NCBI GenBank assembly: GCA_025060325.1
Contig: JANXBW010000003.1
Coordinates: forward strand, 62,001-126,000
Length of the DNA stretch: 64,000 nucleotides
Source of the DNA: Thermoguttaceae bacterium
Lineage (GTDB): Bacteria > Planctomycetota > Planctomycetia > Pirellulales > Thermoguttaceae
Direction: 5' to 3'
This document shows positions 1 through 64,000 of the stretch, piece by piece. The first letter of the stretch is position 1; the number at the start of each line of letters is the position of its first letter. The notes beneath the pieces were generated by a model that saw only the letters and a program-made list of their open reading frames with translations, had not been told where the DNA came from and ran no database searches. The position numbers and the translations under genes were made by a program.

Positions 1-26
1 ACAAAGATAGCAGGATCGTTGTCCGC

Positions 27-2570
27 ATGCATACAAGTAGCACGCAGCATCCCTTGCCCCGGGCACCTGTGGATAATCTGCTAGTGGCGGTGAAGCTTTT
101 GCTTTCCTCACGGAGAATCAAGCCGCTTATCCGTGAGCTTATGTCCACATTTTTGGCTGCCTGGCTTGTTGTTGGTGTGATTCTTGGTTCCGGCCGGGTT
201 TGTGCTTTTCCGTTATGGTGGTCCGGCAGATGGGAGCGGAATGTCGTTTCGGTTAAACCGCATCCTGCCGTTGCCCGGATCATTGCTGCCGAAGGTGCTG
301 CTCTTTCCTGTGGCTCGGGGACTCTGATCGCCCAAACGGAGCAATATGGCCTTGTGTTGACCAATTGGCACGTGGTCCGCGAAGCTCGGGGCACCATTGC
401 CGTTGTCTTCCCGGATGGTATGCGTGTCCCCGCGGTGGTTGTAGCTGGTGATGCCGTGTGGGACCTTGCCTTGTTGATGATTCCGCCGGTGGCGATCCCC
501 CCAATTCCTTTAGCTGATGCCGTCGCACAGCCGGGCGAATACCTGGTGATTGCCGGTTATGGCCGGGGAAATTATCGCGCTGCCGCTGGCCGGTGTGTAC
601 AGTATGTGGCACCGGGTATTGGCTACCCGGCGGAAATGCTGGAAGTCAGTGTGGGCGCCCGACAAGGGGATTCGGGGGGACCAATCCTCAACGCGCAAGG
701 ACAATTGGCAGGCGTCCTATTTGGCACAACCGGCGGAAGAACAATCGGAAGCCATGCAGGCCGAATCCGGCAGTTTTTACTCAGAGCCCAGAACCACCTG
801 CCAGGGGTTTATACCCAGCTTGTTACCCTTTGCCGGGCCATTGGTTACCCCATGGGGCAAAACGGGGGTCCACCTTCACAATTTGCCAGTTCGGATGGGG
901 TGTCCACGGTTGCCCCAACTGCATTTGTTCAGGAGTTTGGCGAAACGGTTGAAGAGGGCGAGCAAATCGGGCGCCAGGCAGCCATCACCCCGCCCAACTA
1001 TGACCCGGTGGCGGCCGTCGATTCCAAGGTGCGTTCGACACTTCTTCCGGGAGCGGTTTCCTCGTTTGGACGAAGTTCGACGGGGGCGGCGACGCCCTGG
1101 CGAGCGTCCGATTCGGATCGCCCCCCGGCCGTGCAGGTTGCTTCTAATCCTTGGGCAGGGGATCGGAGATATCAGTTTTCCTCAAGTTCAACCGGCTTGT
1201 CGCGGAGTTCCTCTACCGCCGGTTCCTCCCAACAAAATGAGAGTTGGGGGACCGCCGGCAGCACGATATCCGAAAGCCCATGGCCTGGGGGTTTGGCGGA
1301 CCGGGACAAAGGATATCGTTCGGAGTCGGGTACCCTCACCCACCCGGAGTGGGAGACGGAGAGCTATGCGTCCTCGAGCCAGTGGTCAGGGCCCGGCAGC
1401 AGCCTGAAAGCGGGTACCGCCGGAGCAGGGAGCTCGACGAAAGTCGGCACTCTTAACGGAGACTCCGTTAGCCCTTCAGGGGGGTTAACTAGCAGCTTTA
1501 GTGGGGGATCTTGGGGAAGCCCCGGGTCCTCGGGAACCAGCGGGGGGTCAAGCGCTGCAGCAGGCGGGCGTTCTTCCGCCGGTTCCCTGTCCCGCACCGC
1601 CGGGCGGGCAAGTGGCGGCGTTACTTCTCAAACGACTGGCTACCAGTCAGGCGCCACCGGAGAGGGTTTTCAGGGCGAATCCAAACCCGACTTCGGCGCG
1701 GCCGGTAGCGTTTACGACTACAGTTCCGAATATAGTCACGAATATGAATCCCAATATAGTCAGGAAGAAACGCGCGGCACCGTTTCGCCCGAGCCGAGCT
1801 GGGGTGGTAAGGAGGAATCCGAAACCAGTGAACCGTCCTCCCTGCGGGGAGGTCTTTCGTCCCAAAACAAGTCTCGAGGGGAGGCAAACCGTGCTGGCCT
1901 CTCCGCCCGGGAGCGGACAACTGCAAGCACTTCGTGGCAGAACGGTGATCGGTCAGGAAAAGTAGTCGCCGGTAGCCGGTACCAGTCTCCTGCGGCCGGC
2001 CATGAACTTGAGTCGGAATCGGGCCGGTACGGTTGGGACGGGAGTGGTTCCAGCGATTGGGACGATGCCGGCTCGGGCAAAAACAACTCGTTCTCGCCGG
2101 AGCCTTCAGCAAGCGGGACCTTCTCTAGCAACAAAACTCGCTCGGTCGAGACCGATCCAGGGGAGCGTGGAGTTGGGACCACGGCTTCTAGTAGAAGGCT
2201 GTCTACGGGTGAGTCTTCGACAAACGAAGAGGTGAGTGAAAGCTCCGCCGGTGAAACTAGCGCCGAGGTAACCCCGGCAAAACAAGAACCAACTTCGGCC
2301 GTGGCAGGCTCAGGCGGATCCCCTCCCCCACTGCCCAGCGGAGTCTCCAACGGATCAGCCGGCAAAGGACTCGTGCTGCCCGACGAACCACCCCCGGATC
2401 CCTTTGTGCTGGTTGGCGACCTCTTTTACGAAACAGTGGCTATTTTGAGCATTAGCGGTTTCACACTGATTTGTCTGCGGCTTTTGCTTCCGCGACGGCG
2501 GCGGCGCTCGACCGTTTACTATCGAAGCCGCCGGTACGCCCCAGTTTATGGTCCGTACTGGGAACCATAA
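27..2570 (+). CDS. Membrane-anchored trypsin-like (S1) serine protease with long Ser/Gly-rich stalk
   Basis: 847 aa if read from the ATG at 27. A start at ATG 141 (residue 39) is equally plausible, because it puts a hydrophobic signal/anchor (residues 42-60) at the N-terminus. Residues ~80-250 are a chymotrypsin-fold protease with a full triad: His115 (NWHVV), Asp146 (WDLAL) and Ser216 (GDSGGP). Residues ~290-790 are low-complexity Ser/Gly/Thr/Glu-rich sequence with scattered Tyr and Trp. Residues ~795-820 are hydrophobic, followed by an Arg cluster (PRRRRR) and a short Tyr-rich tail. The predicted layout is an extracytoplasmic protease tethered by a C-terminal membrane helix. The substrate is unknown. 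No PDZ domain is visible, unlike HtrA/DegP. The first gene on its strand here, so its operon partners are unknown. The protease assignment is firm; the exact start is not. Confidence 0.85.
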   Translation: MHTSSTQHPLPRAPVDNLLVAVKLLLSSRRIKPLIRELMSTFLAAWLVVGVILGSGRVCAFPLWWSGRWERNVVSVKPHPAVARIIAAEGAALSCGSGTLIAQTEQYGLVLTNWHVVREARGTIAVVFPDGMRVPAVVVAGDAVWDLALLMIPPVAIPPIPLADAVAQPGEYLVIAGYGRGNYRAAAGRCVQYVAPGIGYPAEMLEVSVGARQGDSGGPILNAQGQLAGVLFGTTGGRTIGSHAGRIRQFLLRAQNHLPGVYTQLVTLCRAIGYPMGQNGGPPSQFASSDGVSTVAPTAFVQEFGETVEEGEQIGRQAAITPPNYDPVAAVDSKVRSTLLPGAVSSFGRSSTGAATPWRASDSDRPPAVQVASNPWAGDRRYQFSSSSTGLSRSSSTAGSSQQNESWGTAGSTISESPWPGGLADRDKGYRSESGTLTHPEWETESYASSSQWSGPGSSLKAGTAGAGSSTKVGTLNGDSVSPSGGLTSSFSGGSWGSPGSSGTSGGSSAAAGGRSSAGSLSRTAGRASGGVTSQTTGYQSGATGEGFQGESKPDFGAAGSVYDYSSEYSHEYESQYSQEETRGTVSPEPSWGGKEESETSEPSSLRGGLSSQNKSRGEANRAGLSARERTTASTSWQNGDRSGKVVAGSRYQSPAAGHELESESGRYGWDGSGSSDWDDAGSGKNNSFSPEPSASGTFSSNKTRSVETDPGERGVGTTASSRRLSTGESSTNEEVSESSAGETSAEVTPAKQEPTSAVAGSGGSPPPLPSGVSNGSAGKGLVLPDEPPPDPFVLVGDLFYETVAILSISGFTLICLRLLLPRRRRRSTVYYRSRRYAPVYGPYWEP

Positions 2571-4533
2571 GTCCCGTCGCAAGGAAAATGAGGCATTCGC
2601 TTCGTCCACAGGCTGCCCGCCTGCCCCGCCGGATATCCGCCATTTCCTCAACGATTTGCAGCCGATAGATTCTCGGCTAAGATCCGCCGCGTGTCCCTAA
2701 ATACCTCCACATTGGGAAGATTTGTCACCAGCACTCTGTCTAAAGCGCATTGATGTGCTGGTAAGTGTTAAGGAGGTCGCCTTTCTCGGAGCGCTTGGTC
2801 GGGTTGCACTTCTCGTCCTGAGCCGGCGTTGCTGCCACCGCCTGCTGTCCCCGCCGCGTCCGGCGGGTCCTGATCGTCCGGCACCGCGTCAGCTCGACTT
2901 CGTCTCAAAAACAAATGATTTTTTAGGACGCCGTCCTCAAACACCACGCTCTTGATGGCACTTCGTCCTCAAACACCGAGGTGTCAATGGGACAAACCGT
3001 AGCTAAAGAGTGTGCGACTTGGATAAGCTTTTACCTCTTCGGCCGGATCGCTTTGGGTAAACAGCGGGGGTCCACAACGCTGAAACCTAGCTGGAGGTGA
3101 TGGCGGTCGGTTTGAGCACGAAAGAGAATACCTTTCCGGGATAGAAGCAGCCGCCCAGTACGCCCAGTGCGGACATGCCGTGCTTAGTTGCTGGGCGAAC
3201 TTTTCTAGTGCCCACTTGACCGGCCATCGGGCCCCCACGGGCACGGAGGATACTTCTCGCTCTGCACCCTTGTAACGCTCTATCTCCCTTTCTTCGCAAG
3301 AAGAATGCCCCGCCGGCGTGCCGACACCGGGCGTGCCTGTTGATGACTCAGCACATCAGAACGGGCCACCTGCTTCGCCCGTTGGTCATAGCAATGCGGC
3401 GAGCTGCTGGAAAGTGGACCAAAAGCCGCATCGGTTTTTTGGGCCAGGGACCTCCGCGGCCCATGGTGCCTCACCGCCCCGCCTGCGGATTGCAGGAGAC
3501 CTGTTGCGTTGTTGGGCTGAAACAGAGGCGATTCGTCCACCTGACACGACTTGGTCAAGAAGCTTTCGAGGTTTGTTTTCAAAGATTTCTGCTCCGACTA
3601 TAGGGCCAAGCCTATTAATTTTCCAAGATTCGAGTTTCGGTGGTCGCGCGCTATTCTTCGCCTGCAAAGCTAACAGCCGGCCATATGCCCTCTCGGTCCA
3701 TGGACTGCTAGCTGGGGCTCACATCCCGGGGGACAACTTTCATCAATCGGTTCTTGCGATGACCCATGGTACGGCCGGGAAAAGGAGGAAGCCCTCCAGC
3801 AATTACCTCCCCTAACCTCTTGCAGCAAGCTTGTTTGGAGACTTGTCTCCCAATCGCAGCTCGTGATCGCCCAGTCGAGTGGCTAGTCAGGTTTTTTTCT
3901 CCGGATCAGTTGCCGAGGCTTCCACCGGAAGGGACACCAATTTGTTGACATCGTGTTTGCGGGTGTCCGGCGCCCCGTGGCCTGATGGGAAATTTGTTGA
4001 CGACTAGTCAGCTACGAGGCTATTCAGGTGGGCGATCAATTCTTCTTTTCCCGAGAAGTTCCTCCTGCGACTAATGCGCTAAGGCTCTGGAGTTGTGCCC
4101 CGCCCCCGTCGTGAAACTTTTTTCGCACTCCGGCCTGCTAAACCGTGGCCCGGCGCACGAAAATTACGCCGCGGTGTCCACTAAGGCTGAGTCCCGGGAC
4201 ATTCCCATCCGGATTAAAAAGGCCTCTGCCATTCCTTCAGGTTGATGCCATCGGCGGAGGCAAAGGGGTAACCGCGCCGAAGCAGGAACTTCTGGAGACG
4301 TTGAGGGGATACTTTGGGTCAGGTTGGGCGGGGCTTGACCGGGGCTTGTCGTGCCGGCAAATTGGGATGACATCTCGTGGACTGAGAACATGCAGCGTCG
4401 GCGTTGGGCTTTGTTTGGCGGCCGTTTGATAAAAAAGACCATTTGGGGAAACTTTTCTTGGCCAGCTGGGTTTGTCCGGAGCGGTTCGGGGACGGAAACG
4501 GTTTTTGAGGACATCGTGTGGTGGGTGAAAGCT
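2571..4533. other. Long intergenic region, no supported gene
   Basis: About 2 kb between the S1 protease and rhaB. Open frames exist on both strands but show no recognisable domain, good ribosome-binding site or protein-like composition, so I call none of them. A short repeat cluster lies at 2901-2977. The phrase atttgttgac occurs near 3940 and near 3990, and could be -35-like, but has no convincing -10. This may hold a decayed gene or a non-coding RNA; nothing further can be supported. Confidence 0.5.
2901..2977. repeat. Three short direct repeats, period ~31-32 bp
   Basis: The 14-mer cgtcctcaaacacc occurs exactly at 2932-2945 and 2964-2977. A degenerate copy (cgtctcaaaaaca) starts at 2901, which gives spacings of about 31 and 32 bp. 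Between the first two copies sits the small palindrome aggacgccgtcct. Confidence 0.5.
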
Positions 4534-6024
4534 ATGGCCGACAGGGTGTACATTGCCATCGATTTGGGGGCCTCAAGCGGTCGTCATTTGGCCGGAAGCT
4601 TCGACGGCAAAAAACTAGTTTTAGAGGAGCTTTACCGATTTGACAACGGCCCTGTGCCGGTGGGGGATAGTCTTCACTGGGATGTTTTGGGCTTGTGGAT
4701 GCATGTCTTGCAGGGGCTAAGGATTGTCAGGCAGAAATTTGGCCCCACGGTGGCAAGCATCGGCGTTGACACCTGGGGTGTTGACTTTGGCCTTCTTGGT
4801 CGGGGTGATGTGCTTCTGGGGAATCCCCATCATTACCGGGATCCGCGGACAAACGGCGTGATGGAGCGGGCGATCGAGCTGGTAGGTCGAGAGACGATTT
4901 TTCGGCATACTGGCCTCCAGTTTATGCAGTTTAATACGCTTTACCAGCTCCTGGCGATGAAGTGGTCGCAATCGCCGCTCCTTGAAGTGGCGCAAACTTT
5001 CTTGATGATGCCCGATTTGTTCCACTGGTTATTGACCGGGGTCAAATCGAACGAATTTACGAACGCCACCACCACCCAGTTCTTCGACCCGGTGAAACAC
5101 GATTGGGCAAACGAGCTACTCAAGTCCCTGGATCTTCCCACCCATATCTTTCTGCCCATCTCCGAGCCGGGGACGAAGTTAGGCCGACTTCGTCCACAAG
5201 TCGTACGCGAAACGGGTCTAAATGGGGCAGAAGTGATTCTCCCTGGCACCCACGATACTGCCAGTGCGGTGATGGCAGTTCCGGCGGCCAGCAAACCCGG
5301 CGAGCAACCCAACTGGTGTTACATTAGCTTAGGTACTTGGGCACTCATGGGGGTGGAGGTTCCGCGGCCGGTGATTACCCCCGAGGTTTCAAGCTTTAAC
5401 TTTACCAACGAAGGAGGGGTCGGCGGAACGATCCGTTTGCTAAAAAATATCACCGGGTTGTGGCTTGTTCAGGAATGCCGTCGAGTGTGGCATTTGGCCG
5501 GCCGTCGCTGGGATTGGGAACAGCTGAATCGTCTTTCCGGAAGTGCTCGGCCGCTTGTGTCCTTTATCGATCCGGACTCGCCAGAGTTTCTTGCTCCCCA
5601 GGACATGCCCCAAGCCATTCGCGAATTTTGTCGCCGAACCGGGCAGGTGGTGCCCGAAGACGAGGGTGCCATTCTCCGCTGCGCGCTGGAAAGTATAGCG
5701 ATGAAGTTCCGCTTTGTTTTCGAGCGGTGCGAAAAGCTCGTAGGCCGGCGGATCGAGGTCATCCACATTGTCGGGGGCGGAACACAAAATAAACAGCTTT
5801 GCCAAGCAGCGGCGGATGCCTGTGGACGTCCGGTGGTCGCCGGGCCAGTGGAAGCAACTGCCATCGGCAATGCGATGATGCAAGCTGTTGCCTGGGGGGA
5901 TGTGAGCAGTATTGCCGAAGCCCGGGAGGTCATTCGGACAAGTTTCCCGATGGACTACTACGAGCCCAGGAACACCGCAGCCTGGGAAGATGCGTACGAG
6001 CGCTTTCTTAAGCTTTTGCAGTGA
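4534..6024 (+). CDS. rhaB: Rhamnulokinase (FGGY family)
   Basis: 496 aa from the ATG at 4534. The open frame extends upstream to 4351, but the conserved N-terminus begins at MADRVYIAIDLGASSGR. It phosphorylates L-rhamnulose with ATP to L-rhamnulose-1-phosphate in the cytoplasm. The motifs match RhaB closely: the N-terminal phosphate-binding loop DLGASSGR, the SIGVDTWGVDFGLL segment, the YRDPRTNG sugar-loop region, FNTLYQL, the GTHDTASAV segment in the middle and a C-terminal GGGTQNK adenosine motif. Its length equals that of typical RhaB (~490 aa). No isomerase or aldolase of the pathway is adjacent; the next gene on this strand is a Gfo/Idh/MocA oxidoreductase 211 bp downstream. In planctomycetes rhamnose/fucose breakdown is linked to a microcompartment, so the PduS/PduT genes at 19-21 kb may be relevant. 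Confidence 0.95.
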   Translation: MADRVYIAIDLGASSGRHLAGSFDGKKLVLEELYRFDNGPVPVGDSLHWDVLGLWMHVLQGLRIVRQKFGPTVASIGVDTWGVDFGLLGRGDVLLGNPHHYRDPRTNGVMERAIELVGRETIFRHTGLQFMQFNTLYQLLAMKWSQSPLLEVAQTFLMMPDLFHWLLTGVKSNEFTNATTTQFFDPVKHDWANELLKSLDLPTHIFLPISEPGTKLGRLRPQVVRETGLNGAEVILPGTHDTASAVMAVPAASKPGEQPNWCYISLGTWALMGVEVPRPVITPEVSSFNFTNEGGVGGTIRLLKNITGLWLVQECRRVWHLAGRRWDWEQLNRLSGSARPLVSFIDPDSPEFLAPQDMPQAIREFCRRTGQVVPEDEGAILRCALESIAMKFRFVFERCEKLVGRRIEVIHIVGGGTQNKQLCQAAADACGRPVVAGPVEATAIGNAMMQAVAWGDVSSIAEAREVIRTSFPMDYYEPRNTAAWEDAYERFLKLLQ

Positions 6025-6096
6025 ACCTACTGGTAAGCCTGCCAGAGGAAATGAGCATCGCAGTGGGTTAACAACCTAAGCGATTTCGGACCGTAG

Positions 6097-6120
6097 GCGC
6101 CACTCCCGGCGCTGGGGAGT
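6097..6120 (+). terminator. Two mutually exclusive small hairpins after rhaB
   Basis: gcgcc (6097-6101) can pair with ggcgc (6108-6112), or actccc (6102-6107) with gggagt (6115-6120). There is no T-run, so a role as terminator is weak. Confidence 0.25.
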
Positions 6121-6235
6121 TAAACGTGAGCGGTACGTAATCAGGCGTGTGAGGTTCCGGTCACTGTTTTGGTGCCATTGTCGTTAAATAAAACTTCGTT
6201 ACATAAACGGACTCGCAAGCACGAAGGAGAAAGGT

Positions 6236-7264
6236 ATGATCCGTGTGGGAATTGCCGGGATCGGCTTCATGGGGATGATCCACTACTTGGCTTATCAACG
6301 ATTGGGGAACCGGGCCAAAGTGGTCGCAATGTGCGAGAAGGACCGCGAGAGGCTCCAGGGCGATTGGCGATCGATTAAAGGCAACTTTGGTCCCCAAGGG
6401 ACGATCATGAACTTGGAAGGGATCGCTAAGTACGAGGAGTTGGAGGAATTTGTTAAAGATCCCAATGTCGACATGGTGGATATCTGTTTACCACCTTGGT
6501 TGCATGCACGGACAGCGATTGCAGCACTAAAGGCTGGAAAGCATGTTTTATGCGAAAAGCCGATCGCCCTACGGGTGGCGGATGCAGAGCAGATGGTGCG
6601 GGCCGCACAGGAAAACGATCGGCAGCTGATGGTTGGTCAGGTATTGCCTTTTTTCCCGCCGTACCGTTTTGCTTACGAAGTTGCCCGGGACGGTCGTTAC
6701 GGCAAGCTGTTAGGGGGACACTTTGAGCGAATCATTTCCGACCCGCTGTGGTTGAAAGACTTTTGGGATCCGAACGGGTGTGGTGGCCCAATTGTTGATC
6801 TCCACATCCACGATGCACACTTTATCCGGCTTCTTTTTGGGATGCCTCGGGCGGTAAGGACGATCGGCCGAATGCGGGGCGAAGTGGCGGAGTTCTACCA
6901 GACGCAGTTCTTATTCGACGATCCGAAGCTGGTTGTGTCGGCAATGGGAGGCGTTATCTTTCAGCAAGGCCGGCCGTTTAACCACGCCTACGAAATTTAC
7001 TTTGAAAAAGCAACCGTTGCTTACGATTTGTGGGCCAATCTCCCGGTGACTGTGCTTACGGAGGACGGCCGGGTCGAGCGTCCCGAATTGGCAGGCGGCG
7101 ACGAAATCGATGCATTTGCGGCCGAGTTATCGGAAGCTTTAACCGCTGTGGAGACAGGTCAGCCCTCGGCCCTTTTGGATGGCCGGCTCGCCCGGGACGC
7201 CCTTTTGTTGGGCGAAAAAGAAACTGAGTCGCTCCGAACTGGAAAAGAAATAGCCATTGGCTGA
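6236..7264 (+). CDS. Gfo/Idh/MocA-family oxidoreductase
   Basis: 342 aa. The ATG follows a strong ribosome-binding site (aaggagaaagg). The N-terminal Rossmann fold carries GIAGIGFMG and an acidic residue after the second strand (MCEKD), pointing to NAD(P) binding. The family lysine motif CEKPIAL is at about residues 104-110. The C-terminal alpha/beta domain has VDLHIHDAHFIRLLFG, with the His-x3-His segment typical of the catalytic region. Members oxidise or reduce sugar or inositol derivatives; the substrate cannot be read from sequence. It lies downstream of rhaB on the same strand, which suggests carbohydrate metabolism. It has no Tat signal, unlike many planctomycete paralogues, so it is cytoplasmic. 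Confidence 0.9.
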   Translation: MIRVGIAGIGFMGMIHYLAYQRLGNRAKVVAMCEKDRERLQGDWRSIKGNFGPQGTIMNLEGIAKYEELEEFVKDPNVDMVDICLPPWLHARTAIAALKAGKHVLCEKPIALRVADAEQMVRAAQENDRQLMVGQVLPFFPPYRFAYEVARDGRYGKLLGGHFERIISDPLWLKDFWDPNGCGGPIVDLHIHDAHFIRLLFGMPRAVRTIGRMRGEVAEFYQTQFLFDDPKLVVSAMGGVIFQQGRPFNHAYEIYFEKATVAYDLWANLPVTVLTEDGRVERPELAGGDEIDAFAAELSEALTAVETGQPSALLDGRLARDALLLGEKETESLRTGKEIAIG

Positions 7265-7379
7265 TTCGTGTAGCACCCCGACAACTCGATTCTTTTCGCC
7301 TCAACGGGCGGGCCTGGCGGCCTTGGCACGGAGGACAGGTTTGGGGCGACGGATTACGGGGCGCACTGAGGTGCTTTTT

Positions 7380-7495
7380 GAACGCGAAGTTCGAAGCGCG
7401 GATGCTTCGCCTCGAGGGATTCGGGACCTGCTGGGTGTGAACCTGGCCTTATTTTGGGCTGCCCAGCCTACGGGGCCTGACCCGAATCCCTCACG
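7380..7495. terminator. Structured intergenic element between convergent genes
   Basis: A perfect 12-bp inverted repeat, gagggattcggg (7414-7425) and cccgaatccctc (7481-7492), encloses a ctggg/cccag pair. A separate 6-bp hairpin (cgaagc/gcttcg) lies just before it. It sits between the plus-strand oxidoreductase (ends 7264) and the minus-strand caspase (ends 7545), where a bidirectional terminator would be expected. No T-run follows the stem. Confidence 0.4.
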
Positions 7496-7544
7496 AGAGA
7501 ATAGACGGCGATCCCGCGACCGAAATTTTGGCCGGCTTGTAGTT

Positions 7545-9767
7545 TTAATGCGGTTGGATTACCACTCCCCGGAGGCGGTTCCACTCCTCCGTGGGAACAT
7601 AATGTAGTTTGAGCGTTGCCAACAGTTTGTCCGGGACAAGCCCCCTTCGAATCTTGGTTTCAACTCTGCCACCTTTTCCCGGGTCCGTAACGAGCACCGG
7701 GCCTCTGGTGACAACCTCTGTCGACCTAGAGGTATAAAAGGCCACGGTGATAACCCCGAGCTCCTCGGCATAATCCCATGCAGAGTATTGCTTGGGATCT
7801 TTGGCCTCCCCCACGATAAACTCCCGATATTCGAGTTCGCCAGTGTACGAACTGCGTTTGCTTCTGTCAGATGTCTGGGAGGAGGATGCTGCTTCTGGCA
7901 ACCTAGAGACAAACCCCGGGATAAACACCAATCCCACTTTGGATTGGCTGACGGACAGAAACCAGGGGCGGGCCGCGCGGATATCCACGAATTGCCCGGG
8001 TTCTTCACGGGCCTCCGGTTCAACCGCCTTAGCCTTTAGTCCCTCACTTCGAACCCGCGGTTTTTCCGGCAGCGTATTCTTTCCGTCGACGAGAACACGG
8101 GCAAGGATCAACCAGGGTCTGTCAGCGTGGTCTTCGTCCCTGAAGCAAGGGAAATGCTCGCTGAGAAGCGGATGAACTTTGGCTCCGTCGATTCGGAGGT
8201 AAATTTGGTAGACATCGCCCGGGTCCAAGGGTACGTATACACGAGAGTCAACAATTTTGAGCGGTCGCGGCTGCCCACGAACAGATACAAAAACTTGGAA
8301 GGGAGAGTCTTTTCCCTGCCAAGGGCGCTCTTGCGGCGCTTCGGGAACCCATCCATCACGCGGTTCCGCTTCGACGCTTTTGTCTTCAAGTTGGGCGCGG
8401 AGCTCGTTGGGTACCTGAGCAAGCACGCGGAAATCAGCTCGGACGGCCGGCGCCTCTGCTGATCGCAACACGACACGGAGGCGGACATTTGGTGGCTCCC
8501 ATTCCTCCAGCGTGCCTGCGACCACGGCGCCAGGGCTCAATTCTGGAAGAGGAAGGTCGAGCTGAGGTTTGGTCAAAACATCCTCGCTGGACACACCCAG
8601 TTTTCGAAAGTGTTGCTGGACAAACTCGCGCACAAGGACCTCAAACATTCCGCCGGTGTTTGTGGTCAGCCAAGTATAAACCCTTTCGGCGCAGTAGCGT
8701 CTTGCCTCCGGCCCGAAAGAGCGACCGTTTTGGTTACCCTCCTCGATATGGAAGTCAAGGACGGCAATTTTCTGTAGACCCCTTAGTTGGGCAACAGTTG
8801 CCACTAGCTCCGCAATCTCGTCAAGCGCGCGGTCTAAAGGTTCGGGTTTAAGGCGAACGACCGGGCAGTCGGGGGAGACGCCTGGGCCAGTCAATCGGTC
8901 GGGATTTTGCTCGGATCGGAGGACGTTTTGAGCCACATCCCTCACCCGCTCCAGGGTGTAGTAATAAAGCTCATCCGCGGTGATCATGGCATCGGGCTTA
9001 CCGCCAGTTCCGTCGCCATCAGCCTGGCCCTTTAGCCCCCGGATTAACCAGTAGGTGAAAAGTGAACGCTGCTTTTCTCTCCATACCCAGCTTTTTTCGC
9101 CACTGCGGCAACTGGCCAATACGTAAACACCGGGCAGGTCGATAAAGCCTCTCTGAATACCGGAAATCCGAAGTTTTGAATCCTCGGGCTTTCCTGGGTC
9201 TCCAGCATGGCAGGTGTCTAGAATGAGCAGCTTGAGTTTGCCTTTGGCTCCTTGCAACTGCTGCCGCAACCATGGCACCGGGATTGCTGTTTCAGCTAGC
9301 CGATCTGGGTCGACGTCGACTGGCAGAAAATAATACTGTCCATCGTGGTGCCTAACTCCGTGACCACTTAAGTACACAACGATAACCGTGTTCTCGCTCG
9401 CTCTGGACAACCGTCGCTTGAGTTCCTCCTCGATTGCTTTCTTCGTGGCTTCTCGGGCGCTTGTGGATCCATGGTTCAACAAGGAGACCACGACGTATCC
9501 TGCGGAAAGAAAGGTGGCACTTAGTTCCTCCACATCATCCCTGACGAAAGGAAGCCGGGGGACTCTCTCCGGATACTCGCCGGCTCCAATCAAAATGGCA
9601 AGCCGCTCTTCCGTCGGTGGTTCCGAAAAATTAGGCCCGGCTATGGCGGCGATAAAGGTGCAGGTGCCCATGAGAAGAAGCATCAAGGCCAAACTCGCGG
9701 CACTGGTTCGATTGGACAGTATCTGGAGCACGCCGTTTGCAAATTTTTGGCCGCATCGCTTTACCAT
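7545..9767 (-). CDS. Exported caspase-family (C14) protease with CsgG/FlgO-like middle domain
   Basis: 740 aa from the ATG at 9767, which is preceded by ggaggg. A GTG ten codons upstream is less likely. An N-terminal hydrophobic segment (~residues 22-43) is a signal peptide or anchor. The caspase-like p20 fold spans ~55-240, with the dyad His136 (YLSGHGV) and Cys186 (ILDTCHAG). Next, ~330-460 contains IAVLDF followed by EVLVREFVQQHF, resembling CsgG/FlgO/TolB-like domains. The C-terminal ~250 residues are unassigned. It is the last gene of the seven-gene minus-strand operon, about 50 nt after another caspase. Bacterial caspases usually cut after Arg or Lys, and the target here is unknown. The protease call is firm. 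Export and the middle domain are inferred. Confidence 0.85.
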   Translation of the reverse strand: MVKRCGQKFANGVLQILSNRTSAASLALMLLLMGTCTFIAAIAGPNFSEPPTEERLAILIGAGEYPERVPRLPFVRDDVEELSATFLSAGYVVVSLLNHGSTSAREATKKAIEEELKRRLSRASENTVIVVYLSGHGVRHHDGQYYFLPVDVDPDRLAETAIPVPWLRQQLQGAKGKLKLLILDTCHAGDPGKPEDSKLRISGIQRGFIDLPGVYVLASCRSGEKSWVWREKQRSLFTYWLIRGLKGQADGDGTGGKPDAMITADELYYYTLERVRDVAQNVLRSEQNPDRLTGPGVSPDCPVVRLKPEPLDRALDEIAELVATVAQLRGLQKIAVLDFHIEEGNQNGRSFGPEARRYCAERVYTWLTTNTGGMFEVLVREFVQQHFRKLGVSSEDVLTKPQLDLPLPELSPGAVVAGTLEEWEPPNVRLRVVLRSAEAPAVRADFRVLAQVPNELRAQLEDKSVEAEPRDGWVPEAPQERPWQGKDSPFQVFVSVRGQPRPLKIVDSRVYVPLDPGDVYQIYLRIDGAKVHPLLSEHFPCFRDEDHADRPWLILARVLVDGKNTLPEKPRVRSEGLKAKAVEPEAREEPGQFVDIRAARPWFLSVSQSKVGLVFIPGFVSRLPEAASSSQTSDRSKRSSYTGELEYREFIVGEAKDPKQYSAWDYAEELGVITVAFYTSRSTEVVTRGPVLVTDPGKGGRVETKIRRGLVPDKLLATLKLHYVPTEEWNRLRGVVIQPH

Positions 9768-9818
9768 TTGCAAACCCTCCGCGTTTTTAACCCCCACGAA
9801 GAGGCTGAATCGTCAACA

Positions 9819-11213
9819 TCACGGCTTCAGGAAGAATCTTTCAGCTACGGTTTCGCCGAATAGCCGCGGCACTTGGCGTCGCACCCCCCATTCCTTTTCT
9901 ACATATCTCGGTACCTGGATGACCAAATACTCCCAAGTAGTTTTCAGCTGCACTGGGGCAGTGATTTGCTGCAGGTACTCCACCAAGAATCGCGTCATCA
10001 CGGAGAGCTTCCCATCACGACAAACGAAGGACAGCTCATCGGCGTGGGAGGAGGTAAGTAGAGCGACCTCCGCGCCCAGGTCCTTCACCAATCCTAGCTC
10101 CCGATCAAGGTCATCCAGTACATCGAAACCGTCGCTTTCTTCTTCGGCTAGAGGCCCACTGTCGTCCAGTCTCAGCGACTTATCGAAAGCACTTTGGCCG
10201 CCGCCGTAGCATGCGTCCACAATAACTGCCACTCGACGGCCGTCCAGTTCCTGTATCCAGCGGCTCAGTTCGTCATCCAGGATGACAGAGATCGGCGTGG
10301 GAGAATTGCTCCCCGAAGGAACGGCAAATCCGGCATCGTGCGGTACCAAATACTCATCAGTCCCATCTGGCTCATCGTTATTATCGTCGGCGCAGCGTGC
10401 CCCATGGCCGCTGAAGTAAATGAGGACCTCATCACCGGGTCGGGTTTCCCGCGGAAGCGTCACACAAATGGCCTGGCGAATGGCCTCCGCAGTCGCTTGT
10501 TCATCCACAAGTGTAGAAATCTTATCCATCTGCCCGTAACGCTCGAGAACTTCTCGGAGAGCCTGAACATCATGCTGCGGCGCTTCAAGGGGCCGGAGAT
10601 ATCGATGCGCATTCCTAAATTTGCCGACCCCGATTAACAACGCCACGCGGCGAGGGCCCGTTTGCTTTGGTGAGGTGGGATAAGTTTCAATTTCGACCTC
10701 GTGTTCAGCCCAAGTAGCTGGCTTGCGTTCGACCACGACGCTCTTCAACTCACGGAAGTCAACACCCGTGGTAGTCCGCTCGCGCACCTTCGCTGGGTCA
10801 AACGACTTTAAATCTAGCGGCCTTTCGGTAACGACAGCCCACAGGATTTCCCGCCCGAAGGGTGGCCGAATACGAAACACATAGTCTGCGTCAGGTGCAG
10901 GAATGTGGACCTTCTCGCCAGGCTTAATTCTGGCCTCTAATTGGAACTTGTTTGGCAAGATGCATATCCATTCGCCGTTGGGACGCCGATTGAACACATA
11001 GAGGTACCCGGCATGTGTTGACTGCACGGTGATCGTCAACGTCTCACCCTCGACATAAACCCTGTCCGGTTGGTCGACAGAAATTCGGACGTAGAAGGCC
11101 GGTTGGCGATTGCGAATCTTGTCCTCGCAGGTATCACCGCCCTTCGGTTGGCCAGAGAAACCGAGAACCGGCACTAAAGCTAATGCGACTAGCCCGCACC
11201 AGACGCCCTTCAT
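9819..11213 (-). CDS. Exported caspase-family (C14) protease with N-terminal DUF4384-like domain
   Basis: 464 aa from the ATG at 11213, which has aaaggag upstream and begins a clear signal peptide (MKGVWCGLVALALVPVLGFS). Residues ~40-140 form a DUF4384-like beta domain with GYLYVFNRRPNG. The caspase domain occupies ~185-430: it begins RRVALLIGVGKF, has His270 (IYFSGHGAR) and Cys335 (VIVDACYGG), and is followed by a Ser/Asp-rich segment. An acidic loop after the catalytic His (DDNNDEPDG) resembles calcium-binding loops of metacaspases; this is inference. It is the sixth gene of the sigma-factor operon. The upstream transglutaminase-like protein carries a related DUF4384-like domain, which suggests the two act at the same place in the cell envelope. 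Confidence 0.87.
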   Translation of the reverse strand: MKGVWCGLVALALVPVLGFSGQPKGGDTCEDKIRNRQPAFYVRISVDQPDRVYVEGETLTITVQSTHAGYLYVFNRRPNGEWICILPNKFQLEARIKPGEKVHIPAPDADYVFRIRPPFGREILWAVVTERPLDLKSFDPAKVRERTTTGVDFRELKSVVVERKPATWAEHEVEIETYPTSPKQTGPRRVALLIGVGKFRNAHRYLRPLEAPQHDVQALREVLERYGQMDKISTLVDEQATAEAIRQAICVTLPRETRPGDEVLIYFSGHGARCADDNNDEPDGTDEYLVPHDAGFAVPSGSNSPTPISVILDDELSRWIQELDGRRVAVIVDACYGGGQSAFDKSLRLDDSGPLAEEESDGFDVLDDLDRELGLVKDLGAEVALLTSSHADELSFVCRDGKLSVMTRFLVEYLQQITAPVQLKTTWEYLVIQVPRYVEKEWGVRRQVPRLFGETVAERFFLKP

Positions 11214-11265
11214 CGCTCGTCTCCTTTTGGCAATCCCGCTTCCGAGCAAGGACGCGGTTAAGTAC

Positions 11266-12933
11266 CTACTTAACTTGTCCCGACACCTCACGGGGAGCCG
11301 GCACGTAGAACGCTACCTCGTCCTGAGCAAAGCCACCCAGGGATTCAATGAACACCCTCTCTAGTGCCGCTGGGGGCTTGTCTCCACGCGTGTACTCCAT
11401 CAACACCTCCCGCATCACCTTCTTGCTTGCCGGATGCCAGTGGAAGCTCCCGCCCTTTGTCGACAAGCGAGTGGGCCCTCCCGTTCTGCCAGCAGAACCC
11501 GGCGCTGACCCGCTCTGTTGAGACTCTGCCAAGAGGCCCACCATTCGAATCGGCTTGCGAGTGATCACTGCCTTCAACCGGTAAACCCCAGGTTGATTTG
11601 GCACACGAAAGGCAAGGAGATCGCTCGGTTTGGGAACTTCAAACATCCCCTCCACGGCGTTGTTCTGGCCCACATGCGGATAGAGCAATCGCAGCTCGTA
11701 GGAAGGATCAATCAAAAAGATGTACAAAAAGCCTTTCTCAGCTGTGGCCCCTACAACGCTGTAGGTCTCCCCCGGCTGATAGGCGGCACCATCGAACCGG
11801 TCGACAGTGACATCAAACTTGAATGACGAAGTTCGCGAGGTTACTAGGGCAAGAAGCTCCTGGGGGCTAAGCACCAGCTCTCGGTCCGTGAGTGTCTCCG
11901 TGGCCGAACTTCTATCGGGCGGACGGTGTCGGGGTTGCTCGGACGAGGAACTTGGCTGACCAGACCCCCCGGATCTAGACTCGTCGGGCCTCGACGGCGG
12001 GGAGGGAGGAGGCGGCGCAGGGGGTGTGGGGTGGCCATCTTCTGAGGGCTGTTGGGGATCCTCTTCTCGCCAGCTTCCAATTTGGGTAAGCAACTGTGTG
12101 ACCAATCGGTAATCTACCTCCGGGTTTTCCGCAACCGCCATATACGGATACCATGCGAAGTCCGGATGATCCTGTCCACTAATCCCCGTCCATCGGCCGG
12201 AGCCCATGACCACAGCTCCGTCCTCCATTCGGAAATTAAACGTGTACGTATGCTTGCGCACTTGGAGACCCACAAAGTCCGGCGGCACCGAGCTATCCGC
12301 CATCCACAAGGTTAGCTGTCCCCGAAACTCTCCCGACCTCCGCGTCTGATCGTAAACAATTCGGTAGGCAAAGACCGGGTAATTCCACACCTCGGGGCCG
12401 GGCTCGATGTCTAGGACTAACGGCACGCCCCGCTCCCGAACGTATAGTCTTAGCAGGTGCCACAATTGATCCGGGGCAATGTCCTGGGGATCCTCCGGCC
12501 CTTCCCCGTCACTGAATCGCTCTCCGTAAATCTCGGCCACATCAGCGGTATGACATGCAGCCAGCCACCCCTTCTGATAGCCGACAGAGACTTGTACTTC
12601 CTCTCTCCCTGTGGAGCTACGCAGTGCGCCGGCCACCCTTGGTTCAGGCTCCATCACCGCTGCTGCGGCCGTGGCGTGACAATATCCGTGCCAAGGCGGC
12701 GCCTGCGGGTTGGCTCGGCCTTCCTGCTCTTCCCAGCGGGCAGCTTGTTTGCCTGTCAACCGATCGTACCGAAGAAGCGGACCAGTTAGACCTCCGGCGT
12801 GGAATGGCCACCAATAGCCTGACCATGGAAAATGAGTTACCTCCGCTTCTTCAACCACATTCTCCGCCATAGCGGGCAGGGAGCTTGTCCCCAAAAGCCC
12901 TGTCAGCAACACGAGCACAGTTGTCGCTCGCAT
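11266..12933 (-). CDS. Exported transglutaminase-like (elicitor type) protein with DUF4384-like domain
   Basis: 555 aa, with aaaggag eight bases before the ATG. A signal peptide covers residues 1-23 (cut near AMA-EN). Residues ~35-290 resemble the transglutaminase-elicitor/papain-like family: WHGYCHATAAAAV puts a candidate nucleophile at Cys85 after a Trp, and VWNYPVFAY is a later family-like motif. A Pro/Ser-rich linker (~295-345) leads to a DUF4384-like domain (~355-465; GFLYIFLIDPS). It could cross-link or cleave proteins at Gln or peptide bonds outside the cytoplasm, but catalysis is unproven and the assignment rests on motif recall. Fifth gene of the sigma/caspase operon. Confidence 0.65.
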   Translation of the reverse strand: MRATTVLVLLTGLLGTSSLPAMAENVVEEAEVTHFPWSGYWWPFHAGGLTGPLLRYDRLTGKQAARWEEQEGRANPQAPPWHGYCHATAAAAVMEPEPRVAGALRSSTGREEVQVSVGYQKGWLAACHTADVAEIYGERFSDGEGPEDPQDIAPDQLWHLLRLYVRERGVPLVLDIEPGPEVWNYPVFAYRIVYDQTRRSGEFRGQLTLWMADSSVPPDFVGLQVRKHTYTFNFRMEDGAVVMGSGRWTGISGQDHPDFAWYPYMAVAENPEVDYRLVTQLLTQIGSWREEDPQQPSEDGHPTPPAPPPPSPPSRPDESRSGGSGQPSSSSEQPRHRPPDRSSATETLTDRELVLSPQELLALVTSRTSSFKFDVTVDRFDGAAYQPGETYSVVGATAEKGFLYIFLIDPSYELRLLYPHVGQNNAVEGMFEVPKPSDLLAFRVPNQPGVYRLKAVITRKPIRMVGLLAESQQSGSAPGSAGRTGGPTRLSTKGGSFHWHPASKKVMREVLMEYTRGDKPPAALERVFIESLGGFAQDEVAFYVPAPREVSGQVK

Positions 12934-12966
12934 GAACCAAACTCCTTTCCAAAGTCTGGCGTACCC

Positions 12967-13761
12967 CTAGTCGGCAGTAACTAACCGGGATACGCTAATG
13001 CCATTAGTTGCCCAGACTGGCCACGGCTGGCCCGCTTGCCAAAGTTGTTGACAATGTCCTATCGGGCTTCGAACATCAATCTTCACCACACCGGCCGGGG
13101 AAGGATGATCCGCGGGCAGCCCGAGGACTGATTTAGTGAACCTTTCTTCGGGGGAATCGCTTTCCTGCTCGACCGGCACAACGAAGGCCACATCCGCTGG
13201 CGTCTTGGCCTCCGCATGTCCCGGAACCACCTCGTACCGGTAACTGTGCACATGTTTAACCGGAACCTCTTCCCAACATGGGAAAGCCACGGGCAACACC
13301 GTAAGCGGTACCCAAGCCGGATAGTTCGGGGACTCTTTCGCGACTAGAGTTTCCCCGGTTCTCACCGGCCGGCCAGAGGCAATTACTGAGGCCTCCCACC
13401 GCCGTAGGAGGAGTCGGTCTGTACTAATCCACAACCGCAGTTCAAGATTTTCCGACTGAGCAGCTTGGGGACGTGCTGAGAGCACGTAGCATTTTTCGTT
13501 GTCAAGCTCCGCAGTGCCTTCAACGGTAAACTTCCAACGTAGAATGGCTTCACTTTTGGCCTGATCCAACTCGCGACCAATTTGAAGCAACGGTGTTCGC
13601 GTCTCCACGATCCAGGATTGCCCCACTTGCCACGATGGTTTGTAGGCCGCAAGCGGTTGCGACACCTCAAGAGGATTCTGCTGAGAACTTGCCTGCCTGC
13701 TACCCAATGTCACTGCCAGCGCGCCGAGCACGAGCAGGTAAACTGCCGAATAACGGTTCAT
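12967..13761 (-). CDS. Exported protein of unknown function
   Basis: 264 aa from the ATG at 13761, preceded by acggaggc; a longer frame begins at 13791. The N-terminus (NRYSAVYLLVLGALAVTLG) is a signal peptide. The mature part is mostly beta-like, with WQVGQSWIVETRT near its start, which recalls exported DUF-type beta-sandwich proteins of planctomycetes. No catalytic motif is seen. It is gene four of the seven-gene operon, between the TPR/anti-sigma protein and the transglutaminase-like protein, so a structural or sensory role in the same envelope pathway is likely. Confidence 0.8.
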   Translation of the reverse strand: MNRYSAVYLLVLGALAVTLGSRQASSQQNPLEVSQPLAAYKPSWQVGQSWIVETRTPLLQIGRELDQAKSEAILRWKFTVEGTAELDNEKCYVLSARPQAAQSENLELRLWISTDRLLLRRWEASVIASGRPVRTGETLVAKESPNYPAWVPLTVLPVAFPCWEEVPVKHVHSYRYEVVPGHAEAKTPADVAFVVPVEQESDSPEERFTKSVLGLPADHPSPAGVVKIDVRSPIGHCQQLWQAGQPWPVWATNGISVSRLVTAD

Positions 13762-13834
13762 TGCAGGCCTCCGTTTGGCTTTTCGGGCCAAAGTGTGTTC
13801 ATAAGGCGACTAAAGGCCTTTGCCAAAGCTCAGC

Positions 13835-15262
13835 CTAGTTGTTCTGTGTTGACCGCTCTAGATGGAGTTCTATCTGTGCACGAATTCCGGCCGGCAGCTC
13901 CGAGTAAGGAATAGCCGACCAAAGCTTTCGAGCTTCTAACTTTCGGCCAAGAGCCTCGTAACAAATGGCCAAATTGATTTTTGCCGGGAGATAGTCAGGA
14001 GCGGAAGCAAGAGCATCTTCGAAGTAGCGAGTAGCCTGCTCTGTGTCGCAGGAGTCAAACGCCACAAGGCCTAGGCCAACAAGTGCTCGTGCGTTGCCGG
14101 GAGCTGTTGACAAGACTTGTTCAAAACATTTGCGCGCCTGCTCGAAGTCGCCGATTTTAAAGCGTAGATATCCGTAATTGAGGAGCAAGTTGACGTCATG
14201 GGGAAACTCTTTAATGCTTTGTCTATACTCTTCTAGCAGCCGGGCCGTGGTAAGTCCCATCGGAAACGGCGGTGCGCCACCTTGCGGAATCATTTCAGGT
14301 TTTGCTTGCTGTTGCCTCCCCGCTTGATCCTGGCCCGGAGGCAACGGGGATCTGGGCTCCGGCGATCTAGCCTCACCGGGCCCGTTGTCAACACTTGCCG
14401 GTGGGCTCGCGACCCCTTCGGATGGCGCAGCCGTTGGGGGAGCCGGGGCCGCTGGATGCGATGGGGCGCTAGGAGATGCCGCTCCTGGCTCGATTGGCTC
14501 GGGGCCCAACATTACCGCTTTCATGTAGCTACGGCCATCCGGTTCGTATCCAAAATGAAGTAACGTCCCGCCCTCGTCCAAAGCGATTTCCGACCTCAAC
14601 CCTTGTTGAGCCTGCAAAGCGAGGTTTCGCAATCTGGCTGATGGACCTGGACACTGTTGGATTTTTTCCTCGGCTGCGAACACTCTGCGAAAGTCCCCCA
14701 CCCGCAGTCCCTCTCTGGCCCATCCATAGGCTGCTTCTTCCAGGAGCTGACAACCCTCAGGGGACACGGCGCCTCCCTGAGTGCGTTTCAACTCCTCAAG
14801 CAGGCGGAGCGCTTCCTCATAACGGGACGACTCGACCGCGATTTTGGCTTGGGCCAAAAGTCGGCTACTTCCCCACTCTGGACTGTAGCTCCAGATCCAG
14901 ATTATCCCTACCAACAGGCAGGCAGCCGCTGCCAATGCCACAAGACCTGGTCCAACCCTCCGGGAAAGCACGTTTACAATCCAGCGTTCGCGGAATCCCG
15001 CGACCTCGCTGAGTCTTAACTCGATAAGCTCCCCGAGAGTCCGACGGCAAGGTGAGCAGATGGCCAGATGGGCGAGCACTGCTTGGTGCTCCGCCTCCGT
15101 CAACTGCCCATCAATGACCAAACTTAAAAAATAGTCGTCTTGGCAGAAGTGAGAAGCAGTAGAAGAATCGGCCGCCAGATCGGCCGAGGGCATCTCCTTG
15201 GCAATGACCCTTCGTGTTAGCTCGTCGAGAACCTCATCCGTGATAACATTGATCTTCTTCAT
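13835..15262 (-). CDS. Membrane zinc-finger anti-sigma factor with C-terminal TPR domain
   Basis: 475 aa from the ATG at 15262, preceded by a G-rich site (tatgggggg). The cytoplasmic N-terminus has the anti-sigma zinc signature HxxxCxxC (His65, Cys69, Cys72; HLAICSPC). A single membrane helix spans ~105-125. The periplasmic part holds a helical repeat region (~130-230), a Pro/Ala/Ser-rich linker (~260-335) and about three TPR units (~340-465; ARALVGLGLVAF, YLPAKINLAICYEALG). It directly follows the sigma factor gene, as anti-sigma genes usually do. It would hold the sigma factor at the membrane until the TPR half receives an envelope signal. Confidence 0.87.
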   Translation of the reverse strand: MKKINVITDEVLDELTRRVIAKEMPSADLAADSSTASHFCQDDYFLSLVIDGQLTEAEHQAVLAHLAICSPCRRTLGELIELRLSEVAGFRERWIVNVLSRRVGPGLVALAAAACLLVGIIWIWSYSPEWGSSRLLAQAKIAVESSRYEEALRLLEELKRTQGGAVSPEGCQLLEEAAYGWAREGLRVGDFRRVFAAEEKIQQCPGPSARLRNLALQAQQGLRSEIALDEGGTLLHFGYEPDGRSYMKAVMLGPEPIEPGAASPSAPSHPAAPAPPTAAPSEGVASPPASVDNGPGEARSPEPRSPLPPGQDQAGRQQQAKPEMIPQGGAPPFPMGLTTARLLEEYRQSIKEFPHDVNLLLNYGYLRFKIGDFEQARKCFEQVLSTAPGNARALVGLGLVAFDSCDTEQATRYFEDALASAPDYLPAKINLAICYEALGRKLEARKLWSAIPYSELPAGIRAQIELHLERSTQNN

Positions 15263-15355
15263 TTTAGACCCCCCATAACTCGGCGCTGTCATCCCCGCAT
15301 GGTCAACGGCCTACAAATTGGCCCCGGGCGACCCTCGGAACCGAACACAAGCAGA

Positions 15356-16012
15356 TTACCGGTTTAAATCTTTTTCGAGCTGCTTCCTAAGCTGATTAAT
15401 GCGTCTCGAGATTGCTCCGGAGTTCGCTTTGAGGGCAATGGCAATCACCTCTTGGCTGAAGCCTTCCGCTTTCATCTTCAGAATGATCTGGTCTGACGGA
15501 GGCAACCCCGCAAAAATCTCGCAAAATCGCGCCTCGAGTTCGTGATAACGAGCGACTCTTTCTGGATCGTCATCAAAGCGGGGTTGAGCAGCCGGCAATT
15601 CGTCCGGCCGGGGAACGCACTTCCCGCCCAGAGCGTTGTCTTTACGCTTCTTGTCGACGAGCACGTGAGCGATGATGGTTTTGAGCCAGCTGTAGAGACT
15701 GCCACGAGCTTTGTAAGACGAGTACCCGCGCCAAACTTTCTCCAACGCAAAATTCGCAAGGTCCTCGGGAGTGTAGCCCGCACTCTTAGCAAGAGAGCTG
15801 TTCGCTCGAAAGACCGCCTTGGCAGCCGGCTTTAGGAATTGTTCCATCAGCTCGGTTACAGCCTGCGGCACCAAGTGACCGGCCGCCGTTACCAACATCA
15901 CTTCGCGCACAGCATCACGGCCCGCCTTTTCCTGCCCCAGCCCTAGCTGGGAAGTCGAGGAGCGGTCACGGCCCAGGCGTCGGATCATTTCCGTCAAAGT
16001 GCAAGCACTCAT
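15356..16012 (-). CDS. ECF-like RNA polymerase sigma factor
   Basis: 218 aa. Its ATG overlaps the stop of the preceding 85-aa gene (ATGA), so translation is probably coupled. Sigma region 2 lies at ~75-125 (EDLANFALEKVWRGY; WLKTIIAHVLVDKKRK). Region 4 lies at ~165-215, with a helix-turn-helix (EVIAIALKANSGAISRRINQL). Regions 1.1 and 3 are absent, as in the ECF group. The N-terminal ~60 residues are an extension without recognised motif. It would direct polymerase to promoters of an envelope regulon, probably including its own operon; the next gene encodes its likely anti-sigma factor. Confidence 0.9.
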   Translation of the reverse strand: MSACTLTEMIRRLGRDRSSTSQLGLGQEKAGRDAVREVMLVTAAGHLVPQAVTELMEQFLKPAAKAVFRANSSLAKSAGYTPEDLANFALEKVWRGYSSYKARGSLYSWLKTIIAHVLVDKKRKDNALGGKCVPRPDELPAAQPRFDDDPERVARYHELEARFCEIFAGLPPSDQIILKMKAEGFSQEVIAIALKANSGAISRRINQLRKQLEKDLNR

Positions 16013-16266
16013 TCACCCTGTTCCTTTGATAGGCTACTCATCGCGAGTTGAAGGACCTTCGCGGCGCCTTCCTTGAACCAGTAGGGCGCGAGCTCCCAAC
16101 TTTGAGGCCGCGGCATGTTGTCAGTTGGCGCGGCCGGCCAGAGCTCCTCAAGGAGGATCTTCTGGATACGGGCTATCTTTTCGGGCCAGCTCGCACCTTC
16201 CACGAGCCGCTCAAGTGCGGCCCGATGTTCAATCAAGACCGGTTCCAGGGGATCATTAGGCGGCAT
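16009..16266 (-). CDS. 85-aa protein coupled to the sigma factor gene
   Basis: Start chosen at the ATG at 16266, which has ggaggggg immediately upstream. An open frame continues to 16413 but looks non-coding. The protein is small and helical, and contains EHRAALERLVEGASW and AKVLQLAMSSL. No domain is recognised. Its stop overlaps the sigma factor start by 4 bases, so it is the first gene of the operon and is co-translated with the sigma factor. It might be a small cofactor or regulator of the sigma factor; this is inference from position only. Confidence 0.7.
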   Translation of the reverse strand: MPPNDPLEPVLIEHRAALERLVEGASWPEKIARIQKILLEELWPAAPTDNMPRPQSWELAPYWFKEGAAKVLQLAMSSLSKEQGE

Positions 16267-17477
16267 CGTCCCCCTCCGACTTAATGGACGTTGCTGCTGA
16301 GTCCGACTTGCGCGGGACAAGATCGGAAACCCACTTTTTCCCCAAAGAAAACCCGATCTCTTTCGAAAAACGGCAGCATCCGGATCGGTGTCTTCAGTTC
16401 TTTGGGCGTACACGGAGCATAGTAACGGAGGAGCGAGCCCTTAAATTCCGGACGAGTTCCCTCCCCCCGGGTAGGACAACCGATGAATTCCAAATGCACC
16501 CCTCGGAGAGCCGACTCGGGGAGTCAACGACTCCAGAACCGTGGCCCCGCTTCCACGCGACTGCTCCACCTCCCCTATAAAGCCCCTAGCCACCGAGTCG
16601 ATCGGGCGATCTTCCCGAGATTGGCTGGGTGGGTCGAGGCCTCGACGGTGCGACGTCCCTGCTTAGGGAGTTATCGCCAACCCACGTTTCTGGCCTCACC
16701 GGAGGCCGGTACCTCTCCCATTTGGAAGGTCCAATGCCCCTTGCTAGTGTAACCCTCGTAGGGGGAAAGTGCAAACTGCTGCGAGAGGGAGAACGCCACA
16801 CGGAGCTAACGTTAGTCTTCTATGAGGGTTACGAGCGGAGTGGCCCCGTCCGGCACAGGAAGGCGCACCACAAGAAAGCCCTAATGGGGGCGGGAAAGGG
16901 GCATTTTAGACACACACCTTGCCCGGCCGCGCTAAGTGTGGTGCGATGGCACCGAGTTTCTTGAGCTCAAGGACGGTAGCGCGAGGCAGGAAACCGCGCC
17001 GCCGGTGCCGGGCGTCTCCTGTAAGACTATAGACGCCGACTAAGAGGTTCTTTTTGCGCGAAAAATCCGGACTAGGATCCCTGTGTTGGCACGCGCAGTT
17101 GCCATTTAACCCCCAATCGAAGTCTTTGGTTGGCTGTCCCCAATTTGGCAGCCGCCGGTGCGATTGAAAAAGCGTTCTGGCTGGCTGATCGCTGAGCGCC
17201 GGTCCTACTAGCTTGTCGAGGTTAGGGTGGCTCGTTCCCCGGCCCTCCCCCTGTCCAAAAGCCACGGTTTTCTCGGCCGCTCCCTCGCACCCAATAGGGG
17301 GAGTTTGACTCCGCACTAAGAAACTCGGAATTTTCGCGCAATTTTCCTCGGGCCGGGGCGTCAATTGGGTAGAAAAGCAAGGCAACCTACTCCCGCGGGC
17401 CCGGCGGAGACGGCATTGCCAACCTGACGGTTGCTGTAAGCTCCGAGCTCCAACTCTGAAAAGGGAGAAGTTTTACC
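16267..17477. other. Intergenic region between divergent genes
   Basis: About 1.2 kb upstream of both the sigma/caspase operon (minus) and the coiled-coil gene (plus). It must hold promoters for both, but I see no convincing -35/-10 pair. It contains a 13-bp inverted repeat at 16749-16832. Open frames here have no domain or ribosome-binding site. Confidence 0.5.
16749..16832. repeat. Long-range inverted repeat (13-bp arms)
   Basis: gtaaccctcgtag (16749-16761) pairs with ctatgagggttac (16820-16832): 13 pairs, one of them a G-T wobble. The 58-nt interior includes the palindrome ctaacgttag. Possible non-coding RNA or regulatory element. Confidence 0.5.
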
Positions 17478-18740
17478 ATGAAGCGGATAATCTGGACGGT
17501 TGTGGCCTTGGTGCTGTTTGGCGCGGGATTGGTGACATTTGGCCGACAATATGTTCCCGGTCTCTGGGTCAATGTTCAGCAAATGCTTGATGAGCGGTTC
17601 GGCTGGACCGAAGAAGCACGGCAGCGTGATCCGGCCGGCTATGTTGACCACGTGATAGGTCGCTTGGAAAAGGACTTAGCCGAGCTTACGGGGATTCGAC
17701 GTGAACTTCTTGCCCAGATCGCAGAGCTTTCCAACAAGATCCGGGAACAAGAAGCTCTAGCGGATCATGCCGAACGCTTGGCGGAGGAATTTCGCACCCG
17801 CTATCGCGAGGCCCGGGCGCAGCAAGCCTTCCCCGTAATGATTCGCGGCGCTGCTTATACCGATGATCAGGTGCACAGTCAGGTTGGTCTGCTTCTTGCC
17901 CAGGCAAAGGGCTGCCGTGAATCGCTCGAACGCCTCAAGAAGGTTCGCGATCAGGCTGAGACGCAGCTGGAGGTCATCACTGTTCGCATGAACCGCACGG
18001 AGGCGGAGCTAGTAGCCCTTGCTGCAGAGCGTAAGCTCCTTCAGGCACGGCACATCATAAGTCAACAAGCTAGGCTGTTAGCTGAAGTTGAATCCCTCTT
18101 TACGGAAAACAAGCGGGTGCTGGCCACAAATCCTGTTCGGACAGTTCAGGAGTTGTTGGCAGCCGTCGAAACGCCCAGTCCCCAGGAAGCCCGTCGCGAG
18201 GAGGTCGAAGCGTTTATGAATGTAGCGACGCCGGAACCCCCTTCCCAGCCCAGCAATGGGGGTGAGAGCACATCGGCCCCGGCGCCTGATGCGACGACAT
18301 CGACTCCGGCCGAACCTGGCGAGGATAGCCCTCGGCCGCAGCCGTCCGCTACTGAATCAAGTGGCTCAGAAACGGCAGGTGGCTCCGATTTAACCGTCTC
18401 GACGTCTTCGACACATTCAGCAGAAAATCCGGAAGGCCGGCCCTCGGCCGAGGAGGCGGGCTTTTCCTTAGAAACAACCTCTACTGGAGAAAGCTCACAG
18501 CCAGAGCAGGACCCCGCGATGGCAGCTCCTGTAAACACCGAACGTGAGAACGTGCCACCTGAGGAGGGACGACTTGGTGTGGAGGAGGATGACAGGCCAG
18601 CGGCAGGGGCGAACAGCGTTTCCAACGCAGAGATCAGGTTAACCGCAACCGAACAAAGGCTCACTCGCTCGCCAGCCGAACGTCAGAAAAAGCCACGCCC
18701 AATCTCTACCCGCCGTGGGCTCCCCCAAGCCCAATTCTAG
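17478..18740 (+). CDS. Membrane-anchored coiled-coil protein with low-complexity tail
   Basis: 420 aa, with aagggagaag upstream of the ATG. One N-terminal membrane helix (residues ~4-22) is followed by a long charged heptad-like segment (~50-225; DLAELTGIRRELLAQIAEL, MNRTEAELVALAAERKLL) predicted to form a coiled coil. The last ~180 residues are Pro/Ser/Thr/Glu-rich and disordered, ending in a basic stretch (RQKKPRPISTRRG). No enzyme motif is seen. The architecture resembles scaffold or stress proteins of the envelope, but I do not recognise the family. Transcribed alone; the next gene is convergent. Confidence 0.8.
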   Translation: MKRIIWTVVALVLFGAGLVTFGRQYVPGLWVNVQQMLDERFGWTEEARQRDPAGYVDHVIGRLEKDLAELTGIRRELLAQIAELSNKIREQEALADHAERLAEEFRTRYREARAQQAFPVMIRGAAYTDDQVHSQVGLLLAQAKGCRESLERLKKVRDQAETQLEVITVRMNRTEAELVALAAERKLLQARHIISQQARLLAEVESLFTENKRVLATNPVRTVQELLAAVETPSPQEARREEVEAFMNVATPEPPSQPSNGGESTSAPAPDATTSTPAEPGEDSPRPQPSATESSGSETAGGSDLTVSTSSTHSAENPEGRPSAEEAGFSLETTSTGESSQPEQDPAMAAPVNTERENVPPEEGRLGVEEDDRPAAGANSVSNAEIRLTATEQRLTRSPAERQKKPRPISTRRGLPQAQF

Positions 18741-19040
18741 TAGCGGCCAAAAATTGCTCCATGGTTGGTCGTGTGGCGATGAGGCTGGTTTGTGTACGGG
18801 GCTCCCTTGCCACTGCTGGCCAAGCGCCATCCGCAGGGTGTGTAAAAGAGCGATAAATGCGTGCGGATCGTGCTAGGTCCGCCAAAGGCGATGATCGGAC
18901 TTGCCGCCCATCTTTTCGGCGGCGAGTTTTTATTTGTACGCCTGAGCCCGTTGACGAAAACAAAAAGCAGTTGGGTTTTCCAACAGGAGCTCTATTCTTA
19001 ACCCGATGTTTTGCGAATCATCGCAGGGAGGCTGGGGAAT
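18741..19040. other. Intergenic region between convergent genes
   Basis: 300 bp between the coiled-coil gene (plus) and the BMC-T gene (minus). I find no strong terminator hairpin, gene or repeat in it. Confidence 0.4.
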
Positions 19041-19769
19041 TTAGAGGTATTCAGCAAAAAGCTCCCTACTTGGATTGGGAATGACCACTTGCGAAACCAA
19101 AAGGCCGCGTTTACGAACTTCTTCCGCGCCTGCTTGAACGGCCGCTCGCACGTCAGCCACGCTGCCCGTCAAGAAGATCAAGCCCTTGCCGCCTAAGGCC
19201 ATCGCCAAGTGAATACGGAAAAGCGTAACGCGACCTGCCTTAGCTGCGACATCAGCCGCTGCGAGGGCGCTTACGGCGCTAAAAGTTTCGATAATCCCTA
19301 GGGCGCCCACATGGTCGCCGTCGAGTGTTACCGATTGTCCGAGGGCAGGGAAGACTGACTCGTGCACATTATTGCAAATCAAATGATCAATGATGGCATG
19401 CTCGGCCTGGGCAAGGGCGGTCCGCATAGAGGCCTCGACCGCGCTGACTGAACCACCAATGACAATCAAATATTTGCCCGAGCAGATTGTCCGCCCCAAA
19501 AGGAGCTGCACAGCGGCCGCCTTGAGCATATCATCCTGAATCTGATAGCCGACACCAATGCTTGATAGCTCAATTGCGCCGATTGATCGCATTTCCGGTA
19601 ATGGCGACATCTCTTTTCCCCAACGCGTAAAGCCTGATCTGTCAACCTCGTTTTCACGAATTAACTTGTTGATCAACCCATCGCGGTCAATGTGCGATTT
19701 TTGCCGAAGGAAGCCCATCTCCCGGTTTTTCCGGTGAGCTTGTTTCCGGTCGATGGGCGCCTCGGACAC
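19041..19769 (-). CDS. pduT: PduT-like tandem-BMC (BMC-T) shell protein with possible N-terminal extension
   Basis: Two BMC domains in tandem: ~61-145 (SIGAIELSSIG) and ~148-235 (VGALGIIETFSAV). They form trimeric pseudohexameric microcompartment shell tiles. The segment GRTICSGKYLIVIGG matches the PduT pore region, where a Cys (Cys96 here) holds a [4Fe-4S] cluster. The frame opens with a GTG at 19769, immediately after the stop of the PduS gene. Typical PduT (~184 aa) would start at ATG 19610 (ggggaaaag upstream) or 19592. If GTG is used, there is a charged ~55-residue extension. PduT and PduS are known partners in electron transfer across the shell. Other shell genes are not in the window. 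Confidence 0.88.
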   Translation of the reverse strand: MSEAPIDRKQAHRKNREMGFLRQKSHIDRDGLINKLIRENEVDRSGFTRWGKEMSPLPEMRSIGAIELSSIGVGYQIQDDMLKAAAVQLLLGRTICSGKYLIVIGGSVSAVEASMRTALAQAEHAIIDHLICNNVHESVFPALGQSVTLDGDHVGALGIIETFSAVSALAAADVAAKAGRVTLFRIHLAMALGGKGLIFLTGSVADVRAAVQAGAEEVRKRGLLVSQVVIPNPSRELFAEYL

Positions 19770-21119
19770 TTACCTTGCGCTTTGTGTTTGCAATTTGATC
19801 CAAACGATCCCGTTTTCAATAGCGGACACAACGCCGTCGACCGAAGCGTGAACCGGCGCTCCAAGGGCCGGCTTACCACTCACCACTGGGGGCCGACCCA
19901 GAACTTGACCCTTTGTCACAGCTTGACCGACGCGGACGATCGGTTCGCAGGGAGCACCAGCATGTTGTTTGAGGGGTATCCCCACCCGCTCAAGCGCTGG
20001 TCTTTTCTCGATTAAATGGCCCTCATTGCGGAACCGTTGCAGGCCCAGCTTGTGGATGAGCCGGTCGATCGGGATACGCCGATCAGCCAAGTGGAGCCGC
20101 GGCCGCATCTGATCAAAGGGCGCGTTCTGCCAACGCTTACCCTCGGCAAGGAGCCGGCGCTTATTTTCCGCGCAAACATTTTTCGGGTCGAGATCTTCCG
20201 GGCAAGCGTAGAGTGAACAAACGTTGCATTCGCAGCAAAACACTGTGCCGGCCACATCCGATTGCCCGACCAGATTAAAGCCCAAACTTCGCATCGCCCG
20301 ATGCGGCTCGATGGGGTGGCCTAGCAACCACCGGGGGCAGAACTGCGTGCAATAGCCACATTGATCGCAAGCGCTTCGGCCGATGCGGACAATTTGTTTC
20401 CAAGTTTGCAAATAGCGCTGGGCTAGGGGATGGTCTTGGGGCAAGACAATCACAGCCCCTAAAGTTTTGTCAACAAGGGTAGCCGGGTCAGTCGTCACCC
20501 GACCCATCATCACTCCGCCCAGGAAGTAGCACGGCCGATCAGTGGTGGCACCGCCGGCAAGTTCAACACAGTGCCCAATCGACGCACCAATTGGCACCCG
20601 CACCGTGACCGGTTGGCGAACCGCACCTGCGACCGTGAGGAACTTTTCTATGACCGGTTCCGCGGCCGCCTTAGCCAGGTTAAGGGCCGTTTCCACGTTG
20701 ATCACCACCGCTCCTACCACAAGAGGGATGCCGCCAGGGGGAATCAACCGGCCCAACGTATCATAAACAAGGATGAATTCATCGCCAGAAGGGTAACTGT
20801 CAGTAAGCGGGGCGATTTCAGCCCAAGTGGGGAGCTGTTTACGAAGGGTGTCAATGACATCATGATACTTCCCTTTGACACCCACAACGGCCCGGCGAGC
20901 GCCCACCAGCTCCTTGGCGCAGGCCAGGCCCGCCATCACTTCCTCAGGAAAGTGTTTGAGGATCTCTTTGTCTTTGTGGAGGAGCGGCTCGCACTCCGCC
21001 CCGTTGAGAACCACTGTATCCACCTGCGCTTTGAGTTTAACATGGGTGGGGAAGCCGGCCCCACCAGCCCCAACGATGCCCGCCTCCGCCACTTGCTCGA
21101 CAGTCACTCCCGCGACCAT
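19770..21119 (-). CDS. pduS: PduS/RnfC-like iron-sulfur flavoprotein (microcompartment cobalamin reductase type)
   Basis: 449 aa. The N-terminus GIVGAGGAGFPTHVK and NGAECEPLL match the FMN/NADH-binding fold of RnfC/NuoF proteins. An SLBB region follows (~130-240). Two [4Fe-4S] motifs are present: CDQCGYCTQFCP and CCECNVCSLYACP. The C-terminal ~60 residues form a barrel-sandwich-like domain (GAPVHASVDGVVSAIENG). In Pdu systems PduS reduces cobalamin inside the compartment and docks on PduT. It stands directly before the PduT-like gene (TAA then GTG), as in pdu operons. RnfC itself is unlikely because no other rnf genes flank it. Confidence 0.88.
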   Translation of the reverse strand: MVAGVTVEQVAEAGIVGAGGAGFPTHVKLKAQVDTVVLNGAECEPLLHKDKEILKHFPEEVMAGLACAKELVGARRAVVGVKGKYHDVIDTLRKQLPTWAEIAPLTDSYPSGDEFILVYDTLGRLIPPGGIPLVVGAVVINVETALNLAKAAAEPVIEKFLTVAGAVRQPVTVRVPIGASIGHCVELAGGATTDRPCYFLGGVMMGRVTTDPATLVDKTLGAVIVLPQDHPLAQRYLQTWKQIVRIGRSACDQCGYCTQFCPRWLLGHPIEPHRAMRSLGFNLVGQSDVAGTVFCCECNVCSLYACPEDLDPKNVCAENKRRLLAEGKRWQNAPFDQMRPRLHLADRRIPIDRLIHKLGLQRFRNEGHLIEKRPALERVGIPLKQHAGAPCEPIVRVGQAVTKGQVLGRPPVVSGKPALGAPVHASVDGVVSAIENGIVWIKLQTQSAR

Positions 21120-21216
21120 GAATCGACCATCCTTATTAGAGGCAAATCAGTGAACCCAAGCACAGTATCCCAGCTTTTTGATCAAGTATACATCTTCCCG
21201 AAAATTCCCGGAATAA

Positions 21217-21240
21217 TTTTTTCGGCAAATTCCGAAAAAT
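21217..21240. promoter_or_regulatory. A/T-rich inverted repeat about 100 bp upstream of pduS
   Basis: attttttcgg-type left arm and ccgaaaaat right arm around a caaatt loop: at least 8 perfect pairs. It is a candidate operator or hairpin in the pduS leader. Similar CGGAAATT-type motifs recur in other intergenic regions here. Confidence 0.4.
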
Positions 21241-21293
21241 TGTTGCCAGCGATTAGACCCTAAGATCGTGCCAGGAAGGAATCGAAGCCGGCG

Positions 21294-21331
21294 CCCTCCC
21301 CCGCCTGCAGGTGGCAGGCGATGGGAGGGCC
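21294..21331. terminator. GC-rich hairpin downstream of the glycosidase-like gene
   Basis: gccctccc pairs with gggagggc and cgcctgc with gcaggcg around a short loop: 15 pairs with a small internal asymmetry. It is very stable. No T-run on the minus strand, so it may be an RNA-stability hairpin rather than a classical terminator. Confidence 0.5.
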
Positions 21332-21448
21332 AAGGAGCAACTGGCAACGGCAATCGATGGGAGATCGCTCAGGCGCAAGCCTCGGGGCTTCTGGGGAATA
21401 GCCCCGGCCAGATCCCACCGGTTGCTTGTGGCCCGGGGCCGTTGCATG

Positions 21449-24088
21449 TTACTCCGGCTGAGGAGTTTTCGTTTCTCCAAGGGGGATTGTATCCCGGCCT
21501 GTACCCACAACATCCACAATGCGTCTTCCATCGATGACGATTTGATAGCGGATTCCGGGTGTGCTCCTCACCACGGCCGTGCCGGCCTCCACCCGCACCG
21601 GAAACGGAGCCACCACCCGGTGTCCATCGCCGGTGGCCACCACGGGGCGATGGATCTCGCCACGAATGGCTCGGTCCAGGCTGACGATCGCACAAGGATT
21701 GATAAAGGGCCCTTGCCGATGCTGTTCACGAATGCGCAGCGCATCCGGCAAAAGCCCGGCATAGCTTCCTTGCTCCCGGGGCACCTGCATCTGCTGGGCA
21801 GCTACGAGGATCCCCTCGGCCAGACGCCGCCAATCGATGGTGTTGTCATAAGGTGCTAGCATGTTGACCGCATAGGCGTAAACGATGCCGCACCACTGAA
21901 CCGGAAGTCCCATCCAGTTAGGTGACCGATAGTGGGTTGCCCCGTACACCGGAATAGTAGCGTAAACCATAATCGGGTATTCACCCCAGAGGTAAACAAA
22001 CGGAATCCCGCTCAAAGCCCATCGGCGAGCTTCCTTAAGGAAATCTTCTCGGCCGGTGAGTTCATACCCTCGAACGTAAGCTCGAACCAGCTCGGCCGAG
22101 GCCAAGATGTCCGGCGTGTGGAGCGATAGCTCCCACGTCTGTGCCCCCCTAGGAACGCAGAACCGCTTCATGTACTCAAGTGTCTTCAGTCCTGCCTCCA
22201 GGGCTTGCTGGTCGCCTAAGAAATAGGCCGCCTCAAGAAGCAGGGCTGCCGGCCGCGCGCAGTGGCCGCTGGCCGTGTCCTCAAAATGACCACGTTGAAA
22301 CTGGCCCCGATACCGGAAGGAACCGTCCGGCTCTTGTGAACGAAGAAGTTGCTCGGTCCGCGCCCGGAGGTGGGCAAGCCACTGATCGGCTCGGCCAGTA
22401 AGAAGCCAGGCCACCTCGTTAGGCAAATGCGCACCATTGGGCACAAGCTGGGGGACATCCGGGAGCTTTCCCGAAAGATGCCAAATCGTTGATACCATGT
22501 CCACGTAAAACTGCCGGGTCCAATTGAGCTCGACACAATGCCCCCAACCATTGGCGTCCCGCAGCGGGCCTTCCGTCAACGCCCAGAGGCAAAGTTGGTC
22601 CTGATCCTCCTGGGAACGCGGACGTGGAGGAACAGGGGGCAATCCATGCTTGCCTACCGCCCAAAGGATGCAATCCTCCAGCCGCCCCGACGCCACTCGG
22701 ATTGTTGATTTAATCGCCGCTCCTTGAAGAGACATCCGGTGCTCTGCCGTCCCGTCGAAAAAGTTGGGCGTTGCATAAATTGGTTGGAGATTCATATCCC
22801 CCCATGTCATGGCAACACTGGCTGCCGGCGTGACAAATGCCATAAGCGGCATCGTCACTTTGAGCCGGTCAGGCGCAAAGCGGATATGCTCTTCCGTTTC
22901 GATGTCGGCTTTGGAGGAGCTAGGTTCCCCTTTACCCAAATATTCCAAGCCGGCAAAAAGGCCTTGCTCAAGTGGCCCGAACACTCGGACGACGGGGCCT
23001 TCCAGGCAAGCCCAACCGGGGGGCGAACTGGGCTCCTTTCCCGAGGATGTGGCCTCATGACTCTCTTCGGTCCATAGATCGACAACAAGTTCCTCTTTAG
23101 TCTGTCGTAGACAAACACGCACGCTACGCCATCCGAGCAGACACTCGCCATTTGCTTTGCGGAGAAGCTCAAGCGGCGGGACGCTGCCGAAAACTCCGGG
23201 TGCTTCGGGGTTGCCTTCGCCAACAATCGGCGCAAGTGCACAGATGGTCTTGCCGCTGCGGCGAAGCCTGGCCACGTTTTCTTGTGGACAAACCTCTAGG
23301 GTAAAGGAAGCGTCCTTCTGTGCACTACAGTCAACCCAGCTTGCCGGAAAGTCGTCATGATACAGAAACACTCGCCGGCTTACCGAGGGAAGACCCTCAC
23401 AGCGGACCTCAAGCGTTACCTCATCCAGAAGGCGGTTTCGCTTCACGGGGCGAAGGACGAGCCGGCTCTCGCCAGCCGGGATTTCCTCCCAGTCCTCTGC
23501 CCACTGGCACCGAACGGCCCTGGAACCGTGATTTCTTAAGCGAAATTCCACAGCGTTTTCAACTTTGCGGACACGGTCAATTTCCAGTGGATGAAAAGTG
23601 AAACTAGCCACGGAAACCGACTTAATCTCATATCGGCCAGGCGCCGAGCCAGGATCGATGCGCAATTGTCGCAAACCACCAGGCGTGGGCAAATCAAACG
23701 TGTATTCATGCCACTGGCCATCAGGGATAATCGCCACGTGCCGCGCGCGGGCCTCGGAGAAGCCTGGTTGCTGGCCCGTCGACCAATAGACAGAAAGCCC
23801 ACCCGGCTTCGTTGTGCGGTGTACAACTGTCACCCGGCAGCGCGGACCCGGCAGCTGGAGGTCGGCCGCCATGTAGGGGTCTATGCCCTCGCTTGTAATG
23901 ACCAAAATTCCTTCGTCTACTGCCAGGCGGCACTGGCTAAGTGCCCGAAAGCCCGCCGTATCCCGGGTAAACGCGATGGTTTGGGTCTGTTGTACCACCA
24001 CCGGGCGGGGAACCGGGTTGATGACAAGCTCTTCTACTTGCAGAAAAAGTCCAGCAGCAAGACTAACTGCAAACGTCCACATCGGCAT
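21449..24088 (-). CDS. Exported glycoside-hydrolase-like protein (alpha/alpha-barrel C-terminal half)
   Basis: About 879 aa from the ATG at 24088; a GTG at 24094 is also in frame. The N-terminus (WTFAVSLAAGLFLQ) is a signal peptide. The first ~500 residues are beta-rich, with a carbohydrate-binding-like segment (GQWHEYTFDLPTPGG). The C-terminal ~300 residues are helical repeats with aromatic motifs (EPDGSFRYRG, GHCARPAALLLEAAYFLG, YGATHYRSPNWMGL), resembling six-hairpin glycosidases such as rhamnosidase-, GH88/105- or heparinase-like barrels. I cannot fix a family or its catalytic acids. The neighbouring ceramidase-like gene is divergent. It probably handles an extracellular polysaccharide. 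Confidence 0.7.
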   Translation of the reverse strand: MPMWTFAVSLAAGLFLQVEELVINPVPRPVVVQQTQTIAFTRDTAGFRALSQCRLAVDEGILVITSEGIDPYMAADLQLPGPRCRVTVVHRTTKPGGLSVYWSTGQQPGFSEARARHVAIIPDGQWHEYTFDLPTPGGLRQLRIDPGSAPGRYEIKSVSVASFTFHPLEIDRVRKVENAVEFRLRNHGSRAVRCQWAEDWEEIPAGESRLVLRPVKRNRLLDEVTLEVRCEGLPSVSRRVFLYHDDFPASWVDCSAQKDASFTLEVCPQENVARLRRSGKTICALAPIVGEGNPEAPGVFGSVPPLELLRKANGECLLGWRSVRVCLRQTKEELVVDLWTEESHEATSSGKEPSSPPGWACLEGPVVRVFGPLEQGLFAGLEYLGKGEPSSSKADIETEEHIRFAPDRLKVTMPLMAFVTPAASVAMTWGDMNLQPIYATPNFFDGTAEHRMSLQGAAIKSTIRVASGRLEDCILWAVGKHGLPPVPPRPRSQEDQDQLCLWALTEGPLRDANGWGHCVELNWTRQFYVDMVSTIWHLSGKLPDVPQLVPNGAHLPNEVAWLLTGRADQWLAHLRARTEQLLRSQEPDGSFRYRGQFQRGHFEDTASGHCARPAALLLEAAYFLGDQQALEAGLKTLEYMKRFCVPRGAQTWELSLHTPDILASAELVRAYVRGYELTGREDFLKEARRWALSGIPFVYLWGEYPIMVYATIPVYGATHYRSPNWMGLPVQWCGIVYAYAVNMLAPYDNTIDWRRLAEGILVAAQQMQVPREQGSYAGLLPDALRIREQHRQGPFINPCAIVSLDRAIRGEIHRPVVATGDGHRVVAPFPVRVEAGTAVVRSTPGIRYQIVIDGRRIVDVVGTGRDTIPLGETKTPQPE

Positions 24089-24094
24089 GGTCAC

Positions 24095-24496
24095 TTGTCC
24101 CCGATAGGAAGGGTTGATGCGTGTGTACGAAGTATCCCTTGGATAAAGTCTCCGGACCGACCCCTACTACTTGGCCTCGGCGGAGCGGCAACCCGACGGC
24201 GACTTTGCGCTTCCTTAAACCGGCCAAAGGCAAACCTCATGGCCAACCTGCTTCACGGGGAAAACGCCTTTGGCCAATAGGCCGTGCTTCCTCGGGCCCG
24301 ACTTTCTTTGCACCCTTTTGGGCTGTATGATAACGCAAGCTAAGACCAGGCCCAAGTGGCATGAGTCGGCCACTTTAGCCGGCTCTGGCAGAGGCAAACC
24401 ATGGGGGCGCCTCAAGTCGACTTCGGTAGCCGGGTGGTTCGGCAAGCCCACGTAGCAACCGCCGCAGTCTGTTTCTTGTCAATGGAGGTCAGCTCG
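24095..24496. promoter_or_regulatory. Divergent promoter region with two perfect inverted repeats
   Basis: About 400 bp between the minus-strand glycosidase-like gene and the plus-strand ceramidase-like gene. ggccaaaggc (24222-24231) pairs with gcctttggcc (24266-24275). aagtggc (24354-24360) pairs with gccactt (24369-24375) around an 8-nt loop. Both are candidate regulator sites or RNA hairpins. No -10/-35 pair is clear. Confidence 0.4.
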
Positions 24497-25978
24497 ATGA
24501 GACGAAGATTGCCGGTTTTTTGCCCCGGCGGAGGGTTAATTCTCCTCGGCTTCTGTATGCTCGGTTTGACCTTCCCTCTTTGGGCCGAGGAGCCGCCGCG
24601 GAAGACGCTTAAAGCTGGGGCCGCAATGACGAATGTGACGCCATTTCTTGACATGCCCATCGTGGGAGGCTGGACTTCGCCGGCGGCAACACACATCCAC
24701 GATGAGCTCTGGGCACGGGCAATTGTGCTCGACAACGGTCAAAAGCGACTAGCCATCGTGATCGTTGACAACATTGGGCCCTCCCGGGCAGTTTATGATG
24801 CAGCCAAAAAGATGATCCAAGAGAAGACGGGCATCCCACCTGAGAACGTGATGATGGCAGGGACCCACACTCATTCGTCTACAAGTGGCCGGGGGAATCG
24901 CCTTTTTGATTCGGACGAACCTTTTACGGACTATCAGGCTTTTCTTGCGCGCCGCATGGCTGATGCTGTCCGGGTTGCTGCTAACAATCTGGCGCCGGCG
25001 CACATTGCTTGGGGTTCTGCCGAGGAACCTACGCAAGTGTTTAACCGCCGGTATTTCATGAAGCCCGGCACACCAACCCCTAACCCCTTTGGTGGGACCG
25101 ACCAGGTGGTGATGAATCCCGGCCAGGGGAATCCCAACATCCTAAAGGCGGCCGGGCCGACTGATCCGCAAATTTGTTTTCTTTCCATCAGATCGCCGGA
25201 AGGTCGCCCCATTGCCCTGTTGGCCAATTATGGCTTGCACTATGTCGGACCGGGTTTAAGCACCGTGATTTCTGCTGATTATTTCGGTGTTTTCGCCGAC
25301 CGGATCCAGGAACTTTTGGGGGCCGATCGGCTTGATCCACCGTTTGTCGGTATCCTCTCCAACGGGGCAAGTGGCGATATTAACAACATAAATTGGCTGC
25401 AGAAGGAAGATCGCCGTTGGGCACCGTATGAGCGAATGCGATTTGTTGCTCACTTGGTCGCCCAGCGTGTTCACGAAGCGCTCCAGAATGTCACCTATCA
25501 TGATTGGGTCGAGCTTGATGCGGTGGCCACTGATCTACCCATTCGCATGCGTAAACCAACGCCGGAGCAGATCGAATATGCCAAAAACATCCTCGCCAAG
25601 CCGGCGGATGCTCCCCGATATCACATCCACGAGCGGACATACGCCGAGCGAGTCCTCAACCTAGCCGATGCTCCCGAAGAGGCAAACATCCCGCTTCAGG
25701 TCTTTCGTATTGGCCAAGTGGGCATCTGCGCGATGCCGTTTGAGGTGTTTTGCGAAATTGGTCTTGAGCTTAAACAAAAAAGCCCATTACCGCTAACGTT
25801 TGTGATTTCCCACGCCAATGGTCATTATGGTTATCTGCCCACGCCGGAACAACATGCCTTAGGCGGATACGAGACATGGCTGGGAACAAACCGGGTAGAA
25901 ATCGAGGCATCCGTAAAGATCGTCAACTGCTTGCTTGACATGCTGCGAAAGGTCTCCGGAAGCGCCTCAGGCAAATGA
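24497..25978 (+). CDS. Exported neutral/alkaline ceramidase-like hydrolase
   Basis: 493 aa from the ATG at 24497, with ggagg eleven bases upstream. An N-terminal signal peptide (residues ~1-31, ending LWAEE) indicates export. The core matches the N-terminal catalytic domain of neutral ceramidases: KAGAAMTNVTP at the start, AGTHTHSSTSG (zinc ligands), NYGLHYVGPG and a SNGASGDINN segment where the family has its nucleophile loop. At 493 aa it is shorter than true ceramidases (~640-780 aa) and lacks the C-terminal immunoglobulin-like domain, so the substrate may differ. Planctomycetes carry many such paralogues. Transcribed alone from the divergent region. Confidence 0.85.
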   Translation: MRRRLPVFCPGGGLILLGFCMLGLTFPLWAEEPPRKTLKAGAAMTNVTPFLDMPIVGGWTSPAATHIHDELWARAIVLDNGQKRLAIVIVDNIGPSRAVYDAAKKMIQEKTGIPPENVMMAGTHTHSSTSGRGNRLFDSDEPFTDYQAFLARRMADAVRVAANNLAPAHIAWGSAEEPTQVFNRRYFMKPGTPTPNPFGGTDQVVMNPGQGNPNILKAAGPTDPQICFLSIRSPEGRPIALLANYGLHYVGPGLSTVISADYFGVFADRIQELLGADRLDPPFVGILSNGASGDINNINWLQKEDRRWAPYERMRFVAHLVAQRVHEALQNVTYHDWVELDAVATDLPIRMRKPTPEQIEYAKNILAKPADAPRYHIHERTYAERVLNLADAPEEANIPLQVFRIGQVGICAMPFEVFCEIGLELKQKSPLPLTFVISHANGHYGYLPTPEQHALGGYETWLGTNRVEIEASVKIVNCLLDMLRKVSGSASGK

Positions 25979-26207
25979 AACCGCCGGGTTATTTGGCGCA
26001 GCCAAGCGACAATCATAAACAAAAACCAGCAAGCGCTTGAGATAATCTCAGTGGGCTGCGGCCGGTTGGGCGAGATAATTGCCGAAAATTTCCGTGCGCA
26101 GAAGGCTCTGCGGCGGAAACCCTCATTGATTTGGGTTCCGAAGGGCTTCCCCGCCAAATAGGCACAGGGAGGCTCGTGGCGATTTGACTTGCCAAGGCTA
26201 ACAAGTT

Positions 26208-26228
26208 AAGCTTTTGCCACAAAAGCTT
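26208..26228 (+). terminator. Perfect hairpin downstream of the ceramidase-like gene
   Basis: aagctttt pairs with aaaagctt around gccac: eight perfect pairs with a 5-nt loop. It lies 230 nt past the stop codon. No T-run follows, so the terminator role is uncertain. Confidence 0.35.
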
Positions 26229-26356
26229 GAATAGTCATCAATATCAGGCCTTCACCTGGGGCAGTCCCTCTTGGCGGTTAAAGTCCTCTTGTTGAAGAAC
26301 CCGGCAAGCCGGCTGTCCGTTTATGGTAGTAGTGGTCAACGATACGGCTGACGCGT

Positions 26357-26385
26357 TTGGCATGGGGTGCCTTTTGGCATAATCC
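26357..26385 (+). promoter_or_regulatory. Sigma-70-like promoter candidate
   Basis: ttggca (26357-26362), a 17-bp spacer and taatcc (26380-26385), about 125 bp before the Tat TIM-barrel gene. Based on consensus similarity only. Confidence 0.25.
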
Positions 26386-26509
26386 GGGCTAGTGGGGGAG
26401 GCATGTGGTTTTGTGCGACGGGGCACTCTGTGGGACGTCGCAAAGGGAGGCGGTGTCTTAGGGTTAGTTTTTCGTTTACAACCAAAAATGGGAACTGTGG
26501 AGGTAAGTC

Positions 26510-27445
26510 ATGGCAACCGCGAGTTTTGGGCATCAGGGTCGGTCTTTCAAGCTTGAGCGGCGAAAATTCCTAGGTGCTTCGACTTTTGTCGCAACGGGTT
26601 TGCTTGCGTACCCGTATGTCTCTAATGGGTCGACGGCTATGGCGGGCGAAGCGAAGGGGGCGGCAGAGAAGCTCGGCTGGAAGCTTGCTTGTCAACTGTA
26701 TACGTTTCGGCGATTTCCCTTCTACGAGGCGATCGAGAGAATTGCCCGTCTAGGTATCAAGCGATTGGAGCCGGCGTTTTTCTTGCGGCTGGCGGCCGAT
26801 CGCCCGGGGCTCACTACAAGCGAAGCTCTGTCGGCCGAGCTCCGCGCGGAAATGAAAAAACGCTTGCAAGCCTTGGGGCTCACGATGCCCAATTACTATG
26901 CCGACCTCACCACGGACCGCAAGCAGGCGCAGCGAGTTTTTCAGTTTGCCCGAGAAATGGGAGTGGAGACCATTGTCTCCGAGCCGCCGCCAGAGGCCTT
27001 CCCGATGCTTGACGAGCTTTGCCAAGAATTCGGCATCAACTTAGCTGTGCACAATCATCCACAGTCTCCAACCTCGCGCTATTGGCATCCGGAGAAAGTG
27101 CTGGCTGTTTGCGAAGGGCGGAGCCAACGTATCGGGGCTTGCTGCGACACCGGTCACTGGGTACGCTCCGGACTTCGGCCAGTCGAATGTCTCCGGATGA
27201 TGAAGGGCCGAATTATTACCATGCACTTGAAAGATGTGGCTGAGTTCGGCAAACCTGAGGCCCGCGATGTCATCTTGGGCACCGGAGTTGCCGGCTACGA
27301 GGCTGTGCTAAAGGAACTCCACGGACAGGGCTTTAAAGGGGTGTTGACAATCGAGTACGAACACGATTCGCCGGAGTTGGAAAACGACGTGGCGGCTTGT
27401 GTGTCCTTTGTGGAAAAGGTGGCTGCTAAGCTACTTGAAGGCTAG
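26510..27445 (+). CDS. Tat-exported TIM-barrel sugar phosphate isomerase/epimerase-like protein
   Basis: 311 aa. ggaggtaag precedes the ATG. The N-terminus has a twin-arginine-like signal (ERRKFLGAS followed by a hydrophobic stretch), typical of planctomycete members. The rest is a xylose-isomerase-like TIM barrel: LACQLYTFRRFPF at strand 1, LAVHNHP in the middle, CCDTGHWVRSG and MHLKDVAEFG with metal-ligand-like Asp/His, and GVLTIEYEHD near the end. These proteins bind a divalent metal and isomerise or epimerise sugars; the substrate is unknown. A second TIM-barrel gene lies 240 bp downstream on the same strand. Confidence 0.88.
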   Translation: MATASFGHQGRSFKLERRKFLGASTFVATGLLAYPYVSNGSTAMAGEAKGAAEKLGWKLACQLYTFRRFPFYEAIERIARLGIKRLEPAFFLRLAADRPGLTTSEALSAELRAEMKKRLQALGLTMPNYYADLTTDRKQAQRVFQFAREMGVETIVSEPPPEAFPMLDELCQEFGINLAVHNHPQSPTSRYWHPEKVLAVCEGRSQRIGACCDTGHWVRSGLRPVECLRMMKGRIITMHLKDVAEFGKPEARDVILGTGVAGYEAVLKELHGQGFKGVLTIEYEHDSPELENDVAACVSFVEKVAAKLLEG

Positions 27446-27687
27446 GAGACAGTGGCCCGAGGCGCTGGCCGGCAATCCGTGCTGCTGCACGGTGGAAATA
27501 GCTTATTGGCGGTGGCGTCCAATTAGTCCCGATAAAGTCACAATGGCGTTTGCCACTTCGAAGTGGGTGGGGCACGTACCCGTCGCAACGTGCTTCGTGC
27601 TCGCTGAAGCTACCAGGTTGGGGGAGGCAGAGGCGGATCTCAGGGTCAAGCCGTCGCTTTTCGTAAACAACCCGGAGGGTGGCGATT

Positions 27688-28557
27688 ATGAAAATCGGCT
27701 TCCACACGGATGCATTTAACTCCGCTTACTGGAGCTTTGAAAAGTGTCTTGAGTGGGCGCGGGATCATGATGTCCACTATATTGAATGCGGGGTAATCGA
27801 CGGGGTCAGCTGGATCCATGGGCTGGGATACCAGCCGCACGTGGCCCTTTATGAAGATCCGGTGCTTTTGCGCCGCAAAATGAGCGCATACGGTGTCCAA
27901 TTTTCCCAGATCGATGCGGCATACCCACTTTCCGGGAAAGATGGTCCTTTGCGGGGCGTACCTTATGTCATGAAGGCCATCGCGTGGGCCCATCTTGTTG
28001 GCTCTCCGTGCGTGGACACGACCGACGGGCTAAAAGCCCCAAGCGATCTTACAGAAGAGGAGGCCATGGACCTCATGCGGCGAAGCTACGAACAGATCCT
28101 GGAAGTTGCCGAGGCCCATGGCATTATCATCAACATAGAGCCACATGGGCATTTTACTACCAAGCCAGAATTCATGGAGCGGATGCTCCGCTTTGTCGAC
28201 AGCCCGTACCTCCGCATGAATATGGATACGGGTAACACCTTTATTGCCGGGCAGGACCCGGTAGAATTTCTTAAGCGATTTATCCACAAGGTTTCACACG
28301 TCCACATCAAAGATGTTTCCGAGTCGCTTGCCCGAGCAACCCGGGGCAAGGAAACCGGTATCGCCATTAGCCATTGTGCGGTGGGTGATGGGGTCAACGC
28401 GGAGAATATCCGCCGCTGCCTAAAGATTTTGCGCGACCACGGCTACGACGGGGTCTTGAGTATCGAATGCGAGGGGCAAGGTGGTCCCATGTTAGAGCGG
28501 TCGCTGGCTTGGGTCCGACGAACTTTGCAGGAACTAGGTATTCCGGAGGAAAAGTAG
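27688..28557 (+). CDS. Cytoplasmic TIM-barrel sugar phosphate isomerase/epimerase-like protein
   Basis: 289 aa from the ATG at 27688, preceded by cggaggg; a GTG three codons upstream is in frame. No signal peptide. Xylose-isomerase-like TIM barrel: KIGFHTDAFNSAYWSFE at the start, YIECGVIDG, IINIEPHGHF (Glu/His), LRMNMDTGNTF, VSHVHIKDVSE and GVLSIECEGQGG, giving the usual Glu-Asp-His-Glu metal set. Related to the proteins at 26.5 and 52.4 kb but without export. Likely substrate is a keto-sugar or inositol derivative; this is inferred. Agmatine deiminase starts 47 bp downstream. Confidence 0.88.
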   Translation: MKIGFHTDAFNSAYWSFEKCLEWARDHDVHYIECGVIDGVSWIHGLGYQPHVALYEDPVLLRRKMSAYGVQFSQIDAAYPLSGKDGPLRGVPYVMKAIAWAHLVGSPCVDTTDGLKAPSDLTEEEAMDLMRRSYEQILEVAEAHGIIINIEPHGHFTTKPEFMERMLRFVDSPYLRMNMDTGNTFIAGQDPVEFLKRFIHKVSHVHIKDVSESLARATRGKETGIAISHCAVGDGVNAENIRRCLKILRDHGYDGVLSIECEGQGGPMLERSLAWVRRTLQELGIPEEK

Positions 28558-28604
28558 GATTTTCTTTAGCTTCGAAAGGAGATTTTGTCCACAGTAGCTA
28601 CACC

Positions 28605-29711
28605 ATGCAGGAAGCACCGAGCCAAGCGTCTCCTTCGGCGGATAAGGTGCGGGAATTCCTCGTCCGCCAGATAGCTCAAGGGTCAACACCGCGAAGCTGC
28701 GGTTACTACATGCCCGCTGAGTGGGTCGGCCATCGGGCCACGTGGCTGTCCTGGCCCCATAAACGGGAGAGCTGGCCGGGACTTTTTGAAGGCATTCCCC
28801 AACTTTGGGCGGAATTTGTCCGGTCACTCATTGCCGCCGGGGAGAAAGTCAACATTTTGGCCGGTGAGAGCGAAACTTTTCGCGAAGCGCAGCGCCTAGT
28901 AGGCAACCTGCCAGGGTGTCGACTCTTCGCCATCCCGACGGACGATGCCTGGATTCGCGATAGCGGGCCAACGTTTCTTGCTCGACATAACCCCAGCCTT
29001 CCCCCTGCGCTTGTTGACTGGCAGTATAACGCTTGGGGCGGGAAGTACCCGCCTTACGATCTTGACAATCAAATCCCTGCACGGATTGCCGAGCTTTTGG
29101 GCTACCGCCGTTTTGAGGTGCCCATTGTTTTAGAAGGCGGCGCCATTGACACAAATGGTTTAGGCGCTGCCCTCGTGGCCCGAGGGTGCCTTCTTTCGTC
29201 CACGAGGAACCCAGGACTGAGTGAAAGGGACTTAGCCGACTTTCTCCGCGAATATCTGGGCTTTGAGCACATCATTTGGGTCGACGGCATGCTTGTGGGG
29301 GATGACACCGACGGCCATGTTGACCAATTGGCTCGCTTTGTAGCGCCGCGGGTGGTCGTGGTGGCACGGGAGGATGACCCGTCCGATGAAAATTACAGCA
29401 TTTTGCGCGAAATTTATCGGATGTTAACGGCTGCCACCGATCAGGAAGGCCGGCCCATCGAGGTAGTTCCCCTTCCCATGCCCCGGCCTGTTTTTATACA
29501 AGGTCAACGCGTTCCGGCAAGCTATGTCAACTTTTACATTGCCAACACGGCAATTATCGTTCCAGGGTTTGAAGATCCGGCCGATCAGTTGGCTTGCGAC
29601 ACCTTGCGGAGGCTTTTCCCCGATCGGGAGATCGTAAAGCTTCCCGCTAGGCAGCTTGTCTGGGGATTGGGCGCCTTTCACTGTATAACCCAGCAGGAGC
29701 CTGCCCTCTAA
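28605..29711 (+). CDS. aguA: Agmatine deiminase (peptidylarginine deiminase family)
   Basis: 368 aa from the ATG at 28605. A clear aaaggag site lies about 25 bp upstream with no in-frame start nearby, so initiation may not depend on it. It converts agmatine to N-carbamoylputrescine and ammonia, on the route to putrescine. Signature segments: MPAEWVGHRATWLSWPH, DDAWIRDSGPTFL (substrate Asp), WGGKYPPYDLD, LEGGAIDTNG, DGHVDQLARFV (catalytic His/Asp) and the C-terminal nucleophile Cys360 in GAFHCITQQE. Length is normal for AguA. Other deiminases of the family, such as secreted peptidylarginine deiminase, are less likely because no signal peptide is present. Confidence 0.93.
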   Translation: MQEAPSQASPSADKVREFLVRQIAQGSTPRSCGYYMPAEWVGHRATWLSWPHKRESWPGLFEGIPQLWAEFVRSLIAAGEKVNILAGESETFREAQRLVGNLPGCRLFAIPTDDAWIRDSGPTFLARHNPSLPPALVDWQYNAWGGKYPPYDLDNQIPARIAELLGYRRFEVPIVLEGGAIDTNGLGAALVARGCLLSSTRNPGLSERDLADFLREYLGFEHIIWVDGMLVGDDTDGHVDQLARFVAPRVVVVAREDDPSDENYSILREIYRMLTAATDQEGRPIEVVPLPMPRPVFIQGQRVPASYVNFYIANTAIIVPGFEDPADQLACDTLRRLFPDREIVKLPARQLVWGLGAFHCITQQEPAL

Positions 29712-29713
29712 GC

Positions 29714-29746
29714 TTGACTGACACCTCCTTGATCTTGTCAGTGCAA
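29714..29746. terminator. Hairpin between convergent genes
   Basis: actgaca (29717-29723) pairs with tgtcagt (29736-29742), and with a one-base bulge the stem extends to ttg/caa. It fills the 36-bp gap between agmatine deiminase (plus) and the URO-D family gene (minus), consistent with a shared bidirectional terminator. Confidence 0.5.
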
Positions 29747-29747
29747 C

Positions 29748-30809
29748 TTAGGAGAAGTCATCCGTGTACATCGCCAGGATGTTTTCCGGCGGCACATCTG
29801 GTTGAAAGAGGTGGGCCGGTGCCAGGATATAACCCCCGTTTGAGCCAAGCACCTCGCAATAACGGCGCACCTCAGCACGGACTTCGGCGGGAGAGCCAAA
29901 CGGCAAAAGCCGCTGCATGTCGATGCCCCCATGAAAACAAATTCGCCCGCCGAATTTCGCTTGAAGCACCTCCGGAGCCATAGACGGACCTGTCGGTTGG
30001 ATGGGGTCGAGGATGTCAACGCCCAGGTCAATGAGATCCGGAATAAACGGGGCAACCGATCCGCAGCTATGGAAAAGAACCTTGCCGCCTAAGCTGTGAA
30101 TTAACTGGATCATTTCCCGTAGGTAAGGTGCCACAAAGTGCCGAAACATCGCCAGGGAAATAAGCGGACCAGTTTGGCTGCCCAAATCGCTAATCAGAAG
30201 ATAAATGTCGATCCGGCCTTTTGTGACCTCAGCGGCCCGCGTGTAATCCTCCTTGTAAAAGTCTGTAAACTTGCGGCACAAGAAATGCACCCACTCAGGC
30301 CGTTCCACCATATCCACAAACATTTCCTCCCAACCACGGACAAGGCCGGGCCGCTGCCACACGTCGGCAAATCCGTAAAGGAGGGCGTATTCCTGGTAGC
30401 GAGCACACTGCTCCGGCAAGACGCTATAGTCGAAAAGATCCGGCGTGGGCCAAGGAAAACTTTCTAACTCGGACAGTGAAGTGGCCGCTGCCAGCGCACC
30501 TTTGGTATCGTCGCGCATCGGTCCCCAGGGGGTAGCTCGGTAATAGTACCGCTCACCCCAGAAATTTTGATAAAGTCCACCTCCTAAGCACTTCTCCGGC
30601 GGCGAAGGGATTTCCAAATGGCGAATATCGATCCCTAGTTCATTGAGGAGACGGTCTTTATCGCGGTGGCCCACATGGGACAAAAGGCGGTTCCAGGTGG
30701 GTGGCTCGGCCCAAAAATCCCGTGGCACTCGGTCCGGTTTCTGGTGAGCAATCGCCGCCAGTACCCTCTCCCGTGGACTAAATTGAGAATCCCCCTTCGC
30801 TTGCGACAT
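29748..30809 (-). CDS. Uroporphyrinogen-decarboxylase-fold protein (methyltransferase-like)
   Basis: 353 aa from the ATG at 30809; a TTG two codons earlier is in frame. TIM-barrel URO-D superfamily: the N-terminus SPRERVLAAIAHQKPDRVP is characteristic. LFHSCGSVAPFIPDLIDLGVDILDP carries the His-x-Cys zinc site of the corrinoid methyltransferase branch (MtaA/CmuA type). FHGGIDMQRLLPFGSP is also typical. It lacks the arginine-rich N-terminal motif of true HemE, so haem synthesis is unlikely. It probably transfers a methyl group to or from a corrinoid or thiol, or acts on a carbohydrate-derived ether. MetH lies 350 bp upstream on the same strand. Confidence 0.85.
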   Translation of the reverse strand: MSQAKGDSQFSPRERVLAAIAHQKPDRVPRDFWAEPPTWNRLLSHVGHRDKDRLLNELGIDIRHLEIPSPPEKCLGGGLYQNFWGERYYYRATPWGPMRDDTKGALAAATSLSELESFPWPTPDLFDYSVLPEQCARYQEYALLYGFADVWQRPGLVRGWEEMFVDMVERPEWVHFLCRKFTDFYKEDYTRAAEVTKGRIDIYLLISDLGSQTGPLISLAMFRHFVAPYLREMIQLIHSLGGKVLFHSCGSVAPFIPDLIDLGVDILDPIQPTGPSMAPEVLQAKFGGRICFHGGIDMQRLLPFGSPAEVRAEVRRYCEVLGSNGGYILAPAHLFQPDVPPENILAMYTDDFS

Positions 30810-31161
30810 GGTCAACTTGCTCTGCCAAGGCGGCCTTTACGATGCCCAAGCCACCAACTTCCGCTTCATCGCTTGCCGGAAGGGATGATTTTTGGCCACT
30901 CCGCCTTCCATTACCGAGGGCCCTCCCGGTAGCGAAGGACCCGCATGCTGCCTGGCGAGACTCATCTCGTAGCATAACCGGCAGTCGATCGCCGCGAAAG
31001 TAGCTACCTGCAAAGCGAGGGTCCGGGAGGTACGGCTTTGCTGGACCGCGTTTTTTTCCGGCGTGTGTCCCCACGGTTGGGAGCAGACCTTTATGCAAGG
31101 CGGCCGCAGAGGTGAACTGGTCCTTTGGCCAGTTGCTAAGGCACCCCCGAGCACCGAAAGC
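30810..31161. other. Intergenic region between metH and the URO-D gene
   Basis: 352 bp, both flanking genes on the minus strand. No gene, strong hairpin or promoter is evident. Confidence 0.4.
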
Positions 31162-34100
31162 TTAAGTGGCCGGGGAAGCTGCTCGCTCCGGCTCGTAGGC
31201 CAGATAAGGCCCTAGCCAACGTTCGGCCTCCTGGAGGGACATGCCCTTTCGACGGGCATAATCTTCCACCTGATCGCGCGTGATTTTGTTTACGGCAAAG
31301 TATCGTGACTTAGGATGGGAGAAGTAAAGTCCACAGACACTTGCACCGGGATCCATGGCAAAGGTTTCTGTTAGTTTAACGCCGGTTTTTGCCGTGGCAT
31401 CTAGTAGCCGAAAGATTGTCGCCTTTTCCGTATGATCTGGCTGGGCGGGATAGCCCGGCGCTGGTCGAATGCCGCGGTAGCGCTCGGCGATAAGATCCTC
31501 CAGGGTCAGATCCTCTTCCAGACCGTAACCCCAGTCGCGCCGCGCCAAAAGATGGAGGAGCTCAGCAAACGCCTCAGCGAGCCGATCTGCCAGCGCCTGA
31601 GCAAGAATCGCCCGGTAGTCATCGTGCCTTGACTGGAAGTACTGGACCAGCTCGCGACAACCGTGGCCTGCGGTAACAACAAAAGCGCCCACGTAGTCTG
31701 GCCGGCCCGAATCGACGGGAGCCACAAAGTCCGCCAAGGAAAGAAACTCTTTTTGGCCGACGCGCTCCCACTGCTGCCGCAGACAGTGCAATCGAGCAAG
31801 CTCGGTGGTGCGGCTCTCATCAGTGTAAACAATAATGTCATCATCTACGGAGTTTGCCGGCCAAAAGCCATAAACCCCGCTTGCTCGAAGCCACCGGCGG
31901 TTACAGATTTCGTCAAGGAGACGGTTCGCTTCTTCGTAAAGCTCCCGGGCTTGACTGCCGACTTGTGCATCCTCGAGTACTTGGGGAAATTTCACGTGGA
32001 TATCCCATACCCAGAAAAAGGGTGTCCAATCGATAAACCGGCGAATCTCGCCCAGGTCGTAATCCGGGAAGGCCTTGATCCCTAAGAAAGAAGGCCGAGG
32101 GATGTCAACAGCATTCCAGTCGGTTTGCATCCGGCGGGCCAAGGCCTCGCGATAAGAGACAAGCTTGCTTGGTCGTTGGGATTCGGCGGCTTGACGAAGC
32201 TCTTCTTGCGCGCGGAAGTTCTCGGCAATAAATTGCGCGCGGGTCTGGGGATTAAGGAGATTTTCGACCACAGGCACACTGCGGGAAGCATCCAGCACGT
32301 GGACCACTGGCCCACTATATTGGGGTGCGATCTTAAGGGCTGTATGCTTCGCACTGGTAGTGGCCCCGCCGATGAGAAGAGGCAAGCGGAAATGCTGCCG
32401 CTCCATCTCGCTTGCCACATGCACCATTTCATCCAGGCTTGGAGTAATAAGTCCACTTAGCCCGATGATGTCGGCATTTTCCTGCCGCGCTGTCTCCAAA
32501 ATTCGTTCACAGGGGACCATAATCCCCAGATCCACGATACGGTAGCCATTGCAGGCAAGCACCACACCCACGATGTTCTTCCCGATATCATGCACATCCC
32601 CCTTGACCGTTGCCAGGACAATAGTGCCCCGATCAGCTTGCCCGCCGGCCGAGACCCCTTGGGCTTTTTCCCGCTCGATAAAAGGCGTAAGATAAGCAAC
32701 CGCTTGCTTCATGACGCGAGCCGACTTGACCACCTGGGGCAAGAACATCTTCCCCTGCCCAAAAAGGTCCCCGACCACGGTCATCCCCTTCATGAGCGGG
32801 CCTTCGATGACGGCCAAGGCGGACGGATATTTCTGCCGAGCCTCTTCCACGTCGGCTTCGATAAATTCCGCGATGCCGTGGACTAACGCGTGGACGAGCC
32901 GATCCTCAACGGGAAGTTCGCGCCAGGCGGCCTTTTTGGCGGCGTCCACCGGTCCGCCCCGGCTTTTAAGCTTCTCAGCCAATTGGATGAGCCGTTCGGT
33001 CGCATCCGGACGACGGTCAAAGAGGACATCTTCCACATGTTCCCGGAGGACCGGATCGATGTCTTCGTAAACATCGAGCTGCCCGGCGTTGACAATGCCC
33101 ATGTCCATGCCCGCCTGAATGGCGTGATAAAGGAAGACGCTGTGCATTGCCCGGCGAACCGGCTCATTGCCGCGGAAGGAAAACGACAGGTTGCTGACTC
33201 CGCCAGAGACTTTCGCGCCGGGACAGCGAGCCTTAATGATTCGCGTTGCTTCCAGAAAGTTAAGTGCGTAACGGTTGTGCTCTTCAATCCCCGTGGCCAC
33301 AGTGAGAATGCCCGGGTCAATGATAATATCCTCCGGCGGGAAACCGGCTTTTTCCGTCAGTAAACGATAGGCCCGTTCTGCCACCTCCACTTTGTGCTCG
33401 GTAGTGACAGCTTGGCCCCGCTCGTCAAAGCACATAACAACACAGGCCGCCCCGTACCGCCGAATAAGCCGGGCCTCCCGAAGAAACTCCTCCTCGCCCT
33501 CTTTCAGGCTAATCGAGTTGACAATCGCCTTTCCCTGGAGGCATTTCAGCCCGGCCTCTAAGACGGACCACTTGGAGCTGTCAACCATAATCGGCACCCG
33601 GGCGACTGCCGGCTCGGACATCAGCAAATTGAGGAATTTGGGCATGAGCTCCTCGGCATCAAGGAGCGGATCATCGAAGTTGACGTCAACGACATTAGCG
33701 CCATTTTCGACCTGTTGCCTGGCAATCTCCACGGCCTCGTCCAATCGACCTTGACGGACCAGATCGGCAAACTTGCGCGAGCCGGACACATTGGTCCGTT
33801 CCCCGATCATCAGGAAGCCAAGTTCCGGTCGCATCACCAGGGGATCAAGGCCAGCAAATTTGGTCAACCAGTCACGTTGAGGAGGCCGGCGGGGTGGAAG
33901 CCCACGGACCTTCTCGGCAATCGCTCGAATGTGCTCCGGTGTCGTCCCGCAGCAGCCGCCCACAATGTTGACCCAACCGTTATGGGCAAATTCCGCGATT
34001 AAAGCCGATGTCTTTTCCGGCGGCTCGTCGTACTGGCCAAGTTCGTTAGGAAGGCCGGCGTTGGGATAGCAACTCGTGTACACCCAGGCGACTTGGGAAA

Positions 34101-34908
34101 GTTCCTCGACAAAGGGCCGCATAAGCTCCGCGCCCAGCGCGCAGTTGATCCCTGCACTGAAGACAGGCACATGACAGATAGAAATCCACCAGGCGTGGAT
34201 AGTCTGTCCGGAAAGTGTGCGGCCACTTCGGTCTGTGATCGTCACCGAGGCCATAATCGGCGGCAAAACGCCCCGCTTTTCCGCGCAGGCCATGATGGCA
34301 AAAAGGCAGGCTTTTAGGTTAAGAGTATCGAAGGCCGTTTCGGGGAGGAGAATGTCAACGCCACTACCCAGCAGGGCTTCCACCTGTTCAGTATACACTG
34401 CCACCAGTTGATCGAATGTCACTGCCCGGTAGCCGGGGTTGGAGACATCCGGGGAAATTGAAGCCGTGCGGTTGGTAGGACCGATTGAGCCTGCCACAAA
34501 GAAAGGTCGGTCTGGCCAGAGCTTTCGCGCTTTTTGGATCGCTCGCCGAGCGCAGGCCACCGCCGCCTGGTTGATTTCCCGAACGTAGTTTTCCAGGCCG
34601 TATTCGGCCAAAGAAATGCGATTGGCATTAAAGGTGTTGGTGCTAATGATGTCGGCCCCAGCCTCAAGATAACGGAAGTGGATTTCCTCGATAGCCTCGG
34701 GGCGGGTGAGGCAAAGGAGGTCGTTGGCCCCTTTCAGCGGGCGAGGATGGTCTTTAAAAAGCTGGCCACGGAAATCCTCCTCGGACAGTTTGAGGGTCTG
34801 GATCATCGTTCCCATTGCCCCGTCGAGAACGACGATCCGCTGGTCAACAAGGGCCGATAGTTGCTCATAGATCAAGCTGGGTTTCAAGTCGACTGGCCAA
34901 AATCTCAT
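31162..34908 (-). CDS. metH: Cobalamin-dependent methionine synthase
   Basis: 1248 aa from the ATG at 34908; a TTG two codons upstream is in frame. It transfers a methyl group from methyltetrahydrofolate via cobalamin to homocysteine. Domains in order: the homocysteine domain (~1-325; [11 protein letters not shown], with zinc Cys in INCALG and GGCCGTT), the pterin-binding domain (~350-620; [13 protein letters not shown]), the cap and B12 domain (~640-890; GDVHDIGKN holds the cobalt-ligating His) and the C-terminal SAM reactivation domain (~930-1240; [12 protein letters not shown]). All four are present and intact at normal length. No B12 riboswitch is recognised upstream, only the short hairpin at 34965-34987. 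Confidence 0.96.
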
Positions 34909-34964
34909 AGGCAAGTAACCTTCCGCCGTTAAGGCAGCTGCTTAGTGTGGTGTTCGAGCGCGCT

Positions 34965-34987
34965 GGAGTGTTTCCTTCCAACACTCC
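34965..34987 (-). promoter_or_regulatory. Hairpin in the metH leader
   Basis: ggagtgtt and aacactcc pair perfectly (8 bp, 7-nt loop), about 57 nt upstream of the metH ATG. A possible leader-RNA regulator; no T-run on the minus strand. Confidence 0.4.
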
Positions 34988-35340
34988 CTAATGATGCGCC
35001 CACTCAATTCAGCTTCTACTTCGCAGAATCACCACAATTTTAAGGGTAATGCTAAAGCTTCCTTGCCGTCTTCCGGATCTCCGTGTCCAGCCAGCAGCGT
35101 TGCGCCAAGTTCGGCCTGGCACGGTTCATGGCCACCTTGCTGCTCAGAGTTCCCTATCGAATGGCGAGGATAAATCCCCGAACGCCGACCGCCCTCATGG
35201 ACCTGTCGGGCACTTACTCCAGGGGGATGCCGACTCCCGCGGCTTTGAGCGGCCGGGTTTTGGGATAAACCCCCTGTCTGTGGGAATTAGGTAATCTGTC
35301 GGCGGGGTCTGTCGGAGACGGTACCTGAGAGTTGGCAAAA

Positions 35341-35374
35341 CGATATTACGGCCCCGACTCGATATTGCGGCCCT
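35341..35374. repeat. Pair of 15-bp direct repeats, period 19 bp
   Basis: cgatattacggcccc and cgatattgcggccct differ at two positions. No function suggested. Confidence 0.4.
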
Positions 35375-35719
35375 ACCTCCTACTTCGGGGGACGGTAACG
35401 TTTTTACAAGACGCCAAGCGTATAAGAATCCTAGTTCGCCCGGAGTGCGAACGGCTAAGGTGTGCGGAGAAAATAGCGAAAATTGGCTGAAAAGGTAAGA
35501 CAACCAAAAAATCTTCTGCGATCTAAACTCACCGGCAAAGCTGTTCCTTTCGCAAGCAAATTGTTCCGCACGCCGAGTCCGGTTCCCTGCCGGAGTTTGC
35601 TAAGACGGCCCTCGGGACTAAAGCAGTGACAAGGCATTTAACCAGCGCCCGAGGGAGCGTCTCGCGATGAGACCAGGCGCTCGCTCGAACAGGCATTGGC
35701 CGCACCAGGAACTATTGCT

Positions 35720-36646
35720 TCAGCCAATTTGCTCCACCCAAACTTGGGCGGCCAGTTCGGCAACGCGGGTCGGTCGCAGGCGGCATGGGAGGAGTTGCTC
35801 GAGATTGTCCACGGCCGCTCCCATTCCGATCTTTATCGCCTCGATGATGTTCTTGCCCTGTGTCAACGCAACCGCGATCGCCCCCGCCAAGGCGTCACCT
35901 GAACCAATCGGGTTTACCTTATGGGCGGCCCCCGGCGGGTGAAAACGGAACTTCCCTTCCGGACCACTAAACCAAGCTGGCGCCGGACCGTTAGTGACAA
36001 GCACACGCTCGGCCCCTTGTGCCCGGAGTTCCTCGATTGCGCGACGAAGTTCCTCGTCACCTCGGATTGAGCAGCCTAACGTTCGTTCCAGCTCTTCCCG
36101 ATTCGGTTTGACTAAGAATGGTCGACGATTAAGCGTGGCAAGAAGTGGGGGACCAGCACAGTCGACAATAAGTGGGCAACACGCGGAAGCGGCAAGCTCC
36201 CGGTAATAGTCGGGGGATGTTCGGGTAGGAAGTGATCCAATCAATAGCGCCACGCGGGCCTTGGCTACTTCTTCGCGCCAGGCGGCAGCAAACTGGTCCA
36301 GCTCTGCTTGGGTGAGTGGCCCGGCCTCTTCGACTAGCTCCGTCACCTCCTGACGAGCTCGGTCGATGACCGTCACGCAAACCCGCGTCGGCGATTCTGT
36401 GACTACCCAGCGGTAATCAAGCTCGAAGACCTCCAGATCGTCCTCGATCTGGCGGCGGGTCTGACCGCCCACGGCAGCCAATACCCGCACAAGTCCCCCG
36501 AGGTGATAGGCGGCCAGCGCCGCGTTAAGCACCTTTCCAGACGCACACCACCGAGTCTCCGAAGCCCGGTTGACTCGACCGGGACGAAAATCTTCGAACA
36601 CAAGGATGTGTTGCCAAGCCGGTGTAAGTCCGCCAATGACGATCAC
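35720..36646 (-). CDS. PfkB-family sugar kinase (1-phosphofructokinase/tagatose-6-phosphate kinase type)
   Basis: 308 aa. Its ATG overlaps the stop of the alcohol dehydrogenase gene by 4 bp (ATGA), so the two are translationally coupled. The ribokinase fold is clear: GGLTPAWQHILVFEDF at the start, ASGKVLNAALAAYHLGG (substrate loop), KPNREELERTLG, and the second PfkB signature PIGSGDALAGAIAVAL with the catalytic Asp. It is most like FruK/LacC, which phosphorylate fructose-1-phosphate or tagatose-6-phosphate at the expense of ATP. The operon partner suggests catabolism of a sugar whose aldehyde product is reduced by the dehydrogenase. Confidence 0.88.
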   Translation of the reverse strand: MIVIGGLTPAWQHILVFEDFRPGRVNRASETRWCASGKVLNAALAAYHLGGLVRVLAAVGGQTRRQIEDDLEVFELDYRWVVTESPTRVCVTVIDRARQEVTELVEEAGPLTQAELDQFAAAWREEVAKARVALLIGSLPTRTSPDYYRELAASACCPLIVDCAGPPLLATLNRRPFLVKPNREELERTLGCSIRGDEELRRAIEELRAQGAERVLVTNGPAPAWFSGPEGKFRFHPPGAAHKVNPIGSGDALAGAIAVALTQGKNIIEAIKIGMGAAVDNLEQLLPCRLRPTRVAELAAQVWVEQIG

Positions 36647-37833
36647 TGCAGTTCCTCAAGGATCCGAGTCAGCTCTTGGTCGCTAAGCTCTCGTGGGTTG
36701 CCCTGCATACTCGTACCGCGGGAGTCTCGCACGATGGCAGGGATTTTCTCAGGCGTCACACCCACTTGAGAAAGTTTGCGCGGTATGCCCACCATTTGGC
36801 ACAGCTGGTCCATCTTGTCCGCTAAGAACAAACTAGCCGCCCGGGCGTCCTGCGGAGCTTCTTCGCCATAAACGTAGCGCGCTAGCTCAGCCAGCTCGTT
36901 TGGGCAGACTTCTGCGTTGACACGAATGGCCGTCGGCAAAAGCATCGCGCAGGCAAGGCCATGCGGAATTTGACAGTGGACGCCAAGAGCGGCGGCAATC
37001 CCGTGGGCCATCCCCAAGCCGGAGTTGGCCAACGCCATCCCCGATAAAAGTGCCGCATGAGCCATTGCTTCCCGGGCCTCGAGGTCGGAGCCGTCACGGA
37101 CCGCCCGCGGTAAGGCTTTCACCGCCAGTTTGAGACCTTGCAAGGCCAGTGCCCGCGGAATAGGCTGCCATCTTTTGGAAATATAGCTTTCCACCAATTG
37201 GGTGATTGCATCCATCCCGGTGGCCGCCGTGATATCAGCGGGCAGGTCGACCGTTAGCACAGGATCGACCACAACGATCTGGGGCATAAGCCGGCTGTCG
37301 CGGAAACTCTTTTTAAATGGCGGATCATGTGAGGAGATGACCGCATTTCGGGTGGCCTCAGCGCCGGCCCCGGCCGTTGTGGGCACAGCAATCACCGGGA
37401 GGGGTGGGTGCTGGATTTTTCGGCCCGTGCCGACCCCTTCGAGGAACTCCACAATCCGCGGTGGCCGGTCCGAGCGACTTCCGAGAGCCTCCCCAATAAC
37501 GCCGGCCAAAGCCTTGGCAAGATCAATGGCCGAGCCGCCTCCCACGGCAAGGATGGCATCTCCCGCGATCACTCCTTGACGAAGCATTCCCTCCGCCCAA
37601 CGGTCGACATCCCCGACCAGTGGCTCATGGTCGATCACTGGGAGTTCGAAAACATAAACCCCGGCATCCCTAAGAGCTGCCACGATTTGGGCGACGACGC
37701 CGCGGGCAACAAGCCGTCGTGAGCCGGGCACAAGCCAAACCCGCTGGGCGACGGTCTTGACCAAATCGGGTAGTTCTCGAAGACGCTCCCGCCCAAAAAC
37801 AATTTGCCGCGGCGCGACAAATTCATACCTCAT
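36643..37833 (-). CDS. Iron-containing alcohol dehydrogenase
   Basis: 396 aa from the ATG at 37833 (MRYEFVAPRQIVFG); the frame extends to 38190 without protein-like sequence. It reduces aldehydes or oxidises alcohols with NAD(P)H. The group III signatures are present: VGGGSAIDLAKALAG (nucleotide), VPTTAGAGAEATRNAV, and the metal-binding stretch GMAHGIAAALGVHCQIPHG with the expected His residues. An ASLFLADKMDQL segment lies near the end. It resembles PduQ/FucO-type 1,2-propanediol or propanol dehydrogenases, but that specificity is inferred. First gene of a two-gene operon with the PfkB kinase. Confidence 0.92.
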   Translation of the reverse strand: MRYEFVAPRQIVFGRERLRELPDLVKTVAQRVWLVPGSRRLVARGVVAQIVAALRDAGVYVFELPVIDHEPLVGDVDRWAEGMLRQGVIAGDAILAVGGGSAIDLAKALAGVIGEALGSRSDRPPRIVEFLEGVGTGRKIQHPPLPVIAVPTTAGAGAEATRNAVISSHDPPFKKSFRDSRLMPQIVVVDPVLTVDLPADITAATGMDAITQLVESYISKRWQPIPRALALQGLKLAVKALPRAVRDGSDLEAREAMAHAALLSGMALANSGLGMAHGIAAALGVHCQIPHGLACAMLLPTAIRVNAEVCPNELAELARYVYGEEAPQDARAASLFLADKMDQLCQMVGIPRKLSQVGVTPEKIPAIVRDSRGTSMQGNPRELSDQELTRILEELQ

Positions 37834-38317
37834 AAACAAACTCCGTCCACAACTGCCCAGGCTGCCAATGACCGAAGCTTTCGTATTGAGTTTACCAGCA
37901 AGCCTGCCCCAGCGGCCAGCCTCGGAATACCCTTCGGCCGATGGTCTCTTCCACGCAACGAGAGCATGGGCGTCACTCCCCTCGAGACTCCCTGAGCCAC
38001 CCCTCAACGGGTACCGCCATACAAACACTTTGGGCTTCAGTGGGACCCGAAAGCACACTGAGCTACCGCAAACCTTCCATTTTGTAGGCCCAAGGTAACC
38101 CGGCAAAGCCATGGGCAGTTTATTGCCGGGGGAGTGGGCGCCCGATCGGGTACTACTCTGTCGAGCCGCTGGTTGCTGGCCCTGCCACACCGCTTAGTTG
38201 CAAGAGTTGATCTGCGCTTTCATAATCGTCGGACAGAGGTCGCCAATTTGTGATGGCCGTCTTGAGGACTAATGCTAGTCGGCGTAGTTCGTTTGATCTC
38301 TTGTAGGGGGCTTCGCC
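37834..38317. other. Divergent intergenic region
   Basis: 484 bp between the alcohol dehydrogenase (minus) and the Lon-CARF gene (plus). Near 38270 there is the small palindrome gactaatgctagtc. No CRISPR repeat, promoter consensus or gene is recognised. Confidence 0.4.
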
Positions 38318-39727
38318 ATGACAACCGCGTTAAACGACCTATTGGAAAAATGGGCTGAGACCTCGCCTGACGATTTACAGCCGGAACAAGCCTATGACTT
38401 GGCATTTCGGCTAGGGGATTTCGCCCCGTACCTTTTAGCCGACAAAGTTCTTGAGAAAGCCACACAGCACTCGATTCGGCTTTTAGGGAATAGTAGTCCA
38501 CCCTTTCTACGCCGGAGGATTTCCCTCCAGGAGGCACTCCCCCCTGGTTCCTGTCCGATATTGGTGGCCAATCGTTCACCAGAGCGCTGCCGGTTGGTAC
38601 GTCCGGGTTTTGTATTTCCTGTGCGGTGGGTGGGGGCCCGCGAACATGATCGGCGACTCCCTAAGTCGCTGCATGAGACGGCGGATAAAGTACGGGCGGA
38701 GGTCGCCAAATACCTTGAGGCCATAAACAAGGACAGCTCTCCGGCCGCCGCGGGCCGACGTCCAGTGGAGGAGTATTTTCTTCGGCCAGAGCCCCCTGGA
38801 TTGCTTACTAATGTTGACACGGAGGCAGTATGCTGGGATTTCCAATCAGCATGGGCCACCTTGGTCGCGGGTTTGCTCCTGGCGTATTGGAATGCCACGC
38901 CGCGACCGGGCATCGTCGCAACGGGGGCGAGGGGCGAAGATAAAGTGGCGAAAGTCGATTGTGTCGAAGCGAAGGTGCAGGCGGCAATCGACTTTGGCGT
39001 CGAAGTCCTCTTTGTGCCCGACGAGCAGCATGAAGATTTCAAAGAGGTGGCCAATAGCTTAGGGGCGCAGCAGCTAAAGGTGCGAAAATTTGGTTCGCAA
39101 CCGGGATCCTGCCGGAAACTTTTAGGATTATATTTGGATGAATTGCAAGTTCCGCCCGGCAAGGATGCTCCTCAGGAAGATCGCGCCCGCTATTATTGGC
39201 TCCTGCAGGATCCCCGCAAGGCTGCGGACTATTACCAAGAGAATATCCTCCCCGAAGTGGCGGAATTATTGCGGAGAAAGCTGGAGGATTGCTCGGCGCA
39301 AATTTCGCATGTCGTCCTTAGTCTGTCACAAAGTCCCCAACTGGCGGAGCTTGTCGCTTTTGCTACTCGGCCGCAGAGCATTCTTGTGTTTACAAACGAA
39401 AACATCGAAAAGTATGAGGAGGAGTTCGACAGGTTTGTCAAAAATCACTTGCCGTCGACAAAGGTTATAAAAGCAAATGTTTCGGTGGGCTCAAGTTGGG
39501 ACGAGTTGCGGGATTGTTACTCACGATCCATCAAAAACTTCCTCGGGAGCGCACCACCGAATAGCGTTTTGGTAGATTTGACGGCTGGCAAAAAGATCAT
39601 GTCGCTTGCGTGTTTGGAGGCCTGCCCTCCCGGGGCGTGGTTGCTTTGTATCGAGTCATCAATGCTTGACGGCCGGATTAGACCTTTCACGGAAAAGTTT
39701 CATATCCTCCAGAAGCGGACCGCCTAA
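38318..39727 (+). CDS. Lon-like Ser-Lys protease domain fused to a CARF domain
   Basis: 469 aa, with tagggggc upstream of the ATG. Residues ~70-255 resemble a Lon-type protease domain: Ser177 (DFQSAW) aligns with the Lon nucleophile and Lys219 (CVEAKVQAA) with the Lon catalytic Lys (E. coli Ser679/Lys722; spacing 42 versus 43). GIVATGARG and VLFVPDEQ match the flanking strands. Residues ~325-465 form a CARF-like Rossmann domain (VVLSLSQSPQLAEL, SILVFTNE, VLVDLTAGKKIMS), with the DLT-GKK motif used for cyclic-oligonucleotide binding. No transmembrane segment is seen. CARF/SAVED proteases such as CalpL are activated by CRISPR type III signals. Here no cas gene or CRISPR array is in the window. 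Domain calls rest on motif reading. Confidence 0.72.
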   Translation: MTTALNDLLEKWAETSPDDLQPEQAYDLAFRLGDFAPYLLADKVLEKATQHSIRLLGNSSPPFLRRRISLQEALPPGSCPILVANRSPERCRLVRPGFVFPVRWVGAREHDRRLPKSLHETADKVRAEVAKYLEAINKDSSPAAAGRRPVEEYFLRPEPPGLLTNVDTEAVCWDFQSAWATLVAGLLLAYWNATPRPGIVATGARGEDKVAKVDCVEAKVQAAIDFGVEVLFVPDEQHEDFKEVANSLGAQQLKVRKFGSQPGSCRKLLGLYLDELQVPPGKDAPQEDRARYYWLLQDPRKAADYYQENILPEVAELLRRKLEDCSAQISHVVLSLSQSPQLAELVAFATRPQSILVFTNENIEKYEEEFDRFVKNHLPSTKVIKANVSVGSSWDELRDCYSRSIKNFLGSAPPNSVLVDLTAGKKIMSLACLEACPPGAWLLCIESSMLDGRIRPFTEKFHILQKRTA

Positions 39728-40687
39728 AAGACTTCAGCTAGTCAAAATTCGGAATTCCAGGGGAGGTTGGATGCCACCCCTTGGTGCGACAGTCCTCGAT
39801 TAATTCCGATGGGCTCATGATGCCCAACACCCACGGGCAAACGGGGGCGGCCGAAAAGTTAGCCCAATAATGTGCAACCGCGCGCCCCTGGCCCCCGGTT
39901 CAGTGAGGAAAAAAAGTATTTTGCGAAACCTTCGGGCGAACGGCTGGCAAGGAAGTTGCTTTTTGGTTCAGCAGAATTGATGGCTGAGGCACAGGGGTGA
40001 GTGGCTTTTGTGCAATGGGAATCGCGGCGATTTGCCTCCGACCAAAGGCGGCGGCGGACCTTTGGTTAGGGTATTAGCCACGTTGATCGGCTCGTCCCGG
40101 GGCTTCTTGCCTTACGTCTTTGGTAGCTGGCCTTGACCGCGGATTTTGCTATTTCGTAAATTTCCGCATATTCCGGGGCAGCGGCAAAGTTTGTCAACTT
40201 CGACTAATCAATCTCGTCGGAAAAGCCGAAAGACTTTTTGGCGGGAATGGTCGAGTCGCCGCCAGTCTCCCTCCCCGACATGGCGAAGGGTATTTCGAGG
40301 GCAGCCGCTGCCGCTAACTTGGGCAAAATAGCGAGGAAAAAGAGTCTTTATAGATGAAACAGATTTTGAGAGTGGAGATCCGGGCCGTAACCTGAGGATT
40401 TGTTTAGCGAGAAAGTTCAGGCGGCATGTCAAAAGGCGGAACCCGGAGTGTGGCTTCGTCAGCAAAGGGAACGGATGTCCTAAATACACAAAAATGGCTG
40501 GACTAAAAACGGGGCCCGATCCAAGTGTCAGGATCACAAAACGTATCGGAGAACCCATCCGGGGGAACTAGGTTCCGCACCTTGAGGTAGGCCCAAGGAA
40601 AGATTTGGACTCACTCATCTACCCGCGGATTGACATACCACCCGTTTGGTGAAGGAAAAGGATTCAGGGGTCAAGGATGACGTTCCG
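39728..40687. other. Intergenic region, about 1 kb, no supported gene
   Basis: Lies between the Lon-CARF gene and the lipoprotein gene, both plus. It includes an A/T-rich CGGAAATT-type motif at 40153-40176, the small hairpins ggaac/gttcc near 40565 and gatcc/ggatc near 40520, and a ttgaca at about 40632 without a -10 match. No CRISPR-like repeats. Confidence 0.5.
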
Positions 40688-42118
40688 ATGAGCCGGAGAT
40701 TCCATTTAGTAACTCTCCTCTTGGTGGCGAATATTCTTGCCGTAGGGTGTTCTAGTCAGCGGGAATTTACGGGCTGGTCACTTCCCAAGTTTAACCCGCT
40801 ATCCTGGTGGAAAAAGGATCAGCCACCCGCGCCAGTGACCAAACCTTCTGAGATTGCCGGTGTTCCCCGAACTCAGAACCAGCCGGGGTATGCGGCAGTA
40901 AGTTCGGCCGGTTCGGGCCCGCAGGCGCCGACATACGGCGCACCGGCAGCAAGCGGTTACTCCCAGCCGGTTCAGACCGGCCCAGCTCCGGGCTGGTCCT
41001 CGCCCCCAATTCAACCGCCGAATTACCCGCCACCTAATAACTTGCCGGGTCCGCAGGTCGGCTTTTATGGCTCTCAAGCGACTTCTCCCCCCGGCGTGCG
41101 GGTGGCTGAGCGGACCGCATATGGCGCATCTGCGGCAAGCCCGGGCTCGGGCTACACCGGATACGGCTCCGGCTGGAATGCCGGTGCTAATGTTGGCGGA
41201 TCGGCGGGCGTTTCCTATAGTCCTGCCGGTTCATACCAGCACCCGGGAGGCACCTGGAATCCCCCGACGGTCGGGGCCAGTGCTTACCAATCCCCGGCAT
41301 CGACGCATCCGGCCGGTTATAGCTCACCAACATGGCAAGGAAACGATGGTGCAGGAGCTTCTCTCGGACCCCGCTACGATGTCAACGCATCGCGGTATAA
41401 CTTGAGCGGTGCAAACCCCGCAGGTATTTCAGGGGCTATGGCCCCCCAGAGCGGGGTCTCTTCCGGCGGTACTCCTGGCAATCCTTGGGGCTACAATCCG
41501 CCGACGATCAACCCTGGGCCGGCGGCTCAGCCTGTCGGCACTCCTTCTTCCGGTGGAGGTGGGATGGGCGGTTACAATTCGCCCGCGTCCTCGTCATATC
41601 CGCCCGGGGTGCCATCACAATCAGGAGCTTCCACGAGCGGCGTTGGGGGAACCGTCTCTGGCCAGGTACAACCGGCAGGGTTTACCGCTGGTCTTTCGGG
41701 GAGCGGGTTCGGGCAAGGTGCCCCAAGTGCTTCTCGGGCAACCGGCCAGTCGTGGACACCCGGTGGTCCAACCCCGAACATGCCTGGCCGAGTGGACTAC
41801 CAGCCGGGCAACACTGGTTACCAACCGGGCGCGACAGGCTACCAGCCGCCAAGCCCGGTGGCAACCGGCGATTCAGCCCCGGGTAGCTCTTCCCCAAGGA
41901 CAGGTTCAACAAGCGGAAGCGGAACATCGCCGTTTTTGCCGGGAAGTATTCGACCCTATGTTCCCCCGACCACTAGTGGCAATAACTCGTCGAGGTCGCA
42001 ATCGGAAACGGCCTCCGGGCTGGGTTTAGCCGGCTTACCGCCGAGCCGAAACTCCCAGGCGGGTACGACCGGAAGTAGCTTCTGCACGTTAGACGGCAAA
42101 TGTGAGACTATGCCGTAG
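40688..42118 (+). CDS. Pro/Gly/Ser-rich lipoprotein
   Basis: 476 aa from the ATG at 40688, which begins a lipoprotein signal (SRRFHLVTLLLVANILAVGC); the longer frame starts at 40646. The lipobox AVGC puts the lipidated Cys at 21. The following WSLPKFNPLSWWKK is a membrane-proximal linker. The rest is low complexity, rich in Pro, Gly, Ser, Tyr and Gln, with the short repeat GYQPG-type motif around residues 375-395 (YQPGNTGYQPGATGYQPP). It ends near FCTLDGKCETMP with two Cys that may pair. No fold is recognised. It is probably an envelope or surface protein. Alone in its transcript. Confidence 0.82.
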   Translation: MSRRFHLVTLLLVANILAVGCSSQREFTGWSLPKFNPLSWWKKDQPPAPVTKPSEIAGVPRTQNQPGYAAVSSAGSGPQAPTYGAPAASGYSQPVQTGPAPGWSSPPIQPPNYPPPNNLPGPQVGFYGSQATSPPGVRVAERTAYGASAASPGSGYTGYGSGWNAGANVGGSAGVSYSPAGSYQHPGGTWNPPTVGASAYQSPASTHPAGYSSPTWQGNDGAGASLGPRYDVNASRYNLSGANPAGISGAMAPQSGVSSGGTPGNPWGYNPPTINPGPAAQPVGTPSSGGGGMGGYNSPASSSYPPGVPSQSGASTSGVGGTVSGQVQPAGFTAGLSGSGFGQGAPSASRATGQSWTPGGPTPNMPGRVDYQPGNTGYQPGATGYQPPSPVATGDSAPGSSSPRTGSTSGSGTSPFLPGSIRPYVPPTTSGNNSSRSQSETASGLGLAGLPPSRNSQAGTTGSSFCTLDGKCETMP

Positions 42119-42973
42119 CCTTTCGTGAACTCATCTTCGAAGGTGCCAAGAAGACCGAAGTTTCTTAATCTTCCCGTACGCGCCGAGCTTGCTAAGCACC
42201 GATAACAGATTGGCGATTCGAGCCTGCCCTCCTCCGTTCCGTTTCCGTCTCCTATCAGCCGGGGTTTGAGGCAAGAGGCTTCAAATTCCCAAAAAGTGGG
42301 CCTGGCTTGTGATTAAATCGCAAACGCGGCCTTTGCGGCGTTTGCCCCACGTCAAACTTGGTTTCCATCAAGAGATCCTGTCAACGAGCCTAAAGGACGC
42401 ACTCCAACTGCCACCCCTCCTGCCCTTGGTTTCCGCTCGCCCGGACTTCGCCGGTTATGCGGAAGGAGCGCCTAGCGGCCGGACTTTTTGCCGGCATTGA
42501 CCGATCGTCTACTCGCCCCCGCAGGAAGAGGTCAAATCGCCCGAAAGCCGGCTGACAGAGTGTGAGCTCTTTAATATACGCTCGCGATCTCCCTTCAATT
42601 TCACCCAGTGGACCCGCCCCGTGCTTGTTCGAAATTTCCGTCCCGGATACGATTCACGGGCAAAGTGGCGACGGAGCTTTCCCGGAAAGCATGCCGCTTT
42701 GGTTTTCGGGAATCGTGGGGTAGGATCTGTATTTCCGTTGCGTTTGGGGGGAAGACGGCGCGTGCCTCTGGTGTTGTCGTCCGTCAACCTGCCACCAAAG
42801 ATTTATGGAAAGATTTGGCGTTTTCCAGACAAATGCAATGTCAGGATGGCTTAGTTTGAGTAAATTGACTGGGCCCAGGGCGGTGAAGCCAAAGCCTGGC
42901 CTCTAAGCAGACGCCCGAGCGCGTGACTGTTAACAATCGGCAGACATAAACACGCAGGGGACGGCCTATCGCC
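42119..42973. other. Intergenic region, no supported gene
   Basis: 855 bp between the lipoprotein and the YkgJ-type gene. It includes the perfect hairpin at 42320-42345. The motif ttcgaaatttccg lies at 42628-42640. Frames here show no domain. Confidence 0.5.
42320..42345 (+). terminator. Perfect 8-bp hairpin downstream of the lipoprotein gene
   Basis: gcaaacgc and gcgtttgc around a 10-nt loop. It lies about 200 nt past the stop. No T-run follows, so the function is uncertain. Confidence 0.35.
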
Positions 42974-43630
42974 ATGGCAAGAGACATTGGTAAACGTAAC
43001 CGAAAGCGTAAAGCGCTCGGCCTTCAAGCCCGGGACGTGCTATGGGGCTCCCTGTTAACAAGCGACGGGAAGGCAAAGCATATAAGTGATCATGTGATCA
43101 CAATAGACCGTAGGGTACCGGGAATAAAGTTTCAGAAGGATGTGGTCGGCGCGGTGGGCCGAGCTTGGCCCCTAACCATCAACGGTCGGAAGCCGCGCCG
43201 GCATGAAGTGCCTCCCGGTGCCAACCTCTGCCAATATTGTTCAGCGAAATGTTGTCAATATCTTGCCATACAGATTGACGAACCCACAACTGCCCGGCAG
43301 TTCGATTACTTAGTTTGGTTCTTATTACATCGCGATGTGCTCGTCTTCCGGGAAAAGGGGCGATGGTTCGTCCTATTTCAAACGCCGTGCACGAAGTTGC
43401 TGGCCGATGGCCGGTGTGGCATCTATCAAAAAAGGCCACGGATTTGCCGGACCTACAGCACCAAGCGGTGCGAATATGAAGATGACTGGGTTTACGAGCG
43501 CGTTTTCGAAACTCCCGAACAAGTTTACGAATTTGCGGAGGTTGTACTCGCGCCCCCCGGCCGAGTTCGCAGGACCCTTAACCCGGCGGCGAAAAACCGT
43601 CAGCCCCTTGGGAGTAAGACTTCTGAGTAA
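42974..43630 (+). CDS. YkgJ-family cysteine-cluster protein
   Basis: 218 aa, with gcaggggac upstream of the ATG. The first ~70 residues are basic and unusual for the family. Then follows the cysteine cluster: CQYCSAKCC, CTKLLADGRCGIYQKRPRICRTY and a final Cys in KRCEYE, the YkgJ/FliB-like pattern thought to bind zinc or an iron-sulfur cluster. The enzymatic role is unknown. TruD follows 137 bp downstream on the same strand. The protein is probably cytoplasmic, as no signal is present. Confidence 0.85.
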   Translation: MARDIGKRNRKRKALGLQARDVLWGSLLTSDGKAKHISDHVITIDRRVPGIKFQKDVVGAVGRAWPLTINGRKPRRHEVPPGANLCQYCSAKCCQYLAIQIDEPTTARQFDYLVWFLLHRDVLVFREKGRWFVLFQTPCTKLLADGRCGIYQKRPRICRTYSTKRCEYEDDWVYERVFETPEQVYEFAEVVLAPPGRVRRTLNPAAKNRQPLGSKTSE

Positions 43631-43714
43631 TGGCCTTGCGCGGACGTCGGCGGGGCCAACGGCCCAGCGTTAGGCAATTTGGCCTTCGGCGTGCTTAGTC
43701 CCTGTAATTAGTTG

Positions 43715-43760
43715 TTGACTTTCCGTGCTGAAATTCCCAGGAATCCTTTCCGAAAGTCAA
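43715..43760 (+). promoter_or_regulatory. Nested inverted repeats in the truD leader
   Basis: ttgactttc (43715-43723) and gaaagtcaa (43752-43760) form a perfect 9-bp inverted repeat. Inside it attcc/ggaat form a second stem. The element lies just upstream of the first possible truD start. Confidence 0.5.
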
Positions 43761-43797
43761 GTTATTCGTGCAGGGTGCGACAAATATAGCCAGTACA

Positions 43798-44973
43798 ATG
43801 AAAATCAAGTGTCGTCCCAGTGATTTTCGTGTGGAGGAAATAACATCCCGGCAGCCCGGGGCCGGCCAATTTGCTTTTTACTTGCTTGTCAAAGAATCCG
43901 TCGGCACGCCGGAAGCAATCCGGCAAATCGCCAAGCATTGGGACATTCCGGTCGGGCGGATTGCCTACGGGGGCCTCAAGGATCGCTATGCATTGACTAA
44001 ACAGTATATCACAATCGAGGGCGGGCCACCGGAAAATCTTAAGCTAAAGCGCTTCAGCCTTACCTATCTCGGCCAGACAGACAGTCCCTATAGTCCACAG
44101 GACATCCTGGCCAACCGGTTTAAGATTACGATTCGCCATCTGACAAAATCGCGGGCCGAGAGAGCCGCAGAAGAGCTACGGCTAGTGGCTCAAGAAGGAT
44201 TTCCCAACTACTTCGACGAACAGCGGTTTGGATCGGTTACCACATCGGGGGAATTTGTGGCTTGCGCTTGGGTAAAGAAAGAATATGAGCGCGCATTGTG
44301 GCTTGCACTGGCCGCTCCGCAGCCATTTGATCGCCCGCGCCGCCGTGAAGAAAAGGCACTTCTTCGACAACACTGGGGCAATTGGGAAGAGTGCCTTAAT
44401 CACACGCGATCGAAACAGGTAAGGCGGGTGCTCCGCTTTTTAGTGAAACATCCACGAGACTTTCGCCGAGCAATGGTGAGGATCGATCCGCTCCTTCGCC
44501 GGCTGTTTCTCTCTGCTTTTCAGAGTGCTGTGTGGAACCACCTGCTGTCGCGTTGGCTTGAGGCGGAGCTTGCTCCGGAGTGGCTTTTTGAACTAAAAAT
44601 TATGGGCGAGCGCTTGAAGTGTTTTCGTGGGATCCCCGCGGCAGTTGTCGACAAGCTGAAGGGCCAAAACCTGCCCCTTCCGTCGGCACGACTTCGGGAG
44701 GGTCCGGAGCGGATCATCAAGATGACAGAGGAAATCCTCGGCCGCTGGGGTCTTTCCCTTAAGCAAATGAAGCTCCGCTATCCGCGAGATACTTTCTTTT
44801 CGGCCGGTGCTCGAGCGGTATTGGTCTTGCCCAAAGATTTGAATTTCGGCGTCCACAAAGACGAGCTATATGAGAATAAGCGCAAATTGGTGCTTGCCTT
44901 CGAACTGCCCCGGGGGGCTTATGCCACCGTGTTGATTAAGCGTGTCACCGCAGCGGAAATCACATGTAAATAG
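43798..44973 (+). CDS. truD: tRNA pseudouridine(13) synthase TruD
   Basis: 391 aa from the ATG at 43798 (MKIKCRPSDFRVEE); a GTG ten codons earlier at 43768 is in frame. It isomerises U13 of tRNA to pseudouridine. The hallmarks are present: the catalytic Asp62 in GGLKDRYALTKQ, the NYFDEQRFGS motif, and the inserted domain followed by the PRGAYATVLIKRV C-terminus. Length fits the archaeal/planctomycete type rather than the shorter E. coli enzyme (~349 aa). No ribosome-binding site is visible for either start. Preceded by a structured leader at 43715-43760. The YkgJ-type gene is upstream on the same strand. Confidence 0.93.
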   Translation: MKIKCRPSDFRVEEITSRQPGAGQFAFYLLVKESVGTPEAIRQIAKHWDIPVGRIAYGGLKDRYALTKQYITIEGGPPENLKLKRFSLTYLGQTDSPYSPQDILANRFKITIRHLTKSRAERAAEELRLVAQEGFPNYFDEQRFGSVTTSGEFVACAWVKKEYERALWLALAAPQPFDRPRRREEKALLRQHWGNWEECLNHTRSKQVRRVLRFLVKHPRDFRRAMVRIDPLLRRLFLSAFQSAVWNHLLSRWLEAELAPEWLFELKIMGERLKCFRGIPAAVVDKLKGQNLPLPSARLREGPERIIKMTEEILGRWGLSLKQMKLRYPRDTFFSAGARAVLVLPKDLNFGVHKDELYENKRKLVLAFELPRGAYATVLIKRVTAAEITCK

Positions 44974-45147
44974 AAAGCCGAAAGAAAAACACGGGGCTTG
45001 GGCTCCCAACACGCGCAGCTATCTTCGGAGAAAGCCCCATAGTCGTTGATGCCACAGCCACCCTTGGAGGATTGCACCAACGGCCAGAAGCGGTGGGGCT
45101 AAACTTGTTTTTCTAAATCACAACTAGGGTCGGGAAGCGGGACGGAA

Positions 45148-46227
45148 TCAAGTTTCTCCGGATAACCCCGCCGACCTTGCGCCAGCAACGACATCAAACT
45201 CCGGCTCCAGCCCAAGGTCCTCTATCATGCGGAAATCATCTTCCGGAGGCTGGCCCTTGGTCGTTAGATAGTCTCCCACAAAGATCGAATTGGCAATCCA
45301 CAACCCAACTGGCTGGAGGGAGCGCAGGTGAAGCTCTCGGCCGGCGGCAATTCGCAGTTCGCACGCGGGGATAGCAAATCGGAAAAGACAAAGCACCTTC
45401 AAGCAGAATCGGGGGCAAAGAAGGCTGCGATGGCCAAGGGGCGTGCCAGGAATGGGGATAAGGAAGTTGATGGGGACAGCCTCAGGCTGAAACTGGGCAA
45501 GTGTTAACGCAAAGTCAACAATATCCTCAGGCTCTTCGCCCATCCCGATAATGCCACCTGAGCAAAGCTCAAGGCCAGCTTGACGGACAGCCTCCAGCGT
45601 GGCCAACCGCTCCTCGTACCTATGGGTCGAGCAAATTTGTGGATAAAATCGGCGAGATGTGTTAAGATTGTGATTAACCCGGCATACGCCTGCCTCTTTC
45701 AGAATCTTGGCCTCCGCCAGCCCTAAGAGGCCCGTGGAAACACAGATCCGCAAAGGAAAGCGGGCACGGATCTTAGGAATTACCCGAGCCAAATTCTCTA
45801 GGTCCCGTCGGGCGGGTCTTAATCCGGAAAGAACAATACAGTAGGTTTGGGCGCGGCGCTCGCAGGCCAAGCCTGCCCCGGCAAGAAGTACCTCTTCATC
45901 AACAAGCTCGTACCTGGCGATAGCGGCCGTTGACACGCGCGATTGGGAGCAATAAGCGCAATCCTCTCCGCAGAGGCCGCTTTTGGCATTAATCAACACG
46001 TTAAGCTGCACTGTGTCACGGAAGAAATGCCATCTTATCTTGTGGGCAGCTGCGACAAGCTCCGGCAGTTCGCTTTCCTCGGTAAAGAGAATCTGGCGGG
46101 CCTCCGCCGGGGAGATTCGATGGCCTTCCAGAACTGATTGAGCAAGCTCGAAAAAACGTCCCCACCGGCTCTGGTCACTACGTGTTCCGAACGCTTTTTC
46201 CGGCTGATTCCTCAGCAAATCCACCAT
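45148..46227 (-). CDS. bioB: Biotin synthase
   Basis: 359 aa from the ATG at 46227 with aaggaag upstream; the frame extends to 46341. It inserts sulfur into dethiobiotin by radical SAM chemistry. The cluster motif is Cys86, Cys90 and Cys93 in CGEDCAYC, preceded by LNVLINAKSG. Auxiliary cluster ligands and substrate motifs follow (YCIVLSGL, CVSTGLL, RVNHNLNTS, CSGGIIGMGE, FLIPIPGTPL). The C-terminus WIANSIFVGDYLTTKGQ is typical of BioB. The nearby gene upstream, 117 bp away, encodes a LysM protein. No bioA/D/F is adjacent. Closely related radical SAM paralogues exist, but the motif set favours true BioB. Confidence 0.94.
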   Translation of the reverse strand: MVDLLRNQPEKAFGTRSDQSRWGRFFELAQSVLEGHRISPAEARQILFTEESELPELVAAAHKIRWHFFRDTVQLNVLINAKSGLCGEDCAYCSQSRVSTAAIARYELVDEEVLLAGAGLACERRAQTYCIVLSGLRPARRDLENLARVIPKIRARFPLRICVSTGLLGLAEAKILKEAGVCRVNHNLNTSRRFYPQICSTHRYEERLATLEAVRQAGLELCSGGIIGMGEEPEDIVDFALTLAQFQPEAVPINFLIPIPGTPLGHRSLLCPRFCLKVLCLFRFAIPACELRIAAGRELHLRSLQPVGLWIANSIFVGDYLTTKGQPPEDDFRMIEDLGLEPEFDVVAGARSAGLSGET

Positions 46228-46343
46228 CTTCTTCCTTATCGCACGGCGTAAACAATCAAAGGAAGGTTGGAAAAAATACCAGTGGTTTTTGCCCTGCCAG
46301 AGGAGCAACCCCCTTGGCTTTCGATCGGCCCGATTCCTCAAGT

Positions 46344-47765
46344 CTACTGCCGCGAGAGATTCGTCAACGGACCTTTGTTAGAGATTATTCTAGGTGGAAT
46401 TCTAATTTGTTGTCCCGGGGCAAGTGCTTCCAAGCTTGCCGGGTCAGGAAAGACCGCGGGATTGGCCCCAACAAGGAGGGGCCAATAACCGGGGCTCCCT
46501 AAAAAGCGTTTGGCGAGCGAAAAAACTGTATCCCCCGGCTGAGTTGTGTACGAAAGCCAGTGCACTTCCCCCGGTGTTCCCAGAGCTGAATTCTCTTTAA
46601 GTTGGGAGAGCACCAATTCCAGTGGGCCATTGCCTGGCGGTGCGGGCACTTGGCCGGAACTAGCGTTACCGGAACTTGTCGGTCCGAGCTGGCTTAAGGC
46701 TGGGTCGGGTAAATTACTAACCGGCTGGGAGTCCTTCGCGACTTCTGTGCCAGCAGCTTGGCTACTAAGTGAAGCAACTTGGTTCACATCGGTTGAGAGA
46801 CTAAACGGAAGTTCCTCGGAGAATCTCCCGCCGGCTGGCGCTAAGCCGGCCACACCCGTGGCTTGCTCGCACCCGGACGTTTCGGAAGCCACCCCTCTCT
46901 GTGGAGTGGGCCAAGACCCCATGGACATCACCGGGCCAACCTCTTGTTGACCGTTAGGAGCCGGGGCTTTCGACTGGAGTACTTGGGACGCGGAAGGCGC
47001 GAAATTGCTAATCGAGGCCTGATGACTTGATTGCTCCAACCCAATTGACCGCGGGGCACCCGGTAGAGCCCTGAGGTTACCCGGGTCCGGAGGGGCTTCG
47101 GGCGGCTTGGCGGGAAAACCTGCGAAACTTTCGAGGGTGCGTTCCCCACCGGCTGACGCGCCAGCTTTTTGTGCTGCGGTTTCGTCCTGACCATCCACTT
47201 GGGCCGCGCCTGAATCTCCCTCCCGAGAGGGTGTTGAGAGGCTTGCCATCCAGGGATTCTCAGAGGAACCGTGGGCCGCGGGGAGGATTTCCTGAGCTGC
47301 TGGCCGGGAAGCGGAATCTCCCCCCCGAAACCACCGGACAAGCACCGCTAGCGAGACAAGAAAGATCACCACCGCAAGGCCGAGCACAAGGCGTCCCTCC
47401 GGCGACCCAGTGTAACGCCGTACGGACCACGTCGTCCCCAACAATTGGTCAAGGCGCAATGGCTCCCAGCATGGTCGGCGGTGGGCTTTACCCCGGCCGG
47501 AAGGATTGGGCGGCCCGCTCGCCTGTTCCGTACACTGCGAATTGCGCCCGGCTCGACAGTTTGGCTCACGATGGCCCTTGCCGCCCGCGCTTCGTTCGTC
47601 GCCCGATGTCATGCTGGCCGAAAGAACGCTTTCGGTCGGCTCGGCCGCGCTGGGAGGAGTTTCTTGAATCGGGTCGGGTTTTGCTGCCTTGGGCGATGGG
47701 GACTGGGAGACGGCTTCCGGGAGATCCGTTTCGCCAAATCCGTTGCGTGGCTCAATCCCCTCCAT
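46344..47765 (-). CDS. Single-pass membrane protein with C-terminal LysM domain
   Basis: 473 aa, with aaggaggtc before the ATG. The N-terminal ~120 residues are Pro/Ser-rich and predicted cytoplasmic. A membrane helix spans ~126-144 (LVLGLAVVIFLVSLAVLV), followed by a ~240-residue Pro/Ser/Gly-rich stalk. The C-terminal LysM domain (~408-457; TTQPGDTVFSLAKRFLG, WPLLVGANP, LAPGQQIRIP) should bind peptidoglycan or a related glycan. It probably links the inner membrane to the cell wall. The gene stands 117 bp upstream of bioB on the same strand, but a functional link is not evident. Confidence 0.85.
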   Translation of the reverse strand: MEGIEPRNGFGETDLPEAVSQSPSPKAAKPDPIQETPPSAAEPTESVLSASMTSGDERSAGGKGHREPNCRAGRNSQCTEQASGPPNPSGRGKAHRRPCWEPLRLDQLLGTTWSVRRYTGSPEGRLVLGLAVVIFLVSLAVLVRWFRGGDSASRPAAQEILPAAHGSSENPWMASLSTPSREGDSGAAQVDGQDETAAQKAGASAGGERTLESFAGFPAKPPEAPPDPGNLRALPGAPRSIGLEQSSHQASISNFAPSASQVLQSKAPAPNGQQEVGPVMSMGSWPTPQRGVASETSGCEQATGVAGLAPAGGRFSEELPFSLSTDVNQVASLSSQAAGTEVAKDSQPVSNLPDPALSQLGPTSSGNASSGQVPAPPGNGPLELVLSQLKENSALGTPGEVHWLSYTTQPGDTVFSLAKRFLGSPGYWPLLVGANPAVFPDPASLEALAPGQQIRIPPRIISNKGPLTNLSRQ

Positions 47766-48460
47766 GTGACCTCCTTGTATAAGGAAGCTCTATAGCAGCA
47801 ACCAGCCTCACTAGCTGAAAAGTTGCAGAACTTTACGGAAACGTCAACACCCTTCCCAACCAAAGGTTAGCGCCTGCCCCTGATGCGGGTTGCTTTGCCC
47901 TTATGGAGAGCTTTAAGCGTCGCGAGGTGCTTGCGCTCTGGCAGTCCGCTCGCCGGTCAATCTTAATAATCGTGGCCACTTCTGCATCTTGCTGCGGAAA
48001 ATAGCGGAAGCGATAGGCACCTCGGCCAAGGGCCGGGCCAGCAGCGCGAAACGTGAGATTATAGCAGAGGCAAGCCGGAACGAAAAATCCACTTGTCAGC
48101 GTGTGGGCCCAGTAGGTTAGCAACCTGACAAGATGCCGCAGGAGGCAATCGGGATTTCCTCGGTTTTAGCCGCAACTTTGCTTTTAAGCCTGGTCGGGCA
48201 CTCCGGCGGGAAAAGCCGCTTGTCAACGCCATTCGGTCAAACCCCCCGTTGGGCACCCGAGCCCGCTGAAAGCACCTCTGTCAGTTCGCGTGGCTCAGTT
48301 GCCCTATGGGGCCAGCGTTTTGCCTTGAGATAGTAGCCTTGGCGAAACTTCTGCTACCACAGAGACCTGCGAATAGACCGGAGTTAGTCCACGATGGTCC
48401 ACCGTGGACAAGCTGCAGACGGGCCGTCGACCTAAAATAGGCGGGTGATTTGTCAACGGC
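47766..48460. other. Intergenic region, no supported gene
   Basis: 695 bp between the LysM gene start and the C45-type gene end, both minus. It holds a 7-bp hairpin at 48387-48409 near the C45 gene end and a gcggaaaatagcgg motif around 47994. Nothing else is recognised. Confidence 0.5.
48387..48409 (-). terminator. Hairpin downstream of the C45-type hydrolase gene
   Basis: gtccacg and cgtggac pair (7 bp) around a 9-nt loop. It lies about 50 nt past the stop on the minus strand; no T-run follows. Confidence 0.35.
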
Positions 48461-49693
48461 TTAGCGAGAAGAAGATTTTGCCGCCACTACCGTCCGCGAG
48501 CGAAGGAAAAAGTCTACCAGCACCGGAAGTCGGACGTAGGCATAAGGCTGGTCGCAAGCCGGTGCATCTTGCGTAGCATCAGCAAACCACACTTCCAAAG
48601 TTTCCGGAGCGAAAATGGCATCGTGGAGATTAGAATCAAAGGCTACCGGGCGCTTGATGATTTCCTGCATCGTGTGAACATCGATCTTGCCGAAGTTATC
48701 CCGGAGGCGTTGACTTAGGTGCTTCGCATGCTCACCCCCGGAGATAAACACAGTATCTTCAGGCACCGGAGGCAAAAGTGAGTGCTGCTGCCCGGGACGA
48801 AGCACCGTCAAGCGTTTACTGTCGGCATGGACCGCTGCAAGGTTTCCGGAGCGGTCGCTTAGCACGTAATAATATTCGCACGTCCGCGGCGTATTCCGAA
48901 GTAGCTCCAGGGCCTCTTCCACGTTGCTACAGCTTTCCATGGCGTGGCGTAGCAGGAAGCTCATCGGCATGCCGTCCCAGTCCCCCACTCCACCGCCGCC
49001 AATTTCTCCGATTGCCAGGCCCTTTTCGTTCATGGCCGTCACCGTGCCCAAAAAGCCGGCATAGCTTACGCTTAACCACGTATTGAACCCTTGGGGGATA
49101 AACACGATGACCACAGCGCATTCCTGAAGGCCGATGTCTGTCATGTAGTCCAGAACTCGGGCATGTAACACCCGACCGTCGCGAGTTGCTTTACCGCGAA
49201 CAGCTACGCCGCTACAGTGGAAGCGCTCCGGAAACAGATTGGCAAATCGCCCTTCTCGTGGACTAAGTCCTGCCGCTTCACTCATCGCGTCGCATTCCCG
49301 GAGGAAGCGCTCGGGAATAAAGGGCTTGGTTCGACGTTCGATCTCCGCCAGCACGTCGAAGAACCATTTCCCCGAGCGAACGGAATCCACAGCGCCGGCG
49401 ACATAAAGTACACGCTCGGTAAGCCGTTTGATCTCGCTGGCCAAAAGTACCCCGTGGGCTCGGCCCATTTCCTCCGGAGAACCGGCGAGGATAAGTACAC
49501 GCTTTCCTTGGGTCCGTGCCAAGATTCCCGCACCGCTGGGATCTTGCGCCAAAAGCTCGATCGGCGGATGTTCGGCAACGAGAGGAGTAGGTTCACCGGA
49601 AAAGACCGCCGGCGCTGCCGTCAGAATAGTGGCAAAGAGGAAACCCACCAGCCCGCAAGTAAACAAGGCAGGTGACTGTATGCGTTTGCGCAT
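48461..49693 (-). CDS. Exported C45-family (acyltransferase/Ntn-hydrolase-like) protein
   Basis: 410 aa, with ggagcgg upstream of the ATG. A signal peptide covers residues ~1-32 (CGLVGFLFATILTAAPAVFSG). The core resembles the penicillin acyltransferase (AAT)/C45 group of self-processing N-terminal nucleophile hydrolases: RFHCSGVAV puts the nucleophile at Cys160 with a small residue after it. LHARVLDYMTDIG, GFLGTVTAMNEKGLAIGE and LLRNTPRTCEYYYVLSDRSG follow. Such enzymes cut amide bonds after autocatalytic cleavage before the Cys. The substrate is unknown. The downstream exported alpha/beta hydrolase (49985-51790) is upstream on the same strand, 290 bp away. Confidence 0.82.
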   Translation of the reverse strand: MRKRIQSPALFTCGLVGFLFATILTAAPAVFSGEPTPLVAEHPPIELLAQDPSGAGILARTQGKRVLILAGSPEEMGRAHGVLLASEIKRLTERVLYVAGAVDSVRSGKWFFDVLAEIERRTKPFIPERFLRECDAMSEAAGLSPREGRFANLFPERFHCSGVAVRGKATRDGRVLHARVLDYMTDIGLQECAVVIVFIPQGFNTWLSVSYAGFLGTVTAMNEKGLAIGEIGGGGVGDWDGMPMSFLLRHAMESCSNVEEALELLRNTPRTCEYYYVLSDRSGNLAAVHADSKRLTVLRPGQQHSLLPPVPEDTVFISGGEHAKHLSQRLRDNFGKIDVHTMQEIIKRPVAFDSNLHDAIFAPETLEVWFADATQDAPACDQPYAYVRLPVLVDFFLRSRTVVAAKSSSR

Positions 49694-49984
49694 CGAGCAC
49701 CGCTCCTAAATGCGTGACAGCACGTACACTTTTGACCAGATCTCCACCTAGGAACGCCCCGCTACTTTCGGCTCCGGCCGGCGCTTCGTCGCACTGCGTT
49801 AACGCGGGGGTTGATGCATGCGCCAGCTGGCAAGGGGACGAAAAACCGGGAGTCACCGGTCGCGTTGGGAGCTTAGGACACAGCACGGATGTTCCGCTGC
49901 GTCCCGCCTCACCCTCCCGAATAATAACCAGTCAACATAGAGCACCGCGATCTGCGAGGCTTACTTGCCTGGTCGGCCAAAGAT

Positions 49985-51790
49985 CTATTTGCCAGTCAGC
50001 CGGCTTACCAGGAAATTAAACACTGCCCCAAACATCCGGTGGACTTCGTAGCAAGGTACTTCTTGCGTCTGGCCGGTCGGCGGAGAAAAAACGTCCTCGG
50101 CCACCGGCTTGTTGATTTCCCACTGGTGGATGTCAAGCTCGCCGGTCCAGTCGGCAATGGCCAGCGTAATCGACCGGGGCTTTTGGTCCTCCCCCGCTAG
50201 GCGGATTTTAACCTCGGCAGACTGCGGGATCGCTCCAGAAAGGCGAAGTTCGTAACCAGATGTCGTCTGCGTCCCCTCTATGCGAATCCCCCGCTTCAGC
50301 AGCAGTTCTGGGGCGATCGAGATCGCCGCGGCAATTCCTACCGCCATCTTGACCTGATCCAGATACGCCGGCTCGGCGAAGCGAAGGGGATCTGCCGGAC
50401 AGCCTCCGGAGCTACTTTCGGTGAGCTTTCCTTCCGCTGCGTTTGCGGCGCCTGATGCTCCATCCTCGTCCACTAATGATCCCACAAATACTCGCCCGGT
50501 TGCCGCTTGGATCCACGGGAACTTTTGTTGACCAAAGGCAACACGGCCTACCTCCGGCAATTGTCCCTTGAAGGAAAACTGCCCTCCGCTTCCCCGGGCC
50601 AAAAAGAGCGAAAAGCGGATCCGTTCGGCAGAGGTCCTTCTTTGCACCCAACCGGAAAGCTCCACAAGGTGACCTCGGCCCGGCTCAAGCTCGCCGGTTA
50701 GAAGAGCAACAACCTGCTGGAGTAAGCGCGCCAAAAGCCCGGTGGCCAGTTTTTCATCGACAGGGGGCTTGCCCGCTTCCGGGGCCTGATCTTTAAGATC
50801 TTGGGCGAAAAAGCCGACGGTTATCTCTAGTACTTCGGGAAGTTTACTAAGCGAGCTATAATGCCCCACATCTTCTAGCCAGATAACTTGGTCTTGAAGA
50901 CCGAGGGCGGCCGCCAGTTCTTCCGTACACGAGCGAGGGATAACCTCATCGTTTTGGGCATTGATAAGGAGGATCCGGCCAGCGCTTGCCTTTTCTCGTA
51001 ACTTGGGAACAAGAACAATTGGGTCAACACTCTTAACCGTCTGGAGGAACGCCTCGCGTTGGCTGGGGCTCATTTGGCCCAACGCTTGCCGCAAGGCCGC
51101 TGTCTCCTTAGCATGTTCCATGATGCGGATTAAATTGCCCCCGGCAAGGACGGCCAGCGTTCGCCATAAACGCGGTTCTTCTGCGGCAGCCCCTAGGGCT
51201 ACAATCCCGCCGAAACTAACGCCGAAGACAGACACGCGGTCGCCGAGGATTTCCGGCCGGGACGACAAAAGATCCACAGCTCGGCGAATATCCGCCCATG
51301 CTTGCCGGATCGCGTCGACAAAAAGCGAGGGATTTTTCAAAACGATGCGAGGACCTTCCGTCCCGCCGCGCTCGCCATAGTAAGGCAAGCGGAACATAAA
51401 CGCCGCGATGCCTCGAGAGGCAAGGGCAGCGCAGGCAAGTTCCATAAGCTCACGATCCCCACTGAGAATGTGAAGACAAATCACTGCCGGCACCTGACAA
51501 GACGGACCCGCATGCCGAGGCATAAAGAGCTCGCCGGGCACGATGTTATTGGTGGCCAATGGCGTTTTGACAGGCGAGGGATAGCGCACAGAGTAAACGA
51601 AGTAGTTAGGTTCGTTAGCAATCTGTCGGCACTCGTAGACAAAAGGCTCGCCTTCGGAGACCCGGCTAACCGCGACGAGTTGGGAACTGGAGGCGTTCGC
51701 CTGGGCGGAGGTGGCCAAAAGGATAAACAGAGCGATGAGTCTCACTAAGCGACCACTTTTAGCCACGCCAAAAGTCTTTCGGCGACTCAT
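49985..51790 (-). CDS. Exported alpha/beta hydrolase (acetyl-xylan-esterase-like)
   Basis: 601 aa from the ATG at 51790; a GTG seven codons earlier at 51811 is also possible. An N-terminal signal peptide (RLVRLIALFILLATSAQA) indicates export. The alpha/beta-hydrolase core spans ~90-330: Ser192 sits in the nucleophile elbow GVSFGGIVA, followed by the acid Asp in NAQNDEVIPR and His in DVGHYSSL. AVICLHILSGDRELMELACAALASRG resembles dienelactone-hydrolase/acetyl-esterase types. The remaining ~270 residues are an unassigned domain. Probably an esterase acting on a polysaccharide or lipid outside the cytoplasm; the substrate is inferred. Confidence 0.78.
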   Translation of the reverse strand: MSRRKTFGVAKSGRLVRLIALFILLATSAQANASSSQLVAVSRVSEGEPFVYECRQIANEPNYFVYSVRYPSPVKTPLATNNIVPGELFMPRHAGPSCQVPAVICLHILSGDRELMELACAALASRGIAAFMFRLPYYGERGGTEGPRIVLKNPSLFVDAIRQAWADIRRAVDLLSSRPEILGDRVSVFGVSFGGIVALGAAAEEPRLWRTLAVLAGGNLIRIMEHAKETAALRQALGQMSPSQREAFLQTVKSVDPIVLVPKLREKASAGRILLINAQNDEVIPRSCTEELAAALGLQDQVIWLEDVGHYSSLSKLPEVLEITVGFFAQDLKDQAPEAGKPPVDEKLATGLLARLLQQVVALLTGELEPGRGHLVELSGWVQRRTSAERIRFSLFLARGSGGQFSFKGQLPEVGRVAFGQQKFPWIQAATGRVFVGSLVDEDGASGAANAAEGKLTESSSGGCPADPLRFAEPAYLDQVKMAVGIAAAISIAPELLLKRGIRIEGTQTTSGYELRLSGAIPQSAEVKIRLAGEDQKPRSITLAIADWTGELDIHQWEINKPVAEDVFSPPTGQTQEVPCYEVHRMFGAVFNFLVSRLTGK

Positions 51791-52423
51791 GGTCGGAGAT
51801 CGTTTTATCACCTCGAAGTTACACTTTCCTTGAAAGATCTACGGGGCCCAAAGCTTTAGGAATTTCTGGGCAAAGGTCTTGGTCAAAATCTTGCGCAAGA
51901 ACCACCCCAACTTTTTCCAATGACCGACGAGCCTCCTGCGTTGGGGGTCTTGCCAAATTCCTCGGAACACCAGGTTGATTTCCCCGGTCTCTGCCCCAAT
52001 TAGCCGATTCGGTAAATTTTCTGCGTAAATCCCTGCTCCCGGAACACGGGGGATGCGCTTCTAAAGGTCTTGCCGGGCTAATCCCCAACCTCCAATAGTA
52101 TTCGAACTTAACTGGCCAAGCTTGTTCGCCAACTGTCCGTCTGACTCATAGCCGCAGACGCGGGTAGTTAAACCGCCGCTGCCGAGTCCCGCTATGCCAA
52201 TGCATTACTAAGTTTCCATGACCATGCCGAAAAACTTTGCGACCAGTACGCGGTATCACCGGCAGGTGTATCACCGGCCGGTGCTTTGGCAAGAGAGCAG
52301 AATTTCTCCTTTGCTAGACAGGCTCGGTCGGAGCCGAGCGCAAGAACTCCCCTTCTGCCCCAAAAAAGCGCCCGAGAGGGCCGCTAGCTCTCGCCGGGGT
52401 GTGCGTCCAGCTCTCCGAATTCT
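51791..52423. other. Intergenic region, no supported gene
   Basis: 633 bp between two minus-strand genes. It holds the 15-bp tandem duplication at 52253-52282 and a ggtaaattttctgcg stretch near 52011. No promoter or gene is recognised. Confidence 0.45.
52253..52282. repeat. Tandem 15-bp duplication
   Basis: gtatcaccggcaggt is followed directly by gtatcaccggccggt (one mismatch). No function suggested. Confidence 0.5.
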
Positions 52424-53467
52424 TTATGCCTTCCGCCCTAGCATCCGGTCCAGAGCGTCGGAAGTGTGGTAAACAAGCGCCTCTGGCCAATAAGGGTACG
52501 GGTTAAAGTACTCGAATGTCAGATAACCACGGTAACCAACGGCTTCCAGCGCGTCAAGGACGGCGGGCCAATTGGTGGTGCCGTCCAAAAGCGGCCTAAA
52601 AGCATTGAGGTTAAATTCGTTTGTTCGCTTGGAATATTCCTTGAGGTGCACGTTTTGAATCCGCTTGCCGAGGATCGGGATCCAGTGTTCGGCAAAATGC
52701 CATTGAGCGATGTTGCCTGTGTCGAAATGGACTTTTACAAACGGCGAGCCGAAGCTATCCACAAATGCCACCATCTCCTGTGGACTATGGAGAAAGCCGT
52801 TGACGAAGATATTTTCCACATTGAGATAAACGCCAGCCTTTTCCGCCGCAGGCAAAAGCTTTTTAATGGCTTCTTTGGCACGCTTTTCGCAAACATCATG
52901 GGGTACGGGCGGGTCGTCCTTAATCCACGGTACATAGGTGGAGCCCGCGATGACCAGCAGGTTCGGGGTCCCAAGCAGCCGGGCTACGCGAATCATGTCA
53001 AGGGCCAATTCCAACCCCCGTTTTCGCCGGGCGGGATCTTCATGTGTTAACGAATAAGGCCAGAAGAGGAATGAGCAGACGCCACTAATTTCAAGCCCGA
53101 TATTCCGGGCCATCTCCCCAATTGCTGCGACTTGACTATCGGAGGTCTCCGGTGTCAGATCGCCATCAAGTGCGTAATTGACCTCTACTGCTTCGAAGCC
53201 TGCGTTCTTGCAAAGTTCGAAACACTGCCGCAGAGACATTTTCGCCGGATAAGGTAATGCCCAAAGATTAATAGATTTTTTCATGTCATAACGTTTGGCC
53301 GGTGCTTGCGGGGTTGGCGTTTGGGCTTGCGGTTGAGCCCCTTCCACCGGAAGTCCTTGAGCGGCCAAAAAGGCCGTGCCAAAAACGCTTGAATAGGCCA
53401 GGATTTCGCGTCGACTGATCCCCGAGCCGGGATGGTTTTGGGAGTGCAAGTGGTCGGACTTTTTCAT
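52424..53467 (-). CDS. Tat-exported TIM-barrel sugar phosphate isomerase/epimerase-like protein
   Basis: 347 aa from the ATG at 53467 with aaggagacac upstream; a frame opens at 53494. A twin-arginine signal follows the N-terminus (SRREILAYSSVFGTAFLAA), then a Gln/Pro-rich linker. The xylose-isomerase-like barrel includes SINLWALPYP, FEAVEVNYALDGD, NVENIFVNG (Glu), VKVHFDTGN (Asp), NVHLKEYS (His) and YLTFEYFNPYPY (Glu). It is the third protein of this class in the window and the second with a Tat-like signal. The substrate is unknown. Confidence 0.88.
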   Translation of the reverse strand: MKKSDHLHSQNHPGSGISRREILAYSSVFGTAFLAAQGLPVEGAQPQAQTPTPQAPAKRYDMKKSINLWALPYPAKMSLRQCFELCKNAGFEAVEVNYALDGDLTPETSDSQVAAIGEMARNIGLEISGVCSFLFWPYSLTHEDPARRKRGLELALDMIRVARLLGTPNLLVIAGSTYVPWIKDDPPVPHDVCEKRAKEAIKKLLPAAEKAGVYLNVENIFVNGFLHSPQEMVAFVDSFGSPFVKVHFDTGNIAQWHFAEHWIPILGKRIQNVHLKEYSKRTNEFNLNAFRPLLDGTTNWPAVLDALEAVGYRGYLTFEYFNPYPYWPEALVYHTSDALDRMLGRKA

Positions 53468-53859
53468 GGTGTGTCTCCTTCGCTTGAGTTGCAAGTTGGA
53501 TTTGTCAACCTCTGCCCAGGCGTTTCATTCTGCGTCGCGGATGGCCGCTTTTTACACCTGTGTCAACAACGACTCTACGAGTATACACGTTGGCAAGGCC
53601 ATCACCCCTCCGAGGGCAGTCCCCGAAGATACGACAGGACTCAGCGGCAGCACCTCAAACGGTACGCTGCCCCCTTCTGCTTCGAAGGAGTCAAGAGATC
53701 ATAGTCGCCCCATGCTTGGCGAAGACACAGCCCGTCGCAACTGCCCCAGCCCCGCGCATACAAGGCTTCGTGTACAGCAAGCGGAAAATAAGCCCAGTTT
53801 CCCGACCTTCTGGTAGGTCGGGTTTTCCGGCATTTTATGAAAGGCTGGGGGAGGCGTCA
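53468..53859 (+). other. Leader region ending in a strong terminator-like hairpin
   Basis: About 390 bp between the Tat gene (minus) and a small plus-strand ORF. It ends in the hairpin at 53782-53829. No known riboswitch motif is recognised in the upstream sequence. Confidence 0.35.
53782..53829 (+). terminator. Strong rho-independent terminator or attenuator
   Basis: cccgacct (53801-53808) pairs with aggtcggg (53815-53822) around tctggt, followed by tttt. An outer cggaaaa/ttttccg stem (53782-53788 with 53823-53829) can extend it with a 12-nt left-side bulge. No obvious plus-strand gene precedes it, so it may end a leader transcript ahead of the small ORF at 53860. Confidence 0.6.
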
Positions 53860-54006
53860 ATGAAGCCGTGCCGTCCACCAGCTTTGCTCTTAACATGTAT
53901 GCTTTTGACGGTCAGCTTTTTCAGAACTCTTTTGGTACACCACCCATTGGTCATTTGTGGGCTCAAGTTTGCCACACGAGCCATGGCAGGCAGTTCCGTC
54001 GGCTAG
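53860..54006 (+). CDS. Tentative 48-aa protein with hydrophobic N-terminus
   Basis: Translated from the ATG at 53860, with gggggagg five bases upstream, to 54006. The first ~30 residues are hydrophobic (PALLLTCMLLTVSFF), like a signal peptide or anchor, and the tail is basic. It lies 30 bp beyond a strong terminator-like hairpin, so it could be a regulated small membrane peptide. Support is the ribosome-binding site and hydrophobic start only. No homologue is recognised, and it could be spurious. Confidence 0.35.
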   Translation: MKPCRPPALLLTCMLLTVSFFRTLLVHHPLVICGLKFATRAMAGSSVG

Positions 54007-54315
54007 CGCGCCGAGCGTCATGCGCTATCGGGCTCTTGGAGTACAAAACGATGGTGGGTATGGAGTCTGTCCGGCAGGGTGCGGGAATCGGAGATCGGAA
54101 AGTTTACTAAACAGGATAACATCGCGGTTTGTTGGATGAGAAAGACAAGGAGGCGAGAAATTAGGGATACCCCACGGTTTTGCAGGCCCTGTATGAGGGG
54201 GCACCGCCGGGACTGCCCGCGACGACGTCACGCTTAGCTAATGGTTTCGCCTTCGGGGGCCGATCCTTCGCGCTTGCGCGTGCTTGGCCGAGGTTTAGCG
54301 CACCGGCGGCTCCAT
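54007..54315. other. Intergenic region, no supported gene
   Basis: 309 bp between the small ORF and the minus-strand 226-aa gene. No hairpin or promoter is evident. Confidence 0.35.
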
Positions 54316-54996
54316 CTATGCTCGGTCTAGACCCAGCCTCATTCGCAGCTGGTCGAAAAGCTCCTGATACATTTCGCAAGAGGTGTGGACGTGTTCGGCC
54401 TCCGTAATAAACCGCATCGATTTTTTTAACAGAATGCCGTGGGAGCCGAGGATTTGTTCGAACGTGCGGACATCATAGCTATAGACAATAAGCAGTTTAT
54501 GTTCGTCAAATTGAACCTCGGCCGGGATCCGCGGATTAAGGACGGCCACACCGCTACAGCCGTCATTAACCAACAAATCCTCAAATTCCAGAAGAACACT
54601 TTTAAGGACCGGCAGGTCAATTTGTTCCCGGTAAAGGTCCTCATGTCCTCCACGGGGCCGGTCGTGACTGGTTTCCAGGACCACATCCACCACAGGTCCT
54701 AAGGGATCAAGAAGGTCGAGGAAAACCTCGAAGAGATGCTCTTGGGACACTGAGGCCATTAGCACAGGGATTTCCGTTCCGCGATCGTCCCGGAATAGGT
54801 CGCGGCGGTACCCTTCGACAGGAATGACCTCCAGATCGTAAGAGGGCCGAATTGCTCCGGTAAGAGTGAAGTTTCCGTACCTTGCGATGTTTAAATGGGT
54901 CTCTAACTCTTCTTCCGACAGCCGCGCAAAACTACTCGAAGGGCTTGGTATGCCCCTGCTGCGGTTTTCCCGATAATCGCGCTGCACCCAACCCAT
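54316..54996 (-). CDS. Conserved-looking cytoplasmic protein of unknown function
   Basis: 226 aa. No signal peptide, membrane segment, Cys cluster or nucleotide motif is present. The composition is that of a folded protein: HLFEVFLDLLDPLGPVVDVVLE, SVLLEFEDLLVNDG, HKLLIVYSYDV. Short acidic and hydrophobic stretches alternate, consistent with an alpha/beta fold. The ATG lies after a ccggggtac site eleven bases away. It stands alone between divergent and convergent neighbours, so context gives no clue. I do not recognise the family. Confidence 0.72.
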   Translation of the reverse strand: MGWVQRDYRENRSRGIPSPSSSFARLSEEELETHLNIARYGNFTLTGAIRPSYDLEVIPVEGYRRDLFRDDRGTEIPVLMASVSQEHLFEVFLDLLDPLGPVVDVVLETSHDRPRGGHEDLYREQIDLPVLKSVLLEFEDLLVNDGCSGVAVLNPRIPAEVQFDEHKLLIVYSYDVRTFEQILGSHGILLKKSMRFITEAEHVHTSCEMYQELFDQLRMRLGLDRA

Positions 54997-55458
54997 TTTG
55001 TCTATGTACCCCGGATCGAGATTGATCGAGCAAGCACGGTTTGAATTTTTGGACGATCCTGAGCTTCTACGCCGCTTGCACCGAACGAGTGGTGTCGCTA
55101 GTGTCGGCGCGTGTGATAGTTAGGAGATCTGCCAAATGGCCAGTGCCCTACTCGAAGCCGCGGCGGCCTCAGTGCTGGGGCGGCCATTTGTCGGCTTTCA
55201 ATGAAAGATTAGGTCACGGATTAAGATCGGGCCGGGGTTGTGTTTGCAAGAGCAAGAAAAGTTGCCTCCGCCCCCACATCATCACGGAAATATTCCGCGC
55301 AGATCCCACAGGCGGTCAAAAAGCCCGCCGACTATACTGCTTTCTCAAAAGGTTTATGTTCCCTGTTGACTACCGGCAACAAGGATGGAAATACCGACGG
55401 TGCCGGCATGGCCAACCGACAGGAAGCGCGACGCGGAAAGGCATCCAATTAGCCGTGT
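54997..55458. other. Intergenic region, no supported gene
   Basis: 462 bp between two minus-strand genes. It includes the palindrome cggaaatattccg (55285-55297). Frames here lack domains or ribosome-binding sites. Confidence 0.4.
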
Positions 55459-56364
55459 TTACTGGTGGCCGATATTCTTCGTCTCAAGCGCATCGCCCGC
55501 CGACTCACCCGCGCTTGCGCTCCAGTCCGAAGGCTTACCCCGCGAATCGTTAACGACCCAATGAGGTGGCCGAATCTTGGGCACTGCCGAGCTATTTCTT
55601 CCCTTTTGAGGAAGCGTAAGTACAAATTCGATTATGCCGGCAGAGTCCGTATTGATTTGCAATTTCCCCTGATTAGCCCGCACCAGTCGCAAGGCAATCG
55701 CCAGTTTTAGTTCTTCAACGGGGCTTAGTTTCAACGGTTTAAGCAGACGATCGGCACGCCTTGGCTCATCGGGAATGAGGCGAAGGACCATGCTGGAATC
55801 TTCGCCCGGAGCAATTTCGGCGAGGCACCTTTGACCAGTATAAAAATCTCGTGCTAGGGAAAGAAGAATGCTAAACAGTTGAGTTACGCTTTCCGCGTCG
55901 CCAATGACCGGAGTAAGCGGATGCGAAACTGAAAGTTCGCGCACAGCGGGGGCGAACCTTCGGGAGTCCTTCCGCAACTGGCTAAGCAAACGATCGAGGT
56001 CAATTTCGGTGGCATTTGGCACAGACCTTCCAGCATGGCAGAATGCCCGAAGCCAGTCCACAAGCTCTTCGGCCCGGTCGCATGCTTTCATAACAAGCCG
56101 AAGGTGACGGCAAGCCTCGGCTTCCAATTCGCCCACATGCCGCTCGTATACAAGCTCGCTGTAATTTCGAATAATTTCAAGCGATTGCGCCAGTTGCTCG
56201 GCGATGGTTTCGAAGAATGTCGTCTCCAACTGCCCGGACGGTAACTCCATACAGGCCTCTTGTGAAAAGCAGTCCGAGGGGGACCCGGCTGCTTCCGAAA
56301 AATGGTCACTAGGCTTATCCGGGTGAAGGGCGTGGGTCTTTCGGGACGAGGAAGCCGTCGACAT
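55459..56364 (-). CDS. Degenerate histidine-kinase-like protein
   Basis: 301 aa from the ATG at 56364 with ggaggc upstream; the longer frame to 56616 looks non-coding. Residues ~45-125 resemble a dimerisation/phosphoacceptor helix pair (EQLAQSLEIIRNYSELVYE ... DRAEELVDWLRAF), but no His occupies the usual acceptor position. Residues ~150-270 resemble a HATPase fold (SVTQLFSILLSLARDFY, ELKLAIALRLVRANQGKLQI) without the N-box Asn. It is therefore predicted to lack kinase activity and may act as a signalling scaffold. No receiver-domain gene is adjacent. The relationship to kinases is moderate confidence. Confidence 0.6.
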   Translation of the reverse strand: MSTASSSRKTHALHPDKPSDHFSEAAGSPSDCFSQEACMELPSGQLETTFFETIAEQLAQSLEIIRNYSELVYERHVGELEAEACRHLRLVMKACDRAEELVDWLRAFCHAGRSVPNATEIDLDRLLSQLRKDSRRFAPAVRELSVSHPLTPVIGDAESVTQLFSILLSLARDFYTGQRCLAEIAPGEDSSMVLRLIPDEPRRADRLLKPLKLSPVEELKLAIALRLVRANQGKLQINTDSAGIIEFVLTLPQKGRNSSAVPKIRPPHWVVNDSRGKPSDWSASAGESAGDALETKNIGHQ

Positions 56365-57013
56365 GAGATTGCCTCCGGCGATCGTGCGCGGGGAAGGTGT
56401 TTTTGCTACAATGGCCAAAGCTTGCGGAGCTCGTGGCCCTGTAGGGGGATCACGCTTGCTGGCACAAGGGCCAGTGTGTCTCCAAGAAAACGTAAACCGG
56501 CGCTTGCAGGCGTCAAGTTGCGTTTTGGCGACACACGCGCGTTCTTGGGCCAAGTCTTCCTCGGGATATGCGGAACAAAATGAGTGTGCGGGTTGTGCGG
56601 ACCGCACCGATACCAATGCCGAGGGCGCACCCCGGCCCCCCGCTGTCAGCGACCCTCATCTTGCGCCGGCACACGCCCCAAGCAGAGACACAGCCTGCAA
56701 GGCTTCCGAATAACCGCCCTTCCCGCTTCGGGTTAGGGTGGGAGGCCGCACGTCCCGGGTTACCCGGCATCGCGTGCAGGATCCTTGTTGTGGCCTTAGG
56801 GGGTGCAGTGGCACGGGTGTGGATTAGATGCCGCTTGGCGACCAAAGGTTCGCCTCGTGAAGCAAATCACGAACCCAACCGAGAAGGCAAAAATCTGCTG
56901 AGGTGGATCATCCCGTAGGCAGCACCCCAAAATGACGGCCCACTGTCCACCTAGGCCGGCTTAGTCGGCAAAAAGACAGGGGCGAGCCACCCGAGGACGT
57001 CGCCTGCCGGGAA
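56365..57013. other. Intergenic region, no supported gene
   Basis: 649 bp between the GH2 gene end and the kinase-like gene start (both minus). No hairpin, promoter or gene stands out. Confidence 0.4.
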
Positions 57014-59230
57014 TTATTCCTCGATCAAGGCAAGCCCCACGTCGATGTACTGACCGCCCGTAGTTTGCCGGCAATGAACGGCGATAAGATTTGGACCTTT
57101 CCGCAGTAACCGCAGGGCAGCATCGCTGGCCACAGGCACGTAGGTGTAACCGGTAAGGAAACCCTGGAACTGACCGATGAGCTTCCCGTTGAGGTACACC
57201 TCCGCATCTTCATCGTGATGAATAACTAGCACCAGCCTCCCCTTGGCGGGGACTTCGTTTAGTTGGAAGGTTCGCCTAAGCCAGATGTCCGACGTTGTCC
57301 ACTCGGTTCGGATAACTCCGCCTGGGGTCTTCGGCCGACCGAATCCGCTGACTCCTTCTTGCCAGGCACTGTCGTCAAAATTAGGCATCATCCATTCCGC
57401 AGCCGGTTCCTTCAGGGTGAATCGCCACTGTTGCGGCTGGGTCTCGCCGGTAGGCACCAGGACAGTCACCCGCGGGGGCGGTAAATACAGTTTCTGGGCG
57501 GCGGCAAAGGCCCGATCAATATCGATCTTGGCCACCGCTCGGTCGTATGTCATCAATCCGTTAACTTCAATTTCCACGTCGGTTGTTTGTGTATAAATCG
57601 CCCCGCACAATCCTTGACCAATCAATAATCGCACCCGTTCAAGAAGGTCCACATAAGCTGAAGTAAGCGACTCCTGATCCTTAAACGCGCGATAACCCCA
57701 AGCACCTTCTTCTCGCCATAAGTGTCCGGGTATGGGCAGCCCAAGACCACCGAATTCCCCAAGGACGCAAGCCCTGCGTTCCTCCGGCGGGCGCATTCCG
57801 GGGCCGGGATACTTGTGCATATCGGAAATATCGCCGCAGCCAGCGTCGTGCCACCCGCTTGCTTCGTTAACAAGCCGGGAAGGATCATACTCCTTAATCC
57901 AATTGGCGACCTCACACGTGTCGTGCTGACCCCATCCTTCGTTGAAAGGAATCCACATCACAATCGAAGGGTGGTTCCATAGGCGGTCGATCATCGCACG
58001 GAGTTCACGGCGGAAGTTGGCGCGGCCTTCAGCCGACATGTCAAAGTTGCCCGAAGGCATGTCCTGCCAGACCAATAGCCCAAGCTTATCACACCAATAG
58101 TACCAGCGTTCGGGTTCATACTTGACGTGTTTTCGAACGGCATTCATGCCGTATTTCTTGGTCATGATGATGTCGTAACGAAGGGCCTCGTCGCAGGGGG
58201 CCGTATATAGCCCATCCGGCCACCATCCCTGATCCAGCGGACCAAAGTGGAAGATGGGCTTTCCGTTGAGCATAATCCGATTAAGGCCGTCAACATCCTT
58301 GGCCACGGCGATTTTCCGCATACCGAAGTAGCTTCGCACTTCGTCAACAAGCTGATCACCTTTCCACAGCGTGATTTTAAGATCATAAAGCGTGGGCTGA
58401 TCCGGCCACCACAGCTTAGGCTGCGGGATATTCAGGAACAATACCTGATTTGCCTGGCCGCGAGCCTCGGCTACCTTTTGGCCTTCCAGAAAGGCCTCTA
58501 CTCGCACAGCAGCTCCCCCGGGAGCCTCCACGCGTACGGCAACGCCGGATTTATCCACGTCCGGTGTAATTCGTACGCTGTGGATAAACTCGGCCGGCAC
58601 CTGTTCCAGCCACACGGTCTGCCAAATCCCAGTGACAGCTGTGTACCAAATCCCGTGCGGCTTTAAGACCTGTTTGCCCCGAGGTTGCCAGCCAGTGTCC
58701 GTCGGGTCCCAGACTGCCACCACCAATTCGTTTTCACCCGGGCGAACAAAATCGGTAATGTCGAAGCTAAATCGGTCATAACCACCGGAATGCTGCCCCA
58801 CCGTCTGACCGTTTAGCCATACCGTGGCTTGCCAGTCGACTGCCTCGAAGTGCAGCAGAAGCCGACCTCCCGGAGGAAGTTCGGGACAAGCAAACGTTCG
58901 GCGGTACCAAAGCCTCTCTGTAGGAGCCACAGGCCGGCCTACACCGCTTAGTGCCGATTCAACGCAAAACGGCACTAAAATCTTGCCGTCCCATTTTTCT
59001 GGCCGGCCCTCATCCCGCGGTCGGATGGCGTAGTCCCAAAGACCATTGAGATTCACCCAAGTATTTCGAACTAATGTCGGCCGGGGGTATTCAGGCCACA
59101 CATTTTCAGGCCGAACCTTCTTGCCCCATTCCGTAAACAAAGGAGCCTGGGCCGGCTTCCACTCCTCCCCAGCTGCCCGTGCAATAACAAATAGGCCAGC
59201 TAAGACTGACAAGACATATCGCGCAATCAT
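57014..59230 (-). CDS. Exported glycoside hydrolase family 2 enzyme (beta-galactosidase/glucuronidase type)
   Basis: 738 aa, with ggaggtgg eleven bases before the ATG. A signal peptide covers residues ~1-20. The order is sugar-binding jelly roll (~45-215; WVNLNGLWDYAIRP, DWQATVWLNGQTVGQHSGGY), immunoglobulin-like domain (~215-305) and TIM barrel (~310-600). The catalytic pair is Glu431 (IPFNEGWGQ, acid/base) and Glu492 (VLGEFGGLG, nucleophile). A C-terminal ~130-residue beta-sandwich (AYLNGKLIGQFQG-type) resembles a second carbohydrate-binding domain. It removes beta-linked galactosyl, glucuronyl or similar units from extracellular glycans. Specificity is not fixed. An NCS1-type permease lies 400 bp upstream. 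Confidence 0.92.
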   Translation of the reverse strand: MIARYVLSVLAGLFVIARAAGEEWKPAQAPLFTEWGKKVRPENVWPEYPRPTLVRNTWVNLNGLWDYAIRPRDEGRPEKWDGKILVPFCVESALSGVGRPVAPTERLWYRRTFACPELPPGGRLLLHFEAVDWQATVWLNGQTVGQHSGGYDRFSFDITDFVRPGENELVVAVWDPTDTGWQPRGKQVLKPHGIWYTAVTGIWQTVWLEQVPAEFIHSVRITPDVDKSGVAVRVEAPGGAAVRVEAFLEGQKVAEARGQANQVLFLNIPQPKLWWPDQPTLYDLKITLWKGDQLVDEVRSYFGMRKIAVAKDVDGLNRIMLNGKPIFHFGPLDQGWWPDGLYTAPCDEALRYDIIMTKKYGMNAVRKHVKYEPERWYYWCDKLGLLVWQDMPSGNFDMSAEGRANFRRELRAMIDRLWNHPSIVMWIPFNEGWGQHDTCEVANWIKEYDPSRLVNEASGWHDAGCGDISDMHKYPGPGMRPPEERRACVLGEFGGLGLPIPGHLWREEGAWGYRAFKDQESLTSAYVDLLERVRLLIGQGLCGAIYTQTTDVEIEVNGLMTYDRAVAKIDIDRAFAAAQKLYLPPPRVTVLVPTGETQPQQWRFTLKEPAAEWMMPNFDDSAWQEGVSGFGRPKTPGGVIRTEWTTSDIWLRRTFQLNEVPAKGRLVLVIHHDEDAEVYLNGKLIGQFQGFLTGYTYVPVASDAALRLLRKGPNLIAVHCRQTTGGQYIDVGLALIEE

Positions 59231-59627
59231 CGGAATGCTTCCACCTCCGTTCTTGCCGAAGGGATAATGCTATCCACCGATTTTGGATTTAAACCGGCAG
59301 TCCGTGGACAATACCTCTCCCCTCTGGGCCGGGCTTATCGGTCCCGAATCGGGCCGCGCCGCCCCGAGGATCTGCCGACCCTGTTGCGTAAATAAAGTCA
59401 TTGCATGATTGGTCATCGAGCAACAGGTCGATCGTCTACGGCGGCGGGCTTAGGGCTCTCTTGTCGCGGCCATATTTGGCGGGCATGCCTCCGCATGATT
59501 CCATAGCCTGAACACCAAGCCGGCTCGGTCTACGGCGAGCCAGCCGGCCAACCATGTCTAGCTAGGCTAAGGTTTACAAAGGGAGAAACCCCTCTTACCG
59601 CCGGACATGCGGCTACACTGTTTGGTG
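59231..59627. other. Intergenic region, no supported gene
   Basis: 397 bp between the permease gene end and the GH2 gene start (both minus). A partial hairpin (gccggctcg with cgagccagccggc) lies near 59519-59549, which may end the permease transcript. Confidence 0.4.
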
Positions 59628-61025
59628 TTACCGGGCTTCTTGAGCAGACGCAATTTGCAGATGCGGGGCCTCCACTGTGGCAGGCTGGAAGCCAAGCTTT
59701 GCAAGCACGGCGTAAACGATGAATCCCACCACCAACGAATACACCGCCGTCATGTCCCAACCAGGTAAGCCGCCGACCCAAGGATGGTTTTGGATGCCGA
59801 CGACAAACCCCACAATCCACGCGGCGTATCCGGCCCAATTGATACCTCTCCGTGGACCCGGCCACTTGCAGCCGCTAAGCAGATAGTCGGCGATCATGGC
59901 GCCCACTACCGGCCCGAACGATGCACCAATCAATCCGAAGAACGCTGCCAAATTGCCTGCCACACCCAAAGCGGCCAGGGCGATACCGATCGCCGCCCCG
60001 CCCAAGGTAAGCGGCACCCGGGTCTTTTCGCTGCCTAGCATCGTCGACAAGCTATTGCCAATGATAAACGAGCAGAAACAAGCCGGGGCGATGGATCCAA
60101 TAGCGAACAAAATCTTCATGACTTGTCCCAGCCGGGGCTCAAGCACGGGAAGGGCAGCGCTGTAGGTTAGGTTCTCTAGCTGAGGATTCTTGCCTAATGC
60201 CCCAGCTACGGTGATGATCCCAAGTCCTCCTGCGAAAACAATGGGCAGCCATATGCCCATAATGCCGCCCCATTTGACATCCTCCGCATTACGGTTGTTC
60301 GCGCAAAAGTCAACGCCAGCCGCGCCAGCGGTGGCAAAAAACCCGATGACCAACTGAATAATCAACATAAATCCCGCCACGGGGTCTGTGAACCGGACTT
60401 CGAACTGACCAGTATAAGGCGCAGCAAGCCGGGCGGATACCAAAAGCATGATAATTGGGACGATGGGGAAGAAGGTCGCTACCCTTGCCACATACTTAAT
60501 GCCAAAAGCGCCCACCAAGGCAAAAGCCACCCCCCAAACCACCGTTACCGCTACGAAGATGGGACTAAACGCCCCACCCTGGCCAAAAAGAGATACTGCG
60601 TGTTGTTGTAATCCGATCCCTTCGAGGATCAGGATCGCCGCGTAGTAGGTCCCTACGCTAAACCATCCGATTTGCAAAAGCCCCATAAATATTCCGGGCA
60701 GGAAATACCCGCCCACGGTGCCGAAGGTGCTTGTTCCCACGATGTAAAGGGGCAATCCAGTCTGCATTCCCAAAAGCCCGGGCACGTAATAAAAGAAGAG
60801 GTAGGCAATGGCCCCGGCGGCAACAAGCGCTAGTAAGCACCCTCCCAAACCGAGCATCTTAAGAGCGCCCTCACCGGTAGCCGTGCCCGCCAGCTGGTCG
60901 AAGAATGCAATCCACAAGAAAATCGCGGCGTAAGACTGAGCGGTGTTGAGGTACCAAGGGGCACGATTCTCCAGGGGATTAGGTCGAGCATTTGCCAAGT
61001 AGGCGGGAAGCCTGTGGTTGATCAT
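59628..61025 (-). CDS. NCS1-family nucleobase/cytosine-type permease
   Basis: 465 aa, with ggaaggatc upstream of the ATG. About 12 hydrophobic segments fit the NCS1 fold. The N-terminal cytoplasmic part (PNPLENRAPWYLNTAQSYAAIFLW) and the GTSTFGTVGGYFLPG and GVDFCANNRNAEDVKWGG segments match cytosine/purine permeases of the CodB type. It probably imports a nucleobase or related compound with Na+ or H+. It has no deaminase gene nearby, so the substrate is open. A hairpin lies about 75 bp upstream at 61099-61119. Confidence 0.9.
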   Translation of the reverse strand: MINHRLPAYLANARPNPLENRAPWYLNTAQSYAAIFLWIAFFDQLAGTATGEGALKMLGLGGCLLALVAAGAIAYLFFYYVPGLLGMQTGLPLYIVGTSTFGTVGGYFLPGIFMGLLQIGWFSVGTYYAAILILEGIGLQQHAVSLFGQGGAFSPIFVAVTVVWGVAFALVGAFGIKYVARVATFFPIVPIIMLLVSARLAAPYTGQFEVRFTDPVAGFMLIIQLVIGFFATAGAAGVDFCANNRNAEDVKWGGIMGIWLPIVFAGGLGIITVAGALGKNPQLENLTYSAALPVLEPRLGQVMKILFAIGSIAPACFCSFIIGNSLSTMLGSEKTRVPLTLGGAAIGIALAALGVAGNLAAFFGLIGASFGPVVGAMIADYLLSGCKWPGPRRGINWAGYAAWIVGFVVGIQNHPWVGGLPGWDMTAVYSLVVGFIVYAVLAKLGFQPATVEAPHLQIASAQEAR

Positions 61026-61800
61026 CGCTGCGATCCTTCCGTCTCATCCACCCTTTGTTTACTTAAGAGAAGTTCCGCTGCCTTGACTAAAGCCTCACGC
61101 CGCCGGATTAGTCGGCGGCACGTTACGGTAACACCGGCTCGGCCCGCGAGGAACGCGTCCGCCGGGTAGCCGACGATCTTTGGCCGAAGAAGCATTAGAC
61201 ATTAAAAGCTCGCTTCGGTGGTTTTGCAACTAAGGGTTCGCAAGATTTCGCCCCTCCGGGAAGGAAGAGCGCTCTTCCGCCGGGGCCAATCGGCAAACCC
61301 GAGCTATGCGGACACCAAACGTACTGACAAGGGCAGGGGAATTTTTGCCGCTAGAATATTTTGCCGAATTTTTCTAGATTTCCGAACGCAAACATTTGGC
61401 GCTATGCACTGGGCTGGCCTACCGTAACTCGCTCCCGCTTTTCCGCAGGAGCCCACCCGATCTTGTTGCCGCGGGGAAAAAATGAAGTAGCCAGCCACGC
61501 ATTACCTGCGTAGCTGCGTCACTGGGAAAAGGACTGCGGACTTCTTCCTAGATACTTGTTACATAGGCAAGAGCCGCCGGGCTTTGCTGAGGGAGCTCTT
61601 CCGGCATCTGTCTCTTTTTTTGCGCCGGATATAACCCGGCAAGACCGTTTCCCCGCAAGAACGTCCTCTATGAGCATACCCCTTCCGCTTTTTGATGCCC
61701 GGGAAAGATCTCGAAATTCTCGGCAGGCGACCTGAAAAAAAGAACGTTGGTTTGGGCCCTGTCCTGGGGTGTCAGGGAGGCAAGGCTTATCCAGACCTAT
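61026..61800. other. Intergenic region, no supported gene
   Basis: 775 bp between the radical SAM gene end and the permease start (both minus). It holds the hairpin at 61099-61119 and A/T-rich ttttgccgaattttt/tttccg stretches at 61340-61386. I find no RiPP precursor-like ORF here. Confidence 0.45.
61099..61119 (-). promoter_or_regulatory. Hairpin upstream of the permease gene
   Basis: gccgccg and cggcggc pair (7 bp) around gattagt, about 75 bp before the permease ATG. It may sit in the leader RNA; no purine-riboswitch core is recognised. Confidence 0.4.
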
Positions 61801-63684
61801 TTACCTCGCCCAAGTGGCCAAACTGAGATAGTGCTCGTCGATACACGTGATAAGGCGCTCATCCTGCCAGTTAGCGAGAGTTTCCCGAATGGAGCTTAAA
61901 TCAGGCTCGGGGTGGACAGAGGAAACAAACGAGACAATATCCCGAAGTGTCCGCCCTTGATCGCAAAATAGGTACAGTTCGCGTTCCCAACCGGTAAGTC
62001 GCCGTTGGAATTGCCGGGCCACGGGGCGGGTGTCCGTCAACACCAGAACGCCATCTCCCCGGTCAAATGCCCGGAAAGTCACCTGGCCTTTTAAATCCTG
62101 CCAGTAGCGAGCTGCCTCAATTGCTGGAGCGCCATAGTCGTCCGGGTTGCGTCCGTCGGCAAAGTCGAAATCGAAGTAATACGCCAGCCGCCGCAGGACA
62201 TCCTCGCAAAATGGGTACACGTACCGCAGTGCCCATAGCGGCCGCTGGTTGACTAAACCGTAGGCTCCCGGATCGGCAAAGTAAGGTGAAAAGCGATCCA
62301 TGCGCACACGACCAATCGCAAGCGGCGGAGCGAGATGAACAAGCGCGGGAATAAGTTTGGCAAGCCAAGCATATTCCTCCGGCGGTTCACCGGGGAAACC
62401 ATAAAGAAAATTCCATTCCACCTCGACCGGGTGTTCCGAAAACCACTTGAGGGTTTGCAGGTTTTGAAGCCCTGTCGCCCCCTTATTGGCCAGGCGAAGG
62501 ATCGGCGTACTGAAGGTTTCGATCCCCAGCTGAGCTGCCCCCAACCCGCTGGCTACAAGCTCTTCCACTTGTACACGTTTGAGATTGCACTTAAGTTCAT
62601 AAACGAACTTAACGTCCAATTTTTGCTTCCGTAAAAGGGGGAGCAAGCTGTCGAAATACCGATAGTCAAAGATATTGTCCGCAGCACAAAGGCGATTGAC
62701 GCCATAGCGGTTGACTAAATAAACAACTTCATCGACAACTCGCTCGGGGGATTTGCTCCGGAATGTGAGCCGGCTACCATTTAGACCACAGAACTTGCAG
62801 TGATGTTTCTCCCCCCACCAGCAGCCGCGGGAGCTTTCGAAGAAAAGGAAAGGCCGTATTTCGCCCGCCAAAAGGCTCTTTTGTAGCCGACGAAAGTAGT
62901 CGTCGAAGTCAGGGTAGGGAAGCTCATCAAGCTGCAGGACAACCGAAAGATCCACATCTTCGCAGCCTGAGTCGGGAACCTGTCGCAAACCATGGTGCTC
63001 TCGGGGGCCAGAATTCTGTGTTTTGTCTCCTGTGGGGATCTGCCCGATTACTCCCGGCGGAAGGGTAGTGAGCCTACCCTCGAGCAACTGCTCCACAAAC
63101 GGGCCAAAGGTAAGATCAGCTTCGCCCAGGAACACATAGTCAATCTCCGGGAAACATTCCCAAAGGGCTACGCCCATTTCGGCCTCGCAAGCGGCCCCAC
63201 CGAAAACGGTCTGAATGTGCGGATAAGCCGCCTTGAGCAACCGGGCCAGGCAAAGCGACGCAAGTGTTTGCTGAAAACAGACCGAAAAGCCGGCTATCTT
63301 CACCGTGGACCAATCGATGGCGGCCAGACAATGGCGGAGGAACCCGGAAACTTCTGCCGCGGCCGAGCGAAGCTCCGCTTCTTCCTCGCTGCCAAACTGG
63401 TCAGGTTTGCGTCTACGAAGCTCAGCAAAATAAGCTTCGGGCGGGGGGATGTCCTTGCCGAAGAATTCTTGCGCAAAAAGCCACTCGCCACCGAGCACAA
63501 AGGCAAAGCAGTCAGCTAGCCATTGGTACCGCTCGTAGCCCACCCGTTCGGCGAAGTCGAAGTTGAAGTATGCAATTTCGCACGGGATGCCCCGTTGCAA
63601 AAGCGCAGCTTTTAGCAAGCTTGGCCCCAGGTTAGGCCAGCGGAGGTTAGCAAAAGGCATGTTGACCAGCACGACCGGGGGCAC
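61801..63684 (-). CDS. B12-dependent radical SAM protein (RiPP-maturation C-methyltransferase type)
   Basis: 627 aa from a GTG at 63684 with gcggagag upstream. The order is an N-terminal cobalamin-binding-like Rossmann domain (~1-220; VVLVNMPFANLRWPNLGPSL, FGGAACEAEMGV, YVFLGEADLTF), the radical SAM core (~275-500) with Cys288, Cys296, Cys299 (RGCWWGEKHHCKFCGLNG, CX7CX2C), and a C-terminal PqqD/winged-helix-like segment (~560-620; ELYLFCDQGRTLRDIVSF). This architecture matches the RiPP maturation radical SAM protein 1 family, which methylates or otherwise modifies peptides. No canonical precursor gene is seen; a 19-codon ORF precedes it at 63702-63761. Confidence 0.87.
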   Translation of the reverse strand: MPPVVLVNMPFANLRWPNLGPSLLKAALLQRGIPCEIAYFNFDFAERVGYERYQWLADCFAFVLGGEWLFAQEFFGKDIPPPEAYFAELRRRKPDQFGSEEEAELRSAAAEVSGFLRHCLAAIDWSTVKIAGFSVCFQQTLASLCLARLLKAAYPHIQTVFGGAACEAEMGVALWECFPEIDYVFLGEADLTFGPFVEQLLEGRLTTLPPGVIGQIPTGDKTQNSGPREHHGLRQVPDSGCEDVDLSVVLQLDELPYPDFDDYFRRLQKSLLAGEIRPFLFFESSRGCWWGEKHHCKFCGLNGSRLTFRSKSPERVVDEVVYLVNRYGVNRLCAADNIFDYRYFDSLLPLLRKQKLDVKFVYELKCNLKRVQVEELVASGLGAAQLGIETFSTPILRLANKGATGLQNLQTLKWFSEHPVEVEWNFLYGFPGEPPEEYAWLAKLIPALVHLAPPLAIGRVRMDRFSPYFADPGAYGLVNQRPLWALRYVYPFCEDVLRRLAYYFDFDFADGRNPDDYGAPAIEAARYWQDLKGQVTFRAFDRGDGVLVLTDTRPVARQFQRRLTGWERELYLFCDQGRTLRDIVSFVSSVHPEPDLSSIRETLANWQDERLITCIDEHYLSLATWAR

Positions 63685-63701
63685 CGCGATCTCTCCGCTT
63701 G

Positions 63702-63761
63702 CTACTTGCCATTTCGCAAGAGGCCAGCGTTGACTTGTTGCTTGAGTTGCACAGGGCTCAT
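63702..63761 (-). CDS. Tentative 19-aa ORF before the radical SAM gene
   Basis: On the minus strand agaggggg is followed, at normal spacing, by an ATG at 63761 reading MSPVQLKQQVNAGLLRNGK then TAG at 63702. The stop is 17 bp before the radical SAM GTG. It could be a regulatory leader peptide, a truncated RiPP precursor or chance. Too short for confident calling, and it has no core-like segment rich in modifiable residues. Confidence 0.35.
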   Translation of the reverse strand: MSPVQLKQQVNAGLLRNGK

Positions 63762-64000
63762 GGTGGTAGCCCCCTCTTGTGGGCCAGAGCTTTGTTGCTA
63801 GTTTTTTCGGAATGGGCGGCTCGTGGCCAAGTCACAGAGGGCAGCGAGGGCTCCGGAAAACATTCTCGATGGGCCAGCAAAGCGGGCCGTGGGTCGACTA
63901 CCCGCATGCGCGCGGTAAAAATTTGCTTGGGCACCGCTGAGGATGCGCAAAAGAGCGACGACCCGCGTGCGCGCGGTAAAAATCGATGGCAACTGATCGC
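63762..64000. other. Right-edge region with a direct repeat pair
   Basis: Holds two copies of a 28-bp repeat (63895-63922 and 63956-63983) and runs off the window. No gene is supported. Confidence 0.4.
63895..63983. repeat. 28-bp direct repeat, two copies, 61-bp period
   Basis: The unit reads cgac[t/g]acccgc[a/g]tgcgcgcggtaaaaat, with 26 of 28 positions identical between copies. The 33-bp interval sequences do not match. It includes the partly palindromic core ccgcgcgca. The array may continue beyond 64000. Confidence 0.6.

Follow-up and report, generated by a model that had tools for sequence, protein, structure and literature searches.

Introduction

Predicted operons combining a sigma-70 gene with a metacaspase gene have been on record since 2012, when they were described in Myxococcus, Anaeromyxobacter, Haliangium, Sorangium, Ralstonia and Fibrobacter (PMC3501461). 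The locus dealt with here resembles them in that sigma and metacaspase genes share a predicted operon which several genera have conserved, and it is set apart by description: in the accessible portion of that work Planctomycetes are not listed, and neither a mechanism nor DUF4384, a transglutaminase or a fusion between anti-sigma factor and caspase is mentioned. Sigma-metacaspase operons as such thus have precedents, in myxobacteria among others; as far as the same portion of that source goes, the new elements are the occurrence in planctomycetes, the link to an anti-sigma factor and the fusion (PMC3501461).

A precedent for the cleavage of an anti-sigma factor is given by Csx29, a caspase-like protease which cuts a sigma-factor inhibitor (PMC10028731). 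That type III-E CRISPR system (Csx29/Csx30/CASP-sigma) likewise places a caspase-like protease next to an ECF-like sigma factor with its inhibitor, and cleavage relieves the inhibition. However, Csx29 is an RNA-guided TPR-CHAT protease working in a CRISPR complex, whereas the present operon has predicted exported Peptidase_C14 proteins, a membrane anti-sigma factor and no Cas gene. The RseA-RpoE system with DegS/RseP is similar in that its membrane anti-sigma factor binds sigma through a cytoplasmic domain and exposes an extracytoplasmic half to a site-1 protease, but there this protease is a serine protease of the PDZ kind whose gene lies elsewhere, while here the candidate is a caspase of the same operon, once fused to the anti-sigma factor. 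Moreover, proteases, caspase relatives included, have been proposed to control the ECF54 sigma factors, which have CHAT, subtilase or carboxypeptidase neighbours; that control is proposed to work without an anti-sigma factor, whereas one is present here (PMC8999054). Finally, the p20 fold, the His-Cys dyad and the Arg/Lys-type aspartate before the cysteine are shared with the described orthocaspases and metacaspases, DUF4384 architectures among them, in papers concerned mostly with cyanobacteria, photosynthesis and cell death (PMC6426788, PMC7475262, PMC8283722).

A literature search covering few subscription journals found no paper that brings an orthocaspase and an anti-sigma factor together. 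To our knowledge, the extracytoplasmic roles of bacterial caspases are largely unknown, and a caspase genetically tied to a gene switch provides, in the anti-sigma factor, a concrete candidate substrate. If the reading put forward below were true, an exported caspase would join the short list of sigma-releasing proteases, and a caspase-triggered transcription pathway would operate across the cell envelope.

Organization of the operon

The window, that is, the whole stretch of 64,000 nucleotides analysed, covers positions 62001-126000 of contig C33 in a 4.78-Mb draft genome (G000) of the Thermoguttaceae, Planctomycetes. Seven open reading frames, all on the minus strand, occupy its positions 7545-16266; in the order of transcription they are:

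16009..16266, minus strand: protein of 85 residues, no family match; open frame with a strong ribosome-binding sequence
15356..16012, minus strand: ECF sigma factor; TIGR02937, Sigma70_r2 and Sigma70_ECF above cut-off
13835..15292, minus strand: membrane anti-sigma factor with zf-HC2 (2.8e-9), one transmembrane helix (116-134) and many TPR matches
12967..13791, minus strand: LolA-like protein, predicted to be exported; LolA_like 6e-5, below cut-off
11266..12933, minus strand: transglutaminase-domain protein carrying a DUF4384-like domain at its C-terminus, predicted to be exported; TGase_elicitor 1.8e-12, DUF4384 2e-5
9819..11291, minus strand: DUF4384-metacaspase, predicted to be exported; DUF4384 9e-20, Peptidase_C14 7e-19
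7545..9797, minus strand: metacaspase with a C-terminal extension of about 450 residues, predicted to be exported; Peptidase_C14 8e-17

The preliminary description had claimed seven tightly spaced genes in this order, with an overlap, and all seven frames were found open, on the minus strand and at the coordinates given. The overlap, of 4 nt, joins the genes of the 85-residue protein and the sigma factor, and is followed in the 5' to 3' direction by gaps of 63, 43, 33, 49 and 21 nt. Translation of the DUF4384-caspase probably starts at about 11213, that of the LolA-like protein at 13761 and that of the 85-residue protein at 16266, the last with GGAGGGGG upstream. Since only three Pfam caspases exist in the 4.78-Mb genome, two of them inside the operon, and since the complete gene order is also present in another genome of the genus (G001), this clustering is not a matter of chance. 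Between both genomes the transglutaminase and the two caspases are strongly conserved (phmmer, 3e-177, 5e-126 and 5e-138), the sigma factor far less (3e-8). A comparison of upstream regions by eye for a shared autoregulatory promoter gave nothing convincing.

The 85-residue protein has no Pfam, NCBIfam or PADLOC match. A 121-residue frame takes its position in G001, with 23% identity over the aligned part, and such a small frame ahead of the sigma gene (window 16009-16266; L064:5245-5610) was found in this genus only. The idea that the N-terminal extension carried by sigma factors of the relatives has here become a separate protein was considered and rejected (hhalign probability below 1%).

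The sigma factor itself belongs to the ECF family, with 56.6 bits in TIGR02937 against the NCBIfam cut-off of 42.9, and with Sigma70_r2 and Sigma70_ECF above the Pfam cut-offs. Planctomycete ECF factors carrying N-terminal extensions are on record as ECF87-89 (PMC8103513). The relatives' sigma factors, which have an N-terminal extension, were gathered in a profile (A9). The window sigma factor is absent among the G000 matches to this profile, and that of G001 reaches 4e-5 only; the former is too divergent to be placed in the relatives' subfamily. As profiles excluding the genus recover the window anti-sigma factor and not the sigma factor, the latter has, in this genus, either diverged beyond recognition or been exchanged.

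The anti-sigma factor

The zf-HC2 domain of the anti-sigma protein scores 37.3 bits against a Pfam cut-off of 22.2 (2.8e-9), its zinc ligands being degenerate in some of the relatives' proteins. The protein would bind and inhibit the neighbouring sigma factor. Hydropathy gives a single transmembrane helix at residues 116-134, preceded by arginines, with the zinc-finger domain on its N-terminal and the TPRs on its C-terminal side. One helix with the sigma-binding domain inside the cell is therefore predicted, and the positive-inside rule would put the TPRs outside the cytoplasm. In the AlphaFold model a helix (98-135) is followed by a TPR-like block (138-247), a low-confidence linker (265-342) and a TPR block (347-484), so that the arm is modelled as two TPR blocks split by a disordered linker, a linker which is missing from many relatives. 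Foldseek searches with this model matched essentially TPR proteins.

The window protein is a member of the relatives' anti-sigma family, being the top G000 match of a profile from which its own genus had been excluded, both for the TPR half (9e-30) and for the anti-sigma/transmembrane half (2e-24). Its architecture is compatible with RseA-like regulated proteolysis. No conserved cleavage site was seen by eye in the anti-sigma alignments.

Predicted exported proteins and caspases

A hydropathy scan revealed hydrophobic N-termini of the export type on both caspases and on the transglutaminase, which would therefore share the compartment of the TPR arm; the earlier idea that the caspases are exported and meet the TPR half on the extracytoplasmic side is thus borne out at the level of prediction, export and membrane topology being read from N-terminal segments and transmembrane helices. 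The protein formerly described as an exported unknown is a less uniform case: in the window copy its N-terminus does not reach the threshold of the scan, while it is clear in several relatives. Homologs in the relatives lie immediately upstream of the transglutaminase gene, and the protein can now be given a sub-threshold LolA_like match. In the proposed transglutaminase-like DUF4384 protein the transglutaminase domain was recovered, while DUF4384 falls below the Pfam cut-off in the window copy (2e-5) and reaches up to 4e-17 in relatives.

Both caspases are of the metacaspase/orthocaspase type (C14), having the caspase domain, the His-Cys dyad and an acidic residue ahead of the cysteine. The dyad is kept in the DUF4384-caspase (SGHG / VDAC) and in the second metacaspase (SGHG / LDTC), whose catalytic His and Cys are invariant in 11 relatives. 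In both, an aspartate stands two residues before the cysteine, a feature that in metacaspases goes with cleavage after Arg or Lys, the specificity that the window caspases would be expected to have. The best PDB sequence matches of the DUF4384-caspase are metacaspase structures, and the AlphaFold model of the second caspase gave a caspase/paracaspase fold in Foldseek. The structural hits covering the C-terminal region of the latter were discarded, as the MALT1 alignments extending past the caspase domain have an rmsd above 10 and little meaning.

Other assignments were also considered. The scores for the EACC1-associated caspase (NF047832) are 107 and 58 bits, below its threshold of 140 bits. 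A Csx29-type CHAT system was rejected, the CHAT match of 15 bits lying under the cut-off of 24, as was membership in a defence system, the operon proteins matching only the generic caspase model of PADLOC.

Recurrence in other planctomycetes

The preliminary description had proposed to look for the gene order in other planctomycetes. The full order is present in G001, and sigma factor, anti-sigma factor and caspase are found together at 12 loci (G000, G001, G007, G025, G045, G099, G108, G147, G165, G203, L099 and L098, the last two being the MAGs Blastopirellula NORP48 and Planctomycetaceae HKST-UBA72, respectively). These span at least three GTDB families, G165 and G203 belonging to other families within the same taxonomic order. 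Overlaps of 4 nt occur between sigma and anti-sigma genes (L065, L075, L098, L198, L200) as well as between anti-sigma and caspase genes (L065, L197, L198, L203). On the other hand, the third genome of the genus (G002) has no match to the DUF4384-caspase or anti-sigma profile, which makes the operon accessory.

The content of the loci varies. The one in G165 comprises sigma factor, anti-sigma factor, caspase, LolA-like protein, transglutaminase, DUF4384-caspase and one caspase more. A single frame encodes both the LolA-like and the transglutaminase part in L099, and in G047 the sigma/anti-sigma pair adjoins the module on the opposite strand. Four loci have the regulatory pair with a caspase and lack the LolA-like/transglutaminase/DUF4384-caspase block (G007, G108, G147, G203); among them G007 and G203 are minimal, with sigma factor, anti-sigma factor and one caspase, overlapping or tightly spaced. 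Conversely, the block is present at five loci (L068, L069, L070, L085, L090) where the fetched flanks contain neither a sigma nor an anti-sigma match. Weak, divergent members of the anti-sigma and sigma families in genus g21 (L201, L202, L204) have no recognised caspase neighbour, and in G100, G129 and G148 the contigs end beside the pair, leaving the caspase neighbourhood outside the data.

As each part is found without the other, the window operon seems to be made of two units, a regulator with a caspase and a block of exported enzymes. To the former we ascribe signalling, to the latter the output, at least in part; the five loci without a recognised pair indicate that the block proteins do not need the switch, and that output probably accounts for some of the operon.

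Association of caspase and switch

Caspases are scarce, with 2 to 12 Pfam matches per genome in ten of these genomes, and a single gene placed at random would fall within 10 kb of one in 0.6-4% of cases, depending on the genome. As a control, the 163 ECF-type sigma matches from five genomes were compared: among the matches listed, the sigma gene beside this anti-sigma factor has a caspase within 10 kb in 5/5 cases, and other ECF genes have one in 2/158 (Fisher, 2.3e-8). The test still gives 3.5e-5, among the same matches, when restricted to the three genomes whose detection did not involve caspases. Furthermore, one of the two control exceptions (G203 C2:851804) sits in the same cluster.

In a tree of 78 caspase domains the linked caspases fall into several well-separated clades, with at least 8 forced label changes and 12 in the best tree, so that the link with the switch arose repeatedly; even so, their clustering greatly exceeds that of shuffled labels. 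Such repeated pairing of different caspases with the switch would be hard to explain by hitch-hiking. His and Cys are kept in 29/30 linked caspases; an earlier survey gives 64% dyad retention across Planctomycetes (PMC3501461).

The closest association is seen in the draft genome G147, where one frame (L181:2-2617, contig C465), unique among those fetched, combines the anti-sigma domain (2e-16), a transmembrane helix and Peptidase_C14 (2e-17), and overlaps an ECF sigma gene. Its caspase has an intact dyad (SGHG and DSCHSG) and occupies the position of the relatives' TPR arm, and its long C-terminal part has no Pfam match, the end resembling DUF4384 by eye. Taken as genomic evidence, these data point strongly to caspase and anti-sigma factor working together, and the link between them anticipated in the preliminary description has become a tight evolutionary association, one fusion included.

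Proposed mechanism and alternatives

Our proposal is that the exported metacaspase-type proteases act on, or with, the extracytoplasmic half of the ECF anti-sigma factor, a statement that we would place just short of probable. At rest, the anti-sigma factor would tether the sigma factor to the membrane while its own TPR arm lies outside. An envelope signal would activate the exported caspase, which would carry out site-1 cleavage of the anti-sigma factor on the C-terminal side of a basic residue; general proteolysis, intramembrane and cytoplasmic, would then remove the remainder, and the released sigma factor would transcribe its targets, probably its own operon included, the LolA-like/transglutaminase/DUF4384-caspase block being at least partly an output acting on the envelope. 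Physical contact, cleavage, its specificity and autoregulation are what we infer here. Cleavage of the anti-sigma factor by the caspase is the simplest reading of the fusion, the overlaps and the conserved catalytic residues, and we are very nearly as ready to accept it as to doubt it. The observations against it are the lack of a conserved site, the frequent absence of the linker, the single fusion, known from a draft genome, the five loci that have the block and no recognised pair, the g21 members without caspase and the window sigma factor unmatched by the relatives' profile. The wider notion, that the exported caspases are the dedicated site-1 proteases of a class of planctomycete ECF switches, once built into the anti-sigma factor, is put forward tentatively.

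The caspases could instead be outputs only, the TPR arm sensing the envelope signal in another way and the pair turning on an exported protease and cross-linking module which remodels or defends the cell surface. ECF factors usually lie in autoregulated operons, regulator and exported enzymes stand here in one operon, and at five loci the block has no sigma gene nearby, all of which fits; but the minimal loci keep precisely sigma factor, anti-sigma factor and one caspase, and an apparently active caspase placed on the anti-sigma factor itself, as in G147, is unneeded for a pure output. This explanation is quite possible, if on the whole rather doubtful, and the fusion and overlapping genes favour a caspase acting on the anti-sigma factor.

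It is unlikely that the caspase domain is a ligand-binding or docking partner altering the anti-sigma factor by contact, or that it trims a third envelope protein, the anti-sigma factor staying uncut in both cases: the substitution of the caspase for the TPR arm in the fusion and the absence of a conserved site in the alignments would agree with it, whereas a dyad so regularly kept in the linked caspases would be needless for mere binding. Far less probable still is that the genes are neighbours without any functional tie, brought together by an old cluster or shared mobility; the accessory nature of the operon, missing in the sister genome, and the existence of caspase-rich genomes speak for it, yet the conserved order, the recruitment of several caspase clades, the control comparison (5/5 versus 2/158 among the matches listed) and the fusion are all contrary to it.

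Other caspases and sigma genes

A second ECF sigma gene, not of this family, lies in G165 about 4 kb from the best Pfam caspase of that genome (G165:C94:6702-12269). Three caspases adjoining the module (L067:4196-6184, L067:12718-14826 and L098:11368-13350) have C-terminal halves that resemble, by eye, the formylglycine-generating enzyme/SUMF1, and the one in L098 has lost the catalytic cysteine. In G108 (L203), sigma and anti-sigma genes are followed by at least four consecutive caspase frames, one of 1449 residues, and in G045 the sigma/anti-sigma pair is followed directly, with 4-nt overlaps, by a fusion of a caspase with WD40-type beta-propeller repeats (L198:6861-9206).

Follow-up and report, generated by a model that had tools for sequence, protein, structure and literature searches.

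The gene at positions 38318-39727 on the forward strand of the window, the 64-kb stretch of DNA analyzed here (contig C33:62001-126000 of a 4.78-Mb genome), is predicted from its sequence and from the loci of its relatives to encode the protease half of a split, type III CRISPR-linked module that would release a sigma factor. The genes for the sigma factor, a weakly RelE/HigB-like protein and a candidate substrate were found together on another contig, C4. The fusion and its Ser-Lys pair observed in the first-pass annotation are confirmed, and the interpretation given there is supported in part. The present reading replaces two of its proposals, made from the window alone, that the protease stands alone and that it may answer to a signal other than that of type III CRISPR.

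A 2022 review (PMC9704534), the only source of the term CARF-Lon in the literature searched, cites Makarova et al. 2020 for the prediction of fusions of a CARF domain with a Lon protease. The review speculates that CARF-Lon cleaves essential host proteins or acts promiscuously, and substrate or partner genes for CARF-Lon were described in none of the papers found. Since the architecture was already predicted in the work cited there and catalogued in PADLOC, the window protein itself is not new, and is a new member of the predicted, experimentally uncharacterized CARF-Lon family. New here are the module of sigma, RelE-like and partner genes and its split arrangement.

Lon-type core and CARF sensor of the window protein

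The open reading frame begins with ATG, contains no internal stop and encodes 469 residues, the assignment being based on the open reading frame list, PADLOC and an alignment of 25 sequences. The PADLOC model CARF_m2--CARF_LON covers residues 8-465 with an E value of 1.8e-75, and the domain order, a Lon core followed by a C-terminal CARF domain, is identical to that of the CARF-Lon fusions already described (CARF_m2 group; Makarova et al. 2020; PADLOC PDLC01981). Scans of the single sequence against Pfam and NCBIfam revealed CARF_Card1 and the Lon C-terminal domain below cut-off, and a search of PDB sequences with the single protein returned chance matches only. A profile of the 25 CARF-Lon sequences matched LonB of A. 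fulgidus in the Lon part (E 1.8e-8) and Csm6 in the CARF part (E 4e-9), so that both folds named in the first-pass annotation were recovered by profile searches.

The Lon-type proteolytic core was placed at residues 170-249 (38825-39064, forward strand) from the matches to Lon_C and TIGR00763, both below cut-off, and from the LonB profile alignment. Only three positions were invariant among the 25 homologues, W104, S177 and K219. Ser177 (38846-38848), the predicted nucleophile, aligned with the serine of the LonB GDSAS sequence, and Lys219 (38972-38974), the predicted general base, fell in the column of the LonB catalytic lysine. The residue numbers and the spacing of 42 given earlier for this pair are correct; the spacing is 43 in the relative at locus L018 (S169-K212). 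Based on alignment and conservation, the window protein is assigned as a Lon-fold protease whose Ser-Lys dyad is intact. It has the Ser-Lys proteolytic core in common with canonical Lon and LonB (S16), in contrast to which no AAA+ ATPase module was matched in the Pfam, NCBIfam or PADLOC scans, and regulation by the CARF domain is predicted instead. A transmembrane-like segment is absent as previously claimed, the best 19-residue hydropathy mean being 1.59.

The C-terminal CARF domain extends over approximately residues 326-465 (39293-39712, forward strand) as indicated by CARF_Card1 (below cut-off), Csx1 and other CARF models with E values of 1e-5 to 1e-7, and the Csm6 match. The DLTAGKK motif is located at residues 420-426 (39575-39595), as had been noted, with D420 and G424 nearly invariant. 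The sensor is assigned from these matches as CARF and not SAVED, in agreement with the first-pass annotation. The proposal that the protein is a nucleotide-activated protease is retained as the best reading of this architecture, in which activation itself would follow from ligand binding by the CARF domain.

Gene surroundings and type III CRISPR systems

The ten open reading frames flanking the gene were either of housekeeping type or without a Pfam family, those with a family encoding an Fe-alcohol dehydrogenase, PfkB, MetH, a CxxCxxCC protein and TruD. No CRISPR array was found in the 64-kb window, consistent with the earlier statement that it holds neither cas gene nor array, and no tRNA genes or Rfam family matches were found in positions 1-64000. 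Positions 28467-29708 strongly matched PF04371, the Porphyromonas-type peptidyl-arginine deiminase family.

Recent acquisition of foreign DNA was considered and is not marked by composition, the GC3 of the CARF-Lon gene being 0.58 compared to 0.60 ± 0.02 for its neighbors. There was no mobile-element scar around the gene, where repeats were limited to short diverged pairs, and a plasmid search gave no match. An empty-site comparison with congeners found that the flanks match different contigs. A scan of the contigs of the same genome with the window protein yielded 40 pattern matches, none of which was confirmed.

The genome contains two type III Cas10 genes, both on contigs other than that of the window, and a GGDD motif is present in both, for which reason synthesis of cyclic oligoadenylate is expected. 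One Cas10 gene lies with RAMP genes at the end of contig C29 (L028:15251-19020), and further RAMP genes with a gene for a Card1-like nuclease are located at the start of contig C46 (L026:3-5887). The gene order of locus L024 in a relative suggests that these contig ends are the two halves of one type III locus broken by assembly. The other Cas10 gene belongs to a Csm-type set on contig C36 that includes Cas6, Cas10 and Csm4. A search of the genome for type III cas10, put forward in the first-pass annotation, therefore has a positive outcome.

Type III genes were also found beside CARF-Lon in relatives. Cas6 is encoded downstream of or near CARF-Lon in L018, L019, L092, L093 and L104, Cas10 or RAMP genes lie near it in L024 and L100, and a Card1-like gene is near it in L023 and L101. 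Among 397 genomes of the order, cas10 was present in 17 of the 21 genomes with CARF-Lon (Fisher p 4e-15, phylogeny ignored), presence being defined by cut-offs of our own setting (E < 1e-50 for CARF-Lon and about 1e-7 for cas10). CARF-Lon is thus genetically linked to type III systems, with cas10 in the same genome and cas genes adjoining in relatives, results that do not support the earlier suggestion of another signal. The four CARF-Lon genomes with no cas10 match include G145 and G153, which are 97% and 91% complete and weaken the case for a strict type III requirement, although the search may have overlooked a divergent Cas10. Short CRISPR-like repeats were observed in L018 at the contig start (69-386), upstream of the four-gene module described below, and CRISPR-like repeats also occur in L101 (12114-14406).

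Partner, middle and sigma genes in relatives and on contig C4

Homologues were sampled from 60 relatives, which yielded eight, and from the 397 genomes of the order, which yielded more. In 19 of 25 loci CARF-Lon was immediately preceded on its own strand by a partner gene encoding approximately 370 residues, and inclusion of a Phycisphaerales locus brought the count to 20 of 26. Upstream of the partner there was often a gene for a protein of approximately 260 residues, here called the middle protein, together with a sigma-70/ECF-like gene. The order sigma, middle, partner, CARF-Lon was found in L018, L020, L024, L093, L094, L095, L096 and L116. The sigma profile matched RpoE/SigE (E 2.6e-7), and sigma-70 region 2 (PF04542) was above cut-off in L020. 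The idea that an anti-sigma-type target might be encoded near homologues is borne out insofar as the genes found there include those of a sigma factor and of a candidate substrate. The partner was present in 16 of the 21 CARF-Lon genomes among the 397 (Fisher p 3e-20, phylogeny ignored), and the trees of CARF-Lon and partner were correlated with r 0.72, a value reached in 0 of 2000 permutations.

In the structural model of the partner (mean pLDDT 77), a helical domain (residues 17-224) is connected by a linker of low confidence to a C-terminal domain rich in beta structure (residues 297-392). A fold search returned generic helical bundles only, a result that pertains mainly to the helical part and barely to the C-terminal domain, and no meaningful match emerged when all homologues of the partner and of the middle protein were scanned with PADLOC. 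A hydrophobic-Ala-Ala motif is present in the disordered linker of every intact CARF-Lon-paired partner read, including those of L096 (in the second frame) and L116. The motif is absent in L107 and L109, where no protease adjoins, and in L108, a set of only two or three negatives. This conserved motif, which reads V-S-L-A-A-A in the partner encoded on C4, is the predicted cleavage site. CARF-Lon proteases had been predicted for years without a target; the usual position of the partner beside CARF-Lon, its two-domain layout, the conserved linker motif and the sigma gene next door together make it a concrete candidate substrate.

An unlikely alternative, in keeping with the speculation in PMC9704534, is that CARF-Lon is a suicide protease, promiscuous or directed at host proteins, and that the sigma, middle and partner genes form an independent travelling defence cassette. 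Such independence would account for the CARF-Lon genes of L101, L102, L103 and L105, which lack a recognized partner, and for genomes G040, G102 and G175, which have a partner and no CARF-Lon. However, it would not be expected to place the partner so regularly upstream of the protease, to correlate their trees or to conserve a motif within the disordered linker; the partner of G040 adjoins another Lon-like gene, and L101-L103 carry unrelated or very diverged genes at the partner position. The upstream genes in L101 (7758-10001), L102 and L103 escape the partner and sigma profiles, yet occupy the same position, and their placement suggests that they are diverged or replaced partners.

The model of the middle protein (pLDDT 73) gave toxin-antitoxin entries in eight of the top nine rows of a structural search, of which six carry the name RelE or HigB, with weak Z scores of 4.8 (7vd7, the best), 3.6 (2khe) and 3.2 (3bpq), and a Foldseek search with the model gave no significant match. 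The middle protein has invariant His, Lys, Arg and Trp positions and an invariant Thr-Cys-Tyr stretch that suggest an active site. The modeled fold therefore weakly resembles RelE/HigB (BECR-fold) toxins, which is a lead and not a result. Were it followed to its end, the main output would be the toxin: CARF-Lon would destroy the partner as an antitoxin, the freed middle protein would cut mRNA, and the sigma factor would only regulate the operon. The top rows of the structural search and the presumed active site favor this possibility, which is nevertheless improbable considering that the Z scores are below 5, that Foldseek alone is without a significant match, and that the middle slot of L021, L097, L099 and L100 holds a protein of different appearance, with sigma-like and partner genes retained in several loci. 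These proteins (L021:4050-4967, L097:3342-4064, L099:3050-3991 and L100:10211-11068) contain a conserved TAF/TAYLPG-like stretch, and may possibly be an alternative effector.

In the genome of the window the sigma, middle and partner genes lie in an operon-like stretch at C4:63966-67109 (L034:7967-11110). A UvrD-like gene follows in convergent orientation, and there is no CARF-Lon at this locus. The own-genome copies are the sigma-70/ECF-like factor at C4:63966-64730 (profile match, E 1.5e-37), the middle RelE/HigB-like protein of approximately 279 residues at C4:64727-65566 and the partner of approximately 375 residues at C4:65982-67109. Both these genes and the window gene are well inside large contigs, which indicates that their separation is not due to an assembly edge. 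The congener G002 likewise has one CARF-Lon gene, beside Cas6, on a contig other than that of its partner, but both lie close to contig ends, and this separation may be one of assembly. The CARF-Lon and partner pair of the genome under study fits the tree correlation (row r 0.84). Most simply, the four genes formed one ancestral unit from which the protease gene would have moved away. The survival of the three genes on C4, together with the position of the partner in relatives, argues against a protease that is functionally stand-alone, and cautions that a seemingly isolated effector may have partners elsewhere in the genome.

A search for a promoter motif common to the window gene and the sigma operons gave none above shuffles. 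Given this result and the location on different contigs, the link between the CARF-Lon gene and the C4 genes in this genome rests on the relatives and on tree congruence. It might be supposed that the window gene was left behind as a remnant, inactive since it was separated from its operon, or that it answers a non-type III signal, as would befit a gene alone among housekeeping genes, with the two halves of the module on different contigs and no shared promoter motif. This is quite improbable, since the frame is intact, the dyad is invariant, the CARF motif is kept, and the C4 operon and both GGDD Cas10 genes are intact as well.

Proposed mechanism and comparison with known systems

The preferred reading is the split sigma-release module, in which a CARF-Lon activated by cyclic oligoadenylate cuts the partner encoded on C4 and thereby sets the sigma factor free, the RelE-like protein being a possible second arm; on balance we consider it probable. 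The mechanism is proposed on the grounds that the logic of the module is the same as that of CalpL/CalpT/CalpS and of type III-E systems. Cas10 would make cyclic oligoadenylate, binding of which by the CARF domain would switch on the Lon-family endoprotease. The likely substrate is the C4 partner and not the product of a window neighbor. The helical N-terminal domain of the partner would keep the sigma factor, and perhaps also the RelE-like protein, inactive until the activated protease cleaves the disordered linker at or near the hydrophobic-Ala-Ala motif. Once released by the cut, the sigma factor would serve an antiviral response at the level of transcription, and the middle protein could add a toxic effect. 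The split operon makes this candidate target of CARF-Lon testable.

Two further loci suggest that the trio of sigma, middle and partner genes is not bound to CARF-Lon. In G040 (contig C55), the trio is followed on the reverse strand by a gene for a protein of 1672 residues (L108:1384-6402) with a Lon-like stretch (E 5e-9, one-sequence search) retaining both the Ser and Lys columns, a match to an AAA_22/STAND-type NTPase and a long C-terminal part. From its sequence this is possibly a STAND-sensor Lon protease in which the sensor has changed and the protease has been kept. On a Fimbriiglobus contig (L118:8777-13762), a middle-like gene precedes one in which the N-terminal domain of the partner is fused to a helicase-like protein, read from sequence as SNF2. 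The fusion adjoins large histidine-kinase-ATPase-like and RecD-like genes, giving the locus the look of a defence island. Together L108 and L118 support an output module that stays the same while its inputs change. We tentatively raise the possibility, short of a probability, that the trio serves as an output module for defence in general and that its switch is exchangeable, being CARF-Lon in type III CRISPR genomes, Lon-STAND in L108 or the SNF2-type helicase-fused partner in L118. If so, different alarms would feed one proteolytic switch for transcription plus toxin. If cleavage of the partner is as proposed, the Lon-STAND variant further suggests that cutting of sigma inhibitors is not limited to CRISPR.

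In the CalpL/CalpT/CalpS system, the cA4-activated Lon-SAVED protease CalpL cuts the anti-sigma factor CalpT. The likeness to the module described here consists of a Lon protease sensing cyclic oligoadenylate (here predicted), a substrate gene and an ECF sigma factor in connection with type III CRISPR. The sigma factor and candidate substrate are neighbors of the protease in CARF-Lon relatives and lie at a separate locus in the genome studied here. CalpL senses through SAVED whereas the window protein has a single CARF domain, and the CARF-Lon module has an extra RelE-like gene. No likeness of the partner to CalpT was detected among PDB chains.

In type III-E, the substrate of Csx29 is Csx30, an inhibitor that binds CASP-sigma, and Csx31 is the third conserved gene. 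The same four-part logic recurs here, with a protease, a candidate two-domain substrate with a linker, a third conserved protein and an ECF sigma factor. Csx29 is a TPR-CHAT cysteine protease that associates with Cas7-11 and is controlled by RNA, in contrast to the protease described here, which is of the Lon serine type and carries a CARF sensor. The partner had no match to Csx30 among PDB sequences searched with the partner profile, in PADLOC or among folds, and the middle protein had no PDB or PADLOC match to Csx31. Since the sensor or protease type differs and no homology to Csx30, Csx31 or CalpT was found in these searches, a functional resemblance is argued and not family membership. If the proposed mechanism is true, CARF-Lon would be a third combination of protease and sensor, besides SAVED-Lon and CHAT, to have converged on the cutting of a sigma inhibitor during infection.
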